Shown: positions 1-64,000 of the stretch, in pieces
Layout of the letters: every line of letters begins with the position of its first letter
Position numbering within the stretch: position 1 is the first letter of the stretch
Assembly (NCBI RefSeq): GCF_000746085.1
Contig: NZ_JQKO01000011.1
Coordinates: forward strand, 1 to 64,000
Length of the DNA: 64,000 bases
From: Methylocapsa aurea
GTDB lineage: Bacteria; Pseudomonadota; Alphaproteobacteria; Rhizobiales; Beijerinckiaceae
Direction: 5' to 3'
Program-made: the position numbers and the translations under genes
Notes under the pieces: model-generated
Databases searched by the model: none
What the model was told of the DNA's origin: nothing
What the model saw: the letters and a program-made list of their open reading frames with translations, nothing else

Positions 1-226
1 TTCTGCTTGCGCGATTTGACTGCTTCCTGCCGCAGCCAACCCGCCAGCTTCTCGGCGAATGGGTCCAATTTGCTTGGCCGATCGGGAACCTTGAACTTTG
101 GCTCAACCGCGTCCGCCCGCAGGTATTTGCGGATCGTGTTCCGGGACAATCCCGTCCGCCGCTCGATCTCCCGGATCGGGACGTCCTGCCGGAAATGCCA
201 GCGCCGGATTACGCTCAATAACGCCA
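1..226 (-). CDS. istA: IS21-family transposase IstA, N-terminal 75 residues (runs off the window)
   Basis: IstA is the DDE transposase of IS21 elements and acts with the AAA+ protein IstB. The visible part is the N-terminal DNA-binding region: it opens MALLSVIRRWHFRQDVPIRE and contains a helix-turn-helix with the motif RTGLSRNTIRKYLRAD around residues 26-41, typical of IstA. The catalytic domain lies beyond position 1. The ATG at 226 is about 110 bp from the element end, the usual distance. Whether the gene is intact cannot be judged from here. Confidence 0.85.
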
Positions 227-279
227 TGTCGATCACTCCTGGATCCCCCGACAAATCAGCCAGGGGGAGGTCAAAACAT

Positions 280-334
280 GGGTCAGTTCTCAGTGAAAAA
301 CTCTGGCCTTCCAGGGTCACATCTCAGTGGAAAT
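280..334. repeat. IS21 terminal repeats (two copies)
   Basis: GGGTCAGTTCTCAGTGAAAA at 280-299 and GGGTCACATCTCAGTGGAAA at 314-333 are imperfect direct repeats about 34 bp apart, just inside the element end. Such repeated terminal motifs serve as transposase binding sites in the IS21 family. Confidence 0.7.
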
Positions 335-1973
335 CAACAGCCGGGTCGGAATTGCGGGCTCCGAAGTGGAGCCCGTCCGACCCCTGCAGGCCTTCGAACG
401 GACCGGCGCCCACGGCGCGCTCGAGGACATAGCCCGCCACCTCGGTCGGCGGGGCCGACTGGGCATCGGCTGGCCACAGCGCCAGCGCTGACGGATCGGC
501 TGTGCTGGGCGGATCCCAGGCGATCTCGAAGCCGAGGTGATCGTCGCGCTGTCCCCGGCGGCTTGCCCGCGCCGAGCTCCCGAGATTCTCCACGTCGATT
601 CCTGTCGGCGGCGGAGGCGGCGCGCCAGGCGCGAAGACCAAGCCATAGACCGCCGCGGTGATTTCGACCGGCTCCTTCGGATCCAGCCCCGGCCCCAGCG
701 GCCGGGCGACCAGCCCGGCCAAGGCGCCGTCGCCCTTCAGGATGATCTCGTCGACCGGCGTGCTGAACTCGACCAGCGTCCGCTGACCGAGCGCTGCCGA
801 CAGGCTCGCGACGGGCAGGCTTGAGCGCAGGCCAAGGATGTCGAGCGGTCCCTCCGAGCGGCCGTCGAGGACCACCCGCGTGGTCGGCGTCGGCAGGCTG
901 GCCCTGATCCGCTTGAACCGGATCAGCTTCCGGAGCGCGGTCAGCGTGTCCGAGGCCGCGGCATCGGCCTCGACGATCGGCGCGGGCGTGACATGCAGCA
1001 CCACCTCGCCGAGGGCGAAGCGCGAGGGCAGCGCGTAGCCGCGCGGCGCGGTATGGAAATCGACCCGCTGCTCGTCCCGGTCGGCGCGCGGGACCTTTCC
1101 CCGGATGCGGTAGTCATAGGCCTCGCCGGGGGTCAGATCGAAGCGGTCGATGAAGCCGAGCCCCAGCCCGCGGCGCAACGGCGACGAGGCCGACAGGGCC
1201 GTGACCAGGCCGAAGGGCAGCGTGTCCCAGCCGCTCGCATCGGCGGTGGGGTCGTTGACCGAGACGCGCCAGGCCGCATTGGCGAACGGCCGCCGGAGCG
1301 CCGCATTGGCATAGCGCGAGAGGTCGTCGAACGCCCCGTCGATGTCTTCCGGAGTGGCTTGGGCGATCGCCTGCTGATGCTCATCATTTACCGAGGCCAG
1401 CGACGGGTTGACAGCGCGGAAGGGCATCTGCAGCCCCGATACGATGGTCTTCGCGCCGTCCCAGACGACCTTGTCACGCAGGTCGCCGCAAATCCTGACC
1501 GGCGCGTCGATTGTCTTGAGGACGAACCAGACCGTCGCGATGTCGGCTGCCGCGAGGCGGCAGGCGCCGCCGCTGAAAGTCCTTGCCGCGACGACCTTGC
1601 CGTCGGCGCGGGCGGCGAAGGCGGCGATGCCCTGGCTTGCGGCGATGTCGACCGTGTCGCGCCGCCGGACGAGGTCGCAACGGAAGGTCCAAGAGCCCTT
1701 AAGCGGCTCTACTTGATTGTTCGGCGTGGCCCAGACGGTCGCGTCCGGCAGCGGCAGGACCCCCAGGCGCCGGGCGCGGTCGAGATCGGCGGGGGCGAGG
1801 CTGAAACAGTGACTGCCGTCGGGGCGTTCGGCCACTCGCCGCTCAATGGTGAAGCCTTCGAGCGCATGGCCGGTCGGAAAAGGCGGTGACCAGAGCAGGT
1901 GGATGCCGTCGAGTTTCCCACCTGAGAGCTCCGATATGGCGTGAAATGCGAACATCAGCGCACCTGGAGCCAC
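324..1973 (-). CDS. Fibronectin-III-like hypothetical protein, C-terminally truncated by the IS21 element
   Basis: The function is not recognised. The 549-codon reading frame has segments that look like fibronectin type III strands: GFTIERRVAE near residue 40 and GYVLERAVGAGPFEGL near residue 520. A proline-rich linker (PPPPP) lies near residue 450. It has no signal peptide or transmembrane segment, and composition matches the flanking chromosome. The start could also be the internal ATG at 1955. The last four residues and the stop codon are supplied by the IS terminus, so the native C-terminus is lost. Modular beta-sandwich proteins of this kind are often surface or phage-tail-like, but nothing nearby supports either role. 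Confidence 0.6.
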   Translation of the reverse strand: MAPGALMFAFHAISELSGGKLDGIHLLWSPPFPTGHALEGFTIERRVAERPDGSHCFSLAPADLDRARRLGVLPLPDATVWATPNNQVEPLKGSWTFRCDLVRRRDTVDIAASQGIAAFAARADGKVVAARTFSGGACRLAAADIATVWFVLKTIDAPVRICGDLRDKVVWDGAKTIVSGLQMPFRAVNPSLASVNDEHQQAIAQATPEDIDGAFDDLSRYANAALRRPFANAAWRVSVNDPTADASGWDTLPFGLVTALSASSPLRRGLGLGFIDRFDLTPGEAYDYRIRGKVPRADRDEQRVDFHTAPRGYALPSRFALGEVVLHVTPAPIVEADAAASDTLTALRKLIRFKRIRASLPTPTTRVVLDGRSEGPLDILGLRSSLPVASLSAALGQRTLVEFSTPVDEIILKGDGALAGLVARPLGPGLDPKEPVEITAAVYGLVFAPGAPPPPPTGIDVENLGSSARASRRGQRDDHLGFEIAWDPPSTADPSALALWPADAQSAPPTEVAGYVLERAVGAGPFEGLQGSDGLHFGARNSDPAVDFH

Positions 1974-2131
1974 GGTCAGGGGTCAGGCAGGAGTGAACTG
2001 CCTCCACTGAAGTGGTCCGCCAACGCCCGCTACAAAGACAACTGGAGCTTGACTATGGGCCCACCCAGGGGTGATTTTGCATCCCAACACCCGCATTTCC
2101 GGAAGTACAGAGCTTTGGCGATCACAAATAT

Positions 2132-2564
2132 GTGATCGCGAGGCTGATCGGCTGCGGTCTTGCGCGCCTTGCCCGAGACGCCTTTCGAGCCCTGCGACAA
2201 GCGCGCAGCGAAGACGTCGACGAAGAGCGCGCCGTGGCGCGCCTCGCGCGACAACGGCGACTTGCTCATATCCCGCATGAGGAAGTGAGCTTCATCGTGG
2301 GCCACGGCGTCGAAGCTCAAATTGATGGACGCCGCATCCGGTTCGGCAACCGACGCTTCCTGCAGGATGACGAACTTATATCGCTCGCCCGCGCGCGAGC
2401 TGCCAAAGACATTCGAGGCGGAAGGCAAGTCGCTTCTTTACGTGGCTGCCGATGACCGTCCGCTTGCGGTTTTCGCATTGCGTGACCGGCTGCGCCCGGA
2501 AAGGACCGGCGCGCTCCTGCAATGACGGGCGCTGGGCGTCAAGCGCATCGTCATGATCACATAG
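2132..2564 (+). pseudogene. Remnant of a heavy-metal P-type ATPase (nucleotide-binding region)
   Basis: Two frames join into one P-type ATPase segment. The first, to about 2390, reads through VGHGVEAQIDGRRIRFGNRR, the HP-loop/nucleotide-binding part of metal-transporting P1B ATPases. The second, from about 2395, reads FEAEGKSLLYVAADDRPLAV and then, past an in-frame TGA at 2523, RALGVKRIVMIT, the stretch just before the family's GDN hinge motif; a TAG follows at 2562. The phosphorylation motif DKTGT and all membrane segments are missing. The fragment therefore carries a frameshift, a stop and deletions, and is not functional. It adds to the picture of decay next to the IS element. Confidence 0.72.
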
Positions 2565-3030
2565 ACCGCGCCGCAAGATAAATCAGATCCCGTCGCTTCC
2601 CGCAGGAGAGCCGCCAGCGCCACGCCGCGGCGAAGCGCTGGCTGCGAAGTGATCCGCGGATCATCGTGCGGTGAGCCCGCTGACTTTCGACGCTGTCTTG
2701 ACTTTAGCCTCAATCATGCAAAACTCCATTTGCCCGGCGGTAACTCGTTTACCTGCGAGCATTTGAAGTATGCCAATACAACTCACCAACACTGATCAGA
2801 AAAAGCGTCGTCGTGGACAGATCAGATCAAAGGATGTCACTCGGCATCCGATCTGTATTCTCGGGCGTTCGTTCGATCAACCTAAGAGGGTCACGATTTC
2901 GGGTAAAGCGGCTCGACGCATGGGCCTTTCCGTTTTTTTGAGCCGGTAAAGCTTGGGAAACTGAAGGCGCCCGACTTAACCGATGCGAATATAGCTTGTA
3001 GAGCCAGGATCGCTCCTGCTGAAAGGGTTC
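2565..3030. other. Non-coding stretch with one imperfect hairpin
   Basis: No credible gene is seen. The region is richer in AT than its surroundings. It contains a nested inverted repeat at 2817-2856 (outer arms ACAGATC/GATCTGT, inner arms GGATG/CATCC) without a following T-run. Confidence 0.4.
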
Positions 3031-3270
3031 ATGAAAATGTTGTCTCGCCGCTCTTTCTTAGATGGTCTTTTTGCGATAGGCGCAGCTGCGGTGTTTGCGG
3101 CAGGCGCATCCGAAGCCGTCGCCGCCGCTCCTGAAGCGCAGGGCGCCCCTCCCGCGACTTCGCGCCGCCGCAGCCGGCCCGCTCATCCTCATTCCTGGTG
3201 GGAGCGCCGCGCTCGGCGGAGACGACTCCGCGCCGAACAGAGACGCAGACGCGCCAAGCCCGCTCAATGA
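3031..3270 (+). CDS. Small exported protein with Tat signal and arginine-rich tail
   Basis: This 79-residue protein begins with a twin-arginine signal (SRRSFLDGLF at residues 5-14), a hydrophobic alanine-rich core and a plausible cleavage site near residues 28-33. The C-terminal half is dominated by arginine (WWERRARRRRLRAEQRRRR). It resembles in plan the small protamine-like Tat proteins common in Rhizobiales and the one at 8080-8319 in this window, although it lacks that protein's Cys-Trp motif. GAAAGGG about 6 nt upstream can serve as ribosome site. Function unknown. High GC could also produce the arginine tail by chance, so the tail frame is less certain than the signal. Confidence 0.5.
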   Translation: MKMLSRRSFLDGLFAIGAAAVFAAGASEAVAAAPEAQGAPPATSRRRSRPAHPHSWWERRARRRRLRAEQRRRRAKPAQ

Positions 3271-3595
3271 CGGCGTTTTAATTGTCTCCGGGCCCCTGGG
3301 AGCGCCGCCAGAGGCCCGGACTGAAATCCTTTAGAGCCAAACGGCGATTGCCGGAGAATAATTTCAAGCCAATAGCAGCGTAAGGATTGTCCGCGGGCTT
3401 TGCGCAACGAGAGGCGGCGACCCCTTGCGCAAGGCAGCCATCGGGGCTCCCCGCGTAGGCGAGGGAAATCGACCGATGATGAACAATTAAGGGCGTCGTC
3501 GGGCAGGTCCAACAAAGTCGCACGTTGTGGGATTGAGGCGCCGGGCGCCAGTCGCGATTGGATATGTGAGCATATCCAGGTTAAAGGACGGCGCC

Positions 3596-4711
3596 TTGGC
3601 AGTATGCAGCCCTTATCCGAAAGCGTGGCGCGTTTTGGCGCGCACCCTGATTCTTTTACCGGCTTTTGCTCCTTTGCTCGCTGGGTGCGACAAGGCGGAG
3701 ACGGAAGCCAAGGCTCCCGAGCCGCGCCCGGTCCGCACGGTCACCACCGAGAAAAGCGAGATCGGCGAATTGGTCGTTCTGACCGGACAGATTCAAGCGG
3801 AAAACGAAGCCGCTCTCGCCTTTCGCATCGGCGGACGGATCATCGAAAGATTGGTCGGCGTCGGCGACCATGTCGAACCGGATCAGGTGCTGGCCAAACT
3901 CGACCCGCAGAACGAGTTGAACGCCTTGCGATCGGCGCGGGCCGCACTTTCGGCCGCAAAAGCGCAATTGGCGCAGGCGCGCAATACGTTTAAGCGCCAG
4001 GAAACTCTTTTGGCGAGGGGATTTACCACCAAGGTCCTTTTCGATCAGGCGCAGCAGGAGCTGCGCACCACGCAATCCCGGGTCGATGACGCCAAATCGC
4101 AGTTGGAAATCGCCGAGGATCGCGTGAGCTACACTCAACTCAAGGCGAACGCCGCAGGAACTGTCACCGCCCGAGGCGCCGAGTCCGGCGAAGTGGTGCA
4201 GGCTGGACAAATGATCTTCCAGGTCGCCCGGAAGGTGGGATGGGACGCCGTGTTCGACGCGCCAGCCCAGGTGATACGGTCGGCTCCTCCCGACCCTAAA
4301 ATCATCGTAGCCCTGACCGACGATCCTTCGGTCACGGCGACCGGGCGGGTGCGTCAGGTCGATCCGCAGGCCGATCCCATCACCCGGACATTCAAGGTGA
4401 GGGTAAGCTTGAGCGATCCTCCGAGCGCCATGCGGCTTGGCGCGACGGTGACGGGACGCATGGAGTTGGATTCGGCCGCAGGCATCTCGGTTCCCGCCAG
4501 CGCCCTCACGACGATCGATCGCCAGCCTGCAGTCTGGATCGTCGATCCTTCGAGCCTGACGGTGTCGCTGCGCAATGTAGAGGTGTTGCGGTTCGATCCC
4601 GGATCGGTGGTGATTTCGCAAGGCCTGGACGGTGGGGAGATCGTCGTGACCGCCGGCGTTCAGGCGCTCCACCCCGGGCAAAAGATACGCCTGATCGGAT
4701 CGCCTTCGTGA
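3596..4711 (+). CDS. RND efflux periplasmic adaptor (membrane fusion protein), lipoprotein
   Basis: The protein is the periplasmic adaptor that links an inner-membrane RND pump to an outer-membrane channel. It has a hydrophobic lead ending in the lipobox LLAGC (Cys31 from the TTG start), a biotinyl-lipoyl-like half near GRIIERLVGVGDHVEPDQVL, a long coiled-coil hairpin (LRSARAALSAAKAQLAQARN onward), the second lipoyl half with the LKANAAGTVTAR motif, and beta-barrel and membrane-proximal domains to the end. The TTG at 3596 follows AAAGGA at 3583-3588 with ideal spacing and gives a normal lipoprotein signal; the frame is open from a GTG at 3527. The stop overlaps the pump gene start by 4 bp. 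No outer-membrane channel gene is adjacent. Substrate unknown. Confidence 0.9.
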   Translation: MAVCSPYPKAWRVLARTLILLPAFAPLLAGCDKAETEAKAPEPRPVRTVTTEKSEIGELVVLTGQIQAENEAALAFRIGGRIIERLVGVGDHVEPDQVLAKLDPQNELNALRSARAALSAAKAQLAQARNTFKRQETLLARGFTTKVLFDQAQQELRTTQSRVDDAKSQLEIAEDRVSYTQLKANAAGTVTARGAESGEVVQAGQMIFQVARKVGWDAVFDAPAQVIRSAPPDPKIIVALTDDPSVTATGRVRQVDPQADPITRTFKVRVSLSDPPSAMRLGATVTGRMELDSAAGISVPASALTTIDRQPAVWIVDPSSLTVSLRNVEVLRFDPGSVVISQGLDGGEIVVTAGVQALHPGQKIRLIGSPS

Positions 4712-7700
4712 CCGGCCCCAATCTTTCCGAATGGGCGCTGAAACACCGATCGTTCGTCATCTTCATGATGATCGCGGTGACCGTCGCAGGCCTTTCTTCC
4801 TACTTCCGGCTCGGCCGCAGCGAGGACCCCGCTTTTACCTTCAGGACGATGATCGTGCAGGCTTCCTGGCCGGGCGCGACCCTCGACGACACGCTCGCGC
4901 AGATCACGGAAAGGCTTGAACGCAAACTGCAAGAAACCAAGGGCCTCGATTACCTGCGCAGCTACACGAGTCCCGGCGTCACGACAATTTTCGTCAATTT
5001 GAAAGGGGAGACGACCGCCGCCGAGGTGCCTGACATATGGTATCAGGTTCGCAAGAAGATCGGCGACATCCGCCATACCCTGCCGCCGGGCGTCGTTGGT
5101 CCGCGCTTCAACGACGATTTTGGCGACACCTATGGGTTGATTTACGGCTTTACCGCCGATGGATTCACCCATCGCGAACTTCGCGATTATGTCGAGGACA
5201 TCCGCTCGCGATTGCTGCAGGTTCCGGATGTATCGAAGATCGAAATCCTCGGCGCTCAGGATGAGCAGATCTTCGTCGAGTTTTCGATCCAGCACCTGGC
5301 CGGACTCGGGATCGACCGAGCGGCTTTGATCGCCGCATTGCAGGCGCAGAACGCAGTCAGCCCCTCGGGCTCCATACAGACCGGCAACGAGAAGCTTTCG
5401 CTGCGGGTGTCGGGCGCCTTCCGGTCTGAACAGGACATTCTCGCCGTCAATTTCCTGTCCAACGGGCGCTTGATCCGGCTTCGCGACATAGCCGAAGTGC
5501 GCCGCGCTTATGCCGATCCGCCGCAGCCGATGTTCCGCGTCAATGGACAGCCCGCAATTGGCCTCGCCATCGCCATGAGGAATGGCGGCGACATTCTGGC
5601 GCTCGGCCGGAACGTCAGCCAGGGGATTGACGCGGCCATCGCCGATCTGCCGCTCGGCATCGAGCCGACGCTCGTGTCCGATCAACCCGCGGTGGTCAAC
5701 ACCGCCATCGGCGAGTTCATGACCTCGCTGTGGCAGGCGATCGCCATCATCATGGCGGTGAGTTTCGTCAGTCTTGGGATCCGCGCCGGCGCGGTTGTCG
5801 CGCTGTCGATCCCGCTGACGATGGCCATTGTCTTCCCCATCATGGAAGGGCTCGGGATCGATCTCCAGCGCATTTCGCTGGGCGCTTTGATCATCGCCTT
5901 GGGCCTTCTCGTCGATGACGCCATGACCACCGTCGATGTGATGACTTCGCGCCTTGCTCAGGGCGAGAGCAAGGAGGAGGCCGCGACTTTCGCCTATAAG
6001 ACTTTGGCTTTCCCCATGCTGACGGGCTCGTTCGTCACGGCGGCGGGCTTCGTGCCGATCGGCTTTGCGCGGAGCGCGGCGGGCGAATACACGTTTTCGA
6101 TCTTTGCCGTCGTGACCATCGCGCTGATCGTTTCCTGGTTCGTCGCCGTTCTGTTCGCGCCATTGCTTGGCGTCGCGCTCCTCGCCAAGCCGAAGGCAGC
6201 GGCGACGGATCAACGAGGGCTGGTGTTGCGGCTCTTTCAACGGCTCCTTGTCGGGGCTATGCGAATGCGTTGGCTCACCATCGCTGCGACGCTGGCGTGT
6301 TTCGTTGCGGCTCTCCTGGCGCTGCCCTATGTGCCGCGACAATTTTTCCCGGCCTCCGACCGGCCGGAACTCGTCGTCGATCTCACCCTGCCACAAAATG
6401 CCTCGATCTACGCCAGCGACGCGGCGACGGCCACACTCGACGCAATCCTCAAGGGCGATCCCGACGTCGAACGCTGGAGCGCCTATGTCGGACGCGGGGC
6501 GATCCGCTTCTATCTTCCGCTCGACGTCCAACTGGCCAACGACTTCTTCGCCCAGGCGGTCGTCGTCGCCAAAGACGTCGCCGCGCGCAAGCGGCTTCAG
6601 ACGAAGCTCGAAAGAGCGCTGGCGGAGCAACTGCCGAGCGTTGTCGCCAGAGTGTCGCCGCTCGAGCTTGGGCCTCCTGTCGGATGGCCGGTGCAATATA
6701 GGGTTGGCGGTCCCGACATCGCGCAGGTGCGGTCAATCGCCTTGCGCCTCGCCGAAGTCCTTGGCGCGAACGCCAATGTCAGGGAGGTCAATTTCGACTG
6801 GATCGAGCCGTCCCGCATGGTCCGCATCAATATCGATCAGGATCAAGCCCGGCTCTTGGGCCTGAGTTCGCAAGCGCTCGCCGAGGTTCTGAACACGGTG
6901 ATGACCGGGGCGCCGATCACCCAGGTGCGCGACGACATCTATCTCGTCAACGTGATCGCAAGGGCGCAGGATGAACAGCGCGTCTCGCTGTCGACCTTGC
7001 GCGCCCTGCAGCTTCCGCTCCCCAACGGGCGCACGGCGCCGCTCAGCCAAGTCGCAACCTTCGATTTTGAGCAAGAATTTCCGCTGATCTGGCGCCGCCA
7101 GCGCGTTCCGACTTTGACGGTCCAGGCCGATGTCGCTTCCGGTGCGTCGCCGGAAAGCGCGGTCCAGTCGCTGGCGCCGGCGATTGCGAAGCTGAATGAA
7201 GGCCTGCCGAAAAACTACCACATCGAGGTAGGCGGGACAGTGGAGGAAAGCGGGCAATCGCAGGCGTCGGTTTTCGCCAAGGTTCCCCTGATGCTGTTCC
7301 TCATGGTCGCCTTCCTGATGGCGCAGCTGCACAGCTTCAGCCGCCTCTTTCTGGTCGTCAGCATTGTCCCGATGGGACTGATCGGGATCGTCGCCGCGCT
7401 GCTCATCTTTGGCAAGCCGCTTGGCTTCGTCGCGATCCTCGGCATTCTGGCGCTGCTCGGAATGATCGCCCGCAATGCGGTAATCCTCATTGAGCAGATC
7501 GAGACCGAGCGGACGGAGGGGAGGCAAACATGGGACGCCATCGTCGAGGGGACCCTCTCCCGCTTCCGCCCGATCATGCTGACGGCGATTTCGACGGTTC
7601 TCGGATTCATTCCGATTGCCCCAACGGTGTTCTGGGGGCCGATGGCTTTCGCGATCATGGGCGGATTATTCGTGGCGACGGTTCTTACCCTGATAGTCCT

Positions 7701-7764
7701 CCCCGCGCTCTACGTCGCATGGTTCCGAGTCAAGGAGCCGCGACGCGACCGCGTTGCGGCGTAA
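4708..7764 (+). CDS. RND efflux pump inner-membrane permease (AcrB superfamily)
   Basis: This 1018-residue protein is a proton-driven efflux permease of the HAE-type RND family, with the usual duplicated plan: one TM helix, a large periplasmic loop and five or six TM helices, repeated. The paired aspartates of the proton relay are present in TM4 (GLLVDDAMTT, near residue 400). In TM10 the lysine of the AcrB relay is arginine (GMIARNAVILIEQI). It starts with GTG overlapping the adaptor stop (GTGA), so the two are translationally coupled. The length is near the family norm of 1020-1050. The pair is of the adaptor-plus-pump type that borrows an outer-membrane channel encoded elsewhere. Confidence 0.93.
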   Translation: MTGPNLSEWALKHRSFVIFMMIAVTVAGLSSYFRLGRSEDPAFTFRTMIVQASWPGATLDDTLAQITERLERKLQETKGLDYLRSYTSPGVTTIFVNLKGETTAAEVPDIWYQVRKKIGDIRHTLPPGVVGPRFNDDFGDTYGLIYGFTADGFTHRELRDYVEDIRSRLLQVPDVSKIEILGAQDEQIFVEFSIQHLAGLGIDRAALIAALQAQNAVSPSGSIQTGNEKLSLRVSGAFRSEQDILAVNFLSNGRLIRLRDIAEVRRAYADPPQPMFRVNGQPAIGLAIAMRNGGDILALGRNVSQGIDAAIADLPLGIEPTLVSDQPAVVNTAIGEFMTSLWQAIAIIMAVSFVSLGIRAGAVVALSIPLTMAIVFPIMEGLGIDLQRISLGALIIALGLLVDDAMTTVDVMTSRLAQGESKEEAATFAYKTLAFPMLTGSFVTAAGFVPIGFARSAAGEYTFSIFAVVTIALIVSWFVAVLFAPLLGVALLAKPKAAATDQRGLVLRLFQRLLVGAMRMRWLTIAATLACFVAALLALPYVPRQFFPASDRPELVVDLTLPQNASIYASDAATATLDAILKGDPDVERWSAYVGRGAIRFYLPLDVQLANDFFAQAVVVAKDVAARKRLQTKLERALAEQLPSVVARVSPLELGPPVGWPVQYRVGGPDIAQVRSIALRLAEVLGANANVREVNFDWIEPSRMVRINIDQDQARLLGLSSQALAEVLNTVMTGAPITQVRDDIYLVNVIARAQDEQRVSLSTLRALQLPLPNGRTAPLSQVATFDFEQEFPLIWRRQRVPTLTVQADVASGASPESAVQSLAPAIAKLNEGLPKNYHIEVGGTVEESGQSQASVFAKVPLMLFLMVAFLMAQLHSFSRLFLVVSIVPMGLIGIVAALLIFGKPLGFVAILGILALLGMIARNAVILIEQIETERTEGRQTWDAIVEGTLSRFRPIMLTAISTVLGFIPIAPTVFWGPMAFAIMGGLFVATVLTLIVLPALYVAWFRVKEPRRDRVAA

Positions 7765-7864
7765 GCGCGGGAAAAGCGAGGCGTCTCCTGTGAGAGTCTG
7801 CGTGAGCAAGCCGCCGACTGAGGCGAGCGCCGACTTAGCTCACACTCCCGTGTTTGAAGAGTCC

Positions 7865-7909
7865 GAGCATATTCCGAACAAATTGAACCAATTTGTTCGG
7901 AATATGCTC
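7865..7909. repeat. Perfect 21-bp inverted repeat (palindromic intergenic element)
   Basis: Arms of 21 bp beginning GAGCATATTCCGAAC face each other across a 3-nt loop. The outer part GAGCAT.TTC...GAA.ATGCTC is shared with the element at 62137-62185 and partly with 50614-50643. No T-run follows on the + strand, so it is better called a dispersed palindromic repeat than a terminator, although it sits 100 bp after the RND operon and could protect the 3' end of that mRNA. Confidence 0.7.
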
Positions 7910-7913
7910 TGGA

Positions 7914-8038
7914 GCCGGATGATTTTGGACGGAATCGCAACGCGATCACGTCCAAAGTCTTAAATCCGCCTCTCATCAAAGAGTTAGAGCATGATGTCGT
8001 CCGAAAACCGGTTTCCACTTTTCGGCATCATGCTCTAG
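7914..8038 (-). repeat. Dispersed ~125-bp repeat, copy 1 (inverted relative to 33744-33872)
   Basis: Reading leftward, this block is nearly identical over its whole length to the block at 33744-33872. Each contains the nested palindrome GAGCATGATGCCGAAAAGTG ... CATCATGCTC and a second dyad around GACTTTGGAC...GTCCAAAGTC. It is non-coding and likely a mobile or spreading intergenic repeat of the Rhizobiales type. Confidence 0.85.
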
Positions 8039-8079
8039 GCTGGTGGCAAGGCGTAATTGTCACCAACCACGCCGGGGCT

Positions 8080-8319
8080 TCAGCGCCAGCCGCACACCCG
8101 ACGCCTCCTGCGCCACCAGCAAACCCGGCGGCGCACGCGGCGGCCACGTACAACGACGACTGCCTTTTCGATAAAATCTTCTGTCTTCGCAGAAGGCGCC
8201 AGCCCCATCGCTAGCGGCGAGGCTTCGGCTAGGTCCGGCATCATGGTCAGGCCGAGGGTGGCGGCTGCGGCGCCGCTTAGAATTGTTTTCAAGGCAGCGC
8301 GGCGATCAAGTGCGGTCAT
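8080..8319 (-). CDS. Small Tat-signal protein with Arg/Trp/Cys-rich tail
   Basis: The 79-residue product has a twin-arginine-like lead (LDRRAALKTILSGAAAATLG at residues 4-23), a cleavage region around MMPDLAEASP, and a basic C-terminus with paired Cys-Trp motifs (RRRVCWWRRRRRVCGWR). This form is frequent in Rhizobiales and often carries the misleading label protamine-like; the true role is unknown. GGGAGGG sits 6 nt before the ATG at 8319, so the start is well supported. The gene stands alone, with an operator-like dyad 59 bp upstream. Confidence 0.7.
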   Translation of the reverse strand: MTALDRRAALKTILSGAAAATLGLTMMPDLAEASPLAMGLAPSAKTEDFIEKAVVVVRGRRVRRRVCWWRRRRRVCGWR

Positions 8320-8377
8320 TTATTCCCTCCCAACAGACGTCAGAATTGACGCATCAAAAACTAGCGTCGGCGACGGT

Positions 8378-8396
8378 CAAGTCCATAGCGGACTTG
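8378..8396. promoter_or_regulatory. Operator-like dyad upstream of the small Tat protein
   Basis: CAAGTCC-ATAGC-GGACTTG is a perfect 7-bp dyad. On the leftward strand it runs directly into TTGACC, which would serve as a -35 element for the gene starting at 8319. Position suggests a repressor or activator site, but no regulator is encoded nearby. Confidence 0.4.
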
Positions 8397-8808
8397 AAGG
8401 GGATCAAATGCGGGAAGCCAGCGTTAGAGCTACTTCCCTAGCTAGGGTCTGATGATGTAAAATTTGAAATGGGCGAGCGGATTCGCTTCCTTTAAGCCAA
8501 CCTTGGCAAGCCGTCGTAATGTCTCGGCTCGGCAGCTAAAATTTACCGTATTATTAATTGCCGTACCAATTGCACATTTAATACGGCGGCAAACAACCAA
8601 GCGATTGAAACATTTGGCGCCCCAGCGTAGATGAAACCGATAACTATGTCTCCGCTGGGGCGCTATGATATTCTGACCTTCGGCCTGCAATTGTCACCGA
8701 TAGCGTCCGAGGCTCGCTGCGGCCACTACGACGGATTGAAGATCGCTTCGTCGACATGACCGCGGCCGGCAGTTCGAGACGATGTAACGATGCGGGAGCT
8801 AGCGGACC
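8397..8808. other. Intergenic stretch without a recognised gene
   Basis: About 410 bp between divergent genes. It is AT-richer in 8450-8650. I see no open frame with a ribosome site, no terminator and no copy of the window's repeat families. Confidence 0.4.
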
Positions 8809-10197
8809 ATGGTCAGAATCGTTCTTGCAGCAATGACCCTGCTGATGGCGAACGCTGCCATCGCACAGGAACCTTCCCCTGCAGAGGCCCGCGCCATCGC
8901 GAAGGAAGCCACCATTTACGGCCTCCCGCTCGTGGACAACTATCGTGTCCAGTACTCGTATTTTGTCGACCGGAACAATCCGGACTTCAAGGCGCCATGG
9001 AACACCGTCAACAACGTTGGGCGGGTGTTCACGCCGGCCGACAAGGCAATTCAGACGCCCAATTCGGATACGCCATATTCGCAGCTCGGGGCTGATTTGC
9101 GCGCCGAGCCGCTCGTGATTAGCGTGCCCGAAGTCGAGACAGCGCGATACTACTCGCTGCAATTCGTCGACATGTACACGTTCAACTTTGCCTATGTCGG
9201 CAGCCGTGCCACAGGCAACGGCGCTGCAAACTTCCTGCTGGCCGGTCCTCGCTGGAATGGCGAGGAACCGGAAGGCATCAAGGCCGTCATCCGGTCGGAA
9301 ACGGACTTCGACTTCGTGCAGTATCGGACGCAGCTTTTCGATGCCGGCGATATCGACAACGTCAAGAAGGTTCAGGCGGGGTACAAAGTCCAGCCGCTGT
9401 CGCAGTTCCTTGGGCAGCCGGCCCCTGCCGCGCCGCTCCCCATCGAGTTCATCAAGCCTCTGTCGCCGGAGCAGCAGCGCACGTCGCCGGAGTTTTTCAA
9501 CATCCTGAATTTCGTTCTTCAGTTCTGTCCTACTCACCCGTCCGAAACCGGGCTGATGGTGCGCTTTGCAAGGCTCGGCATTGGCGCCGGCAAGAAGTTC
9601 GATTTCAACGCCATGTCGCCTGATCTGCAGAAGGCAGTCCAGGAGGGCATGGCCGAAGCTTGGAAAGAATTTGCGGAGTTCAAGGCGACACAGATCGACA
9701 CGGGCAAGCGACCCGCCAGTGAGGGCTTTGGCGCCCGCGAGTTCATGAAGAACGACTACATGGCCCGCAAGGCGGCCGCTGCGCTGGGCATATATGGCAA
9801 CTCGAAAGAGGAAGCCCTCTATCCGGCCTACTTCATCGATGCTGGCGCCGAGAAGCTCGAGGGCGCCCACAGCTACAGGTTGAGCTTCACACTGGATCAG
9901 CTGCCGCCGGTCAACTCGTTCTGGTCGCTTACCGTCTACGATCTGCCGGCGAGTCTGCTTTACGACAATGCCATCGATCGCTATCTGATCAATTCGCCGA
10001 TGCTGCCGGGACTGAAGCGGGACGCCGACGGCAAGATTACGCTCTATCTCCAGCATGAATCCCCGGGGAAAGACCTGGAGGCGAACTGGCTGCCGATCCC
10101 GGCTGGCCCGTTCTGGGCGACGCTAAGGCTTTATTGGCCGAAGCCTGAAGCACTGGATGGGCGATGGACACAGCCGCCGCTCGAACGCGTGAAATAA
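8809..10197 (+). CDS. Exported DUF1254/DUF1214 domain protein
   Basis: The 462-residue protein has a cleavable Sec signal (VLAAMTLLMANAAIAQ), then a DUF1254 domain (from about YGLPLVDNYRVQYSYF to the QFVDMYTFNFAYVGSR motif) and a C-terminal DUF1214 domain (SFTLDQLPPVNSFWSLTVYD and the final RLYWPKPEALDG). These paired domains form periplasmic proteins that are widespread in soil proteobacteria; their chemical role is not established. The start ATG follows GGGAG. The next gene, 16 bp downstream, belongs to the same family, so the two are probably co-transcribed and may act together or be a diverged duplication. Confidence 0.9.
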   Translation: MVRIVLAAMTLLMANAAIAQEPSPAEARAIAKEATIYGLPLVDNYRVQYSYFVDRNNPDFKAPWNTVNNVGRVFTPADKAIQTPNSDTPYSQLGADLRAEPLVISVPEVETARYYSLQFVDMYTFNFAYVGSRATGNGAANFLLAGPRWNGEEPEGIKAVIRSETDFDFVQYRTQLFDAGDIDNVKKVQAGYKVQPLSQFLGQPAPAAPLPIEFIKPLSPEQQRTSPEFFNILNFVLQFCPTHPSETGLMVRFARLGIGAGKKFDFNAMSPDLQKAVQEGMAEAWKEFAEFKATQIDTGKRPASEGFGAREFMKNDYMARKAAAALGIYGNSKEEALYPAYFIDAGAEKLEGAHSYRLSFTLDQLPPVNSFWSLTVYDLPASLLYDNAIDRYLINSPMLPGLKRDADGKITLYLQHESPGKDLEANWLPIPAGPFWATLRLYWPKPEALDGRWTQPPLERVK

Positions 10198-10213
10198 TTC
10201 CCGAGAGGAACCC

Positions 10214-11248
10214 ATGATGCGAGCCTCCCAGATCCCGCTGCTGCTGCTGATTTCGGCCGCGATGATCATCGGCGCCATTGCCCCGGCGCCGGCGCAGGAC
10301 AACACCAATGTCGTGACGCAGGCGAACTATTGCCGTGCCGAGACGGACCGCGCCTTTGCCGGCGGCCTCACACTGTCCGGCGGCGTGAACAAGTGGTTCC
10401 ACTACCGTGCGGTCACACCGCTCGACAAGCAGAACGTTATCCGAATGAACAAGGATACGCTCTATTCGTCGGCTCTGGTGGACACATCGAAGGGGGCAAC
10501 ATTGACCGTTCCGGAGATACCGGACGGCCGGTACTTTTCCGTGCTCATGGTCGACAACGATCACTATGCGCCCGGTGTGATCTACACATCCGGCGTCCAC
10601 CAGCTCCCGCGGGATACCAAATATCTCGGCCTCATCCTGCGCATCCATTTGCGCAACCCAGACGATCCCGCAGACATCGCGTTTGTGAACAAGCTGCAGG
10701 ATCAGTTCGTCATCAATGCCGCCAGTGCCGATCCCTTTCCGGAGCCGAAATGGAACAAGGCATCGCTGGCTGAGCGCACCGCCGCATACAACGCGGAGCT
10801 CGCCAAGTACGACAAGTATCCCGACGAGTGGATGGGGCCGCGCGGCGTCGCGAACGACAAGACCCGCCATCTTGCCTGCGCCGGAGCGTGGGGCCTGTTT
10901 CCCAACAAGGACGCCGTCTACATCAACTACAATGGTGGGCTTCCGGCTGATAAGTGCCACGCCGCCACCTACACGGTGCCGAGAAATCAGGGCTTCTGGT
11001 CCATCACGGTCTACGGATCGGACGGCTATATGAAGAGCGCGAACAGCGTGCTCAATCAGTTCAACACCAGGCTCAATCCGGACGGGACGTTCACGGCTTT
11101 TTTCGGCAGCGCCAAAGCATGCGGCGACGTACCAAACCGCCTGGATGTGACGGAAGGCTGGAACTTCCTGATGCGCGTCTATCGCCCCGGCGAATCCGTG
11201 TTGAACGGCGGTTATAGGCTGCCAGACGCGGTAGCCAAGGCTCCATGA
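10214..11248 (+). CDS. Exported DUF1254/DUF1214 domain protein, shorter paralogue
   Basis: This 344-residue protein has a signal peptide (LLLLISAAMIIGAIAPAPAQ) followed by a compact arrangement: a DUF1254-like part with AVTPLDKQNVIRMNKDTLYS and VDNDHYAPGVIY, a linker with the charged TRHLACAGAWGLFPNKDAVY segment, and a DUF1214 end with GFWSITVYGSDGYM and the RVYRPGESVLNGGY terminus. A GAGGAAC ribosome site precedes the ATG. It follows its larger relative by 16 bp. The pair shows the domains in one operon at two lengths. Function unknown. Confidence 0.88.
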   Translation: MMRASQIPLLLLISAAMIIGAIAPAPAQDNTNVVTQANYCRAETDRAFAGGLTLSGGVNKWFHYRAVTPLDKQNVIRMNKDTLYSSALVDTSKGATLTVPEIPDGRYFSVLMVDNDHYAPGVIYTSGVHQLPRDTKYLGLILRIHLRNPDDPADIAFVNKLQDQFVINAASADPFPEPKWNKASLAERTAAYNAELAKYDKYPDEWMGPRGVANDKTRHLACAGAWGLFPNKDAVYINYNGGLPADKCHAATYTVPRNQGFWSITVYGSDGYMKSANSVLNQFNTRLNPDGTFTAFFGSAKACGDVPNRLDVTEGWNFLMRVYRPGESVLNGGYRLPDAVAKAP

Positions 11249-11343
11249 CATTCGGCACTGCAGAAAAAGCACCTCTGCCTTTGGCAGTGCATCGCAAGAT
11301 GCTCTGCCTCTCGATAGTGCTCCAGCGAGCTCCGGCGGAGAAT

Positions 11344-11420
11344 TGGCGCGCCCGAAGAGATTCGAACTCCTGACCCCTAGATTCGTAGTCTAGTGCTCTA
11401 TCCAGCTGAGCTACGGGCGC
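11344..11420 (-). tRNA. tRNA-Arg (anticodon ACG)
   Basis: The leftward strand folds into a full cloverleaf: acceptor GCGCCCG/CGGGCGC with discriminator G and encoded CCA, D arm GCTCAGCTGGATAGAGC, anticodon stem CTAGA/TCTAG with loop CTACGAA (anticodon ACG), and T arm with GTTCGAAC. The 77 nt include CCA. It decodes CGN arginine codons, with A34 normally converted to inosine by TadA. Confidence 0.97.
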
Positions 11421-11557
11421 CTGCCGTGTCGGCCTTTGCGCGTCGCGTCGTCGGCCGGGCCGCACGAGACATGACCGCAATGGCCGGGGCGAGACTTAAC
11501 GGCTCTCAATCGTCATGGCAATAGAGCATTTTCCACATACGCTAAGTCCCTTCGCCG

Positions 11558-13048
11558 TCACGCGCCGCCATTCGCCTCGCGCAGGGGCAGCGTCACGCGG
11601 AACTTCGCCCCGGGTCTCTCGTCCTCGTCCTTGGCGACAAGCATGATGCTTCCGCCATGCGCGCGAACAAGGTCGGCGGCGATGACGAGGCCAAGGCCCG
11701 AGCCGCCGGCGCGGCTCGACGTGAAAAACGCTTCGAACAGCTTCGACCTCGCGGCGGGCGGAACCCCTGGGCCAGTATCGGCGACTTCGATCACGGCGGC
11801 GGCTTCATCGAGAGAGGCCGTGATGCGGACCTCCGCCGGCCAGCCGGTCGTTGCGCCAGCGCTTTGCATCGCTTCGACCCCGTTGCGGATGAGGTTCATG
11901 AGGATGCGAAAAATCTGTTCGGCGTCGGCGACGATTTCAAACGCCTCGGGAACTTCATTCACAATCTCGACCCGGATGCCGGTGTCGAGGCCGATGGTCT
12001 CAACCGCCTCGTCGACAAGAGGGCGCAAGGCGAAGCGGCCCAGTTTCGGCGGCTCGTCGATGGCGCGCCCATAGGTAAGGGTCGCTTGGCAGAAGCGGAT
12101 CGCGCGATCGAGCGTGGCGACGAGCTTGGGCGCGAGACGCTGGGCGAGCGGATCGGTCACGTTGACGAGGCGGTCAGACAAAAGCTGCGCCGCGGACAGC
12201 ATATTGCGCATGTCGTGATTGATCTTGGCCACCGCCAGCCCGAGCGCGGCGAGATGCTTTTTCTGGTTCAATTCGCGCGCGAGGGCGTTTTGCATGATCG
12301 CCAGCGCCGCTTCGGCATGGCCGATCTCGTGATTGGCGCCGGAGGGAGCGATGACGCCGGAGGCGTTCGCCGGGTCCGCTCCGAACGCCATCAGACTGGT
12401 GGTGAGCCGCCGCACCGGGCGAAGCACCATGATATGGATCGCGACCGTCGCAAGGCTCGCCACGATCGCTGACATGACAAGCGTAAACACGAGGAGCCGA
12501 ACCGAATAGCCGCGCATCGCTCTTTTGAGCGGCGCCTCGTCCATGGTGATGGCGATGGCCTCGCCGCCCATCGGCGCATCGCCAACGATTGTGAGAACGC
12601 GTCCTTTCGGGGCGGCGAGGGTCCGGATGGCGCCGGCGAGCGAGGCCAGGAAACTCGGTTGGCGCAGATCATAGACTTCGTCAACGGCGGGCGGCAGTTC
12701 GGAGGCGGCGAGTATCCGCTTCGTCCCGCGCTTGCTGAGCACGATGATCCTTGCGCCGACGCTATCCAGCAATTGGCGCGATAAGGACTCCGGCGCCATG
12801 GCGCGCGGGGCGGCCTCCAGCACGAGCGCGGCAGTATAGCCAGCGCTGAGCCGGTTCAGCAGCCAATTGTCGCGGTAACCGGCAATGGCGGGGATATAAA
12901 TCATGGTCGCGGCGACCATGACGAAGGTCGTGACGAGGACAAGCACCCGAGTCGCCAAGCCAAAAAAGATCGGGCGGCGACATTTTGCCGCAACAGCCGC
13001 GCCCCCTGCGGCGAGGCGATCACCCGGAGGAATGACGAGATCGCTCAT
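11558..13048 (-). CDS. Membrane sensor histidine kinase
   Basis: This 496-residue kinase has a TM helix near residues 30-55, a periplasmic sensor of about 130 residues, a second TM near 185-205, a HAMP linker (LRPVRRLTTSLMAF), a phosphoacceptor region with His278 in AKINHDMRNMLSAAQ, and an HATPase domain with NLIRNGVEAM (N box), DTGPGVP (G1) and GSGLGLVIA (G2). It autophosphorylates and should pass phosphate to a response regulator, but none is encoded beside it. AAGGGG lies 7 nt before the ATG. It follows the flavoprotein gene by 9 bp and is surely co-transcribed with it, which hints that the two share a redox or metabolic signal. Confidence 0.9.
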   Translation of the reverse strand: MSDLVIPPGDRLAAGGAAVAAKCRRPIFFGLATRVLVLVTTFVMVAATMIYIPAIAGYRDNWLLNRLSAGYTAALVLEAAPRAMAPESLSRQLLDSVGARIIVLSKRGTKRILAASELPPAVDEVYDLRQPSFLASLAGAIRTLAAPKGRVLTIVGDAPMGGEAIAITMDEAPLKRAMRGYSVRLLVFTLVMSAIVASLATVAIHIMVLRPVRRLTTSLMAFGADPANASGVIAPSGANHEIGHAEAALAIMQNALARELNQKKHLAALGLAVAKINHDMRNMLSAAQLLSDRLVNVTDPLAQRLAPKLVATLDRAIRFCQATLTYGRAIDEPPKLGRFALRPLVDEAVETIGLDTGIRVEIVNEVPEAFEIVADAEQIFRILMNLIRNGVEAMQSAGATTGWPAEVRITASLDEAAAVIEVADTGPGVPPAARSKLFEAFFTSSRAGGSGLGLVIAADLVRAHGGSIMLVAKDEDERPGAKFRVTLPLREANGGA

Positions 13049-13057
13049 GGCCGCCCC

Positions 13058-14515
13058 TTAATCGAGCCTATGCCAAAGACCGGGAACAAACCGCGTCCAT
13101 GCCGCGCCGACGGAAGGCCAAGACGCCATGGCGGCCCGCCGCGCCGCCTCGGAAAGCGTCGGATAGGGAACCATGATCGAGGCAAGATCGGCGGCGCTCA
13201 TGCCTTTCGATATGGCGAGCGTGCAGAGATTGATCAACTCCCCCGCCGCCGGTCCGACAATTCCGGCGCCAAGAATTCTTCCGCGGGCGGAGGTGACAAG
13301 CTTGACGTGTCCGTCTGGCCTCGCCTCAATTCGGGCCCGGTCGGTCTCGGCGAAAGGCCAGCGCAGCACGTGGATCTTCAAGCGCCGCTCCCGCGCTTCG
13401 GCCTCGGAAAGGCCGGCGACGGCGATTTCGGGATCAACCGCAAAGACCTTGGCGATCGCCCCCGGCCATATTCGCCCGGCCAGCAGGCCGAGCAGGGGCG
13501 CAAGCGGACCGCGCCGAATTTGGCGAAGCGCGAGACTTGCCTGATGTTCGGCGGTCCCGGCTGGCGCCGCGCCGCGCGCAACTGCGCCAATCGCGTAAAT
13601 TCGCCGATTGCTCGTGCGCAAAGTCCGGCTGACCGCAATTCCTGCGGCGTCGTAGCGCACGCGCGCGGCTTTGAGGCCCAGCCCCTCGACGTGAGGGGCG
13701 CCCTCGGCGGCGATGAGCAGATGCGACCCTTCGATCGTCTTTGTCTCCGTTTGCGGCTTGGGCGCCGCCCGTGCGATGACCGCGCAAAGGCCCTCGCCCT
13801 GCGGCTCGACCTTCAAAATCCTCACATGCTCGTGAATGGCGATCCCCTCGCGGGCGAACTCGGTTCGAACCGGCGCGACCAGTTCGTCATCCTCGCCCGC
13901 AAAAATCTTTTCTGGCGCCAGGATGACGACTTCGCTGCCGAGACGGCGCAACCCTTGCGCGAGGGCGAGCCCGTGCGGATCCGCGCCGGCCACGATGAGC
14001 CGTCGCGGCGGGCTCTCCAAGGCGCAGGCCGAACCGTAGCTAAGGGGCCGGATCAGGTCGAGGCCGGGAATCGCCAAGGGTTTCGCTGGCGCTCCGGTCG
14101 CGATGACGAAATGGCGCGCCTTGATCGTCGCGCCGCCAGCGGCCAGCGTATCGGCGCGCGTGAACCGTCCCGACGCGCGAATGACGGTCACATTGAGGGC
14201 TTCGAGGCGCTCCTGCGCATAATTGGGGGCGAGCGCCGCGACGGTCGCGCCGACATGCGCGCGCACGCCCGCATAATCAAGGCTGGCCTCTTGAATTTCG
14301 ATGCCGAAATCCTGGGCGGCGCGCAAACTCGCGGCAAAGCGGCTCGCGGCGAGCAATGCGTGGCTGGGAATGGCATGGGCGAGCCGGTCGCCGCCGATGG
14401 CGCCTTTTTCGACCAGCACGACGGAAAGGCCGAACGCGGCTGCGCCTTCCGCAAGCGACAGGCCCCCCGCCCCGCCTCCGACGATGCAAATGTCCGGCGC
14501 TAAAATCTCGCTCAT
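13058..14515 (-). CDS. Dihydrolipoamide dehydrogenase-like flavoprotein lacking the redox disulfide
   Basis: The fold is that of class I pyridine-nucleotide disulfide oxidoreductases: an FAD motif at residues 11-18 (IVGGGAGG), VIATGAPAKPLAIPG, an NAD(P) site near LIVAGADPHGLALAQGL, an FAD-phosphate motif (RIYAIGAVA) and a dimerisation domain. The active-site segment that normally reads GGTCLNVGCIPSK is GGDRLAHAIPSH at residues 41-52, one residue shorter and without either cysteine. The C-terminal HPTxxE is YPTLSE (Tyr451 for His). It therefore cannot do disulfide chemistry but can still bind FAD and perhaps NAD(P)H. The start ATG at 14515 has AGAGGC upstream; 14557 is an in-frame alternative. 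Gene neighbour: the kinase 9 bp downstream. Confidence 0.85.
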   Translation of the reverse strand: MSEILAPDICIVGGGAGGLSLAEGAAAFGLSVVLVEKGAIGGDRLAHAIPSHALLAASRFAASLRAAQDFGIEIQEASLDYAGVRAHVGATVAALAPNYAQERLEALNVTVIRASGRFTRADTLAAGGATIKARHFVIATGAPAKPLAIPGLDLIRPLSYGSACALESPPRRLIVAGADPHGLALAQGLRRLGSEVVILAPEKIFAGEDDELVAPVRTEFAREGIAIHEHVRILKVEPQGEGLCAVIARAAPKPQTETKTIEGSHLLIAAEGAPHVEGLGLKAARVRYDAAGIAVSRTLRTSNRRIYAIGAVARGAAPAGTAEHQASLALRQIRRGPLAPLLGLLAGRIWPGAIAKVFAVDPEIAVAGLSEAEARERRLKIHVLRWPFAETDRARIEARPDGHVKLVTSARGRILGAGIVGPAAGELINLCTLAISKGMSAADLASIMVPYPTLSEAARRAAMASWPSVGAAWTRFVPGLWHRLD

Positions 14516-14915
14516 GCCGAGGCCTCTTTTTTGAATCTCTGGGAGATGAGGCGTCATTTCGAAATGCCGTTCCGGTTTGGGGCGGAAAATGACGCAGAAT
14601 CAAAAAAATCTAATCAGGATGGCGGCGGCTTGCCAACGCAATCCTGCTGAGTTTTCCTCGCCCGCCTGTGCCGGATGACACATTCCGAAAAGAAAGCAGG
14701 AAAAGCATATCGGGATCTGTCGGCGGAATCGACGCCGGAGGGTCTGCGACAGCTTAATGACAGTCTGGCGACGCCGCCAAGAAAGGATCGCGCTGAGGCG
14801 AGAAAGAGAAGCGGCATCCTTGGGCCAACAGAACCCAGAGTTGCTTCAAGCCTCGCTCCAAGCATGCTAAGGCTGCGCGCGTTGGTCGGGGTCGCCCGTC
14901 TTCTGGGGGTTAGAG
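14516..14915. other. Intergenic stretch, nothing recognised
   Basis: The 400 bp separate divergently read genes and should carry both promoters. A frame exists on the + strand from 14675 but reads as shadow sequence with no ribosome site or family resemblance. Confidence 0.35.
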
Positions 14916-16238
14916 ATGCATATTACAATGGTTGGTTCAGGCTACGTGGGACTTGTTTCGGGGGCCTGTCTCGCCGATTTCGGGCATACCGTCATCTGTA
15001 TCGACACGGACGCGCAGAAAATCGAGGCGTTGAAAGCCGGGAAAATGCCGATTTTCGAACCTGGTCTGCAAGATCTCGTCGCCAATAACGTCCGTCACGG
15101 GCGGCTATCGTTCTCGACCGATCTGGTCACGGCGGTGCGGGACGCCCAGGCTGTCTTCATCGCGGTCGGCACGCCGTCGCGTCGCGGCGATGGCCACGCG
15201 GATCTTTCCTTTGTTTATCAGGCGGCGCGCGCGATCGCGGCCGGCCTCGATGGTTTCACGGTCGTCGTCACCAAGTCCACGGTTCCGGTCGGCACCGGCG
15301 ACGAGGTCGAGCGAATCATTCGCGAAACCCGCCCTGACGCCGATTTCGCTGTTGTCTCCAATCCGGAGTTCCTCCGCGAAGGCGCGGCGATCGACGATTT
15401 CAAGCGGCCGGATCGCATCGTGCTGGGCGTCGAAGACAAGCGCGCCGAAGCCGTGATGTCGGAAATCTACCGGCCGCTTTATCTCAATCAAGCGCCCTTC
15501 GTCTTCACCAGCCGCCGCACCTCGGAACTGACGAAATACGCGGCCAACGCATTCCTTGCGACCAAGATCACCTTCATCAATGAGATCGCCGATCTTTGCG
15601 AGCAGGTTGGCGCCAATGTGCAGGATGTCGCGCGCGGCATCGGCCTCGACAAGCGAATCGGCTCCAAATTCCTGCACGCGGGACCAGGTTATGGCGGCTC
15701 CTGCTTTCCAAAGGACACGCAGGCGCTGATCAAGACGGCGCAGGATTTCGGCGCGCCGATCCGGATCGTGGAAACGGTTTCGGCGGTCAATGACCAGCGC
15801 AAACGCGCCATGGCGCGCAAGGTCTTCGCGGCCTGCGGCGGATCGGTGCGCGGCAAGACGATCGCCGTTCTTGGCCTGACTTTTAAGCCAAATACCGACG
15901 ATATGCGCGATTCCCCCGCGATCTCGATCATTACCGCGCTTCAAGATGGCGGCGCGCGCATCAACGCCTTCGATCCCGAGGGCATGGACCAGGCCCGCCT
16001 CGTGCTCGACGATCTCACGTTCTTTTACGATCCCTATTCCTGCTGCGACAAGGCGGACGCCTTGGTCATCGTGACCGAATGGGATGCGTTCCGGGCGCTC
16101 GATCTCGACCGCGTCAAAACGCTGCTCAAGGCGCCTATCATGGTTGATCTGCGCAATATCTACGAACCGACCGACATGGCCGGGCGCGACTTCGCCTATT
16201 CCGGCGTCGGCCGCGGCGTAGCGCCGGTCAAGAATTAG
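14916..16238 (+). CDS. ugd: UDP-glucose 6-dehydrogenase
   Basis: The enzyme oxidises UDP-glucose to UDP-glucuronate with two NAD+, supplying acidic sugar for exopolysaccharide, capsule or lipid decoration. The 440 residues show the N-terminal Rossmann motif (MVGSGYVGLVSG), the central domain, the catalytic cysteine Cys263 in GPGYGGSCFPKD, and the C-terminal nucleotide-binding motif (LGLTFKPNTDDMRDSPA). Length and motifs are standard. GGGGGTTAGAG precedes the ATG. It is monocistronic here, with no glycosyltransferases adjacent; a flippase gene lies far downstream at 45 kb. Confidence 0.96.
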   Translation: MHITMVGSGYVGLVSGACLADFGHTVICIDTDAQKIEALKAGKMPIFEPGLQDLVANNVRHGRLSFSTDLVTAVRDAQAVFIAVGTPSRRGDGHADLSFVYQAARAIAAGLDGFTVVVTKSTVPVGTGDEVERIIRETRPDADFAVVSNPEFLREGAAIDDFKRPDRIVLGVEDKRAEAVMSEIYRPLYLNQAPFVFTSRRTSELTKYAANAFLATKITFINEIADLCEQVGANVQDVARGIGLDKRIGSKFLHAGPGYGGSCFPKDTQALIKTAQDFGAPIRIVETVSAVNDQRKRAMARKVFAACGGSVRGKTIAVLGLTFKPNTDDMRDSPAISIITALQDGGARINAFDPEGMDQARLVLDDLTFFYDPYSCCDKADALVIVTEWDAFRALDLDRVKTLLKAPIMVDLRNIYEPTDMAGRDFAYSGVGRGVAPVKN

Positions 16239-16240
16239 AG

Positions 16241-16313
16241 GATGGTCCAAAAAAAAGGCGCGGACTTTTTGGATGAGATCATGCGTTGAAATAACGGGGT
16301 GGAAAGCGTGATC
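16241..16313. repeat. Dispersed repeat, ATGGTCC...CTTTTTGGAT type, copy 1
   Basis: The block ATGGTCC-(short gap)-ACTTTTTGGATGAGATCATGCG...AGCGTGATC matches the order of motifs at 61919-61999. Identity is partial. It is non-coding and lies directly after ugd. Confidence 0.5.
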
Positions 16314-16340
16314 AATTCGCCTTGAAGCAATGATGCCGAA

Positions 16341-16391
16341 TCAAAAAACCGGGGAGGACCGCGCTGGCCTTCCGGCGCAGTCCTCCCCGGG
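16341..16391 (-). terminator. Rho-independent terminator of the lipoprotein gene
   Basis: Arms CCGGGGAGGAC/GTCCTCCCCGG plus an inner GCGC/GCGC enclose a short loop. On the leftward strand the hairpin is followed by GGTTTTTTGATT. It sits about 80 nt after the stop of the leftward lipoprotein gene and could also stop rightward read-through from ugd. Confidence 0.8.
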
Positions 16392-16472
16392 CGATGGGCC
16401 GGTTCGAACTGGTCCGCGTTGCGCGCCAGGCGCGGACAGTCGACGAAGTCCGCTTCGATCACGTTTTCTGCG

Positions 16473-17054
16473 CTAACATGATCGCAGCCTGGAGATCTCT
16501 TCGGCCATCGCCGGCTCCTTGCGCAGATCGAGATCTTTCGTGACGATCACATAGCGGCCTGTCTCCGACGTCAGCAAGTAAGTCGTCGACAGGAGAGGCC
16601 CGGCCGAAAATGGCTTCTCGATGCAAAATTCTTTCGTCGCGACTCCAAGGCCCAGGGACGCGCTCTTGCCATCCTGACGATATTTGAAAAGCGTGGAACG
16701 GATGACTTCGAGCCGCCCGACATCTCCGGCCGACAGAGCGTAGACATAGGTCGAAAAGCCTGGCCGGCGGGCTTCTGGCAGCCTCGAAATATCAGCGGGG
16801 TCCCGTTTCTCGGTCAAAAGGAACGTGGTTGTCCGGTCCGGCTCGCCGCTTACCTTGACCAGCACTTCCAATTTGACTCCGCCGGGACGCGGCCTGAGCC
16901 CGTCAGGCAGGCGCAAGGCGCTGCGCAATGCTGCAAGATCGGTCGTATCGAAGTTGATTCGGCTCAACTGAACGAGCGATCCCAATGGAATCGCGCCGCA
17001 GCCGGAGAGCGCTAGGGTCGCCAGAAGAACGAGAACACGGAGGGGAAAAGCCAT
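16473..17054 (-). CDS. Predicted lipoprotein of unknown function
   Basis: The 193-residue product has a lipoprotein signal (LRVLVLLATLALSGC, acylated Cys19), then a mixed alpha/beta region without recognised motifs. Two cysteines occur late: one in ATKEFCIEKPF and the C-terminal residue itself, which could pair in the periplasm. It is read away from the DUF2975 gene and shares with it an 87-bp promoter region that contains a perfect 17-bp dyad. A good terminator follows. No function is proposed. Confidence 0.75.
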   Translation of the reverse strand: MAFPLRVLVLLATLALSGCGAIPLGSLVQLSRINFDTTDLAALRSALRLPDGLRPRPGGVKLEVLVKVSGEPDRTTTFLLTEKRDPADISRLPEARRPGFSTYVYALSAGDVGRLEVIRSTLFKYRQDGKSASLGLGVATKEFCIEKPFSAGPLLSTTYLLTSETGRYVIVTKDLDLRKEPAMAEEISRLRSC

Positions 17055-17093
17055 ATTTTCTGCTCACAGAAATTGCCTGTTTGAGTTAAAAAT

Positions 17094-17110
17094 TTATCGT
17101 GCTACGATAA
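17094..17110. promoter_or_regulatory. Perfect operator-like palindrome between divergent genes
   Basis: TTATCGT-GCT-ACGATAA is a 7-bp perfect dyad with a 3-nt centre. It is 40 bp before the leftward lipoprotein start and 32 bp before the rightward DUF2975 start, so one bound protein could control both. The helix-turn-helix protein at 17720-17965 is the obvious candidate ligand (inference). Confidence 0.6.
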
Positions 17111-17141
17111 CTTAGTCAATCAATATGAGAAGGTTTTCCCT

Positions 17142-17717
17142 ATGCAACACGATCTCCATCCTGACCGCGCTACAAGCGCAAGCGCCAGCGATAAGCGCAG
17201 GAAGCTGCGTCTCATCTCGCGGGCGGCGGAATGGATAGCTTTTGGCGGCATGGCGCTCGTCGTCGCCTACTGCGCCTACCTATGGAGCAACGAGAGCGCC
17301 CTGACGGCTTATTTGCAGAGGGATGTTCCAGGCATCGCGCTCGCGCCGTCCGGCAACTCGTTGATCCTGCCTTATTTGCTGAGCCTCATTCCCGTCGCGA
17401 TCTTTGTCGCCGCGATGTGGGAAGCTCGCGGACTCTTTTGTTTGCTCGGCAAGGCGGAGATTTTCGATTCGGCGGCCCCGCGCCGTCTTGTGCGTCTTGG
17501 CGTCCTGGCGATCGCCGCCGCCGTTGCCGGAATCGTCGTGCGAACCCTTGTTGTCCTGGTCATGACGAGCGCCAATCCGGCGGGCCAGCGGCATCTCGTC
17601 ATCGGAATTGGCTCGGATGAGGTTTCCTCCTTGATCGTCGGGCTTCTTTTCCTCGCCTTCGCCCTTGTGATGCAGGAGGCAGCGAGACTTGAGGATGAGA
17701 ACAGGAGTTTCGTCTGA
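17142..17717 (+). CDS. DUF2975 family integral membrane protein
   Basis: The protein has 191 residues and four predicted TM helices (about 30-50, 85-105, 125-145 and 165-185), with the GLFCLLGKAEIFDSAAPRRLVRLG loop between TM2 and TM3 that marks DUF2975 proteins. These are almost always encoded just ahead of a small Cro/CI-type regulator, as here with 2 bp between the genes. The biochemical role is not established; a membrane sensor or anti-regulator is one idea. GAAGG precedes the ATG. Confidence 0.85.
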   Translation: MQHDLHPDRATSASASDKRRKLRLISRAAEWIAFGGMALVVAYCAYLWSNESALTAYLQRDVPGIALAPSGNSLILPYLLSLIPVAIFVAAMWEARGLFCLLGKAEIFDSAAPRRLVRLGVLAIAAAVAGIVVRTLVVLVMTSANPAGQRHLVIGIGSDEVSSLIVGLLFLAFALVMQEAARLEDENRSFV

Positions 17718-17719
17718 CC

Positions 17720-17965
17720 ATGGCCATCATCGTCAATCTCGACGTGATGCTGGCGAAGCGCAAGATGCGCTCCAGGGAGCTTGCGGAGCGCATCAATTTG
17801 ACCGAGCAAAATGTGTCATTGCTCAAATCCGGCAAGGTGCGAGGGATCCGCTTTGACACCTTGTCGAAGATTTGCGCGGTTCTTGATTGCCAGCCAGGGG
17901 AAATCCTGGAACATCGGCCTGACCCGGATGACACGCAAGATAACTGTCCGCCGCCGCCCCGGTAA
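17720..17965 (+). CDS. Small Cro/CI-type transcription regulator (YozG-like)
   Basis: An 81-residue protein made almost wholly of one helix-turn-helix domain: MLAKRKMRSRELAERINLTE and NVSLLKSGKVRGIRFDTL provide helices 1-4, and ICAVLDCQPGEILEH the closing helix. It is the constant partner of DUF2975 membrane proteins and is translationally linked to it (2-bp gap). It probably binds a dyad in its own promoter; 17094-17110 is the best candidate. The short tail is proline- and acid-rich. Confidence 0.88.
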   Translation: MAIIVNLDVMLAKRKMRSRELAERINLTEQNVSLLKSGKVRGIRFDTLSKICAVLDCQPGEILEHRPDPDDTQDNCPPPPR

Positions 17966-18048
17966 AAATGGCGCCTCGGCTTGGTCAAAGTCTGCTTCGT
18001 TTGAAAGACAGGCGCATTTTCAGGCGACGTCCTAGTGCGTCCGCGCCC

Positions 18049-20532
18049 TTATGTCCCGCGCGGTTTGGCGCGGGTCGTGGCGATCGCGCTAGCGGGATCG
18101 TCGGGCCAAAAATGGCGCGGATAGCGGCCTTTCATTTCGGTTTTCACAGAGGCCCAGACGCCTCGCCAAAAGCCGGGTAGATCGCTGGTGATTTGAATCG
18201 GCCGCGAGGCCGGCGACAGAAGCTCAAGCGTCAGGGGAAACCTTCCCCGGGCGAGCGTTGGATGGCGCGCCAGCCCGAACAACTCCTGCACGCGCACCGA
18301 AAGCGAGGGACCGGAGTCCGCTCCATAGTCGAGCGCGATGCGCGAGCCCGCCGGGGTTTCGAAATGGGTCGGGGCCTCTTCTTCCAGGCGCTGGCGCAGA
18401 TCCCAAGGCAAGAGGCATTTCAAGGCTTTGTCTAGGTCCTCCGGCGCGATCGCCGCAAGACTGGTCCGCTCGTGAAGAAAGGGCGCGAGCCATTCCGCCG
18501 CGGTTCTCGCCAGGGCCTCCTCGGAGAGATCAGGCCAGGCGTCGTCCGCCTCGAAACGACGCAAGAAAAGCACGCGCTCGCGCCATTGCGTCAGCGGCTT
18601 GGTGAAGGGAAGCCGATCGATCCCCAGGCCCGCGATCCCTTCGGCGAGGGCGCGGGCGCTGTCTTGGCCGGGCGCGACCGGCAAATTCTGTTCGCTCAAG
18701 GTCAGCGCGCCGAGCCGCCGGCGGCGCCGACCCCTCAGCATCGCTCGCCCGGCATCGAAACAGGCGTCCGTCTCAGTCGCGATTTTGGCGCCGGCGACCG
18801 CTTCGACATCCTCCTCGCTGAGCGCCGCCGCGACAAGAATTCGGGACGACGCGGCCCGGCCGGCGACTTCCCCGATCGCGAGAAAAGCTTCGCGCGCCAG
18901 GGCTTCGTGCGGCTCGATGCTGGCGGCGCGGCCATTGGCCATGAGAAATTCGCCCGGTTTGCCCCGCGCCTTGGCGATCCGGTCGGGGAAGGCGAGCGCC
19001 AGCAGCCTGCCGCACTCCGGGCTCCCTTTCGACGCGCGCGACAATGGCTTCGGCTTCGCGCCGGCGCGCCTGGCGAAGTTTTGGGCAAGGCGGCGGGCGT
19101 CCTCGGCCCGTGGTGAGCGATCGCGCCGGAAACGCTCCAGGCGCGCCGCGAGATCGGGGCTGTCACCGCCAAGCCCTCGCTCGACAAGGAGGGTCGCGAC
19201 TTCGGCGGCGAGCGATGCATCGCCCTCCGGCGCGGCGACGATCATCTTGGCGAGGCGCGGCGGCAGGGCGAGGCCGGCGATGGTCCGTCCCGCATCGGTG
19301 AGCGCGCCATCGGAGTCGAGCGCGCCAATGTCCCGCAACAACGCGCGGGCTTCCTTGAGCGCCGGAAGCGGCGGCGGATCGAGCCACTGCAGGCTCGATG
19401 GCTCGCGGACGCCCCAAAGAGCGAGATCAAGGACGAGGCCTGAGAGGTCCGCGGCCATGATTTCGGGCGTTGAGAATGCCTCGAAAGCGCCTGTCGCGGC
19501 TTCTTCCCACAAGCGGTAGCAGACGCCTGGCTCGGTGCGGCCGGCGCGGCCCCGGCGCTGATCGACGGCGGCGCGCGAAGCCCGGACGGTCTCCAACCGG
19601 GTCAAGCCGCGATCGGGCTCGAAACGCGGCATCCGGGCGAGCCCTGAATCAATGACGATCCGCACCCCCTCGATGGTCAAGGAGGTTTCGGCGATCGATG
19701 TCGCGAGCACGATTTTTCGGCGCGGCGGCTTGACCGGCGCGATGGCGCGATCCTGGGCCGACCGTTCGAGCGCCGAATAAAGCGGCGCGATCTCGATCCC
19801 CGAGCCATCAAGGCGCTCGCCCAGCAGGGCGGCGGCCCGGGCGATTTCGCCTTGGCCCGGCAGAAAGCAAAGAGCCGAACCGGGTTCCTCGGCCATCGCC
19901 CGCATCGCGGCGGAAACCACGGCGGCCTCGATCCGTTCGCCTGGATCGCGGCCAAGATATTTGGTCGCCACCGGATAAGCGCGGCCCTCGCTGACAATGA
20001 TCGGCGAATCGCCGAGGAGCCGCGCGACCCGCGCGCCGTCGAGCGTCGCCGACATGACGAGGATCCGGAGATCCTCGCGGAATGCGGCGGCTGCGTCGAG
20101 GGCGAGGGCGAGGCCGAGATCGGCGTCGAGCGAGCGCTCGTGGAATTCGTCGAAAAGAACCGCCGCGACGCCTTCGAGCGCGGGATCCTCGATGATCATG
20201 CGGGCGAATACGCCCTCGGTGACGACCTCGATCGAGGTCTTGGCCGATACCAGCGATTGCGAGCGCACGCGCAGGCCCACCGTTTCGCCGGTCCTTTCGC
20301 CGAGCGTCGCCGCCATGCGCTCGGCGGCGGCGCGCGCGGCGAGGCGACGCGGCTCCAGAACGATGATCTTGCGTCCCTTCGCCCAGGGCTCATCCCTGAG
20401 GATCAGCGGCGTGCGCGTCGTCTTGCCGGCTCCAGGGGGGGCGACGAGCACCGCCTTGGGATGGGCCAAAAGATGCTCCTTGAGCTCTCCCAGGACATCG
20501 TCGATCGGAAGGGCGGGGGCAAGGCTCGACAT
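18049..20532 (-). CDS. hrpB: ATP-dependent RNA helicase HrpB
   Basis: This 827-residue DEAH-box helicase has Walker A (APPGAGKTTRTPL), the DEFH form of the DEAH box (LFDEFHERSLDAD), MSATLDG (motif III), SIAETSLTIEG (motif V), QRRGRAGR (motif VI), the HA2 region and the HrpB-specific C-terminal domain (FPLTLELLSPASRPIQITSD). HrpB proteins are non-essential and their RNA substrate is poorly known. The start at 20532 (MSSLAPALPIDDVLGELKEH) agrees with the family, although no strong ribosome site is visible. It is monocistronic and converges with the regulator gene at 17965. Confidence 0.95.
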   Translation of the reverse strand: MSSLAPALPIDDVLGELKEHLLAHPKAVLVAPPGAGKTTRTPLILRDEPWAKGRKIIVLEPRRLAARAAAERMAATLGERTGETVGLRVRSQSLVSAKTSIEVVTEGVFARMIIEDPALEGVAAVLFDEFHERSLDADLGLALALDAAAAFREDLRILVMSATLDGARVARLLGDSPIIVSEGRAYPVATKYLGRDPGERIEAAVVSAAMRAMAEEPGSALCFLPGQGEIARAAALLGERLDGSGIEIAPLYSALERSAQDRAIAPVKPPRRKIVLATSIAETSLTIEGVRIVIDSGLARMPRFEPDRGLTRLETVRASRAAVDQRRGRAGRTEPGVCYRLWEEAATGAFEAFSTPEIMAADLSGLVLDLALWGVREPSSLQWLDPPPLPALKEARALLRDIGALDSDGALTDAGRTIAGLALPPRLAKMIVAAPEGDASLAAEVATLLVERGLGGDSPDLAARLERFRRDRSPRAEDARRLAQNFARRAGAKPKPLSRASKGSPECGRLLALAFPDRIAKARGKPGEFLMANGRAASIEPHEALAREAFLAIGEVAGRAASSRILVAAALSEEDVEAVAGAKIATETDACFDAGRAMLRGRRRRRLGALTLSEQNLPVAPGQDSARALAEGIAGLGIDRLPFTKPLTQWRERVLFLRRFEADDAWPDLSEEALARTAAEWLAPFLHERTSLAAIAPEDLDKALKCLLPWDLRQRLEEEAPTHFETPAGSRIALDYGADSGPSLSVRVQELFGLARHPTLARGRFPLTLELLSPASRPIQITSDLPGFWRGVWASVKTEMKGRYPRHFWPDDPASAIATTRAKPRGT

Positions 20533-20615
20533 GTGTTTTTAAGGCCGGTTTCGAAAGTGGGATCAGGCGCTCGAACATAGGCATGAAGCGCATCGTCGTT
20601 TCAACTTGAACATTT

Positions 20616-20718
20616 AGAGCGCGTCCTGATTAGACGCCTCTATCTGATCGAATAGGAATCGCTCAGACTCAAAGAGTTGAAGCAAGTCGGAGCCAGAAAA
20701 GTCGATCAACATTCTTAA
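20616..20718. repeat. Dispersed repeat, AGAGCGCGT type, degenerate copy
   Basis: The block from AGAGCGCGTCCTGATT through ATCTGATCGAATAGGAATCG and AAAAGTCGATCAACATTCTT follows 62072-62187 in order and sequence, but its terminal palindrome is broken. Non-coding, in the hrpB/kup promoter region. Confidence 0.65.
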
Positions 20719-20879
20719 GGCCCCGACGAAAGCGCCGGCGGCGGAGCGTTCCGCATTTGCGGCCGGGCTTCTTCTTTCCCAAGCCCCTTCTCTCCAATGC
20801 CAGAAGAGGCTATATGCCCGCACGGCGAACGGCCGTCGCGGCCTTATGCAGCATGAAGCGCCTCTCGAAGGACTTTCAA

Positions 20880-22814
20880 ATGGCGCAGCAGATCGCGCAA
20901 CAAGGCCAGGACGCATCCACGCAGGCGGGACAGCCGCCCGGCCCGCCTTCCGCCGTCCCTCAAAAAAGCAGTTTCGCCGCTATGGCGCTAGGCTCTCTCG
21001 GGGTCGTCTATGGCGACATCGGAACGAGCCCGCTCTACGCGCTGCGGGAGTCGCTGCATCATATCAAGGATGGCGGCGTCACCGACGTAGGCGTCATCGG
21101 AACCGTGTCCTTGCTGCTTTGGGCGCTGTTCTTCACAGTGACCGCCAAATATGTGCTGTTCCTGATGCGGGCCGACAACAAGGGCGAGGGCGGAACGTTG
21201 TCCCTGATGGCGCTCGCCCAATCCGCGGTCGGGCATAAGGCGGCGGCGGTATTTTTCCTCGGCGTCGCCGGGGCGGCGCTGTTTTCAGGCGACGCAATCA
21301 TCACGCCGGCGATCTCGGTGCTGTCGGCGCTCGAAGGGCTTGAGCTCGTCACGCCAGTGTTTACGCCCTATGTCCTGCCGGCCACCATCGTCATTCTCAT
21401 TTCGATCTTTTGGGTGCAGAGCCATGGCACCGCCCGCGTGGCGGCTTTCTTCGGCCCGGTCATGAGCGTGTTTTTCCTTGTGATCGGCGTCCTCGGCGCC
21501 ATCCATGTCGGCGATGCCCCAAATATCCTTCTGGCCTTCGATCCGCTCTATGGGCTGCGTTTTCTGTTCGGCCACGGGATGATCGGTTTTGTGGTGCTCG
21601 GCTCTGTATTCTTGGCCGTGACCGGCGCCGAAGCTCTCTATGCCGATATGGGGCATTTCGGCCGCAGACCGATTCAAATCGCCTGGATGGCGTTCGTGCT
21701 TCCGGCTCTGACCTTGAATTATCTCGGCCAAGGCGCCCTCGTGCTCTCCAACCCGGCGGCGATGGAAAACCCGTTCTTCCTGCTCGCGCCGCAATGGGCG
21801 CTGCTGCCCCTCGTCATCCTGGCGACGATCGCAACGGTCATCGCCAGCCAAGCCGTCATCACCGGCGCGTTTTCCCTGGCGCGGCAGGCGATCCAGCTTG
21901 GCCTCTTGCCGCGAATGCTGATCCTCCACACTTCGGAGACGCAGGAGGGCCAGATTTTCGTGCCGCGCATCAATCGGCTGCTTCTGATCGGCGTGCTGGC
22001 GCTCGTGCTCTTGTTCAAGAGCTCCAGCGCCTTGGCCTCCGCCTATGGCATAGCGGTGACCGGCACGATGGTCGTGACCACTTCGCTCGCCTTTGTCGTG
22101 GTCTGGAAGCTCTGGCGCTGGCCGGTCTGGCTCGCGGCGCTCTTCGTTTCCGGCTTTCTCGCGATCGACTTGGCGTTTCTCGCCGCCAATCTCATGAAGA
22201 TCGTCGATGGCGGCTGGGTGCCGCTGCTTCTTGGCGGCTGCGCGATGATCGTGATGTGGACCTGGGTCCGCGGCGCTGCGCTCCTCGCCAAGAAGACCCG
22301 CCGCGATTCGATCTCGATGCAGGATCTCATCCGCATGCTCGAGAGATCGAAGCCGATCCGGGTGGCGGGAACCGCGATCTTTCTGACCAATACGCCCGAG
22401 GTCGCGCCTGCGGCCTTCATGCATAATCTGAAACATAATAAGGTCATGCATGAACGGGTCTTGATCATGTCTGTTCTGACCGAGGACATGCCGCGCGTGC
22501 CGGCAAGCAAGCGGTTTGAAATCCATAAGCTCTCCGAGGATTTCACCAGCGTGATCCTGCACTATGGCTATATGGAGAGTCCGCGGATCCCGGCGGCGCT
22601 GGCGAGCTTGCGCAAGGCCGGCCTGAAGTTCGACATCATGACGACGTCATTCTTCCTTGGCAGACGCAGCGTCAAGCCGGCCCAGAATTCCGGCATGCCG
22701 ACGTGGCAGGACAAGCTGTTCATCGCCCTGTTCCGGCAATCGGCCAATCCGACCGAATTCTTCTCGATCCCCTCGGACCGCGTCGTCGAACTCGGCGAAC
22801 AGGTCACGATCTGA
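20880..22814 (+). CDS. kup: Kup-type potassium uptake transporter
   Basis: The 644-residue permease takes up K+ by proton symport in the KUP/HAK/KT family. The signature [17 protein letters not shown] lies near residues 42-58, followed by about 12 TM helices and a hydrophilic C-terminal cytoplasmic domain ([20 protein letters not shown] onward). The ATG at 20880 is chosen because GAAGGA lies 9 nt upstream and the length fits the family; an in-frame ATG at 20757 would add an unlikely basic extension. It stands alone. Confidence 0.95.
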
Positions 22815-22873
22815 GCCGCGCATTTTCTTAACGCGGACCGGTTGCTGCGTCGCTTGAAAATACTCGGATGAAC

Positions 22874-23557
22874 TCAGGGCGGTCCAAACGCTAGGATTTC
22901 GCTCGTATAGGTCTCGTTGACTTCGGAAAAGGGCTGAAGATCGGCGCTATAAACCAGAGCGCGATGCTCGAAAAGCCGCCAGGGAATGGTCAGCGCCGCG
23001 CCGGGCCGGTCGGCGGGCGGGGGGCCCAGCTCCCAGCCGTCGGCGAGGGGCTTCCAAAAAATCTCGACCGCGAAAGTCTGCCGAATCGGTTTTAAATCCA
23101 GCACCGCGCGGCCGAATGGCGTGTCCGTCGTCTCGAGAATCGCATTCATTTCCGCGCTCAGCCGGCTGGGCACGTACCAATTATCCGCCTCCGAAAGGAC
23201 ATGGTCGCCGCAAGCGAGCTCGACGCGGCGATATTTGACAAGTTCGGTTTCGCCGATCCGCAGCCTTTGGCGCTGTTCGGCCGACGCCGGCTTCTCCATG
23301 CCGGAGACGAGTCTTGCCCGAATTGTCGGATCGCTCGCCAATTTGTGATCGGCGCACCATTTGTCGAGCGTCGTTGTCGCGCTATGCGAGGCGAGCAGGC
23401 TTGCGTTGAGGGTTTCCAGCAAAGCCAGCGCTTCGACGCGCGCGAGCATCGTATCCGGCCAAGCAGGCGCCGTCCGCGTCGCGGCGTTGTCGCCTGAAAT
23501 CGCCAAGCCGCCAAGGCCGAGCATGAATCCTATCCCAATCGCCTGAAGAAAATGCAC
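22874..23557 (-). CDS. Exported protein, possibly of chorismate-lyase-like fold
   Basis: The 227-residue product starts with a signal-like or TM segment (LQAIGIGFMLGLGGLAISG). The body LLASHSATTTLDKWC ... RIGETELVKYRRVELACGDHVLSEADNWYVPSRLS ... DTPFGRAVLDLKPIRQ recalls UbiC/UTRA-fold proteins, where a similar sequence order lines the ligand pocket. That resemblance is from memory and weak in detail; the known UbiC catalytic residues cannot be confirmed, and an exported chorismate lyase would be odd. It may bind another small ligand. Neighbours give no clue: it is divergent from the DedA gene. Confidence 0.5.
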   Translation of the reverse strand: MHFLQAIGIGFMLGLGGLAISGDNAATRTAPAWPDTMLARVEALALLETLNASLLASHSATTTLDKWCADHKLASDPTIRARLVSGMEKPASAEQRQRLRIGETELVKYRRVELACGDHVLSEADNWYVPSRLSAEMNAILETTDTPFGRAVLDLKPIRQTFAVEIFWKPLADGWELGPPPADRPGAALTIPWRLFEHRALVYSADLQPFSEVNETYTSEILAFGPP

Positions 23558-23790
23558 GCGGGTCTTCCCACATCGCCTTTCGCCGCGCGGGCGGCAATAG
23601 AACGCGTCAAACTCATACCATACCTTGGCCGCCTTGCCCTATCGCTTGCGCCATCATATGGACTTTGCGCCCCAAAGAGCGCTACACGGAACCTCAAACT
23701 CCGGCGGGTTCGAACGGGCCATCGGCTCCGGCGGCCCCGCTCTCCTCGCCGTGCGTTCGCGCGCCGGCTTTCCCTGGCGAGCGAAGAAAC

Positions 23791-24372
23791 ATGTTTCAGA
23801 AGCTGTATCGTTGGACCCTGAGCCTCGCGGAGAGCCGCCACGCGCCTTTTGCGCTCGGCGCGATCGCCTTCGCCGAAAGTTCTTTCTTTCCCGTGCCGCC
23901 CGACACGATCCTCGTTCCCATGTCGCTCGCGCGGCCAAAGAGCGCTTGGTATTACGCGCTGATCTGCACGGTCGGCTCGGTCGCCGGGGGGCTGCTTGGC
24001 TATGCGATCGGCGCGCTGCTGTTCGAGACCGTGGGGAAGTGGCTGATCAATATTTACGGCTATGGCGCGCGCGTCGAGGAAATGAAGACGCTTTATGCGC
24101 ATTGGGGCTGGGCGGTCATTCTGTTCAAGGGCTTGACGCCAATCCCCTTCAAGATCGTGACCATCACGAGCGGGCTTTTGGCCTATAGCCTGCCGGTCTT
24201 CATCGTCTTGTCGATTCTGACGCGCGGCGCGCGCTTTTTCGCGCTCGCCTTGCTCTTGAAGCATTATGGCGAGCCGATCAAAGCGCTTCTCGACAAATAT
24301 TTTGCCTGGTTTCTGCTCGGTCTCGTGGTCATGGTCATCGTGGGGTTCTGGCTCGCCGCGCGCGTGCTGTGA
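23791..24372 (+). CDS. DedA/SNARE-associated-type membrane protein (YqaA-like)
   Basis: A 193-residue inner-membrane protein with the VTT/DedA core: FAESSFFPVPPDTILVPMSL, then the GSVAGGLLGYAIGALL re-entrant helix and KGLTPIPFKIVTITSGLLAYS, and a late TM helix. DedA-family members are now viewed as lipid scramblases or flippases; the YqaA branch is uncharacterised. The frame is open upstream, but MFQKLYRW at 23791 is the family-like start. Its stop overlaps the dsbB start (GTGA), so the two genes are coupled. Confidence 0.88.
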   Translation: MFQKLYRWTLSLAESRHAPFALGAIAFAESSFFPVPPDTILVPMSLARPKSAWYYALICTVGSVAGGLLGYAIGALLFETVGKWLINIYGYGARVEEMKTLYAHWGWAVILFKGLTPIPFKIVTITSGLLAYSLPVFIVLSILTRGARFFALALLLKHYGEPIKALLDKYFAWFLLGLVVMVIVGFWLAARVL

Positions 24373-24908
24373 TCGCGGCCATGTTGAATCTGACCCCGGT
24401 TCGCATCGCTCTCGTCATCCTGCTGGTCGCCTCGGGGTCGATCGTCGGGGCCCTTATTTTCGAGGCGCTGGGCTATGCGCCCTGCGAACTCTGCCTCAAG
24501 GAGCGCATTCCCTATTACGCGGGCATCGCTTTGGCCGGCCTCGCCCTGTTCCTCGCCGCAAAGGGGCCAGCGAGCCTGTTGCCGGCGGCTTTCGCGGGCC
24601 TTGCCCTGATTTTCGCGGCGAGCGCGGCGTTTGGCGCCTATCATGCCGGGGTCGAATGGGGGTTTTGGCCGGGGCCCATGGATTGCACGGGCGTTCTCGA
24701 TCACACGCGCTCGGTCGAGGATTTCCTAAAGCAACTGCAAACCGTCAAAGTGGTGCGTTGCGACGCCGTCGCGATCCGCATTCTGGGCCTCTCGCTCGCC
24801 GGATGGAACGCAGTGATCTCGGTGGGATTGGCGGCGCTCGCCGGGTGGGGCGCACGGCGAAGCGGCGGCCTTTTCAGTCCTCGGCGGAAAGCAGCGCTCT
24901 GGCCCTGA
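24369..24908 (+). CDS. dsbB: Disulfide bond formation protein DsbB
   Basis: DsbB reoxidises the periplasmic thiol oxidase DsbA and passes electrons to quinone. The 179 residues have four TM helices, the quinone-proximal pair CELC after TM1, and the second periplasmic pair formed by Cys in GPMDCTG and Cys in KVVRCDAV, so all four redox cysteines are present. The start is GTG overlapping the DedA stop. The last 35 bp overlap the tail of rlmN on the other strand. No dsbA is adjacent. Confidence 0.9.
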
Positions 24909-26073
24909 GCTTTTGCGTTTCGCTTTTCAACTGACCGCAGGCGGCGAGGATATCGCGCCCGCGCGGCGTGCGGACCGGGCTCGCATAGCCGGCGTTGAAC
25001 ACAATGTCGGAAAATTTCTCGATTCTTTCCCAGCTCGAGCATTCATAAGGCGCGCCGGGCCAGGGATTGAACGGGATGAGGTTGATTTTCGCCGGGACGC
25101 CTTTGAGGAGCCGCACCAATTCGCGCGCCTCCGCCGGGGAGTCATTGACGTCTTTGAGCATCACATATTCGAAGGTGATGCGCCGCGCATTGGACGCGCC
25201 GGGATAGGTCCGGCAGGCCTGCAACAGATCCTTGATCGGATATTTCTTGTTGAGCGGCACCAGCCGATCGCGCAATTCGTCGCGCACGGCGTGGAGCGAA
25301 ATCGCGAGCATCGCTCCGGTCTCGCGGCCGAGATCCTCCAGGCGCGGGACGACGCCGGCGCTCGACACTGTGATCCGCCGCTTCGAGATGGACAGCCCGT
25401 CGCCATCGGAAAACACTCCGACCGCATCGCGCACATTGTCGAAATTGTAGAGCGGCTCGCCCATGCCCATGAAGACGATATTGGAGATGAAGCGCGAGCC
25501 CTCCGTCGGCAGCAGTCCGTCGGAGGGCGGCGTCAATCCTGGAAAATCGCCAAGCTTTTCACGCGCGATGATCAACTGGGCGATGATCTCCTGCGATGTT
25601 AGGTTGCGAACAAGCTTTTGCGTTCCCGTGTGGCAGAACGAGCAGGTCAAAGTGCAGCCGACCTGGCTCGAGATGCACAAGGTTCCCCGATCGCTTTCGG
25701 GAATATAGACGCATTCGACCTCGGCGCCCTTGTCGCCCGCGCCTGCTGGATCGAGCCGAACCAGCCATTTGCGCGTGCCGTCGGAGGAGATCTGCTCGGC
25801 GACGACCTGTGGCCGGGTCAGAGCGAACCGCTCGGCGAGGGCCGCTCGAAGCGGCTTGGCGATGTTCAGCATCGCGTCGAAAGAGGTCGCGCCCTGAAAA
25901 TAGATCCAATGCCAGAGCTGGGCGACGCGCATCCTAATTTCGCGTTCGGGAACGCCGGCCTCGGCCAGCGCCGCTGCGAGCTGGAGCCGGGTTGCGCCGG
26001 CCAGCGACGGCAAGGCGGCGCCAGTGGGCTGGGCAAGCGGGGAAAGGGATTCGATGAGACTGGACGCGTTCAT
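24874..26073 (-). CDS. rlmN: Dual-specificity 23S rRNA/tRNA adenine-C2 methyltransferase RlmN
   Basis: RlmN is a radical-SAM enzyme that methylates C2 of A2503 in 23S rRNA and A37 in some tRNAs. The radical-SAM cluster motif is [11 protein letters not shown] (CxxxCxxC), preceded by the family's [20 protein letters not shown] and the C-terminal catalytic cysteine in ILAACGQLK are also present. At 399 residues it is the normal size. It converges on dsbB with a 35-bp tail overlap and shares a 140-bp divergent promoter region with the SIMPL gene. Confidence 0.97.
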
Positions 26074-26212
26074 CGGGCGTTCTTACCATGGCGCCGAAGA
26101 TTTCTCCAGAAAGTCGTGTGCAGGCCGGCGCAAAGCCGCGGAGCCCAACCGGTTCTTTTTGCGGCGCCGCCAGTTTGATCGCCGGTCTCTCCAGCCCGCC
26201 AAAGGACGCAGA

Positions 26213-26974
26213 ATGCCAACCCTCCTCTTTCGCGCTTTGCCCGCCTGCCTCGGCCTTTTTGTCTTGCTGGGAGCCGCTGGGGCGCCTTCGAAACAGGTCC
26301 GCGCAGCGGAGTTCCTTTTGAAAAACACCGTGCCTTCGATCACGACGAGCGGTTTTGCGAGCGCCGAGGTTGCCCCTGATATTGCGATCATCTCGCTTGG
26401 CGTCGAAACCGAGCGCCGGACCGCAACCGAGGCGATGAGCGAAAACGCCCGCGCCGCGCAGGCGGTGGTCGAAGAGATCAAGGCGGACGGGATCGGGTCG
26501 CGGGACATCCGCACTTTGTCGGTCACGCTCGATCCGGTCTATGACGAGACCCAGGACGCGCGCGGCGCGACGAAGCGGACGCTGCGCGGCTACAGCGCTC
26601 GCAACGACATCAGCGTCCGGCTCAGGCAGGTCGAGAAAGCCGGCGCCCTGGCGCAAAAATGGATCGAAAAAGGCGCCAATAATTTTGGCGGCATCGCCTT
26701 CGACTTCGAGCAAAAGGAAGTGAGATATGACGCCTTGCGCAGCGAGGCGATGCGCGACGCCTTGAGGAAGGCGAATTCCTACGTCAGTGCGCTCGCGTTG
26801 AGACTTGGGCGCGTTCTCGTCATCGCGCCTCATTCGGCTTTTTCGGGCCGGGCGCCGGCGCCGATGGGAATGGCGAGGGCCGCGCAACGCGATGGCGCAG
26901 CCGCCATCCCGGTGGAATCCGGCGTCCAGATCTTGCAGGCCGAGGTTGACGTCACTTGGGAGCTTGCGCAGTAG
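26213..26974 (+). CDS. Periplasmic SIMPL-domain (DUF541) protein
   Basis: The 253-residue protein has a Sec signal (LFRALPACLGLFVLLGAAGA) and a full SIMPL domain: ITTSGFASAEVAPDIAIISLGVETE, then VVEEIKADGIGSRDIRTLSVTLDP, GYSARNDISVRLRQVEKAG and ALRKANSYVSALALRLGRVL. Bacterial members form ring-like periplasmic or outer-membrane-associated assemblies with poorly defined roles, some linked to oxidative stress. AAAGGACG at 26201-26208 fixes the start at the ATG at 26213, although the frame is open further upstream. Confidence 0.88.
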   Translation: MPTLLFRALPACLGLFVLLGAAGAPSKQVRAAEFLLKNTVPSITTSGFASAEVAPDIAIISLGVETERRTATEAMSENARAAQAVVEEIKADGIGSRDIRTLSVTLDPVYDETQDARGATKRTLRGYSARNDISVRLRQVEKAGALAQKWIEKGANNFGGIAFDFEQKEVRYDALRSEAMRDALRKANSYVSALALRLGRVLVIAPHSAFSGRAPAPMGMARAAQRDGAAAIPVESGVQILQAEVDVTWELAQ

Positions 26975-26982
26975 CCAGCGAT

Positions 26983-27879
26983 TCAAGCGTCGCGACCGGG
27001 CGCAATCTTGCCTGCGCCAAGCGCATCGGCCAGCCGCATCTTGGCCGAACCGGGAGCCAGAGGCTTTTGTTGGCTTTCGTGGGGCGCCCAGCCGGACAGA
27101 AAGATCAGCTCGAACGTCGCCCGCACGCGCCCATCGGGATCGCTAAAACGCTCGGCATAGAGCTTCGCCGCGCGCGCAAAGAGACCGCGCGGCGCGGGTT
27201 TTCGCGAACGCGCTTCGAGCGCATTGGTCGCGCCCATCGCCCGCAAATCGGCCATGAGCCCGAACATGTCTTTGTAGCGCACGGTCAGGGGCTCGCTGTC
27301 GGCCACCGGCAAGGCGAAGCCCGCGCGCTGCAAAAGGGCGCCCATATCGCGGACATCGGCGAAAGGCGCGACGCGGGGGCTGATCCCGCCGCAAAGCTCG
27401 CTCTCCGCCGCGCCAAGGGCCGTCCGCAATTCGGCAAGGCTCCGGCCGCCAAGGAGGCAGCCGAGAAACAGCCCGTCCGGCTTGAGCGCGCGGCGAATCT
27501 GGATAAGGGCGCCCGGAAGATCATTGACCTGATGGAGCGCCAGCGCCGACGCGGCGAGATCGAACCGCTCCGGCGCCAGCGGCAAGGCCTCCTCATCGCC
27601 GACGAGGCGCAGGAGCGCGCGCGGACCGGCCTCCTCGACGAGCGGGGAGATGCGCAAGACGAGGCGCGCGCCGTCGTCGGCGAGCCGCGCGGCCAGTTCC
27701 GGGGTGGATGCGCCAAGTTCAACGACGGCCGTAAAATCGCGTTTGATCCCGGCAAGCCGCTCGTAAAGCTCCTCGATGGCATATTGGGTCAGGAAATCAG
27801 CCGGGCCGGCGCGGCGCGCGCGGGCGAGCCTGCGGCGGATCAGGGCGCGATCGAAGATGTTTGTCGGTGTTCTGTCCAC
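26983..27879 (-). CDS. SAM-dependent methyltransferase, NDUFAF5/BioC-like
   Basis: A class I methyltransferase whose nearest known type is NDUFAF5, the complex I assembly factor of mitochondria and alphaproteobacteria. Visible parts are VVELGASTPELAARLAD in place of the glycine-rich motif I, EALPLAPERFDLAASALALH, HQVNDLPGALIQIRRALKPDG and the family C-terminal end with TFELIFLSGWAPHESQQKPL, a very typical tail. Motif I lacks the second and third glycines of the usual GxGxG. GTG at 27879 is preferred because AAGGAG lies 6 nt upstream, giving 298 residues; an in-frame start at 27948 is less likely. Divergent from comF. Confidence 0.85.
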   Translation of the reverse strand: MDRTPTNIFDRALIRRRLARARRAGPADFLTQYAIEELYERLAGIKRDFTAVVELGASTPELAARLADDGARLVLRISPLVEEAGPRALLRLVGDEEALPLAPERFDLAASALALHQVNDLPGALIQIRRALKPDGLFLGCLLGGRSLAELRTALGAAESELCGGISPRVAPFADVRDMGALLQRAGFALPVADSEPLTVRYKDMFGLMADLRAMGATNALEARSRKPAPRGLFARAAKLYAERFSDPDGRVRATFELIFLSGWAPHESQQKPLAPGSAKMRLADALGAGKIAPGRDA

Positions 27880-27950
27880 GGCGCTCCTTAGACCAGTTTC
27901 GCGGGATCTGATATGCTTTCTAACTGCAAATATGCGCGAACGCGCCAAAG

Positions 27951-28772
27951 GTGAAATGCATGCTGCGGGCGCAAAACGCTTTGCGGGAACTTCCGGGCCG
28001 GCTCCGTGTGGCCTTCGCGACGCGGGCCTTGCCGACGCTCATGCCGATTTTGCGGGGCTTCGGGCGCGTCGCCGCCGATCTTGTTTTCCCCCCCGCTTGT
28101 CTCAATTGCCGGCAGGCCACCGATGTCGCTGGTTCGCTCTGCGCCGCCTGCTGGGCGAAAGTGCGCTTCATCGAGCGCCCCTTTTGCGAGCGCCTTGGGA
28201 CGCCATTCGCGGCCGATCTCGGCGCCGAGGGCCTCCTTTCGCCGGAAGCCGTCGCCAACCCTCCGGTCTATGCTCGCGCCCGGGCAGTGGCGGGGTTCGA
28301 GGATGGCCCTGTGCGGCAATTGTTGCACAAGCTGAAATACAGCGATCGAATGGAGCTGGCCAAGCCGCTCGGGGCCTGGATGGCGCGCGCCGGCGCCGAG
28401 CTTCTGGTCGATGCCGATCTTCTCGTTCCAATTCCCCTGCATCCGCGTCGGCTCATCGAGCGGCGCTTTAACCAGGCCAACGCTTTGGCGCAAGCCGTCT
28501 CGGCGGCGAGCGGCGTGAGCGCCGATCCTTTCGTGCTCATTCGCGTCAAGCCGACAGCGTCCCAGGTCGGGCTGTCTCGCCCGCAGCGGGCGCTTAATCT
28601 GCAAGGGGCGTTTCGCGTGCCAGATGAGATGGCGGGGCAGGTGGAGGGCCGCGCCATCGTTCTCGTCGATGACGTCATGACCACGGGGGCGACGCTCAAC
28701 GCCGCGGCGCGCGCGCTGCTTCGCGCCAAAGCCAAGCGGGTCGATGTCCTGGTCTTCGCGCTGGTGGCGTAG
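27951..28772 (+). CDS. comF: ComF-family phosphoribosyltransferase-like protein
   Basis: The 273-residue protein has an N-terminal zinc ribbon (PACLNC ... LCAAC ... FCERLG) and a type I phosphoribosyltransferase domain with the PRPP loop IVLVDDVMTTGAT. In naturally competent bacteria ComF helps DNA uptake to the cytosol; in other alphaproteobacteria the role is unknown. The standard NDUFAF5-like/comF divergent arrangement seen here recurs in alphaproteobacteria. The start may be slightly downstream (MLRAQNALREL, 27960). Confidence 0.9.
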   Translation: MKCMLRAQNALRELPGRLRVAFATRALPTLMPILRGFGRVAADLVFPPACLNCRQATDVAGSLCAACWAKVRFIERPFCERLGTPFAADLGAEGLLSPEAVANPPVYARARAVAGFEDGPVRQLLHKLKYSDRMELAKPLGAWMARAGAELLVDADLLVPIPLHPRRLIERRFNQANALAQAVSAASGVSADPFVLIRVKPTASQVGLSRPQRALNLQGAFRVPDEMAGQVEGRAIVLVDDVMTTGATLNAAARALLRAKAKRVDVLVFALVA

Positions 28773-28796
28773 AGAGCAAGTCGCCGTCGCCCGGCG

Positions 28797-29459
28797 TCAG
28801 GCCGCCCTTGCCGCAAGCTCCGGCGCGACCTTGAAGGTGGCTTCGGTCTTTTGCTTGATCTCTTCGATCGTGACGTCATCGGCGAGTTCGACGAGGGTCA
28901 TGCCGGTTCCGCCCTCTTTGTCGATCGTGAACACGGCAAGGTCGGTGATCACCATGTCGACGACAGCCGTGCCGGTGAGCGGCAAAGTGCAATGATGCAG
29001 AAGTTTGGGCGCCCCCTTCGCCGTATGGTCCATGACGACGACGACGCGCTTGACGCCCGCGACGAGATCCATCGCGCCGCCCATGCCTTTGACCATCTTG
29101 CCGGGGATCATCCAATTGGCGAGATCGCCGTTTTCGGTGACCTCCATCGCGCCAAGAATTGCGAGATCGATATGGCCGCCTCTAATCATTCCGAAACTAT
29201 CCGAGGAGGAGAAATAGCTGGTCGTCGGCAGTTCCGTGATGGTCTGTTTGCCGGCGTTGATGAGATCGGCGTCCTCTTCGCCCTCGAAAGGAAACGGCCC
29301 CATGCCGAGCATCCCGTTCTCGCTCTGCAATTGCACGTCCATTCCCACGGGAATGTAATTCGAGACGAGCGTCGGAATGCCGATCCCGAGATTGACATAA
29401 AACCCGTCGCGCAATTCCTTGGCGGCCCGCGCCGCCATCTGATCCCTGGTCCAGGCCAT
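28797..29459 (-). CDS. scoB: 3-oxoacid CoA-transferase subunit B
   Basis: Together with subunit A this enzyme moves CoA between succinyl-CoA and acetoacetate (SCOT), as in use of poly-3-hydroxybutyrate or ketone bodies. The active-site glutamate lies in [15 protein letters not shown], and the closing motif is [15 protein letters not shown]. From the ATG at 29459 (AGGAG 10 nt upstream) it is 220 residues, the family norm; a start at 29477 would add six residues. It follows subunit A by 14 bp. Substrate could be another 3-oxoacid. Confidence 0.93.
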
Positions 29460-29473
29460 CGTTGCTGTGCTCC

Positions 29474-30181
29474 TCAAGCCGCGGCGCGCGGGCGGGTCGT
29501 GCGTTTCTCGATCAATTTGACGATGTTCGGCGCATGGATGATGCGCTGCACGAAAATGCCGGGCGTGTGAATCGCGTCTGGGTCGATTTCTCCGACCGGG
29601 ACGAGATGCTCGACCTGCGCCACCGTCACCTTCCCGGCGGAGGCCATCATCGGATTGAAATTGCGCGCTGTCTTGCGGTAGACGAGATTGCCTTCCGCAT
29701 CGCCCTTCCAGGCGTGGACCAGCGCGACATCGGCGACCAGCGCGCGCTCCATGACATAGGTCGCGCCGTCGAAGTCCCGCAGTTCCTTGCCCTCGGCGAT
29801 CACGGTTCCGACGCCGGTCTTGGTGAAAAACGCCGGGATGCCGGCGCCTCCGGCCCTGATCCGCTCCGCCAGCGTGCCTTGCGGATTGAATTCGAGTTCA
29901 AGTTCGCCGGAAAGAAAGAGCTGCTCGAACAATTTGTTCTCGCCGACATAAGACGAAACCATTTTCTTGATCTGCCGCGTCTCGAGCAGAAGCCCGAGGC
30001 CCGCGCCATCGACGCCGGCATTGTTGGAGATCACGGTCAAATCCTTGACGCCGGAATCGCGAAGGGCGTCGATCAAGATTTGCGGAATGCCGCAAAGGCC
30101 GAACCCGCCGGCCATGAGGGTCATGCCGTCCTTGACGATATCGGCTAAAGCCGAACGCGCATCCGGGAAAATCTTATCCAT
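29474..30181 (-). CDS. scoA: 3-oxoacid CoA-transferase subunit A
   Basis: The CoA-binding subunit partner of ScoB. At 235 residues it shows the family pattern [20 protein letters not shown], the glycine-rich [20 protein letters not shown], and [19 protein letters not shown]. The gene begins the two-gene operon and probably serves PHB-derived acetoacetate turnover, which would fit a PHB-storing methylotroph (inference). Confidence 0.93.
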
Positions 30182-30370
30182 ATGCTATGCCTTGTCTTGG
30201 CGGATGGTTCTGGCCACTGATCTTGGCTGCTGACTTCAGCTTGGCGCGGAATGCTCGTCTCAGGCGCAATTTCGTTGCGCCGGGCGAGCCCGCATCAACC
30301 CCAAGAAAACCCGAGCTTATGAAAGCCAGTTTTCTTATAGTCCAGGGGAAAAACCGGATCCAGTTGCGAT

Positions 30371-30450
30371 TAGAGCATTTTCAAGCGAAGCAGCCATCGG
30401 TTCGCTTTAAGATAATCCAATAAAACAAAGAGTTAGAGCTGCCCCTAAAT
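30371..30450. repeat. Dispersed repeat, TAGAGCATTTTC type, copy 1
   Basis: TAGAGCATTTTCAAGCGAAG ... GGTTCGCTTTAAGATAATCC ... AAAACAAAGAGTTAGAGCTG matches 61811-61890 in order, with the same hairpin between AGCGAA and TTCGCT. It lies in the 290-bp gap before scoA and holds no gene. Confidence 0.75.
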
Positions 30451-30473
30451 CCCGCAGAATGCGTTCGCGCCGC

Positions 30474-31238
30474 TCACGCGTCAGGTTTGGCGGCGGTCAG
30501 CAGCGTGTTGACGCCGTCGCGGAAACGCACGTCGATCGGATCGAAGCCGATGGCCCGCATCGCCGCCAGGGATGGCCCGAGTCGCATGATGTGATCGGCC
30601 GATTCATCGCTGAACAGATGGATCACCCATTGCTCCAGGAGATCGTGGCGGTTGATCGCCGACAAAGTCTTGAAATAGTGGCGCGCCTCCTGCTGGGTCA
30701 GCCGCGTCTGTTCGGCCGTATTGTCGAGAGCGTAGCGGTCGCCGTTCACGAACAGGCCGCCGGGGGCCAGCACGCGGTAAATCTCGGCCAGAACCTTGAC
30801 GCGGTAGGGTTCGAGAAAATTATGCGCCGCATAGGCCGACGCAACCAGATCGATGCTTCCGGTCGGAAGCGCCCGCAGGCCGGCCAGAGCATCCGCCTCG
30901 ATAAGGCGCACCCGTCCTTGGTCGATGAAGGCGGACAGATTGTCGCGCGCCTGGCTCAGCATGCCGGGTTCATTGTCGAGCGCGGCGATGACGAGATCCT
31001 CGCGCGCTTGCAGCAGCGCCAGGGTGGTGATCCCAGTGCCGCATCCGATCTCGACGGCGTTCAGCGGCCGCGCGGGCGCGGCGGGCATATGCGCGACGAA
31101 ATCTCCGACCCGCCCGCTCATCGCCGCCGCCGCGGGGCAGATCAGCTTCAGCATTTCATATTCGGCGCTGAGCTGCCCCGAAAAAAGCCGCTCGGCTTTC
31201 TCGCCGGCGAACTCCGTCCCGCCGGCCGTTTTCGTCAT
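30474..31238 (-). CDS. Class I SAM-dependent methyltransferase
   Basis: A methyltransferase of about 254 residues with a clean motif I (AVEIGCGTGITTLALL), acidic loop after beta-2 (IAALDNEPGMLSQARDN), VRLIEADAL, and IDLVASAYAAHNFLEPYRV. The substrate is unknown; the YRVLAPGGLFVNGDRYALDN segment is typical of small-molecule methylases. A TTG at 31250 could also start it. It follows the copper-chaperone-like gene directly, so one mRNA likely carries both. Confidence 0.8.
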   Translation of the reverse strand: MTKTAGGTEFAGEKAERLFSGQLSAEYEMLKLICPAAAAMSGRVGDFVAHMPAAPARPLNAVEIGCGTGITTLALLQAREDLVIAALDNEPGMLSQARDNLSAFIDQGRVRLIEADALAGLRALPTGSIDLVASAYAAHNFLEPYRVKVLAEIYRVLAPGGLFVNGDRYALDNTAEQTRLTQQEARHYFKTLSAINRHDLLEQWVIHLFSDESADHIMRLGPSLAAMRAIGFDPIDVRFRDGVNTLLTAAKPDA

Positions 31239-31253
31239 AGCCGCCGTCAATTG

Positions 31254-31781
31254 TCACTCGCCGTGTTTGTGCTGGTGTCCGGAATGGTCTTCCTTGGACG
31301 CATCCGCATCTTCCTTCGGCGCGGTGTCGTCCGATTCGACCATGAAATGGATCGGCACGCTGTGAAGTTTCTCGAAGACCAGCGTTCCGAGGACCTCGGT
31401 GTCCTCTTTCAAGGCTTTGGTCACCTTGCCGAATTTGAATTGATAGGTAGTCGGCGTCAGCTCGATCTTCCCATGCGGCTTGATGACGAGGCCTTGTTCG
31501 AGCGGCTTCGAGGTGAAATGGCCATTGGCCTCGGTCAATTCATACAGGACGCCCTTGCCTGCGCCCTCGATCGTGGCCGAAAGAAGCGTTTCGGGCTCGT
31601 CGCTTTCATTGCTGATTTCGATGATGCAGGCATAGGTTTCAGGCGCCCCTTCCGCCGAGGCGCGGACCCAAGGATGCGCGATCTTCAATTTGCCGGCGCT
31701 CTCCTGATGCGCCCAGGCTGGCGCGCAGAGCCCGATCGCGAGCGCAAGGGACACCATGATCGGCGAAACCGAAACCTTCAT
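31254..31781 (-). CDS. PCu(A)C/DUF461-like periplasmic protein with His-rich tail
   Basis: The 175-residue product has a signal peptide (VSPIMVSLALAIGLCAPAWA) and a cupredoxin-like DUF461 domain (AHPWVRASAEGAPETYACI, IKPHGKIELTPTTYQFKFG). Classical PCu(A)C chaperones carry Cu(I) on a His/Met set just after VYE and at YHxM. Here those places read YELTEANGHF and TYQFKFG, so most ligands are missing. Instead the acidic tail ends in HSGHQHKHGE with four histidines, which may bind metal. GGAGGACG lies before the ATG at 31781. Role in copper delivery is plausible but unproven. Confidence 0.75.
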   Translation of the reverse strand: MKVSVSPIMVSLALAIGLCAPAWAHQESAGKLKIAHPWVRASAEGAPETYACIIEISNESDEPETLLSATIEGAGKGVLYELTEANGHFTSKPLEQGLVIKPHGKIELTPTTYQFKFGKVTKALKEDTEVLGTLVFEKLHSVPIHFMVESDDTAPKEDADASKEDHSGHQHKHGE

Positions 31782-32018
31782 TGAACGTCCTCCAACTTGA
31801 TCGACTGGCGTCGATTTTACGGCTGGAGCATAAAGCATGGCGGCGGCGAACGGGCAAGGTTTGGACGCCGAGCGAGCGCCAAATGAAAATAAAGTTCTAG
31901 CTCGCCCTTGTGCGATTGGACCAGGCCGACGGCCGTCCTATAGACTGACGGCGAGCCTCGACAATGGGATCAGGACGCGGCGCGTCTGGAGACGATCTTG
32001 AGCGCGGCCGGAGAGTCA

Positions 32019-32603
32019 ATGGACCGAGACCTGCGCATCGCCGTCATTGACAAGAACCCGCTGCGCGCGGCCATTCTTGAAGAGGGTCTGCGCGAGGCCG
32101 GGCATTCGGGCGTCGTGCGCATCGACGATACGGCTGATCTGCTGGATCGGATCCGCGTCATCGATCCCGACGTGATCCTGATCGATCTTGAAAGTCCGAG
32201 CCGCGACGTTCTCGAACAGATGTTCCAGGTCAGCCGCACCGTTGCGCGGCCGGTCGCGATGTTCATCGACCGCTCCGATGCGGCGATGATCGACGCGGCG
32301 GTTGATGCAGGGGTCTCGGCCTATATCGTCGACGGCCTGCGCAAGGATCGGGTCAAGCCGATCCTCGACATGACGATCAGCCGGTTCAACGCTTTCGCCC
32401 GGCTCAAGGACGAGTTGGAGCGGACGAAGTCGCAGCTCGAAGACCGGAAGGCGATCGACCGGGCCAAGATGCTGGTCATGCGCGCCAAAGCGATTTCCGA
32501 AGAGCAAGCCTATGCCCTCATGCGCAAAACGGCGATGAACGAAAACAAGAAGATTGCCGATATAGCGCGCTCCATCATTACCGCCGCGGAGCTCTTGCGA
32601 TGA
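32019..32603 (+). CDS. nasT: Nitrate-responsive ANTAR antitermination regulator NasT
   Basis: NasT binds leader RNA and prevents early termination of nitrate assimilation transcripts. The first 120 residues form a receiver-like domain (LRIAVIDKNPLRAAILEEGL, DVILIDLESPSRD), and the last 60 form the ANTAR helix bundle (RKAIDRAKMLVMRAKAISEE and MNENKKIADIARSII). The aspartate at the phosphoacceptor place is present but the acidic pair is reduced. Two starts are open: ATG at 32019 with GGAGAG, or TTG at 31998 also with GGAGA. Its stop overlaps nasS (ATGA). NasS holds NasT inactive when nitrate is absent (known for the family). Confidence 0.93.
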   Translation: MDRDLRIAVIDKNPLRAAILEEGLREAGHSGVVRIDDTADLLDRIRVIDPDVILIDLESPSRDVLEQMFQVSRTVARPVAMFIDRSDAAMIDAAVDAGVSAYIVDGLRKDRVKPILDMTISRFNAFARLKDELERTKSQLEDRKAIDRAKMLVMRAKAISEEQAYALMRKTAMNENKKIADIARSIITAAELLR

Positions 32604-33745
32604 CGATGAAGCTGCGCATCGGCTATGTGCCTCTGACCGACGCGGCGCTGCTTCACGTCGCCAAGGCGCAGGGTTTCGCGGCCGCGCGCGGGCTTGAGCT
32701 CGACCTCGTGCGCGAAACCTCCTGGGCCAATATCCGGGACAGGCTCGCGCTCGGCCATTTCGACGCCGCGCATATGCTGGCGCCGGCCGCCATTGCCTCG
32801 TCGATCGGCGTCGGACAGATGCAGACGCAGCTTGTGGCCCCGGTGGCGCTTGGGCTCAACGGCAATGCGATCACGGTTTCGCGGGCGCTTTTTGATTCCC
32901 TGCAGCGCAGCGCGGAAGGCGATCTGGCCGACCCCCGCGTCACGGCGAAGGCGCTGGCCGGGATCGCCCGGAAGCGCAAGGAAAAGGGAGAGGCGGCGCT
33001 GACGTTTGGCCATGTGTTCCCCTTTTCCAGTCACCACTATCAATTGCGGCTATGGATGCGGGCGGGCGGCTTAGACCCCGAAAATGACGTGCGGCTCATC
33101 GTGACGCCGCCGCCTTTCATGGTCGAAACGCTGCGCGAGGGCCATGTGGATGGATTTTGCGTCGGCGCGCCCTGGAATTCGCTGGCGGTGGCCGCCGGCG
33201 TCGGGACGATCCTCCATTCAGGGACCGCCATCGTGCGCAATTGCCCCGAGAAGGTTCTGGCGTTTCGGGCCGAATGGGTTTTGGAGCGTCCAGCCGAGGC
33301 CAGCGCGCTCGCCCACGCCATTGGCGAGGCATCGCAATGGGCGAGCGAGCCCTCCAACCGCACGGCCTTGGTGGTCCTGCTGGCCTCCGTCTCCGAGCCC
33401 GGCGTGAGCGCCGAGACAATCGACCAGATCCTTGAGAGCCAGCCTCCCGAACATCAGGCGCCGCCGCGCGTCTCGGCCGCCACGGCCACCGGCCTGCGGC
33501 TCGATCCGGCGGCGATCGCTGCGCATCGCTCCCATGCGCTTTGGCTTTTCGCCCAGATGGCGGCGGCCGGCCAAGTCGCCTATTCGCAGGTCCTGGCGGC
33601 GACAGCGGCCGCTGTCTATCAGCCGATTCTTGGTCCTGCGATCGCCGGCCCCATCGACGCGCCGCTTGTCTTCGATGGGCCGGAGTTTACGCCCGACGAT
33701 CTTCCTTCTTATCTGAAAGCAATGGGGATTGCGCCGCGCGGCTAG
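32600..33745 (+). CDS. nasS: Cytoplasmic nitrate/nitrite sensor NasS
   Basis: The 381-residue protein belongs to the NrtA/CmpA solute-binding fold but has no signal peptide (MTMKLRIGYVPLTDAALLHV), which marks the sensor NasS rather than a transport protein. Binding motifs shared with NrtA include the GYVPLTDAA start, FDAAHMLAPA and DGFCVGAPWNS. It traps NasT, and nitrate or nitrite frees NasT to act on leader RNA. Overlap with nasT by 4 bp makes them one translational unit. The transporter gene nrtA is a recognisable paralogue 400 bp further on. Confidence 0.93.
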   Translation: MTMKLRIGYVPLTDAALLHVAKAQGFAAARGLELDLVRETSWANIRDRLALGHFDAAHMLAPAAIASSIGVGQMQTQLVAPVALGLNGNAITVSRALFDSLQRSAEGDLADPRVTAKALAGIARKRKEKGEAALTFGHVFPFSSHHYQLRLWMRAGGLDPENDVRLIVTPPPFMVETLREGHVDGFCVGAPWNSLAVAAGVGTILHSGTAIVRNCPEKVLAFRAEWVLERPAEASALAHAIGEASQWASEPSNRTALVVLLASVSEPGVSAETIDQILESQPPEHQAPPRVSAATATGLRLDPAAIAAHRSHALWLFAQMAAAGQVAYSQVLAATAAAVYQPILGPAIAGPIDAPLVFDGPEFTPDDLPSYLKAMGIAPRG

Positions 33746-33872
33746 AGCATGATGCCGAAAAGTGGAAACCGGTTTTCGGCCGACATCATGCTCTAACTCT
33801 TTGATGAGAGGCGGATTTAAGACTTTGGACGAGATCGCGTTGCGATTCCGTCCAAAGTCATCGGGCTCTAGG
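33744..33872 (+). repeat. Dispersed ~125-bp repeat, copy 2
   Basis: Nearly identical, in inverted orientation, to 7914-8038. It opens with the palindrome at GAGCATGATGCC...CATCATGCTC and contains a second dyad around GACTTTGGAC. It immediately follows nasS and could contribute 3'-end structure to the nasTS mRNA. Confidence 0.85.
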
Positions 33873-34004
33873 CGCGTTCTGGCTGCACAACAAGCGCGCA
33901 GGTTGTTCAGCTAAGGGCAAAATGGCGCGAGGATATGCGGCTTGTCGCCGTGGGGCTGGGTGCTTTGCCTTTGCATTCCCACGCCAATACACAGCTTTCC
34001 CGGC

Positions 34005-34020
34005 TGGCATCCATCTTGCG
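34005..34020 (+). promoter_or_regulatory. Sigma-54 (RpoN) promoter of the nitrate assimilation operon
   Basis: TGGCATCCATCTTGCG has the invariant GG and GC of -24/-12 promoters with exactly 10 nt between them (consensus TGGCAC-N5-TTGC). Transcription would begin near 34031, about 126 nt before nrtA. Sigma-54 control of nitrate assimilation through NtrC is the common arrangement in proteobacteria. Confidence 0.75.
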
Positions 34021-34058
34021 TATAGGTAGCCACATAAGATTGCCTCGCGCAGTCTGTT

Positions 34059-34080
34059 TTGGGTCCAACGATGGGCCTAA
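34059..34080 (+). promoter_or_regulatory. ANTAR-type RNA hairpin (NasT target) in the nrtA leader
   Basis: TTGGGTCC and GGGCCTAA pair over 8 bp (two wobble pairs) around the hexaloop AACGAT, which has the A at loop position 1 and G at position 4 known to be read by ANTAR domains. A second stem, AGATTGC/GCAGTCT at 34037-34055, stands 3 nt upstream where the first hairpin of the pair is expected, but its loop is CTCGC, not a canonical hexaloop. The terminator follows 7 nt downstream. Confidence 0.7.
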
Positions 34081-34087
34081 ATCCAGC

Positions 34088-34142
34088 AACGCCGCTGACA
34101 AACCCTCGCTTAAACGGGGGTTCGCCAGCGGCGTTTTTTTTT
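34088..34142 (+). terminator. Leader intrinsic terminator (attenuator) before nrtA
   Basis: AACGCCGCTG pairs perfectly with CAGCGGCGTT around a loop, followed by a run of nine T from 34134. It ends 14 nt before the nrtA start codon, so it would silence the operon unless NasT acts. An inner CCCTCG...CGGGGG pairing may extend the stem. Confidence 0.88.
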
Positions 34143-34156
34143 GATGGAGCCCAGGC

Positions 34157-35470
34157 ATGAAGGCCAGAACCTCGACCGGCGCGACGAGTCTGACGCGTCG
34201 CACGCTTCTCACATCCGGGGCCAGCCTCGCCGGCGCGGCCGCATGGATGGCCGCCGCGCAGAGCGCATTCCCGGGCGGCGCTTTCGCGGAGGCGGCCGGA
34301 CCTGAGACGCCGAAGGTGGTGCTGGGCTATATCGCGCTGACCGACGCGGCGCCGCTGATCGTCGCCAAGGAGAAGGGCTTTCTTGATGAGGTCGGCCTGA
34401 CCGAAGCGTCGATCTCCAAGCAGGCGTCATGGGGCGCGACGCGCGACAATCTTGTTCTCGGCTCGGAGGCGAATGGCATCGATGGCGCGCATATCCTGTC
34501 GCCGATGCCCTATCTGATCTCGACCGGAAAGGTCACGCAGAACAACGTCCCCGTGCCGATGTATCTCCTGGCGCGGCTCAATTGCGATAGCCAGGGCATC
34601 TCGGTCGCCAATGAATATAAGGATACCAAGGTCGGCCTCGATTCCTCGCCGCTGCGGGCCGCTTTCGCCAAGAAAAAGGCCGAAGGCAAAGACGTCAAGA
34701 TCGCGATGACCTTCCCGGGCGGCACCCACGATCTGTGGATCCGCTATTGGCTCGCCGCTGGCGGCATTGATCCCGATAAGGACGTCTCGACCATCGTCGT
34801 GCCGCCGCCCCAGATGGTGGCGAACATGAAGATTGGCAACATGGACGCCTTCTGCGTCGGCGAGCCTTGGAACGAGCAGCTCGTCAACCAGGGGATTGGC
34901 TTTACCGCCTGCACGACCGGCGAGATCTGGCGCCGCCATCCCGAGAAGGCCCTAGGCATGCGCGCGGCTTGGGTCGACAAAAATCCGAAAGCCGCCAAGG
35001 CGCTCCTCATTGCCGTGATGAAGGCGCAGCAATGGTGCGACAAGCTCGAAAACAAAGAGGAAATGGCGACCATTCTCGGCAAGCGGCAATGGTTTAACGT
35101 GCCGGTCGCCGACGTGCTCGGCCGGTTGAAGGGTGACATCAACTACGGCAACGGCCGGTTTGCCAAGGGCACCGATCTCTACATGAAGTTTTGGGAAGAC
35201 GGCGCGTCCTATCCCTACAAGAGTCACGACGCATGGTTTGTCGTCGAGGACATCCGCTGGGGCAAGTTCGATCCCTCGACCGACGTCAAGGCGCTGGTCG
35301 AGAAGGTGAACCGCGAGGATCTGTGGCGCGAGGCCGCCAAGACGCTTGGCGCCGCGGACATTCCCGCGACGTCCTCGCGCGGCAAGGAGACCTTCTTCGA
35401 CGGCAAGGTCTTCGATCCCGCCGACCCGGGGGCCTATCTGAAGAGCCTCGCCATCAAGCGCATCGCCTGA
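34157..35470 (+). CDS. nrtA: Nitrate ABC transporter periplasmic binding protein
   Basis: The 437-residue binding protein has a Tat signal (SLTRRTLLTSGASLAGAAAW) and a CmpA/NrtA-type body: VVLGYIALTDAAPLIVAKEK, NGIDGAHILSPMPY, MTFPGGTHDLWIRYWLAAGG and DAFCVGEPWNEQ. It captures nitrate, possibly nitrite too, and hands it to NrtB. It is the first gene after the attenuator. Its fold is shared with NasS, which has kept ligand binding but lost export. Confidence 0.94.
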   Translation: MKARTSTGATSLTRRTLLTSGASLAGAAAWMAAAQSAFPGGAFAEAAGPETPKVVLGYIALTDAAPLIVAKEKGFLDEVGLTEASISKQASWGATRDNLVLGSEANGIDGAHILSPMPYLISTGKVTQNNVPVPMYLLARLNCDSQGISVANEYKDTKVGLDSSPLRAAFAKKKAEGKDVKIAMTFPGGTHDLWIRYWLAAGGIDPDKDVSTIVVPPPQMVANMKIGNMDAFCVGEPWNEQLVNQGIGFTACTTGEIWRRHPEKALGMRAAWVDKNPKAAKALLIAVMKAQQWCDKLENKEEMATILGKRQWFNVPVADVLGRLKGDINYGNGRFAKGTDLYMKFWEDGASYPYKSHDAWFVVEDIRWGKFDPSTDVKALVEKVNREDLWREAAKTLGAADIPATSSRGKETFFDGKVFDPADPGAYLKSLAIKRIA

Positions 35471-35511
35471 TGCGCGGCCAATCGTTCGTTCGCAATACAA
35501 CGGAGACCTCC

Positions 35512-36411
35512 ATGTCCCTCACGGCATTGCGGCGGGAAGCGGGCGCCGCGCCAGATGGCGTCAAGCGCAAGTCGAAACAAGCGCGCTTCTCGTCCAACAA
35601 ACCATCGCTTTGGACCAGCACAATGTCGCTGTTCAATCGGCTCGCGCGCAATGTCGTTCCGCCGCTGATCATGCTCGCGCTGATCCTCATCGCCTGGCAG
35701 ATTCTCTGCGGCCGGCCGGGCGCCGCCTTGCCGGCACCGTCCGAGGTATGGACGCAAGCGGGCGATCTGATCAAGCATCCTTTCTTCGACAACGGCCCGC
35801 AAGATCTCGGCCTCGGCTGGCGCGTGCTGGTCTCCGTCCAGCGGGTGATGATCGGCTTCGGATTGGCGGCGATCGTCGGCGTTCTCTTGGGGACGTTGGT
35901 TGGCCAGTCGGTCTGGGCGATGCGCGGACTCGACCCGATCTTTCAAGTGCTGCGCACGGTGCCTCCGCTCGCCTGGCTGCCGCTCGCGCTCGCCGCCTTC
36001 CGCGACAGCAACCCGTCGGCGATCTTCGTCATTTTCATCACCTGCATCTGGCCGATCATCATCAACACGGCGGTCGGCATTCGCAACATCCCGCAGGACT
36101 ACCGCAATGTCGCGTTGGTGCTCCGCCTCAGCCCGCTCGAATTCTTCGCCAAGATCATGGTGCCGGCGGCCGCTCCCTATATTTTTACCGGGTTGCGGAT
36201 CGGCATTGGCCTCGCCTGGCTCGCGATCGTCGCGGCTGAGATGCTGACAGGGGGCGTCGGCATTGGGTTCTTCATTTGGGACGCCTGGAATTCCTCGCGC
36301 CTGCCCGACATCATCGTCGCGCTGGGCTACATCGGCCTCACCGGCTTCGCGCTGGACCGCCTCGTTGGCGCGGTCGGCTCAATCGTCACCCGCGGCGCGC
36401 CCGCGAATTAA
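35512..36411 (+). CDS. nrtB: Nitrate ABC transporter permease
   Basis: A 299-residue inner-membrane permease with about six TM helices and the ABC-permease EAA-type loop (LRLSPLEFFAKIMVPAAAPYI). TVPPLAWLPLALAAFRDSNP is characteristic of the nitrate/taurine group. The ATG at 35512 follows CGGAGAC. It lies 41 bp after nrtA and 12 bp before nrtD. Confidence 0.93.
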   Translation: MSLTALRREAGAAPDGVKRKSKQARFSSNKPSLWTSTMSLFNRLARNVVPPLIMLALILIAWQILCGRPGAALPAPSEVWTQAGDLIKHPFFDNGPQDLGLGWRVLVSVQRVMIGFGLAAIVGVLLGTLVGQSVWAMRGLDPIFQVLRTVPPLAWLPLALAAFRDSNPSAIFVIFITCIWPIIINTAVGIRNIPQDYRNVALVLRLSPLEFFAKIMVPAAAPYIFTGLRIGIGLAWLAIVAAEMLTGGVGIGFFIWDAWNSSRLPDIIVALGYIGLTGFALDRLVGAVGSIVTRGAPAN

Positions 36412-36423
36412 GGAGGAGCCATC

Positions 36424-37221
36424 ATGGCCCGCCATTATCTCAAGATCGATCATGTGGCGAAGAGCTTTTCGCGCGGCGGCGCGACGTCGGAGGTCTTGAC
36501 CGACATCGACCTCGCGATCGAGCGCGGCGAGTTCATCTCCATCATCGGCCATTCCGGCTGCGGCAAGTCCACTCTCCTCAATCTCGTCGCCGGCCTCACC
36601 CGCGTGACCACTGGGGCGATCCTGCTCGAGGACCGCGAAGTCAACAGCCCCGGACCCGACCGCGCGATCGTGTTTCAGAACCACAGCCTGCTCCCCTGGC
36701 TCACTGTGTATGGCAATGTGAGGCTCGCGGTCGACAAGGTTTTCGCCGGGGTCAAGTCGAGGGCCGAACGGCATCAATGGACCATGCATAATCTCGATCT
36801 CGTGCAAATGGCCCATGCCAAGGACAAGCAGCCGGCCGAAATCTCCGGCGGCATGAAGCAGCGCGTCGGCATCGCCCGCGCTCTCGCCATGGAGCCCAAG
36901 GTGCTGCTTCTCGACGAGCCTTTCGGCGCGCTCGACGCTCTGACGAGAGCCCATCTGCAGGACAGCGTCATGCGCATCCACGCCGCGCTTGGCAACACGG
37001 CGATCATGATCACCCATGACGTCGATGAGGCTGTGCTGCTGTCCGACCGCATCGTCATGATGACCAATGGCCCTTCGGCGCGCATTGGCGAAGTGCTGGA
37101 TGTGCCGCTGGAGCGGCCGCGTGAGCGGGTCGAGCTTGCCGCCGATCCGGCCTATATCCGCGCCAGGGAGACTGTCTTGAAATTCCTCTACGAGCGCCAC
37201 CGGGTTGTCGAAGCGGCGTAG
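36424..37221 (+). CDS. nrtD: Nitrate ABC transporter ATP-binding protein
   Basis: The 265-residue ATPase has Walker A (GHSGCGKST), Q-loop (VFQNHSLLPWLTV), the signature ISGGMKQRVGIARAL, Walker B (VLLLDEPFGALDALTR) and the H-loop (MITHDVDEAVLLSDR). No regulatory NrtC-like extension is fused, so nitrate control must come from NasST. AGGAGG lies just before the ATG. Confidence 0.94.
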   Translation: MARHYLKIDHVAKSFSRGGATSEVLTDIDLAIERGEFISIIGHSGCGKSTLLNLVAGLTRVTTGAILLEDREVNSPGPDRAIVFQNHSLLPWLTVYGNVRLAVDKVFAGVKSRAERHQWTMHNLDLVQMAHAKDKQPAEISGGMKQRVGIARALAMEPKVLLLDEPFGALDALTRAHLQDSVMRIHAALGNTAIMITHDVDEAVLLSDRIVMMTNGPSARIGEVLDVPLERPRERVELAADPAYIRARETVLKFLYERHRVVEAA

Positions 37222-37350
37222 AGTCCGACGAGTCGGTTGAACGCGGAGATGTCCGATCACGTCAAGCCGGACCGATTCCTTGCGCATTGGAGTTCTCCCC
37301 AATGCGGCCGACCAAACGTTCGCCTTGATGCTTGCCGCGAGGGCTATTCC

Positions 37351-38568
37351 ATGAGCGAAACTCTGATCGTTGTCGGCAACGGCATGGCCGCGACGCGCTT
37401 TGTCGATGAACTGACGCAGCGCGCGCCTAGCCGCTACAGCGTCGTCGTCATTGGCGACGAGCCGCGCTTGTCTTACAACAGGGTTCTGCTGTCGTCGCTG
37501 CTCGCCGACGAAATCGACGAATCGGCGATCGAGCTGAAGGGGCAAGACTGGTGGAGCGCGCGCGGCGCGACGACGCTCACGGGGCAGGCGGTCACATCCA
37601 TCGACCGTGAGGGCGGGAGGCTGACGCTCGCCAACGGCGCGCGCCTTTCCTATTCGAAGCTTGTGCTGGCGACCGGTTCGGCTCCAATCCGTTTGCCAAA
37701 GCCCGGCATGAACTTACCCGGCGTCCTGACCTTCCGCGACCTCGCCGATGTCGAGGCGATGCGCGCCATGATGGCGCCCGGCGCGCGCGCCGCGGTGATC
37801 GGCGGCGGCCTTCTCGGCATCGAGGCGGCCTATGGCCTGGCCAAGGCGGGCGTGAAAGTCACGCTCATTCATCTCATGGATCAATTGATGGAGCGCCAGC
37901 TCGACGCGAGGGCGGGCGCCTTGCTGAAGCGCGCCATCGAAGCGAAGGGCGTCGATGTGGTGCTCGGCGCTGATGCGGCGGCGGTGGTTGGAGAGGAGCG
38001 AGCGCGGGCTGTGGCTCTCTCCGACGGTCGTCTCATTGATGCGGATTTCGTGGTCTGCGCGGTCGGCATCCGGCCGCGGGCGCAGCTCGCCAAGGACGCC
38101 GGGCTCGCGGTCAATCGCGGGATCGTCGTCGACGACGGGCTCGCCTCCAGCGACCCCGATATTTTCGCGCTTGGCGAATGCGCCGAACACCGAGGCAATG
38201 TCTATGGATTGGTCGAGCCGGCCTATGAGCAGGCGAAAATCCTGGCCCATCGCCTCGCCGGCGATCTTGCCGCGAGCTATTTGGGCTCGACCCTTGCAAC
38301 CAACCTCAAGGTCTCCGGCGTCAACGTCTTTTCGGCTGGGCAATTCATCGAAAATGAGTCGAACGATTGTCTTATGCTCGAGGATGAGGGAGCTGGAATT
38401 TACAAGAAGCTGGTTCTGCGGGAAGGCCGGCTTGCCGGGGCGGTGCTGTTTGGCGATGCGGCGGACGGGCTCTGGTATCTCGATCTGATCCGTTCCGGCG
38501 CCGATGTTTCCCACATGCGCGATCTCCTGGCGTTCGGGCCGGCGCTCGCCCTCGCGCAAGCGGCGTGA
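37351..38568 (+). CDS. FAD/NAD(P)H-dependent oxidoreductase, NirB N-terminal-like
   Basis: The protein of 405 residues matches the first, flavoprotein third of NADH-nitrite reductase NirB/NasB: FAD motif LIVVGNGMAATRFVDEL, YNRVLLSSLLADE, LVLATGSAPIRLP, NAD motif AVIGGGLLGIEAAYGLAKAG, the FALGECAEHRG FAD motif and a C-terminal domain. It has no BFD or siroheme domain. It probably feeds NAD(P)H electrons to the nitrate or nitrite reductase encoded downstream. The start at MSETLIVVGNG has GAGGG upstream and fits relatives; the frame is open from 37237. Confidence 0.88.
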   Translation: MSETLIVVGNGMAATRFVDELTQRAPSRYSVVVIGDEPRLSYNRVLLSSLLADEIDESAIELKGQDWWSARGATTLTGQAVTSIDREGGRLTLANGARLSYSKLVLATGSAPIRLPKPGMNLPGVLTFRDLADVEAMRAMMAPGARAAVIGGGLLGIEAAYGLAKAGVKVTLIHLMDQLMERQLDARAGALLKRAIEAKGVDVVLGADAAAVVGEERARAVALSDGRLIDADFVVCAVGIRPRAQLAKDAGLAVNRGIVVDDGLASSDPDIFALGECAEHRGNVYGLVEPAYEQAKILAHRLAGDLAASYLGSTLATNLKVSGVNVFSAGQFIENESNDCLMLEDEGAGIYKKLVLREGRLAGAVLFGDAADGLWYLDLIRSGADVSHMRDLLAFGPALALAQAA

Positions 38569-38576
38569 GGCGCCCC

Positions 38577-40361
38577 ATGAACGGCGATTTCACCCCCGAT
38601 CAGAAGCGCTATCTCGAAGGCTTCGTTTTCGGCCTCGACGCCGCGCGCAAGAAACAAGGCTTATCGGCGCTTGGCCTTGCAGGCTCCGAGGCCAAGCCGA
38701 TCGGGCCCGATGCGCCGCATTTTCTCGCCCAGGATGAGGCGACGAAGGCCGGCAAGAAGCTCGCCGACCAGGAAAAATGGAAACGCGAGGAACATCCCTT
38801 CGACGCCTATCCGAGACTGCGGGATCAGGCTGCGCGAAGTGAGTTTCCAAAGCCGGCCGACAATTTCCGGTGGCGCTATCATGGGCTTTTCTATGTGGCG
38901 CCGGCGCAAGACAGCTACATGTGCCGGCTGCGCATCCCCAATGGCGTGTTGTCGCATTGGCAGTTTGCGGGAGTAGCCGATCTCGCGGAGCGGTTCGGCG
39001 GCGGATATGCGCATGCGACAACGCGCGCCAATCTGCAAATCCGGGAGATCGGCGCGAAGGATTCGATCTGCATTGTCGAGGGATTGCAGGATCTCGGCCT
39101 GACTTCGCGCGGCGCCGGCGCCGACAATATCCGCAACGTGACTGGCGACGCCACCGCCGGCATCGGCCACGCCGAATTGATCGACACCCGCCCGTATGCG
39201 CGCGAATGGCATTTTCATATCCTCAACCAGCGCGCGCTCACAGGCCTGCCGCGCAAGTTCAATGTGGCCTTCGACGGCGGCGGGGCGATCCCGACGCTTG
39301 AAGACACCAATGACATCGGCTTCCAGGCTGTGGAGGTCGCGGCGGGCGCCGGCGTCGAGCCAGGCGTCTGGTTCAAGCTGATCCTCGGCGGCATCACCGG
39401 CCACAAGGATCTGGCGCGCGAGACCGGCGTCATCGTGCGGCCCGGCGAGGCCACCGATGTCGCGGATGCGATCGTGCGTCAGTTCATTGCCGAGGGGGAC
39501 CGCGCCAATCGCAACAAGGCGCGGCTGAAATATGTGCTCGACCGCTATGCGAGCGACGGACGCGGCCTTGCCGGCTTTCTCGCCAAAGTGGAGGAGCGCC
39601 TCGGCCGCCCGCTAACCCGCGTCGATGCATCCTTTATCCTGCCGCGCCCGGCGCAAGATCGACACGCGCATATCGGCGCGCATCCGCAGAGGCAGCCGGG
39701 TCTTTTCTACCTTGGCGTGGTCCTTCCGGTCGGGCGGATGAGCTGCGCGCAGATGCGCGCGCTGGCGGCCATTGCGCGCGAATTCGGCGATGGCGATCTG
39801 CGCCTTACCGTCTGGCAGAATCTGTTGATCTCCGGCGTCTCCGAACGAGATTTGGACGCAGCCAAGGCGGCGATTGAAGCCGCCGGCCTCGGTTGGCGGG
39901 CCTCCTCGATTCGCGCGGGGCTCGTCGCCTGCACCGGCTCGCAAGGGTGCAAGTTTTCCGCCGCCGCGACGAAGGCCGACGCCGAAGAGATTGCCGCCTG
40001 GTGCGAATCGCGGATCGCGCTCGACCAACCGGTCAACATCCATCTCACCGGCTGCCACCATTCCTGTGCGCAGCACTACATCGGCGACATCGGACTCATC
40101 GGCGCCCGCGTCGCGGTGAACGAGGATGGCGATACGGTGGACGGATATCACATCGTTGTCGGAGGCGGCCATGGCGGCTCTGGCGCGATCGGGCGCGAGA
40201 TCTTGCGCGATGTGAAGGCCAAGGATGCGCCCAATGCGGTCCTGCGCCTGCTCGCGGCCTATCAGGCGCAGCGCTCCAGCGCGGCGGAAAATTTTCAAGA
40301 GTTCGCCGCGCGGCGCGAGGTTGCGGCGCTCAAGGCTTTCGCGGAGGGGCTTAACGCATGA
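38577..40361 (+). CDS. nirA: Siroheme/4Fe-4S nitrite reductase, NirA type
   Basis: The enzyme reduces nitrite to ammonium with six electrons. It has 594 residues with the duplicated NIR_SIR half-domains (IPNGVLSHWQFAGVADLAER; RLTVWQNLLISGV). The cluster cysteines bridging to siroheme are CTGSQGC (C-X5-C) and CHHSC (C-X3-C). An N-terminal extension of about 75 residues precedes the first ferredoxin-like half. Its donor is ferredoxin or a flavoprotein, and the genes on both sides encode such reductases. The ATG at 38577 follows GAGG; a GTG at 38565 overlaps the upstream stop. It overlaps the next gene by 4 bp (ATGA). Confidence 0.93.
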   Translation: MNGDFTPDQKRYLEGFVFGLDAARKKQGLSALGLAGSEAKPIGPDAPHFLAQDEATKAGKKLADQEKWKREEHPFDAYPRLRDQAARSEFPKPADNFRWRYHGLFYVAPAQDSYMCRLRIPNGVLSHWQFAGVADLAERFGGGYAHATTRANLQIREIGAKDSICIVEGLQDLGLTSRGAGADNIRNVTGDATAGIGHAELIDTRPYAREWHFHILNQRALTGLPRKFNVAFDGGGAIPTLEDTNDIGFQAVEVAAGAGVEPGVWFKLILGGITGHKDLARETGVIVRPGEATDVADAIVRQFIAEGDRANRNKARLKYVLDRYASDGRGLAGFLAKVEERLGRPLTRVDASFILPRPAQDRHAHIGAHPQRQPGLFYLGVVLPVGRMSCAQMRALAAIAREFGDGDLRLTVWQNLLISGVSERDLDAAKAAIEAAGLGWRASSIRAGLVACTGSQGCKFSAAATKADAEEIAAWCESRIALDQPVNIHLTGCHHSCAQHYIGDIGLIGARVAVNEDGDTVDGYHIVVGGGHGGSGAIGREILRDVKAKDAPNAVLRLLAAYQAQRSSAAENFQEFAARREVAALKAFAEGLNA

Positions 40362-41974
40362 ACGCCATTTCACGCTCTTCCGCGATCGCGCCGATCATTC
40401 CGGAGACCGCGCCTTTCAGCCCCGAGCAACGCGGCTGGCTGAACGGATTTTTTGCGGGGCTCACCGCGCTTGACGGAGCGCCGGCTACGGCCGTCCCCGC
40501 CAATGAGAGCGAGCCGCCTCTCAGTGCGCCAGACGATGACGGGGCGCCTTGGCATGATCAGACGCTGCCGTTGCCCGAACGGATGAAGCTCGCCGCGGAC
40601 CGGCCGATGCGGCGGCGCATGATGGCGGCGATGGCGCAACAGGACTGCGGCCAATGCGGCTATAATTGCGAGGATTACGCGAACGCGATCGCAGCGCAGG
40701 CCGAGGACCGTCTGAACCTTTGTGCGCCGGGGGCGAAGGAAACCGCCCGGATGTTGAAAGGCCTCGTCGAGGAAATGGGCGGCGGCGCGATCGATCCCGA
40801 TGAAGCCAAGCTCAAAGCCGAGACCAAGGCGATGGCGCAATCGCGGGACGCCGACCAGCGTCCCGGCCGCTCGCGAAACGCCCCGGCGCAAGCGATCTTC
40901 GCTTCGCGAAAAAGGCTCAATCGGGAAGGCTCCGAAAAGGCGACCTACCATGTTGAGTTCGATATTTCGGGCGCGGGGCTCGATTACGAAGTGGGCGACA
41001 GTTTTGGAGTTTTTCCGCGCAACGATCCCGGGCTCGTTGATCGCGTGATCGCAGCGATCGGCGCGCCCGAGGACTTCCCGGTCGCGGATAAGACTCTCCG
41101 CCGCGTGTTGATGGAGGATGTTTCGCTGGGCGCCGCGCCCGACATGCTGTTCTCGCTCATCTCCTACATCACTGGCGGCCCGCGTCGGGCGAAGGCGAAG
41201 GCCTTGGCGAAAGGCGAAGATCCGGACGGCGACGCCGCGACGCTCGACGTGCTCGCGGCGCTGGAAAAATTCGCCGGGCTGCGGCCCGATCCCGAGGCCT
41301 TCGTCGAAGCGCTAGAGCCGCTGCAGCCGCGCCTTTATTCGATTGCCTCCTCGCTGAAGGCCAACCCCGGCAGGGTGTCGCTTTGCGTCGATCAAGTGCG
41401 TTACTCGATCGCTGGGCGCGAGCGCCTTGGCGTCGCCTCGACCTTTCTCGCCGCGGGCTTGCAGCCGGGCGCGCCGGTGAAGGCCTATGTCCAGCGCGCC
41501 CATGCCTTTGCGCCGCCGGCCGATGGAAAAACCCCGATCATCATGGTCGGCCCCGGCACCGGCGTCGCTCCCTTCCGGGCCTTTTTGCAAGAACGCGTGG
41601 CGACCAAGGCGCAAGGACCGGCCTGGCTGTTCTTCGGCCATCAGCGGCGCGACGCAGACTATTTCTACGAGGACGAGATGTCCGGCTTCCTGGCGGCAGG
41701 GACGCTCGCCAAAATCTCCCTCGCCTGGTCGCGCGATGGCGAGCGGAAAGTCTATGTGCAGGACAAGATGCGCGAGGAGGCGTCCGAGCTCTGGTCGTGG
41801 CTGTCGCAAGGCGCGCACTTCTACGTGTGCGGCGACGCCAAGCGCATGGCGGCCGATGTCGAAGCGGCGCTTCTTACGATCTGCGCCGAATATGGCGGCA
41901 TGAACGCCGCCGCCGCCAAGGCCTTCCTGAAGGAGCTGCGCGCAGGCGGCCGCTATCAGACGGACGTCTATTGA
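40358..41974 (+). CDS. Iron-sulfur/FAD reductase: RnfB-type FeS domain fused to CysJ-like reductase
   Basis: The 538-residue protein has an N-terminal 4Fe-4S module of the RnfB FeS type (DCGQCGYNCEDYANAIA ... LNLCAPG) near residues 88-130, then a CysJ/P450-reductase-like FAD domain (LNREGSEKATYHVEFDISGA, RLYSIASS) and a ferredoxin-NADP reductase NAD(P) domain (IIMVGPGTGVAPFRAFL; FYVCGDAKRMA). The flavodoxin (FMN) domain of CysJ is absent, and the FeS module seems to take its place. It likely passes NAD(P)H electrons to NirA or NasA. It overlaps both neighbours, so it is tightly coupled with them. Confidence 0.88.
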   Translation: MNAISRSSAIAPIIPETAPFSPEQRGWLNGFFAGLTALDGAPATAVPANESEPPLSAPDDDGAPWHDQTLPLPERMKLAADRPMRRRMMAAMAQQDCGQCGYNCEDYANAIAAQAEDRLNLCAPGAKETARMLKGLVEEMGGGAIDPDEAKLKAETKAMAQSRDADQRPGRSRNAPAQAIFASRKRLNREGSEKATYHVEFDISGAGLDYEVGDSFGVFPRNDPGLVDRVIAAIGAPEDFPVADKTLRRVLMEDVSLGAAPDMLFSLISYITGGPRRAKAKALAKGEDPDGDAATLDVLAALEKFAGLRPDPEAFVEALEPLQPRLYSIASSLKANPGRVSLCVDQVRYSIAGRERLGVASTFLAAGLQPGAPVKAYVQRAHAFAPPADGKTPIIMVGPGTGVAPFRAFLQERVATKAQGPAWLFFGHQRRDADYFYEDEMSGFLAAGTLAKISLAWSRDGERKVYVQDKMREEASELWSWLSQGAHFYVCGDAKRMAADVEAALLTICAEYGGMNAAAAKAFLKELRAGGRYQTDVY

Positions 41975-44643
41975 TGAACGTTCACGCGCCGGCGCCGGGC
42001 GTGCGCACGACTTGCCCATATTGCGGGGTTGGCTGCGGCGTCGTCGCGACGCCCGATGGGCTTGGCGGCGCGGCAATCGCTGGCGATGCAAGCCATCCAG
42101 CCAATGCCGGCCGGCTTTGCTCCAAGGGCTCCGCGCTCGGCGAGACGCTAGGGCTTGAAACGCGGCTTCTGCATCCGATGATCGAGGGCAAGCGGGCGAG
42201 CTGGGCCGCGGCCCTCGATCATGTCGCGGATGGATTTAAGCGCGTGATCGACCGGCATGGTCCGGACGCTGTGGCGTTCTATCTTTCCGGCCAATTGCTG
42301 ACCGAGGATTATTACGTCGCCAACAAGCTGATGAAAGGCTTCATCGGCTCGGCCAATGTCGACACCAATTCGCGGCTCTGCATGGCCTCGTCCGTCGCCG
42401 GCCATCGCCTCGCCTTCGGGTCGGATACGGTGCCGGGATGTTATGAAGACCTCGACGAGGCCGATCTCCTCGTGCTCGTAGGATCGAACGCGGCGTGGTG
42501 CCACCCTGTGCTCTACCAGCGCATGGTTCGGGCGCGCGAGAAGCGCGGGGCGCGCATCGTCAGCATTGACGTGCGGGGGACCGCGACGACGCAGACCGCC
42601 GATCTCGCGCTGACGATCCGGCCGGGCATGGACGGCGTTTTGTTCTGTGGCCTTCTCGTCCATCTCGCCGACAGCCAAGGCGTCGACCGCGCCTTTGTCG
42701 GCGCCCATACCGAGAATTTCGACGCGGCCTTGAGCCAGGCGCGCCTCATCGCGCCTGATATCGCGACCGCCGCCGGAAAATGCGGCGTCGATACAGGCGC
42801 CATCGCGGAGTTTTTCGATCTTTGGTTGCGGATCGAACGGGTCGTGACGCTCTATAGCCAGGGCGTCAATCAATCCTGGCAGGGCGTCGACAAGGTTGCG
42901 GCCATCGTCAACTGCCATCTTGCGTCTGGCCGCATCGGCCAGATTGGCGCCGGACCCTTTTCGCTGACCGGGCAACCGAACGCCATGGGCGGGCGCGAAG
43001 TCGGCGGCCTCGCCAATCAGCTTGCCGCCCATATGGGATTTTCACCTGGAGACATCAACCGCGTCGGGCGCTTTTGGGGCGCGCCGCGCATGGCGCGGAC
43101 GGAGGGACTTAAAGCCGTCCCCATGTTCGAAGCCATTGCGCGCGGCGACATCAAGGCCTTGTGGGTCATCGGCACCAATCCGGCGGTAAGCCTGCCGCGC
43201 GCCGACGATGCGCGGGCAGCCCTTTCCCGGCTCGATCTCCTGGTTGTCTCGGACAATGTGCGCTCGACCGATACGATCGAAGCTGGCGCGCATGTGTTGC
43301 TGCCGGCGGCGGCCTGGGGAGAGAAGGATGGCACGGTCACCAATTCCGAGCGGCGGATCTCGCGTCAACGGGCTTTCCTGCCCCTGGCTGGCGAAGCGAA
43401 GCCGGACTGGTGGGCGGCATCCGAAGTCGCCAAGCGGATGGGCTTTGGCGAAGCGTTCGATTATTCCGGTCCGGCGGATATATTTCGCGAACATGCCGCG
43501 CTTTCCGGCTTTGAAAACGACGGCGCCCGAAGCTTCGATATCGGCGCTCTCGCCGAACTGAGCGACGCTGCTTACGATGCGCTGGCGCCGCTGCAATGGC
43601 CCGCCCCCTTGGGCGCCCCACACGGGCGGGCGCGGCTCTTCGGCGATGGGCGCTTCTTCACGCCATTTCGCCGCGCCCGCTTCGCTGCGATCGAGGAGCC
43701 CGCGCTCGCTGTCGCGCCAACCGTCGAATTTCCATTTCTTTTGAACACCGGGCGGGTGCGCGACCAATGGCATACGATGACGCGAACCGGCCTCTCGCCT
43801 CGCCTCGCCGGCCATGCGCCCGATCCATTTGTCGAGGTGAACCCTGCTGATGCGCGCCGGCTCGATCTGGTTGACGGCGGGTTCGCGCGGGTCGCGACCG
43901 CATATGGAAGCGCCGTCCTGCGCGTCGCCGTCACCGAGGCGCAGGTTCCCGGCCGCATCTTCGCGCCAATTCACTGGAGCGATGCGACAGCAGGGCCGGC
44001 GCGCATCGGCGCGCTGGTTCATGGATTCACCGATTCCGTGTCGGGGCAGCCGGATTCGAAGGCCGTTCCTGCGAGGCTGGCGTCGGTTTCCTATGCGGCG
44101 CATGGCTTCATTCTTGCGCGCAACACACTGCGGCTTCCCGGCGATTCGGCATGGGCGTGGAGCGCGATCGAGGGCGGCTATGCCGCGCGGATCGCGACGA
44201 ATGAATCCTACGCGGCTTTGGTCGAGGCGCTCGGCGAAAATTTGCGTCCCGCCGAACAGGCCAGATACAACGATCCAAGGCGCGGGACTTTTCGCGCGGC
44301 GTGGATCGTCGCAGGACGTCTGGAGACGATTTTGTTTCTTGGGCCGGAGGGCGAGATCCCGCCATGGAGCGGTCTTAGCGAATCCTGGGGATTGGAGCGG
44401 CTCGACGCCGCCGCGCGCCGCTTTCTCCTCGCCGGCAGGAGCGCCTCCGCCAATTTCGACGCCAGCCCGACGATCTGCGCCTGCTTCGGTGTCAAATCGC
44501 GCGCCATCCTGATGGCGATCGCAGATGGCGCAAATTCGAGCGATGCGATCGGGGCGCGGCTGAAGGCCGGGACGAATTGCGGGTCCTGTCTCCCTGAGGT
44601 GAAAAGGATGATCGCCATGGCCGCGACGCCCGTGGAGGTTTGA
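41974..44643 (+). CDS. nasA: Assimilatory nitrate reductase catalytic subunit
   Basis: The 889-residue cytoplasmic molybdoenzyme reduces nitrate to nitrite. An N-terminal 4Fe-4S site (CPYCGVGCGV ... LCSKG) is followed by the Mo-bisMGD domains (TNSRLCMASSVAGHRLAFGS holds the molybdenum-ligand cysteine region; GPFSLTGQPNAMGGREVGG) and a molydopterin-dinucleotide domain near residue 590. The C-terminus carries a BFD-like 2Fe-2S module (ICACFGVKSRAI ... GTNCGSCLPEVKR), the probable entry for electrons from a flavoprotein partner. The ATG overlaps the upstream stop. The frame is open further upstream but that part is out-of-frame shadow of the reductase gene. Confidence 0.95.
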   Translation: MNVHAPAPGVRTTCPYCGVGCGVVATPDGLGGAAIAGDASHPANAGRLCSKGSALGETLGLETRLLHPMIEGKRASWAAALDHVADGFKRVIDRHGPDAVAFYLSGQLLTEDYYVANKLMKGFIGSANVDTNSRLCMASSVAGHRLAFGSDTVPGCYEDLDEADLLVLVGSNAAWCHPVLYQRMVRAREKRGARIVSIDVRGTATTQTADLALTIRPGMDGVLFCGLLVHLADSQGVDRAFVGAHTENFDAALSQARLIAPDIATAAGKCGVDTGAIAEFFDLWLRIERVVTLYSQGVNQSWQGVDKVAAIVNCHLASGRIGQIGAGPFSLTGQPNAMGGREVGGLANQLAAHMGFSPGDINRVGRFWGAPRMARTEGLKAVPMFEAIARGDIKALWVIGTNPAVSLPRADDARAALSRLDLLVVSDNVRSTDTIEAGAHVLLPAAAWGEKDGTVTNSERRISRQRAFLPLAGEAKPDWWAASEVAKRMGFGEAFDYSGPADIFREHAALSGFENDGARSFDIGALAELSDAAYDALAPLQWPAPLGAPHGRARLFGDGRFFTPFRRARFAAIEEPALAVAPTVEFPFLLNTGRVRDQWHTMTRTGLSPRLAGHAPDPFVEVNPADARRLDLVDGGFARVATAYGSAVLRVAVTEAQVPGRIFAPIHWSDATAGPARIGALVHGFTDSVSGQPDSKAVPARLASVSYAAHGFILARNTLRLPGDSAWAWSAIEGGYAARIATNESYAALVEALGENLRPAEQARYNDPRRGTFRAAWIVAGRLETILFLGPEGEIPPWSGLSESWGLERLDAAARRFLLAGRSASANFDASPTICACFGVKSRAILMAIADGANSSDAIGARLKAGTNCGSCLPEVKRMIAMAATPVEV

Positions 44644-45040
44644 GGACGATCCCAGAAGCGACGCGGTCGCGCGAACGTCCTGATTGTGCCCGGATCGTCA
44701 CGCGTTTGACTTAAGGGCGAAATAAATGCCCTTTCGCAATGCTCTCCCTCTATCTGTCTTGGCAACGGGCTCTCGACCTCGGTTGGCGCCTGGCGCATGA
44801 TGCTATAAGCGGAACAGCGCTTGCTCTCTTCGCTATTTTTTGATGCATGATTCCATCTAAGAAGTCCGCACCTTTTTGGCGTCATGCCCTTGGGCGCATG
44901 GTCTTGCGCGCATGTTCCCGGCTGAAAGCGCCGGAGCGCGCCGGCTGAAGCCGCGGCGGGGTCGTTGGACAGATGTAGGGTTTGTCGTTGCGTCTTCGAC
45001 TTGAGATGGATGCCGTACTGCTTGAAGGATGACTTCGGTG
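44644..45040. other. Intergenic stretch, nothing recognised
   Basis: About 390 bp after the nitrate operon. I see no strong terminator, no repeat copy and no coding frame with family resemblance. Confidence 0.35.
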
Positions 45041-46330
45041 ATGATGCGCAGGATAATTTCTGGTTTTGGCGCCAATGCGTTTGGTCAAGCTGTCACCATC
45101 GTAATACAAATTTTTTCTTTACCTATGTTCCTGCTGTACTGGGATACGGCTACTTATGGGTCCTGGCTGATTTTGTCGGCATTGCCTTCCTTTTTAGCGA
45201 TGGCGGACGTGGGCATGGTGCACGCCGCAGGCAATAAAATGACAATGGCCATGGGGCGGTCTGACGTTGCTGAAGCCAATCGGATTTTTCAGACCGCGCA
45301 AGTCTTCATGATGGTCGTCTGCGGATCCCTCGCGGTCTTGATGACTCCGGCGGCGCTCTTCGTCCCCTTGTCCGATTTCATCTCGACAGATCAGCGGATC
45401 GCCTTGGCGGCGCTGCTGTTGGAAATTCTGGTCGCCATGTTTGGAGGTCTATATGAGGCGGCGTTCAAGGCGACGGGCCGTTACGCCATGGGCACGCTCT
45501 TGGCCAATGCCGTTCGCCTCGGCGAATGGGCCGGCTACCTGTTGGGCCTTGTCTTATTCGGCAATTTTGCAGGCGTGGCTATTTGCGGCCTGTTGGCGCG
45601 CACCATGGGCACCGGCATTGGCGTCATCCTCGCTCAAAGCGGCGATCATGGTCTCATTTGGGGAACCCGGCTGGCGCAGAAATCCGAATTGTTGATCATG
45701 ATCCGGCCTGCGGTGTCCTTTATGGCGTTTCCGCTGGTCAACGCCCTCAGTTTTCAAGGGGTGACGCTCTTGGTTGGCGCGCTCGCGGGCACGACCACGG
45801 TTGCGCTCTTCACAACCTATCGGACTTTGGCGCGCGTCGCGGTGCAATTGACCGGAATGTTCAGTCACGCCTTGTGGCCGGAGTTCGCTCGGCTGTTTGG
45901 GCGGGGCGGCCCGCAAGCGGTTGAAAAACTCTATCGCCACTCCGCTCTATTGGGCGCCGCTCAGGCATTGGCGTTGAGCATTGTGCTCTATTTCGTTTCG
46001 CCCTGGCTGCTGCAAGTCTGGACACATGGTCAAATTGCCTTTGTGCCGGGTCTCATGGCATGGATGCTGGCCTATGCCGCGGTCAGCGGCTTCAGCCATA
46101 TCCCCCGCGTGTTGTTGCTGTCCACAAATCAACATGTCGGCTTGGCGGGTTGGTCGCTTGTCGGCGGCGCGTTCTCGCTCATCCTGGCGTGGGCGTTTGG
46201 AAAGCTATGGCAGATCGATGGGATCGTGGCCTCTTTGGTGGTGTCGGAAATCTATGTCGCCGCGATCTGCGTGTATTTCGCCTATCGTTTGTTCCATAGC
46301 GCGTCGACCCTGCGGGAATCCCTGCCGTAA
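45041..46330 (+). CDS. Polysaccharide flippase-like membrane protein (MOP superfamily)
   Basis: A 429-residue protein with about 12 predicted TM helices and the general arrangement of Wzx/oligosaccharide flippases (FGANAFGQAVTIVIQIFSLP at the start, MADVGMVHAAGNKM, FTTYRTLARVAVQLTGMFSH). Such proteins move lipid-linked sugars across the inner membrane. The ATG at 45041 has GAAGG 12 nt upstream; an ATG at 45029 is too close to it. No glycosyltransferases adjoin, so the substrate is unknown. Lower GC than neighbours at the N-terminal end suggests possible transfer. Confidence 0.78.
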   Translation: MMRRIISGFGANAFGQAVTIVIQIFSLPMFLLYWDTATYGSWLILSALPSFLAMADVGMVHAAGNKMTMAMGRSDVAEANRIFQTAQVFMMVVCGSLAVLMTPAALFVPLSDFISTDQRIALAALLLEILVAMFGGLYEAAFKATGRYAMGTLLANAVRLGEWAGYLLGLVLFGNFAGVAICGLLARTMGTGIGVILAQSGDHGLIWGTRLAQKSELLIMIRPAVSFMAFPLVNALSFQGVTLLVGALAGTTTVALFTTYRTLARVAVQLTGMFSHALWPEFARLFGRGGPQAVEKLYRHSALLGAAQALALSIVLYFVSPWLLQVWTHGQIAFVPGLMAWMLAYAAVSGFSHIPRVLLLSTNQHVGLAGWSLVGGAFSLILAWAFGKLWQIDGIVASLVVSEIYVAAICVYFAYRLFHSASTLRESLP

Positions 46331-46347
46331 AGGAAAACGCCTGGACT

Positions 46348-47811
46348 TCATGGACAAAGCGAGGTCACGGTCGCTTCGATCGGCGGGCCGCCGTCCGCCG
46401 GCGTAATATTCGACAAAACGACCTGAAGCGTTTGCGCCTTAGCCACATTGGCGAGGTTGATCGTCATCGTGTTGGACCAGAAAATCGGCGCTCCGCGAAG
46501 GGCAGCCGATCCGGCTCCGATTGCGGCTTGCCCGGCAACGATCGCGCGGTCAAAGGTCACGATCAGCGATCGTTCGCCGGAGGGGCCAAAGGGGCCAAAG
46601 GGGCCAAAGCGGCATCGATCGGGTGTGGAGCCGAGAGCCGGTTTCGCGCCAGCGACGACGCGCATCGGTTGATCGCGGGTCGGCTTTAATCGCTCGCCGA
46701 AGATTGGGGAGAGTTTTTGGAGCCGCCTTTCGCCGAAGGAACGGGCCAGCAGGGTGAAAAACGCCGCCCGATAGGTGCGGGCGAATGCGTTGACCGCAAC
46801 CGTCGGTTGCTCCGGGGTGAGAGAGGGCATGCTTCCGGTGCTGGCATAGGTCCGCCAGACTTTCGCGCAATATTCACTGGGCAGCCAGATATAGGGACGC
46901 CGATCGCCGTAGCTAGCCCGCGGAGAAATCGCGACATTGCTCATGCGCTCCTGATTGCCCCACGGCTGCGTGTTGGCGTTGATCACGACGTCGTAGGCTC
47001 CCAGCCAGCCGGGATGATGCCGCCAGTTCGACATCATCGCGGGGGCGTTGGTCGGCGCCTCAGCCGGTAGACGCAACTTCAAGACCTCCTCGAGCCAGAC
47101 ACGAGCGAATTTGTAATCTACCTTGTTGTGAAGGCCAAAAATTGATCCTCCATGCCAATGGCCGGGCTGACTGATCAGCGTCAGCGGCGCGCCTTCGGCG
47201 GCGCGATTGCGGGCGAAGGCGTCGTGGGAAATAGCGGGCGTCAGGTCCTCGACATTGGTCAGCAAGCCGGAATATTTATCGCCCGGATCCGAGAGCACGA
47301 GATGGGGAGTCGACAGCGGCGGAAGATAGGGCGGCCGGCTGATCTCGTGGAGCGCGACGACCGCCAGCACGCGTTGCGGCGGCTTCTCGGGATCGGGGTT
47401 GGAGAGCTTCGGGCTCGATGCGGTGATGGCGGCGGCGGCGGAGCCTGCGGAAAAGCCAAACAGAATCACGGGAACATATTGAATCTCGGCATGGCCTGCT
47501 ATGTCCTTGGCGGCAATGTTTAGCGTGGCGATGATCCGGTCCGCGCTGATGTCCGGCGCCGAATAATCGAGTGGGATATCGAGCTGAATGCAATTGAACT
47601 GCATCGCCACCGCGCGCCAATCAGGATCGCTGTCAGGGAGCCAGGGGACGCCATTATTGATCGCGGCGGCGCGGATCGGCTGGTTCAGATCTGGAACATA
47701 CGCGTCATAGCCATTGATCCTTCCGCTCCAGGGACGCGCTGTCTCGCTGCGTCCGGCGATCGGAACAAGTATGGCGAGGCAAAGACCCAATGGAATTGCC
47801 AGGGAGCGCAT
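46348..47811 (-). CDS. Exported alpha/beta-hydrolase-fold protein
   Basis: The 487-residue protein has a signal peptide (LAIPLGLCLAILVPIAGRSE), a hydrolase core with the nucleophile elbow GFSAGSAAA (serine in GxSxG form), an aspartate region HLVLSDPGDKYSG and a late histidine in LISQPGHWHGG, so a complete Ser-Asp-His triad is possible. The C-terminal part is a beta-rich add-on. A short GPFGPFGPSG repeat lies near residue 410. It may be a lipase, esterase or depolymerase; substrate unknown. The frame is open to 48159, but the signal peptide fixes the ATG at 47811, and the extension would cover the methyltransferase promoter. Confidence 0.7.
   Translation of the reverse strand: MRSLAIPLGLCLAILVPIAGRSETARPWSGRINGYDAYVPDLNQPIRAAAINNGVPWLPDSDPDWRAVAMQFNCIQLDIPLDYSAPDISADRIIATLNIAAKDIAGHAEIQYVPVILFGFSAGSAAAAITASSPKLSNPDPEKPPQRVLAVVALHEISRPPYLPPLSTPHLVLSDPGDKYSGLLTNVEDLTPAISHDAFARNRAAEGAPLTLISQPGHWHGGSIFGLHNKVDYKFARVWLEEVLKLRLPAEAPTNAPAMMSNWRHHPGWLGAYDVVINANTQPWGNQERMSNVAISPRASYGDRRPYIWLPSEYCAKVWRTYASTGSMPSLTPEQPTVAVNAFARTYRAAFFTLLARSFGERRLQKLSPIFGERLKPTRDQPMRVVAGAKPALGSTPDRCRFGPFGPFGPSGERSLIVTFDRAIVAGQAAIGAGSAALRGAPIFWSNTMTINLANVAKAQTLQVVLSNITPADGGPPIEATVTSLCP
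46573..46603. repeat. Tandem 9-bp repeat (GGGGCCAAA x3) inside the hydrolase gene
   Basis: Three perfect copies of GGGGCCAAA encode Gly-Pro-Phe triplets in the leftward gene. Copy-number change would add or remove three residues without a frameshift. Confidence 0.75.
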
Positions 47812-48058
47812 TTTCGGTTCGCTTTTCAAGGCGGCGTCGATGGCATTTCTGTTGCAGTTTTGAAGCCTGGATGCGAGCGGATTCTCGGCGCCTGTTCGGT
47901 CCTTGATGAGGGCGGGCCTGCAAAGCGGATAAAGGCGCTTGATCGCCGCTGCAAGCAGCGCTAAGGCGCTGCGTTCGAAAGTCGATTTCGCGCCGCGGCG
48001 CCTCTGCCACAGGCGGGGTCGAAAGGCGGTTGCTGCAAGCGATATGGGGGGATCAATA

Positions 48059-49081
48059 ATGGCAACGGATTCGGCGACGCCGGCTGCGATCTTGCAACTC
48101 GGCATGGGATTTTGGGGCTCCAAAACGCTGCTTAGCGCGGTCGAGCTTGGCCTTTTCACCGAACTTGCCTCGGGACCGCAAACCCTCGAGGCGCTTCGGT
48201 CAAAACTAGGCTTGAACGAGCGCGGTGCGCGCGACTTCTTTGACGCCCTGGTGGCGCTGCGGATGCTCGATCGGCGCGACGGCCTTTACGCCAATGCGCC
48301 CGACGCCGATCTCTTCCTGGATCGCAACAAACCCTCGTATGTCGGCGGCCTCCTGGAGATGGCCAACAACCGCCTTTATCCGTTCTGGGGCGGATTGACG
48401 GAGGCGCTGCGCACCGGCAAGCCCCAGAATGAAGCCAAAAGCGGCGGTGAGGACCCATTTGTGGCGATCTACGCCGATCCCAAGGTTCTGGAGGAGTTCC
48501 TCCGCGCGATGACGGGAGTCAGTCTGCCGACGGCGCATGCTCTCGCCGCCGCATTTCCGTGGGGCGATTACCGGTCCTTCGCGGATATTGGCTGCGCCGA
48601 GGGCGGGCTCGGCGTCGCGATCGTGCAGGCGCACCGCCATCTTGCCGGCGTTGGTTTCGATCTGCCGGCGGTCGGACCGGTTTTCGAGAAATACGTCGAG
48701 GCCAATGGAGTCGCGGACCGATTGAAATTTCAGGCTGGGAATTTCTTCGTCGATCCGCTGCCGCAGGTCGATGTCCTGATCATGGGGCATATTCTGCACG
48801 ATTGGGGGCTAGACCAGAAAGAGGCGCTGATCGCCAAGGCTTACGCGGCCTTGCCGAAGGGCGGAGTCCTCATCGCTTATGACGCGATCATTGACGACGA
48901 GCGCCGCGAAAACGCCTTCGGCCTTCTGATGAGCCTCAACATGCTGGTCGAAACGCCGGCGGGCTATGATTACACCGGCGCGGAATGCATCGGCTGGATG
49001 CGGAAGGCTGGCTTTTCAAAGACTCAGGTGCAGAGCCTGGACGGGCCAAATTCGATGGTCGTGGGCGTGAAGGAGACCTGA
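48059..49081 (+). CDS. Small-molecule O-methyltransferase (methyltransf_2 family)
   Basis: The 340-residue enzyme has an N-terminal winged-helix dimerisation domain ([20 protein letters not shown] ... [14 protein letters not shown]) and a SAM-binding domain ([51 protein letters not shown]), the plan of plant-type and polyketide O-methyltransferases. The catalytic histidine lies in HILHDW. GGGGGG before the ATG at 48059 supports the start. No biosynthetic cluster adjoins; it is divergent from the hydrolase gene. Confidence 0.85.
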
Positions 49082-49424
49082 ATTCGATCCTCGCTTGTCA
49101 GCGCGGGGCCGGTCTGGCGATCCAGAAAAGCTGGAAGCCGCCCACAATAGTCCAAGTCGCCTCGATTGGCCTCTTGACTTGAGCTGAGCCACGCTTTTTT
49201 TGGCGCGTTGGGGCGAGCTTGAACGTTTCAGTGAGAGGCCAGCCGGCAAAGAGGAAAATGAAGGCTGGCGTCCAGCGGTGGTTCCGATTATCGGCGGCCG
49301 GCCGGGAAGATCCATCGCAGAACTGGGGCTGAATGGGCGAGCCGATAGGCCTGGCCCCGGTCCGCATAGAGAGATCTGGCCCTGTTCTGTCCTGTTCAGC
49401 GACGCTGCTAGTTAACCAAGTCTT
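49082..49424. other. Intergenic stretch, nothing recognised
   Basis: About 340 bp between two rightward genes. No repeat-family copy, no clear terminator and no credible small gene is seen. Confidence 0.35.
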
Positions 49425-50045
49425 ATGAGAAAGTGTATCATGGAAACGTCAAGGTTGTTCTATGTGTCAATTCCGATGCTTGTCACGCTGTCGATCTCCC
49501 TTTCTGGATGCGATCGGGGTCCCGAGCCGGCTGCGAATATCTCCTTTAGCCAAATTGGCTTATGCAAAGGATATGATGCTTCGAGCGGCCCGGTGACCGC
49601 CGGGGCTGACGAAGCATTCGCCATTTTCAAAATTCAGTCGGTGGATAATTCCAAGCCCGCGAAAGGTTTCTTCTTCGATCCAGCGCTTCTTTATGTGGAC
49701 CAATCCTCGCCGCAGCAAAAGGCCGGGAATGTGTGGGAATGGAACCGTCGCTTTGTGACCACGGATCCGAGATTTGCGCAGGCTCTGGGCGTTACTGCCG
49801 CCGGACAAGTTACGGTTTCGAAAGGCGAAAAAGCTGAGATCAACGGGTTCGTCGTCGTTCCGGTTGGGGTCAATAATCCAACCGGCGGACCGGTCGACAA
49901 GCAGTATGCTTTCGATTTTGTGTATGATACCGGGTCTTCCGCCAAGGGCGAGGAGAAACTCTCCGAAGGCGTGGTCTTCACCAAGTTGAATTCGCCGGCA
50001 ACGACGTCGGTCGTCGCCAATTGCAAAGCTTTGGCGCTCAAATAA
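49425..50045 (+). CDS. Predicted lipoprotein of unknown function
   Basis: The 206-residue product has a lipobox (LVTLSISLSGC) and a beta-rich exported body with a second and third cysteine (GLCKGYD and VANCKALALK) that could form one disulfide. Nothing else is recognised. An internal ATG at 49440 may be the true start, with GAGAAAG upstream. Stands alone. Confidence 0.65.
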   Translation: MRKCIMETSRLFYVSIPMLVTLSISLSGCDRGPEPAANISFSQIGLCKGYDASSGPVTAGADEAFAIFKIQSVDNSKPAKGFFFDPALLYVDQSSPQQKAGNVWEWNRRFVTTDPRFAQALGVTAAGQVTVSKGEKAEINGFVVVPVGVNNPTGGPVDKQYAFDFVYDTGSSAKGEEKLSEGVVFTKLNSPATTSVVANCKALALK

Positions 50046-50266
50046 GGATAGGCCGCAAGGCGTCACAATGCCCAGCAAAAGTCGCTTAGCGGCTCGCCGG
50101 GCTGGCGCCGTTCAACGTCCTATACTGAACTTGGCCCACCGCTGGCGCGAAGGAGTTTGGTCTTCGCGCCAGCCGATAGTCTGCCCGCGTCATGCCGCGC
50201 CGCCGCGAAAAGGCGGCGACTATCGTTCCGCCCCGGAGAGACGGGCGCAGGTTGCCTCCGCCGCCG

Positions 50267-50473
50267 TCATTTTTTCTTGAGAGCGCCCAACCAGGCGTCT
50301 ACGTCCTTTTTGACCTCGTCCTTGGCGTGGCCGTAGATCTCATGGATCTTGGCTTCCAGATGTTCGCGTTTGCCCTTCAGATCGGCGATCTCTTCCTCGG
50401 TCAGCTTGTTCCATTTCTCTTTGACCGTGGCGGAAAAATGCTTCCAATTGTCTTCGATATGATCCCAATCCAT
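50267..50473 (-). CDS. CsbD-like stress protein
   Basis: The 68-residue hydrophilic protein starts MDWDHIEDNWKHFSATVKEK and contains LTEEEIADLKGKREHLEAKI, the CsbD/UPF0337 pattern. CsbD-like proteins are small, helical, and induced by general stress; biochemical role unknown. The ATG at 50473 has GAGGA 8 nt upstream. The frame is open further upstream, but that part is repeat sequence. Confidence 0.88.
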   Translation of the reverse strand: MDWDHIEDNWKHFSATVKEKWNKLTEEEIADLKGKREHLEAKIHEIYGHAKDEVKKDVDAWLGALKKK

Positions 50474-50550
50474 TGAATTATCCTCGTTGTTGGCGGGCGA
50501 TAACGCGCGCCGCAGGTTCCGGAGCGCTTGGAGCAGCTTGGACTTGACCG

Positions 50551-50644
50551 AGAGCGCTTCCCGATCGGATGGAATCATCTGATCGAAAAGGTATCGCTCA
50601 AATTCAACGAGTTGGAGCATGTTCTGTTCGGAACATTCTCTAGA
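50551..50644. repeat. Dispersed repeat, AGAGCGC type, copy 2
   Basis: AGAGCGCTTCCCGATCGGAT ... GGAATCATCTGATCG ... GTTGGAGCATGTTC ... GAACATTCTCTAGA follows 62072-62187 closely but lacks the middle of the terminal palindrome. It lies between the CsbD-like gene and mcl. Confidence 0.75.
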
Positions 50645-50815
50645 CGCAAGGTTCCGATGGCGCGGCCCTTGCGGTTCAGATTATCCTTTGAAACAAGGCG
50701 ATATAGGAATGCCCAAGCCGCGCGCGGACAAGGTCCGCTTGAGCGGATCGATACGGCAATGGCGGAACGCCGCATTGATCCGGGTCAAGCTCAACGCCTA
50801 AATGAGAGACGTGTC

Positions 50816-51793
50816 TTAGCCAGCGACGCCGAGCGATTCCGCCTTGGCCAGCAGGGCCTCGGCCATGCGAATGCTGGCGATGTCGATCAAACGGCCGTCG
50901 AGCGAGACGGCTCCTTTGCCGGCCTTCGCCGCATCCGCCATAGCCGCAACGATCCGGCGGGCCTTCGTAACCTCCGCCTCGGAGGGCGTGAACACGGCAT
51001 TGGCGAGTTCGATCTGCGAGGGATGGATCGCCCATTTTCCCTCATAACCAAGCACTGCGGCGCGCTTCGCCGCGGCGGTGAAGCCATCGGCATCGGAGAA
51101 ATCGCCGAACGGCCCGTCGATCGGGCGCAAGCCATAGGCGCGGCAGGCGACCAGCATGCGGGTCTGCGCCGCGTGCCACTGATCGGCCCAGTAATATTGA
51201 CGCTCGCCCTTCGCATCCTTGTCGGTCAGCACGCCGTAATCGGCGTTGACGCCGCCGATCACGGTGGTGCGCGCCCGCGTCGAGGCGGCATAATCGGCGA
51301 CGCCGAAGGACATAGCCTCGAGCCTTGGGCTCGATTGAGCGATGGCCTCGACATTGGCCATTCCGAGCGCGGTTTCGATCAGCACCTCGAAGCCGATCCG
51401 CTTGTCGCGCTTCTTCGCCGCCTCGATCTGGGTCACCAGCATGTCGAGCGCGTAAACGTCGGCTGGAACGCCGACTTTCGGAATGAGGATCATGTCGAGC
51501 CGGGGGCAGGCCTCGACGATATCGACGACGTCGCGGTACATGTAATGCGTGTCGAGACCATTGATGCGGATCATCATGGTCTTGGCGCCCCAGTTGATTT
51601 CGTTCAGCCCGGCGATGATGTTCTTGCGGGCTTGCTCCTTGTCATCGGGGGCGACCGCGTCCTCGACGTCGAGAAAGATAATGTCGGCGGCTGAACTCGC
51701 CGCTTTTTCGAAAAGGCCTGGATTCGACCCCGGAACGGCGAGTTCGGAGCGATGGAGGCGCGGCGTCGCCTGTTCGATGATGGTGAAGCTCAT
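50816..51793 (-). CDS. mcl: Malyl-CoA lyase (serine cycle)
   Basis: The enzyme splits malyl-CoA to glyoxylate and acetyl-CoA, the step that regenerates the serine-cycle acceptor. The 325-residue HpcH/HpaI aldolase/CitE-family protein shows RLHRSELAVPGSNPGLFEKA, AADIIFLDVEDAVAPDDK (metal-binding region), FEVLIETALGMANVEAIA (metal-ligand Glu) and GKWAIHPSQIELAN. Length is normal for methylotroph Mcl. It ends the leftward mtkA-mtkB-ppc-mcl block, 50 bp after ppc, with GAGGAAC upstream of the ATG. Confidence 0.95.
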   Translation of the reverse strand: MSFTIIEQATPRLHRSELAVPGSNPGLFEKAASSAADIIFLDVEDAVAPDDKEQARKNIIAGLNEINWGAKTMMIRINGLDTHYMYRDVVDIVEACPRLDMILIPKVGVPADVYALDMLVTQIEAAKKRDKRIGFEVLIETALGMANVEAIAQSSPRLEAMSFGVADYAASTRARTTVIGGVNADYGVLTDKDAKGERQYYWADQWHAAQTRMLVACRAYGLRPIDGPFGDFSDADGFTAAAKRAAVLGYEGKWAIHPSQIELANAVFTPSEAEVTKARRIVAAMADAAKAGKGAVSLDGRLIDIASIRMAEALLAKAESLGVAG

Positions 51794-51843
51794 GGCCTTT
51801 GTTCCTCTCTCTCGGGTGCTTGTTGCAGATGGCCCGGCCGGTC

Positions 51844-54606
51844 TCAGCCGGTGGCGCCAAGGCCGCTGGCAATGCAGTTGATCGACAGCAGCAGGTTGGA
51901 TTTATAGGCTTCCTTGGCCAGTTCATTCGTTGACGCGCGAAAGCCGCGCAGCAACTCGACCTGTTCGCGATTGACTTTGTTGATCGTCGGCAGCCGATGT
52001 TCGAGGCGGGACCGGTAGGCCGGGAACCTCTCCGCGATCTGGCCCTCCTGACTGATGTGGAGGATCATGTCGCGGGTCAGCGCCAGTTCGTTCTCGATCA
52101 TGCCGAAGATGGCGCCGCGCGCTTCGGCGTCGGGGACGAGGCTCGCATAGTCGCGGGCGATCTCCAGATCGACCAGACACAATGTCTTTTCGACCTCGCC
52201 GATGATCAGTCGGAACAGGCGCGACTCCGCGAACATGCGGCGCAGCAGCGCCAGCCCGCGTTCCTTGCGCACGTCGAGGAAGCTCGCGATTCCGCTCCCG
52301 ACCCCATACCATCCGGTGATGACATGCCGATTCTGCGACCAGGCGAAGACCCAAGGGATGGCTCTGAGATCGCTCAAGGTGCGCGCGCCAAAGCGGCGCG
52401 CCGGGCGCGAGCCGATATTGAGCAGCGAGATTTCGTCAAGCGGGCTCGCCGCCTGGAAATAGGCCAGAAGCCCCGGGTGGCTAATCAGGCCGACATAGGC
52501 AGCATGCGCCGTGCCCGACAGCGCCTCCATAGCCTCGTCGAACTCGGCCCGAGGCGTCAGCGCCTCCTCGCGCTCGGAGATCAGCGCATGTTCGAACACG
52601 CCGGCCGCCAGCACTTCCATCTGATAGGCCGCAGTGCCGCGATTGGCGTATTTGAACGATACGACCTCGCCTTGTTCGGTGACCCGGAACCCGCCGCGGA
52701 TCGAGCCGGCCGGCTGCGCCGCGATCGCTTGCGCGGTGGGCGAGCCGCCCCGGCTGACGGAGCCGCCGCGGCCGTGGAAAAAGGCGATGGCGACGCCGTT
52801 TTCGTTGCCGATCTTGGTCAGCCGGGTTTGCGCCTTCGCCAATTCCCAATTCGAGGACAGGAATCCGCCGTCCTTGTTGGAGTCGGAATAGCCGATCATC
52901 ACTTCCTGCACCCCGCCCTGGGCGCGGGCGCTGCGCCGCACCAGGGGAAGCGCCAGCAATTCCCGCATGATGGCCGGGGCGGCGCGCAAATCGGTGATGG
53001 TCTCGAAGAGCGGCGTGATCGGCAGGGTGCAGGCCTCGACCCCGGCGGCGTCGCGGAACAGCCCTGCCTCCTTGGCCAGAAGATAGGCGCCAAGAACATC
53101 GGCGGCCGAGCGGGTCATGCTCAAAATGAAGCTGCCGAAGGCTTCGCGGTCGAATTCCTCGCGCTGATCGCGCGCGAGCTTGAACATTCCAAAGGTCTCC
53201 AAAGCTTCCGGCGGCAACGCGGGATCGGCTCCAAGACCCTGACGCGGCCGGGCCAGTTCGGCCATGATCCAGGCCTTCCATGCCTCGCCTTCGGGATCGG
53301 GCGGCTCGCCTCCATTCTTGCCGGCGGTGGCGCGCCACAGCGCCTGCAATGTCTGGGTCAGCCGCGTCGTGTTCTCGCGCAGATCGAGCCGGACGGTGCG
53401 GAAGCGGAAGACCTCCGCCGCCCAACGGACGGGCCGCACGAGATCGCCGGCGAGGGCGGCGCTGCCGCTTTCGCCCAGCGCTTCCTCCATCACGGCAAGG
53501 TCGGCGATCAGTTCATCGGCATTGGCGTAGTAGGCGGCGCCGCCGGACCAATTATGGTCGGCGCGAAGAATGGTCGTCTTGAGCTTGCGCAGCATGCAGG
53601 ACAGGAATTGCCGGTACGGTTCGCCGGGATTGCGTTGAGCGATCCCATCGCCCTCTCCGGTCTCGGCCAAAGCGCGGGCGAGCGTCGCCCGAAAGGCGTC
53701 CGGCGGAGGGAGGGCGCGTTCGGTGATCGACATTCTTTCGAGGAGCTGGCTGAGCCGCTCGTCATAGTAGCGCAAACTGGCCAGCGCGTTTTCGGTGAGG
53801 GCGCGGGCCGTGACTTCGTTGGTGACGAAGGGATTGCCGTCCCGATCGCCGCCGATCCAGGAGCCGAATTGGAAGAATGGCGTCAGCGGGAAACGTTCGC
53901 CGGGATAGAACCGCTGGAGCGCCCGATCGAGCTTTTTCAAGAGTTCGGGAACGCCGTCAAACAGCGTCTCGTGGAAGAAATGCAGGCCCCAGGCGACCTC
54001 CTGATCGACCGAGGGCTTCTCGAGACGCAGTTCGCCGGTCATCCAGAGCAGTTCGATTTCGTCGCGCAACTGGTCGATCAGGGCGGCGCGTTCGCGCGCC
54101 GTCCACCGCGGCTGCTCCAACTCGACCAGAAGCCGATAGATCCGGCGGTGCTTTTCGAGAACGGTGACGCGCTTGGCCTCTGTCGGATGGGCGGTGATGA
54201 CAGGCCGGATGCGCATCGAGGCGAGCTTGTCGCGAAGCTCCGGCGCCTTTATGCCGAGCTCCGCGGCCCGGCTCGCCAGATTGGAGAATGTGCCTTGCAC
54301 CGCCTCGGCGCCGAGCTCGCGCTCGACATGCCGCCGCTCGCGCATGGCCGAATGCTGTTCGACGATCGCCAGCAGCTGGAACCAGATTCCATGGACCTGG
54401 AACACCCGGGAGAGCAACTCCGGCGTTAAATCGGCGACTTTGGCGTCGCCGACCAGCACCGACTCGATCTCCGGATGCAGACGGTGGGCGATGTCGAGAA
54501 GAAGTTGAAAGAGGATGTCGGCGGCTTCATCGCCGCTCAATGCGGAGTCGGCGCCAGCTTCGGCGGCGATCCGTCCGGCAGGGGTGGTGAGATCGCGCTC
54601 TATCAT
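51844..54606 (-). CDS. ppc: Phosphoenolpyruvate carboxylase (serine cycle)
   Basis: Ppc fixes bicarbonate on PEP to make oxaloacetate. The 920-residue protein has the catalytic His140 in VITAHPTEAKR, GGDRDGNPFVTNEVTA, the second active-site lysine region MIGYSDSNKDGGFL, and the mobile loop FHGRGGSVSRGGSP. The C-terminus ends GLGATG where most bacterial and plant enzymes end RNTG or QNTG; the Asn is an aspartate ligand in the E. coli enzyme. The start at MIERDLTTPAGR fits the family best although the ribosome site is weak; the frame is open to 54876. Gap to mtkB upstream is 345 bp. Confidence 0.96.
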   Translation of the reverse strand: MIERDLTTPAGRIAAEAGADSALSGDEAADILFQLLLDIAHRLHPEIESVLVGDAKVADLTPELLSRVFQVHGIWFQLLAIVEQHSAMRERRHVERELGAEAVQGTFSNLASRAAELGIKAPELRDKLASMRIRPVITAHPTEAKRVTVLEKHRRIYRLLVELEQPRWTARERAALIDQLRDEIELLWMTGELRLEKPSVDQEVAWGLHFFHETLFDGVPELLKKLDRALQRFYPGERFPLTPFFQFGSWIGGDRDGNPFVTNEVTARALTENALASLRYYDERLSQLLERMSITERALPPPDAFRATLARALAETGEGDGIAQRNPGEPYRQFLSCMLRKLKTTILRADHNWSGGAAYYANADELIADLAVMEEALGESGSAALAGDLVRPVRWAAEVFRFRTVRLDLRENTTRLTQTLQALWRATAGKNGGEPPDPEGEAWKAWIMAELARPRQGLGADPALPPEALETFGMFKLARDQREEFDREAFGSFILSMTRSAADVLGAYLLAKEAGLFRDAAGVEACTLPITPLFETITDLRAAPAIMRELLALPLVRRSARAQGGVQEVMIGYSDSNKDGGFLSSNWELAKAQTRLTKIGNENGVAIAFFHGRGGSVSRGGSPTAQAIAAQPAGSIRGGFRVTEQGEVVSFKYANRGTAAYQMEVLAAGVFEHALISEREEALTPRAEFDEAMEALSGTAHAAYVGLISHPGLLAYFQAASPLDEISLLNIGSRPARRFGARTLSDLRAIPWVFAWSQNRHVITGWYGVGSGIASFLDVRKERGLALLRRMFAESRLFRLIIGEVEKTLCLVDLEIARDYASLVPDAEARGAIFGMIENELALTRDMILHISQEGQIAERFPAYRSRLEHRLPTINKVNREQVELLRGFRASTNELAKEAYKSNLLLSINCIASGLGATG

Positions 54607-54951
54607 GGGAGGCGCCCGCCGGGACGCGCCGCCAGGCTTCCCGTTCCATTCATCATGTCGGCGTTGATCATGTCGAAATCCATGGTTTGATCGCGGCCGC
54701 GGGGAGGGCATTCCGCCGCGATCCGATCCGCAAGGGAGCTCCCGCTCAAGACCATTTGCGTGAAGCCGCTCGCGACGATCGTTCGCGTGGCTTCGGCCTG
54801 CTGGCCTTTGTCGTGCGAAGAACCCTGGAGGGGCCGGGCGCCGTCCGATCGCGTTGAGCGAAAGGCGTCCGGGCATTGTGCATTTTCAGAGCGCCGAGCC
54901 TGTCTCGGCGGCTCTTGGAAATAGGTCTTTTAGAAAGCGGTCGCCCGCCGT
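54607..54951. other. mtkB-ppc intergenic stretch
   Basis: 345 bp without a credible gene. It is unusually long for a gap inside the mtkA-mtkB-ppc-mcl block and may hold a separate ppc promoter; I could not identify one. Confidence 0.35.
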
Positions 54952-55848
54952 TCAGTGTGGCCGCGCCGCGCCTAGGACCTTCGCCATCGTGGCGCCGAGT
55001 TCGCTTGGGCTTGGCGCCACCGTTAGTCCGTAGGATTTCATGATTTCGGATTTCTCGGCGGCGCTGTCGCCGGTCGCCGAGATGATCGCGCCGGCGTGGC
55101 CCATGCGCCGGCCCTTCGGCGCGGTGAGGCCGGCGACGTAGCCGACCACGGGTTTGGTCATGTTGTCCTTGATCCAGGCCGCGGCCTCGGCTTCCTGCGG
55201 GCCGCCGATCTCGCCGATCATCATGACCGCCTGCGTCTCCGGATCCTGCTCGAAGAGAATCAAATGATCGAGGAAGGAGCTGCCATTGATCGGATCGCCG
55301 CCGATGCCGACGCTGGTCGAAACGCCGATGCCAAGGTCCTTCATCTGCGCCGCCGCTTCATAGCCGAGCGTGCCCGAGCGGGAGACGATTCCGACGGCCC
55401 CCCGCATGTAGATGTTGCTGGGCATGATGCCGAGCATGGCCTTGCCGGGACTGATGATGCCGGCGCAGTTGGGCCCGACCATCAAGGTTCTGCGCCCGCG
55501 CTGATAGCGCAGCAGATAGCGCTTCACGCGCATCATGTCTTGCGCCGGAATCCCATCGGTGATCGAGCAGACGAGCTGGATCCCCGCATCGGCGGCCTCC
55601 ATGATCGCGTCGGCGCAATAGGGCGGCGCGACGAAGGTGATGCTGGCGGTCGCGTCGGTTGCCCGCACCGCCTCCTTCACCGTGTTGAACACCGGCAGGC
55701 CGAGATGCGTGGAGCCGCCCTTGCCGGGCGTGACGCCGCCGACCACCTTGGTCCCGCACGCGATCATTTCCTTGGCGTGGAATGTGCCTTTGTCGCCGGT
55801 GAAGCCCTGCACCAGGATCCGGCTGTTTTCATCGATTAATATGCTCAT
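54952..55848 (-). CDS. mtkB: Malate-CoA ligase alpha subunit (malate thiokinase)
   Basis: Together with MtkA it makes malyl-CoA from malate, CoA and ATP. The 298-residue protein is the SucD-type CoA-binding and phosphohistidine subunit: SILIDENSRILVQGFTGDKG at the start, VGGVTPGKGGSTHLGLPVFN, GIVSRSGTLGYEA, and His251 in RMGHAGAIIS as the phosphorylation site. The start at 55848 fits the family; an in-frame ATG at 55938 would add 30 non-family residues that fall in repeat sequence. It follows mtkA by 154 bp. Confidence 0.94.
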   Translation of the reverse strand: MSILIDENSRILVQGFTGDKGTFHAKEMIACGTKVVGGVTPGKGGSTHLGLPVFNTVKEAVRATDATASITFVAPPYCADAIMEAADAGIQLVCSITDGIPAQDMMRVKRYLLRYQRGRRTLMVGPNCAGIISPGKAMLGIMPSNIYMRGAVGIVSRSGTLGYEAAAQMKDLGIGVSTSVGIGGDPINGSSFLDHLILFEQDPETQAVMMIGEIGGPQEAEAAAWIKDNMTKPVVGYVAGLTAPKGRRMGHAGAIISATGDSAAEKSEIMKSYGLTVAPSPSELGATMAKVLGAARPH

Positions 55849-55863
55849 ATCGGCTACTCGCGG

Positions 55864-55920
55864 AGAGCATTTTCCGGCGAAGCTAGAGAGATTCGCGTCA
55901 AGAAAATGCGCCAAAACAAA
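55864..55920. repeat. Dispersed repeat, GAGCATTTTC type, copy between mtkA and mtkB
   Basis: GAGAGCATTTTCCGGCGAAG ... GATTCGCGTCAAGAAAATGC ... CAAAACAAA follows the 61811-61880 copy with the same hairpin order. It sits within an operon, so it is transcribed. Confidence 0.6.
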
Positions 55921-56002
55921 ACGGCGGGGCGGCGCCACTGATCGCGCGCAAGAGGGAGCCCCGGCCGTCGCGGGTTAGGTCATTCCAAATTCAGGTCGCC
56001 AA

Positions 56003-57208
56003 TCAGGTCGCGGCTGCGCGACGCTTCGGCGCCGTGGCCACCGCCGCGACCGCCGCCGACGCGGCTTCGGCGAGCGTGTCGGCGGAGATGATCGGCAGGC
56101 CGCTTTTCGCGATGATCTCTCGGCCGGCTTCGAAATTGGTGCCGGCGAGGCGCACCACGAGCGGAACGTCGACGTCGATTTCGCGGCAGGCGCGGACGAC
56201 GCCCTCGGCTACCCAATCGCATCGATTGATCCCGGCGAACACGTTGACCAGAATGGCCTTCACGTTGCGGTCGGACAAGACCAGGCGGAACGCCGCCGCG
56301 ACCCGCTCCGGCGAAGCACCGCCGCCGACGTCGAGGAAGTTGGCGGGATTGCCGCCGGCATATTTGATCATGTCCATCGTGGCCATCGCGAGGCCGGCGC
56401 CATTGACGATGCAGCCGATGTCGCCATCGAGGCCGACATAATTGAGATTATGCTCGGCGGCCTGCACCTCGCGCGGGTCTTCCTGCGAGTGGTCGCGCAT
56501 GTCGGCGATATTGCCGCGGCGAAACAGCGCGTTGTCGTCGAACGACATCTTGGCGTCGAGGGCCAGAACGCGATCGTCTGGCGTCAGCACCAGGGGATTG
56601 ATCTCGACCATGGTCGCGTCGAGATCGCGGAAGGCGCGATAGCAGCCGAGCATGGTGGCGACGGCGCGGCTGACCTGCTTGAGATTGAGCCCGAGGCCGA
56701 ATGCGATTTCGCGCGCCTCGAAAGCCTGCAGGCCGACCGCCGGTTCGACCACCACCTGGAGGATCTCCTCGGGATGATCCTTGGCGATTTCCTCGATTTC
56801 CATGCCGCCGAAGCGCGAGGCGATGATCCGCACGCGCTCCACTTTGCGGTCGAGCACGAAGCCCAAATAGATCTCGCGATCGAAAGGTTCGGCGACCTCG
56901 ATATAGACCCGCTGGACGACTTTGCCCTCGGGGCCTGTCTGATTGGTGACGAGGGTCGCGCCCAAGAGCTCGGTCGCGGCCGCGCGCACTTCATTGTAGG
57001 TCTTGCACAGTTTGACGCCGCCGGCCTTGCCGCGGCCGCCGGAATGGATTTGCGCCTTGACCGCCCAATGCCAGCCGCCAAGCTCGGTGGCGCAATAGAC
57101 GGCCTGTTCGGGACTATAGGCGACAGCGCCCTTGGGCGTCGCAACGCCGAAGTTGGCCAATATTTCCTTGGCCTGATATTCGTGAATGTCCAGCTTCGCC
57201 TCCTCCAC
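56003..57208 (-). CDS. mtkA: Malate-CoA ligase beta subunit (malate thiokinase)
   Basis: The ATP-grasp partner of MtkB, of SucC type: [38 protein letters not shown] (ATP-grasp glycine loop), [16 protein letters not shown] (metal ligands), [20 protein letters not shown] and GGGASPERV. At about 400 residues it is slightly longer than SucC, as MtkA usually is. The start is open: GTG at 57208, or CTG at 57193, which sits at the family-typical place 6 nt after GGAGGAG. The gene heads the leftward serine-cycle block and diverges from glycerate kinase. Confidence 0.94.
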
Positions 57209-57994
57209 ATTGCGGGGCCCCTCCGCTTGGCGCGGGCTCGCCCGTTACACATCCCTTGATCGCGCGCTCGCGGAACTTTCGTGCTGCCCTTTCAGCTTGC
57301 TTGTCTTGACGCGGGCGCCGCCGGCCGAAACATCGCCGCCACGGCGCCACGCGAAAGCTTTTCCTTCAATCCTGACTGTGGCGACCGTTAACTTTCATCA
57401 TTGTCTAGACCGGCGGCGGCGGCGGGGCAAGCAGCCTGTCGCGTTCCCGACCGCGCCGTCCGACAAATGGCGCTTCTTGGCCGACCGCAACTGCCAAAAG
57501 TCTTCGCAGCCGGGAAATTCCGCCGCCGGAGTCTTCGTGGCGGGCATTTTGTGGTTGGCGTTTTGGCGGCTGAAGTCCCGGCGCCCGTAAAAACGAGAAC
57601 GTCCCGTAACATCACTTTGTAACGCATTTATTTGTCTCGGATGGGGCTTGGTCTCGCTAAGTTTTCAAAAGGCGGCGGGAGCCGGAGCAGAAACATTAAA
57701 GGGTCGGATCAGAAACGGTTGGATGAGAAAAGGGTTGAAAGACCGACATTTGCGGTTATAGAACGGCGTCATCAGGCGCAATAAGAAGACCCGGCTTGCG
57801 GGGCGGCTCCAGGGGGAAGCGCGACGCGGCGGCCATTTTGAAACCGGCGCGGTCGATTGCCGATCGATCAGCTTCCTAATTCTCTTCTTCCGATTTCTCT
57901 TGTCTCGAATTTCCTATCTCTGAAAGAAATCGCGCCCAAGAAATCGCCGATTTCAAGAACCCGGCAAACGACGTTAAGGCGGATTCAACTTGCC
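57209..57994. other. Divergent control region of the two serine-cycle blocks
   Basis: Nearly 790 bp separate mtkA from the glycerate kinase gene. No convincing gene is present. A sigma-70-like element is listed separately. The region is the obvious place for a shared regulator (a QscR-type LysR protein controls these genes in Methylobacterium), but no regulator gene or clear operator is visible here. Confidence 0.5.
57735..57762 (+). promoter_or_regulatory. Sigma-70-like promoter ahead of the glycerate kinase block
   Basis: TTGAAA and TATAGA stand 16 nt apart. Transcription would start near 57770, giving a leader of about 225 nt before the glycerate kinase gene. Prediction by eye only. Confidence 0.4.
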
Positions 57995-59260
57995 ATGGCT
58001 TTCGATCCTCGCCAACTGCTTTTGAACATGTTTGACGCGGCGGTGGGCGCGGCCTCGCCCGAGCGGTGCGTTCCGCCGCATCTGCCGCCTCGGCCCGCTG
58101 GCCGAACCATTGTGGTCGGCGCCGGCAAGGCGGCGGGCGCCATGGCCAAGGCGGTCGAAGATCATTGGCCGGGGCCGATCGAAGGACTCGTCGTCACCCG
58201 CTATGGGCATGGCGCGCCCTGCCGGGCCATTGAGGTCGTCGAGGCGGGCCATCCGGTGCCGGACGCCGCTGGAAGGGAGGCGGCCGAGCGCATTCTTTCA
58301 ATGGTTCAAGGTCTTACCGCCGACGATCTGGTGCTTTGCCTCATTTCGGGCGGCGGCTCCTCTTTGCTCGCTTTGCCGGCGCCCGGCGTGAGCTTGACCG
58401 ATAAGCAGGCCATTAATAAAGCCCTGTTGAAGAGCGGCGCGACCATTTCCGAAATGAATTGCGTGCGCAAACATCTCTCGGCGATCAAGGGCGGCAGGCT
58501 TGCCGCAGCCGCGGCGCCGGCCCGGGTGGTCGCGCTGATGATCTCGGACGTGCCGGGCGACGATCCTTGCGTCATCGCCTCCGGGCCAACGGTCGCCGAT
58601 CCGACGACCGCGGCGGAGGCGCTCGCCATCCTGCGCAAATATGCGATCGCCGCGCCGGATAACGTCCTCGCGCATCTTGGCTCGCCGCAAGCGGAGACGC
58701 TGAAGCCCGGCGATCCGCGGCTGGCTGGGGTCGCCAATGTCATGATCGCAACGCCGCAATCCTCCCTTGAAGCCGCTGCTGCGGTGGCGCGGAGCGCGGG
58801 CGCGACGCCCCTCATCCTCGCCAATGCGATCGAGGGCGAGGCCCGCGACGTTGCTTTGGTGCATGCGGCGATCGCGCGTCAATCCTATGATTTCGATCAG
58901 CCTTTGGCTCCTCCCTGCGTCCTGATCTCGGGCGGCGAGACCACCGTCACGGTGCGCGGGACGGGCCGCGGCGGCCGCAATGCGGAATTCCTTCTGGCGC
59001 TCGCCGTCGCCTTGGACGGCCATCCTGGCATCCATGCGCTCGCCGCTGACACCGATGGGATCGATGGCACGGAAGATAACGCAGGCGCCGTGCTGGCGCC
59101 TGACAGCATAGCGCGCGCCGCCGCGATCGGCGTTGGCGCCAAGGCGCGACTTGCGGACAATGATGGCTATGGATTCTTTTCGGCCATTGGCGATCTCGTC
59201 GTCACCGGACCGACGCGCACCAATGTGAATGATTTTCGCGCCATCCTCGTGCGTTGCTGA
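57995..59260 (+). CDS. gck: Glycerate 2-kinase (MOFRL family; serine cycle)
   Basis: The enzyme phosphorylates glycerate to 2-phosphoglycerate, which goes on to PEP via enolase. The 421-residue protein has the DUF4147/MOFRL plan: IVVGAGKAAGAMAKAVEDHW, LISGGGSSLLALPAPGVSL, ISDVPGDDPCVIASGPT, and the C-terminal VLISGGETTVTVRG and GGRNAEFLLALA motifs with DTDGIDG. The ATG at 57995 fits the family, although the ribosome site is weak and the frame is open to 57857. It begins the rightward block and is 150 bp before sga. Confidence 0.92.
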   Translation: MAFDPRQLLLNMFDAAVGAASPERCVPPHLPPRPAGRTIVVGAGKAAGAMAKAVEDHWPGPIEGLVVTRYGHGAPCRAIEVVEAGHPVPDAAGREAAERILSMVQGLTADDLVLCLISGGGSSLLALPAPGVSLTDKQAINKALLKSGATISEMNCVRKHLSAIKGGRLAAAAAPARVVALMISDVPGDDPCVIASGPTVADPTTAAEALAILRKYAIAAPDNVLAHLGSPQAETLKPGDPRLAGVANVMIATPQSSLEAAAAVARSAGATPLILANAIEGEARDVALVHAAIARQSYDFDQPLAPPCVLISGGETTVTVRGTGRGGRNAEFLLALAVALDGHPGIHALAADTDGIDGTEDNAGAVLAPDSIARAAAIGVGAKARLADNDGYGFFSAIGDLVVTGPTRTNVNDFRAILVRC

Positions 59261-59408
59261 CGGCGGACGGTCACTTGTGAGATGCGAATCTGTGCGATAG
59301 GACAACGCGCGCGCATTTTTTAGCGCGGCGAAAGGCTGTTTGGCGCTGACTTGTGGTTGGCGTTATTTTCGTGGATATTGCCGCCGGCAATAAAATGGAG
59401 GATTCACT

Positions 59409-60647
59409 ATGGCGGGCCGCCACTTTCTTTTTGTCCCTGGACCGACCAATGTGCCAGACCGCGTTTTGCGGGCCATGCTCGTGGCGATGGAGGACCATCG
59501 GTCCTCGAAATTTCCCGAGCTGACATTGCCGTTATTCCAGGATCTGAAGAAGGTCTTCAAGAGCACCGACGGACAGGTGTTCATTTTTCCATCGTCCGGC
59601 ACTGGCGCTTGGGAGGCTGGGTTCAGCAATACTTTGTCGCCCGGCGACAAAGTGCTCGCCTCGCGTTTCGGCCAGTTCAGCCATTTGTGGATCGACATGG
59701 CCCAGCGGCTCGGCCTCGATGTGCAGGTGCTCGAGGAGGAGTGGGGCACCGGCGTGAAGCCGGAGAAGATCGAGGAGATCCTGCGCGCGGACAAGGCGCA
59801 TGCGATCAAGGGCGTCATGGCGGTTCACAATGAGACCGCGACCGGCGTCACAAGCGACATCGGCGCCGTGCGCAAGGCCATCGACGCCGCCAATCATCCG
59901 GCGCTTCTTTTCGTCGACGGCGTGAGCTCGATCGGCAGCCTCGATTTCCGCACCGACGAATGGCGCGTCGATCTCGCCATCGCCGGTTCGCAAAAGGGTC
60001 TTATGCTGCCGGCGGGCCTTGGCATCGTCTGCGCCAGCCCGCGCGCGCTCGAGGCCAGCAAGACCGCTGGACTGAAACGCGTCTTCTTCGATTTCAACGA
60101 CATGATCAAGGCCAACGCGACGGGCTATTTCCCCTACACGCCGGCGCTGCCGATGCTGTACGGCCTGCGCGAGTCGCTCAAGATCCTGTTTGAGGAAAAG
60201 CTCGAACACGTGTTCGAACGTCATCATGTTCTGGCCGGCGGCGTCCGCGCTGCGGTCAAGGCCTGGGGTCTCAAGCCCTGCGCCACGGAGCCGAAATGGT
60301 ATTCGGACACGGTCACCGCGATTGTGGTTCCGCCGGGAATCAACGGCGCCGACGTGATCGACGCTGCCTATCGCCGCTATAATCTGTCGCTCGGCGCCGG
60401 TCTGTCGCAGGTCGCCGGAAAAGTGTTCCGCATCGGCCATCTTGGCGATCTCAACGACCTCATGGTCCTTGGTGCCATTGGCGGCGCGGAAATGGCGATG
60501 GCCGATGTCGGCATCGACGTCAAACTCGGCAGCGGCGTCGGCGCGGCGCAGGCGCATTTCCGCGCGCATGTCATGGCCAAGGAAAAGAAGCCGACCGAAC
60601 AGGAGCGCTTCGCCGAAGTCCATCCGGAAGGCGTTCTCAACGACTAA
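59409..60647 (+). CDS. sga: Serine-glyoxylate aminotransferase (serine cycle)
   Basis: This PLP enzyme turns serine plus glyoxylate into hydroxypyruvate plus glycine. The 412 residues begin GRHFLFVPGPTNVPDRVLRA, contain PSSGTGAWEAGFSN, the PLP-site aspartate region LLFVDGVSSIGSL and the PLP lysine Lys196 in AGSQKGLMLP, and end with the family's GSGVGAAQAHF. GGAGG stands 7 nt before the ATG. A hairpin follows the stop and hprA lies 225 bp downstream. Confidence 0.97.
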   Translation: MAGRHFLFVPGPTNVPDRVLRAMLVAMEDHRSSKFPELTLPLFQDLKKVFKSTDGQVFIFPSSGTGAWEAGFSNTLSPGDKVLASRFGQFSHLWIDMAQRLGLDVQVLEEEWGTGVKPEKIEEILRADKAHAIKGVMAVHNETATGVTSDIGAVRKAIDAANHPALLFVDGVSSIGSLDFRTDEWRVDLAIAGSQKGLMLPAGLGIVCASPRALEASKTAGLKRVFFDFNDMIKANATGYFPYTPALPMLYGLRESLKILFEEKLEHVFERHHVLAGGVRAAVKAWGLKPCATEPKWYSDTVTAIVVPPGINGADVIDAAYRRYNLSLGAGLSQVAGKVFRIGHLGDLNDLMVLGAIGGAEMAMADVGIDVKLGSGVGAAQAHFRAHVMAKEKKPTEQERFAEVHPEGVLND

Positions 60648-60671
60648 GCCGCTGAGACCCTAACGTCCCAA

Positions 60672-60707
60672 AGCGGGTTTCCGATCAAGGTTGATCGGGA
60701 GCCCGCT
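60672..60707. repeat. Inverted repeat between sga and hprA
   Basis: AGCGGG/CCCGCT and the inner CCGATCAA/TTGATCGG pair around a 2-nt loop. No T-run follows, so it would be a partial terminator or an mRNA-stabilising 3' structure rather than a full stop. Confidence 0.6.
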
Positions 60708-60871
60708 CAGGTTTCAAGAATGTCTCGCGTCGTCCGCGGCGGTCCGCGTCCGGTCGCGCTGCGCCGCTCAGGCTCGAAGCGCCCCAGCGCGGGCGGCGCG
60801 CCGCCGCGAGCATGGCCTAAACCCTTGGCAATTGTTGAAGAGCGACAACGCGCTTTAAGAGAGATCACGCC

Positions 60872-61813
60872 GTGCAACACTCGATCGTCTTTCTCGACCG
60901 TTCGACCCTCGAGGCCAATCTGCGGACGCCCAATTTCCCGCATAGCTACAAGGAATATCCGGTCACAACGGTCGACGAGATCGTCGACCGGCTCGGCGAC
61001 GCCACGATCGCAATCATCAACAAGGTGCCGATGCGCGAGGCGACGCTCGCCAAGCTTCCCAATCTCAAATTGATCGCGGTGGCGGCGACCGGCACCGATG
61101 TGGTCGATAAGGGCTACGCCAAGGCGCATGGCATTATCGTCTCGAACATCCGCAACTATGCCTTCAATACAGTTCCGGAGCATGTCTTCGCGCTTGCGTT
61201 CGCGCTGCGCCGCAACATCCTCGCCTATCGAGACGATGTGCGCGCCGGGCGCTGGCAGGAATGCGACCAGTTTTGCTTCTTCGACCATCCGATCCACGAC
61301 ATGCGCGGTTCGACCATCGGCATCATCGGCTATGGCGCGATCGGCAAGGCGGTCGCGCGAATTGCGGAAGCCTTCGAGATGAAGGTGTTGCCCTATGACG
61401 CGTTCCCGCAACCGGGCCTCGTCGATTTGGAAACCTTGCTGCGCGAGAGCGACATCATCACGCTCCATGCGCCGCTGACGGCCGAGACAAAAAACATGAT
61501 CGGCGAGCGTGAATTGAAGCTGATGAAGCCGGGCGCCATTCTGATCAATACCGGCCGTGGCGGCCTCGTCGACGAGGAGGCCTTGGCGCAAGCGCTGACG
61601 CAGGGCGTCATTGGCGGGGCCGGCTTCGACGTGCTGACCACGGAGCCGCCCAAGCAGGGCAATATCCTGCTCGATCTGAAGCTGCCGAATTTCATCATAA
61701 CGCCGCATGTCGCCTGGGCGAGCCGCGAGGCGATGCAAATCCTCGCCGATCAGCTCATCGATAATGTCGAGGCCTTTGTCGCTGGAAAGCCGCAAAACGT
61801 GGTGGAAGCCTAG
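60872..61813 (+). CDS. hprA: Hydroxypyruvate reductase (serine cycle)
   Basis: HprA reduces hydroxypyruvate to D-glycerate with NADH. The 313-residue D-2-hydroxyacid dehydrogenase has the nucleotide motif GIIGYGAIGKAVA, the arginine region NTGRGGLVDEEALAQAL, the glutamate in DVLTTEPP, and the catalytic histidine in ITPHVAW. The start is GTG at 60872, preceded by AGAGAG. It lies between sga and ftfL; the mtdA and fch genes that follow hprA in Methylobacterium are absent here. Confidence 0.95.
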   Translation: MQHSIVFLDRSTLEANLRTPNFPHSYKEYPVTTVDEIVDRLGDATIAIINKVPMREATLAKLPNLKLIAVAATGTDVVDKGYAKAHGIIVSNIRNYAFNTVPEHVFALAFALRRNILAYRDDVRAGRWQECDQFCFFDHPIHDMRGSTIGIIGYGAIGKAVARIAEAFEMKVLPYDAFPQPGLVDLETLLRESDIITLHAPLTAETKNMIGERELKLMKPGAILINTGRGGLVDEEALAQALTQGVIGGAGFDVLTTEPPKQGNILLDLKLPNFIITPHVAWASREAMQILADQLIDNVEAFVAGKPQNVVEA

Positions 61814-61916
61814 AGCATTTTCGAGCGAAGTGGATGCCGGTTCACGTTAAGAGAATGCGATAAAACTAAAGACCTAGAGCTGCTTTCTGATTCCGCCGAA
61901 ACTGAAAGCGCTCTAG
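61811..61916. repeat. Dispersed repeat, TAGAGCATTTTC type, copy 2
   Basis: TAGAGCATTTTCGAGCGAAG with TTCACGTTAAGAGAATGCG, then AAAACTAAAGACCTAGAGCTG and a closing GCGCTCTAGA. Same order as 30371-30450 and partly 55864-55920. A further copy seems to begin at 63990. Confidence 0.75.
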
Positions 61917-61918
61917 AG

Positions 61919-61999
61919 GCATGGTCCCAAGATGCTGGGGGCTTTTTGGATAAGACCATGCGGCGAGTCGGTAAGATTGAGAGCGTGATCGGCTCCGAC
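61919..61999. repeat. Dispersed repeat, ATGGTCC...CTTTTTGGAT type, copy 2
   Basis: ATGGTCCCAAGATGCTGGGG-GCTTTTTGGATAAGACCATGCG ... GAGCGTGATC keeps the motif order of 16241-16313. Non-coding. Confidence 0.5.
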
Positions 62000-62071
62000 A
62001 ATATCTGGTCACGCTTTCGACCGTTGTAAGCGACGCGGATGCTGGCTGGCATTTCAGGCGCAGCATTGACT

Positions 62072-62187
62072 TAGAGCGCGTTCCGATTGGATGGAATCAT
62101 CTAATCGATAAGAACTCGCTCCAGATCAATAAGTTGGAGCATGTTCTGATCGAAAAAGTCGATCAACTTTTTCGGAACATGCTCTAG
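62072..62187. repeat. Dispersed repeat, AGAGCGC type, fullest copy
   Basis: Begins AGAGCGCGTTCCGATTGG and ends in a long palindrome GAGCATGTTC...CGAAAAAGT...ACTTTTTCGGAACATGCTC (62137-62185). Related copies are at 20616-20718 and 50551-50644; the palindrome core relates to 7865-7909. With the two preceding blocks it fills the 500-bp hprA-ftfL gap. Confidence 0.75.
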
Positions 62188-62314
62188 ATCGATTTGAACG
62201 TCAGTCGAACCATGCTGCCGGTGGCGCGCAACGCAGGGTCGACGAAGGGAAAAAGCTGAACCGATTCGACGCCCGGCGAAATCGGCGCAAGCGCAGCTTC
62301 GAGAGGAGGGACTC

Positions 62315-63991
62315 ATGCCCGCGGACATTGAAATTGCCCAGCAAGCCAAGATGCAGCGCATCACCCAGGTGGCGCTCGAAAAGCTAGGCGTCGCGGATGA
62401 AAATCTCGAGCCCTACGGCCACTTCATGGCCAAGATATCGCTGGACTATATCAATAGTCTCGCGGACCGGCCCGACGGCAAGCTGATTCTGGTGACCGCG
62501 ATCAGTCCAACCCCCGCGGGCGAAGGCAAGACCACCACCACGGTTGGCCTTGGCGATGCGCTGAACCGGATCGGCAAGAAGGCCTCGATCTGCCTGCGCG
62601 AGCCCTCGCTCGGCCCGGTCTTCGGCATGAAGGGCGGCGCGGCGGGCGGCGGCTATGCGCAAGTCGTTCCGATGGAGGAGATCAATCTTCATTTTACGGG
62701 CGACTTCGCCGCGATCGGACTGGCCCATAATCTGCTGGCCGCTATGATCGACAATCACATCCACCATGGCAATGAGTTGGGGTTCGACGTCCGGCGCATC
62801 GCCTGGAAGCGCGTCGTCGATATGAACGACCGGGCGCTGCGGCAGATCACCGTGGGCCTCGGCGGTCCGGCGAACGGGTTTCCGCGCGAGGACGGATTCG
62901 ACATCGTCGTCGCCTCCGAAGTGATGGCGATATTCTGCCTGGCGACTTCCATCAAGGACCTGAAGGACCGTTTGGCCAAGATCGTGGTGGGATATACGCG
63001 GGAGCAGAAGCCGATCCTTGCCGGCGACCTGAACGCCCATGGCGCCATGGCCGTGCTCCTGAAAAACGCCTTGCAGCCCAATCTCGTGCAAACGCTCGAA
63101 AACAACCCCGCCTTCATCCATGGCGGGCCCTTCGCCAACATCGCTCATGGATGCAACTCGGTTCTCGCCACCAAGACGGCGCTGAAACTGTCGGATTATG
63201 TGGTGACGGAAGCCGGCTTCGGCGCGGATCTCGGGGCCGAAAAATTCGTTGACATAAAATGCCGCAAGTCCGGATTGCGTCCGCAGGCGGCGGTGATCGT
63301 GGCCACCATCCGCGCCCTCAAATATCATGGCGGCGTCGATCTCAAGGAACTCAACGCGGAAAACCTCGAGGCCTTGACGAAGGGCATCGCCAACCTGGAG
63401 CGTCACGTCAACAATATTCGCAACCACTACGGCCTTCCCTGCATCGTCGCGATCAACCATTTCACCTTCGATACGGAAGCCGAGATCGATCTTCTCAAGA
63501 AGAAAATGGCGCATCACGAAGCCCCGGTCGTGGTCTGCCGGCATTGGGCGCAAGGCGGCGCCGGCGCCGAGGATCTGGCCCGCCTGGTCGTCGATATCGT
63601 CGACAAGACGCCGGCTGACTTCCGTTTCGTCTATGAGGAATCGGCGACGCTTTGGGACAAGGTGGTTGCGGTGGCCACCAAACTATATGGCGCGAGCGGG
63701 GTGACGGCGGACTCGAAAATCCGCAATCAGATCCAGAAATTGCAGGAAGCGGGCTATGGCGGATACCCGATTTGCATCGCCAAGACCCAGTATTCCTTCT
63801 CCACGGATTCGAAGCTGCGCGGCGCGCCGACCAATCATGAGATCAATATCCGCGAAGTTAGGCTCGCGGCGGGCGCCGAGTTCATCGTCCTGGTGTGCGG
63901 CGACGTCATGACCATGCCGGGCCTGCCCAAGGCGCCGTCGGCGATCAAGATCGACCTCGATGACGCCGGCAAGGTCGTGGGGCTTTTCTAG
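62315..63991 (+). CDS. ftfL: Formate-tetrahydrofolate ligase
   Basis: FtfL makes 10-formyl-THF from formate, ATP and tetrahydrofolate and is the entry for formate carbon into the serine cycle. The 558 residues have the P-loop-like [34 protein letters not shown], the [15 protein letters not shown] motif and the C-terminal [15 protein letters not shown]. Strong GAGGAGGG precedes the ATG. The gene is preceded by about 500 bp of dispersed repeats, so it may have its own promoter. Confidence 0.97.
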
Positions 63992-64000
63992 AGCATTTTC
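63990..64000. repeat. Beginning of another TAGAGCATTTTC repeat (cut by the window end)
   Basis: CTAGAGCATTTTC follows the ftfL stop and matches the opening of the blocks at 30371 and 61811. Confidence 0.5.

Follow-up and report, generated by a model that had tools for sequence, protein, structure and literature searches.

We analyzed a 64,000-nucleotide stretch of the Methylocapsa aurea genome (the window), in which a short leader separates the regulatory genes nasT and nasS from a presumed nitrate assimilation operon beginning with nrtA. The features that concern us are as follows.

32019-32603, forward strand: nasT, encoding a protein with response-regulator-like and ANTAR domains (Pfam PF03861, E 4.7e-17; PF00072, E 4.1e-7)
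32600-33745, forward strand: nasS, encoding an NMT1_2 substrate-binding-like protein (PF13379, E 9.9e-71)
33884-33900, forward strand: dyad TGCAC-N7-GCGCA, a putative NtrC-type enhancer that matches at 9 of 10 dyad positions and lies 121 bp from the -24 box on its upstream side
34005-34020, forward strand: -24/-12 (sigma-54-type) promoter element TGGCATCCATCTTGCG, with a predicted start near 34031
34037-34055, forward strand: H1, a 7-bp stem with loop CTCGC, which is not an ANTAR hexaloop
34058-34081, forward strand: P1, a 9-bp stem with hexaloop AACGAT at 34067-34072 (A1, G4)
34084-34097, forward strand: P2, a predicted antiterminator hairpin, CAGC-AACGCC-GCTG, of 4 bp with its hexaloop at 34088-34093 (A1, G4)
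34088-34135, forward strand: intrinsic terminator, stem 34088-34097 / 34126-34135 and inner stem 34101-34108 / 34115-34122
34134-34142, forward strand: U tract of the terminator, the first bases of which can also pair
34157-35470, forward strand: nrtA, the presumed first regulated gene, encoding a presumed nitrate-binding protein (PF13379, E 1.1e-104)
35512-37221, forward strand: nitrate ABC transporter permease and ATPase (TIGR01183 and TIGR01184, both above cut-off)
37351-44643, forward strand: presumed assimilatory nitrite/nitrate reductase genes, coding for an FAD oxidoreductase, a NirA-family protein, a CysJ-like flavoprotein and a molybdopterin oxidoreductase

The nasT product is the only ANTAR match encoded by the genome at an E-value of 0.001, and its relatives by sequence in the PDB include 6wsh (Response regulator), 1s8n (putative antiterminator) and 4akk (nitrate regulatory protein). 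Gene order and family membership lead us to presume that nasS encodes the nitrate sensor, and nrtA is named, also presumptively, from its neighbours and family. Both nasT and nasS lie directly upstream of the leader, with the ANTAR domain encoded about 1.5 kb upstream of the P1-P2 motif. Within the reductase region there are matches above cut-off to NF007126 (NirA family) and NF004859, and the NirA-family protein also exceeds the cut-off for TIGR02435 (CobG). The FAD protein matches TIGR02374 (NirB) under the cut-off, and the best matches of the molybdopterin protein, to TIGR01591 (formate dehydrogenase alpha) and NF047855 (NasC), are both under theirs.

The promoter element has GG at 34006-34007 and GC at 34018-34019 with 10 nt between them, the GG-N10-GC arrangement of a sigma-54 promoter; the predicted start near 34031 lies about 12 nt past the GC. 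The match in M. aurea scores 6 of 9 and is by itself weak evidence, because at least that score is reached by 108 of 2000 shuffles of the 400 bases upstream; the support lies in its conservation. A TGGC-type element scoring at least 6 of the 9 scored positions is present in 78 of 80 related leaders as compared with 51 of 1600 shuffles, and one scoring at least 8 in 68 of the 80 as compared with 3 of 1600 shuffles. The M. aurea element is weaker than most of these (75 of the 80 relatives score at least 7), and a number of the related leaders have GA or GT replacing the GC of the -12 element. Further upstream, the putative dyad at 33884-33900 was scored against what we take to be the NtrC consensus. 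NtrC-like dyads are enriched among the leaders: a score of at least 8 of 10 is reached in 56 of 82, where shuffles predict 10.5, and a score of at least 9 in 19 of 82, where they predict 0.45; this count leaves out L086, in which the script did not find the promoter element, as well as L002 and L004.

A script scan of positions 33951-34160 for hairpins with an A1/G4 hexaloop and a stem of at least 4 bp returned exactly two, with loops at 34067 and 34088, and both loops are closed by a C:G pair (C34066-G34073 and C34087-G34094). The two loops are 21 nt apart, and the linker between the hairpins is 2 nt long with P1 paired over its full nine positions, or 5 nt long with the outer three pairs open and a 6-bp core left. 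The loop and 3' arm of P2, AACGCCGCTG, are also the 5' arm of the terminator (34088-34097), which pairs with CAGCGGCGTT at 34126-34135; the run of nine Ts that follows extends to 34142, which leaves 14 nt to the nrtA ATG at 34157. When the terminator was kept and the 57 nt upstream of it shuffled, a P1-like and a P2-like hairpin arose together in just 3 of 20000 shuffles, the P2-like part alone in 1772 and the P1-like part alone in 19.

The original prediction, also made from the sequence, had placed nasT and nasS immediately upstream of a leader with a correctly spaced -24/-12 element, a stem bearing the hexaloop AACGAT with A1 and G4, and a strong intrinsic terminator ending 14 nt before nrtA, and all of these are borne out, the AACGAT hairpin being P1. 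Its statement that the ANTAR hairpin does not overlap the terminator stem is not, as P2 occupies the terminator 5' arm. It had also chosen the stem at 34037-34055, with loop CTCGC, as the partner of the AACGAT hairpin. That stem and loop exist, but the partnership does not hold, P2 being the better partner. Both oddities of that account vanish once P2 is recognized within the terminator, because the sharing of the P2 loop and 3' arm with the terminator 5' arm makes the twin hairpin canonical and provides the overlap. An Rfam search of the leader gave no ANTAR-type match at the gathering threshold or at E-values up to 5, and weak matches to miRNA and sRNA families, all under their gathering scores, were rejected. 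A program scan for terminators listed H1 and left out the true terminator, probably because the interrupted stem exceeds the loop limit of the program.

Computed folds show P2 and the terminator stem to be mutually exclusive. The leader transcript folds far better than its shuffles (z -5.45, with 0 of 200 shuffles doing as well), and folding of growing transcripts from the predicted start, done at selected lengths, gives P2 a pairing probability of 0.99 at 34097 and of 0.98-1.00 up to 34128, followed by a drop, with the terminator displacing it, to 0.22 at 34129 and 0.01 at 34130. Folded to 34142, the terminator state has an energy of -52.6 kcal/mol as compared with -41.8 kcal/mol for the state in which P2 is enforced, and at full length, where the terminator prevails, P2 does not appear in the minimum-energy fold. 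The P2-enforced state retains an 8-bp inner hairpin set apart from the U tract, as in the nasF model in the available text of its report (PMC3369936).

For comparison with relatives we assembled 80 nrtA loci from named genomes, which with the M. aurea leader make a set of 81; 61 of the 80 loci, in the extent retrieved, contain a NasT-like match, and the others may carry NasT elsewhere. A P2 within the terminator 5' arm together with a P1 no more than 60 nt upstream was found in 63 of the 81 leaders and in 0 of 810 shuffles, although the latter also destroy the terminator and are too easy a control, the one that keeps the terminator being that with 3 of 20000 described above. The script matched P1 plus P2 in none of the other 18 leaders, and the L006 row of the scan, which lies outside the 63, is a misassignment. 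A scored terminator is present in 71 of the 81 leaders, and in 68 of these 71 its 5' arm is able to form a hexaloop. A1 and G4 occur together in 66 of these 68 terminator-arm hexaloops even though the letters were not required, and loop positions 2 and 3 vary. Within the genus, a close NrtA was found in five of the 15 genomes searched, that of M. aurea included, and all five leaders carry P1, P2 and the terminator stem, with an interrupted U tract in L085.

Covariation was scored in an alignment of 25 leaders (A2). It started from 22 script-found pairs, from which L027, L030, L034 and L069 were dropped for wrong pairings and L011 for identity with L008 over the stretch; L002, L010, L012 and L035 were added by reading, the same-genus leaders L083-L086 were included as well, and L015, with the same P1 and P2 as L010, was omitted. 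In this alignment 95.3% of cells are paired, a value biased upward since most of the leaders were picked by script for A1, G4 and a minimum stem (which also makes A1/G4 invariance a matter of construction), and in 24 cells both partners have changed; none of 500 shuffles reaches either value. Changes on both sides occur at six of the ten pairs, a number equalled or exceeded by 9 of 500 shuffles, and are distributed over four of six pairs in P1 and two of four in P2. Versions slid along the alignment score far lower. Changes in the P2 loop are also matched in the terminator 3' arm, in five combinations: AACGCC/GGCGTT, AAAGCC/GGCTTT, AATGCC/GGCATT, AGCGCC/GGCGCT and AACGCT/AGCGTT. Conservation of the hexaloop and covariation in relatives, which had been proposed as a check, are both found, with P1 and P2 in 63 of 81 leaders and covariation in both helices.

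A covariance model of P1-P2 was also searched against whole genomes. The model represents the short-linker form, its seed includes the M. aurea leader, the search filters were strict, and overlaps were counted from tables. In the M. aurea genome the leader scores 50.4 bits and is the sole strong match; the next scores 22.2 bits at an E-value of 0.15, and the weaker matches range from 0.15 to 0.79. Among 199 genomes of the order the model matches 39 at E-values up to 0.01, and an ANTAR protein is encoded in 36 of these 39, among them all 22 with matches at E < 0.001, as compared with 90 of the 199 overall. The three motif-bearing genomes without an ANTAR protein (G081, G086 and G144) have weak matches, with E-values of 0.00499 to 0.00972. 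In 32 of the 39 the motif lies no more than 2 kb downstream of an ANTAR gene on the same strand, as in M. aurea. The model has no match in 54 of the 90 ANTAR-bearing genomes, among them all four others of the same family (G022, G116, G207 and G229). In one genome, G160, a single ANTAR gene is followed downstream by two P1-P2 motifs (C1:784532 and 789196), about 4.7 kb from each other.

These features can be set beside those of characterized ANTAR systems, in each case as given in the available parts of the published reports. The eut, amiE and nasF leaders contain paired A1/G4 hexaloop hairpins in which P2 overlaps the 5' part of the terminator (PMC3369931, PMC3369936, PMC7496416), and a C:G loop-closing pair is preferred in SELEX (PMC7496416). 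The M. aurea leader resembles those of Enterococcus faecalis eut, Pseudomonas aeruginosa amiE and Klebsiella nasF in its two A1/G4 hexaloops, their C:G closing pairs and the overlap of P2 with the terminator. It differs from them in carrying the additional non-hexaloop stem H1 upstream and in its linker of 2-5 nt, at or below the short end of the range; eut linkers are 5-12 nt, and one of 3 or 14 nt drastically lowers EutV induction in vivo (PMC3369931). In Paracoccus denitrificans nitrate dissociates NasS-NasT and NasT binds the nasA leader (PMC3795266), hairpin mutants of which are reported (PMC5424462), and in Bradyrhizobium diazoefficiens NasT acts on the nosR leader (PMC6759348). M. aurea shares with P. 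denitrificans the position of nasT-nasS upstream of nitrate assimilation genes, and with both species the presence of leader hairpins, which NasT is reported to bind in the known systems; unlike either, it would have the gene for a nitrate ABC transporter's binding protein as first target, and its presumed nitrite reductase is of the NirA family. Judged from its sequence, the M. aurea leader is a further case of the published dual-hexaloop ANTAR antiterminator. The suggestion that antitermination here may differ from the Klebsiella model is not supported, P1 at 34058-34081 and P2 at 34084-34097 having the eut/amiE/nasF architecture, and the comparison lends good support to the broader proposal of a sigma-54 promoter combined with a nitrate operon under NasT/ANTAR antitermination.

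We regard it as very likely that this is a sigma-54 leader with a terminator that acts by default, and that NasT, by holding P1 and P2, allows read-through into the nrtA operon. The promoter, with NtrC as its probable activator when nitrogen is limiting, would give rise to a short leader transcript, which by default would end at the intrinsic terminator. From the published work on NasT, NasR and EutV we infer that nitrate or nitrite would free NasT from NasS, and that free NasT would bind the hexaloops of P1 and P2. Because P2 uses the terminator's own 5' arm, holding it would leave just the inner hairpin, separate from the U tract, and by the same analogy polymerase would then read on through nrtA and the remaining operon genes. 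P2 is predicted to form early and to be displaced by the terminator near 34129, so it is P2 that NasT would hold for read-through. On this reading an apparent exception to the ANTAR model disappears, and one more nitrate operon has exact, testable P2 bases.

Two other explanations of the leader appear very improbable to us. One, that of the original prediction, is that H1 forms the ANTAR pair with the AACGAT hairpin in a switch working without terminator overlap. A stem is indeed predicted at H1, close to the putative start, and its position is that of a hexaloop in Rhizobiaceae-type and Xanthobacter leaders. As an ANTAR partner of P1 it was nevertheless rejected: it has no A1/G4 hexaloop, its loop being CTCGC here and GCTCCCTA in the same-genus leaders L083 and L084, whose counterparts of H1 also differ in their arm letters, and it is missing from two of the five same-genus leaders, L085 and L086, in which no hairpin is listed at this position, P1 directly follows the promoter, and P1 and P2 are kept. 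The comparison gives no sign of a need for H1 in the predicted switch, and the existence of a P2 that overlaps the terminator also argues against pairing H1 with P1. The other explanation, to which we give just as little credence, is that the terminator serves only transcripts from nasS, the operon having its own promoter downstream of the terminator or being constitutive. The terminator is strong and the upstream start near 34031 is a prediction, both consistent with such an arrangement. However, the -24/-12 element recurs upstream of nrtA in nearly all related leaders, the gap from the U tract to the ATG is just 14 nt, and the conservation of P1 and P2 would be without reason.

How NasT would engage the two hairpins is a matter of refining the read-through switch. 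NasT may take one hexaloop at a time, landing on P1 and moving to P2, and not bridge the two as a dimer. In the available text of the EutV report, both the crystal structure and the binding measurements favour hexaloops being contacted singly and in succession (PMC8934654), whereas that on NasR describes the two-hairpin RNA as bound about tenfold better than P2 alone, at about 1 as compared with 12 uM (PMC7496416). We consider successive contact possible but less likely than not.

In 47 of the 80 loci (those of Rhizobium, Agrobacterium and relatives, and Brucella cytisi; among L014-L081, for example L018:2827-2890) the hexaloops are 46-51 nt apart. In these Rhizobiaceae-type leaders the P1 hexaloop lies 35-37 nt past the start of the promoter element, and most contain a middle hairpin between the two. 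The 45 distinct sequences among the 47 were aligned (A3) after being picked for P1, A1/G4 and the P2 stem, so that invariance of the P2 stem is uninformative; the middle helix was not required, and it has changes on both sides at six of seven pairs with 90.4% of cells paired. For the long-spaced structure as a whole, none of 500 shuffles does as well as the real sequences, and the predicted folds of L022 and some others depart from it. The spacing contrasts with the behaviour of EutV, for which the available text reports that antitermination in vitro is abolished when 20 nt are added to the linker (PMC8934654). In the available parts of the open-licence literature we found neither long or bridged P1-P2 spacing nor three ANTAR hairpins.

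Six Xanthobacter/Ancylobacter leaders (L008, L009, L010, L012, L015 and L035) each carry three tandem A1/G4 hexaloop hairpins. In L010 and L012 the terminator stem is followed by no clear U tract. In L033, L042 and L064 the hexaloops are 33-39 nt apart upstream of nrtA, with no other hairpin listed between them by the script.

We tentatively suggest, with slightly less than even confidence, that Hyphomicrobiales nrtA leaders are variants of a modular ANTAR switch with three slots, in which P2 has a constant place within the terminator and the partner hexaloop is either adjacent, as in M. aurea, or one covarying helix away, as in the 47 long-spaced loci, some Xanthobacter/Ancylobacter leaders having hexaloops in all slots. 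If so, the inserted helix would stand in for the short linker, and H1 would be the slot-1 helix minus its hexaloop. The long-spaced leaders offer a natural test of whether the requirement is for chain length or for distance in space or time.

The gap between nasS and the promoter also contains, at 33747-33858, a dispersed composite repeat consisting of two palindromes about 75 nt apart. The first, which starts with GCATGATGCCGAAAAGTGG, has 63 matches in the genome with no more than three mismatches and 0 in a reversed control; the second has 73 matches over both strands, with some places counted twice, and 0 in the control.
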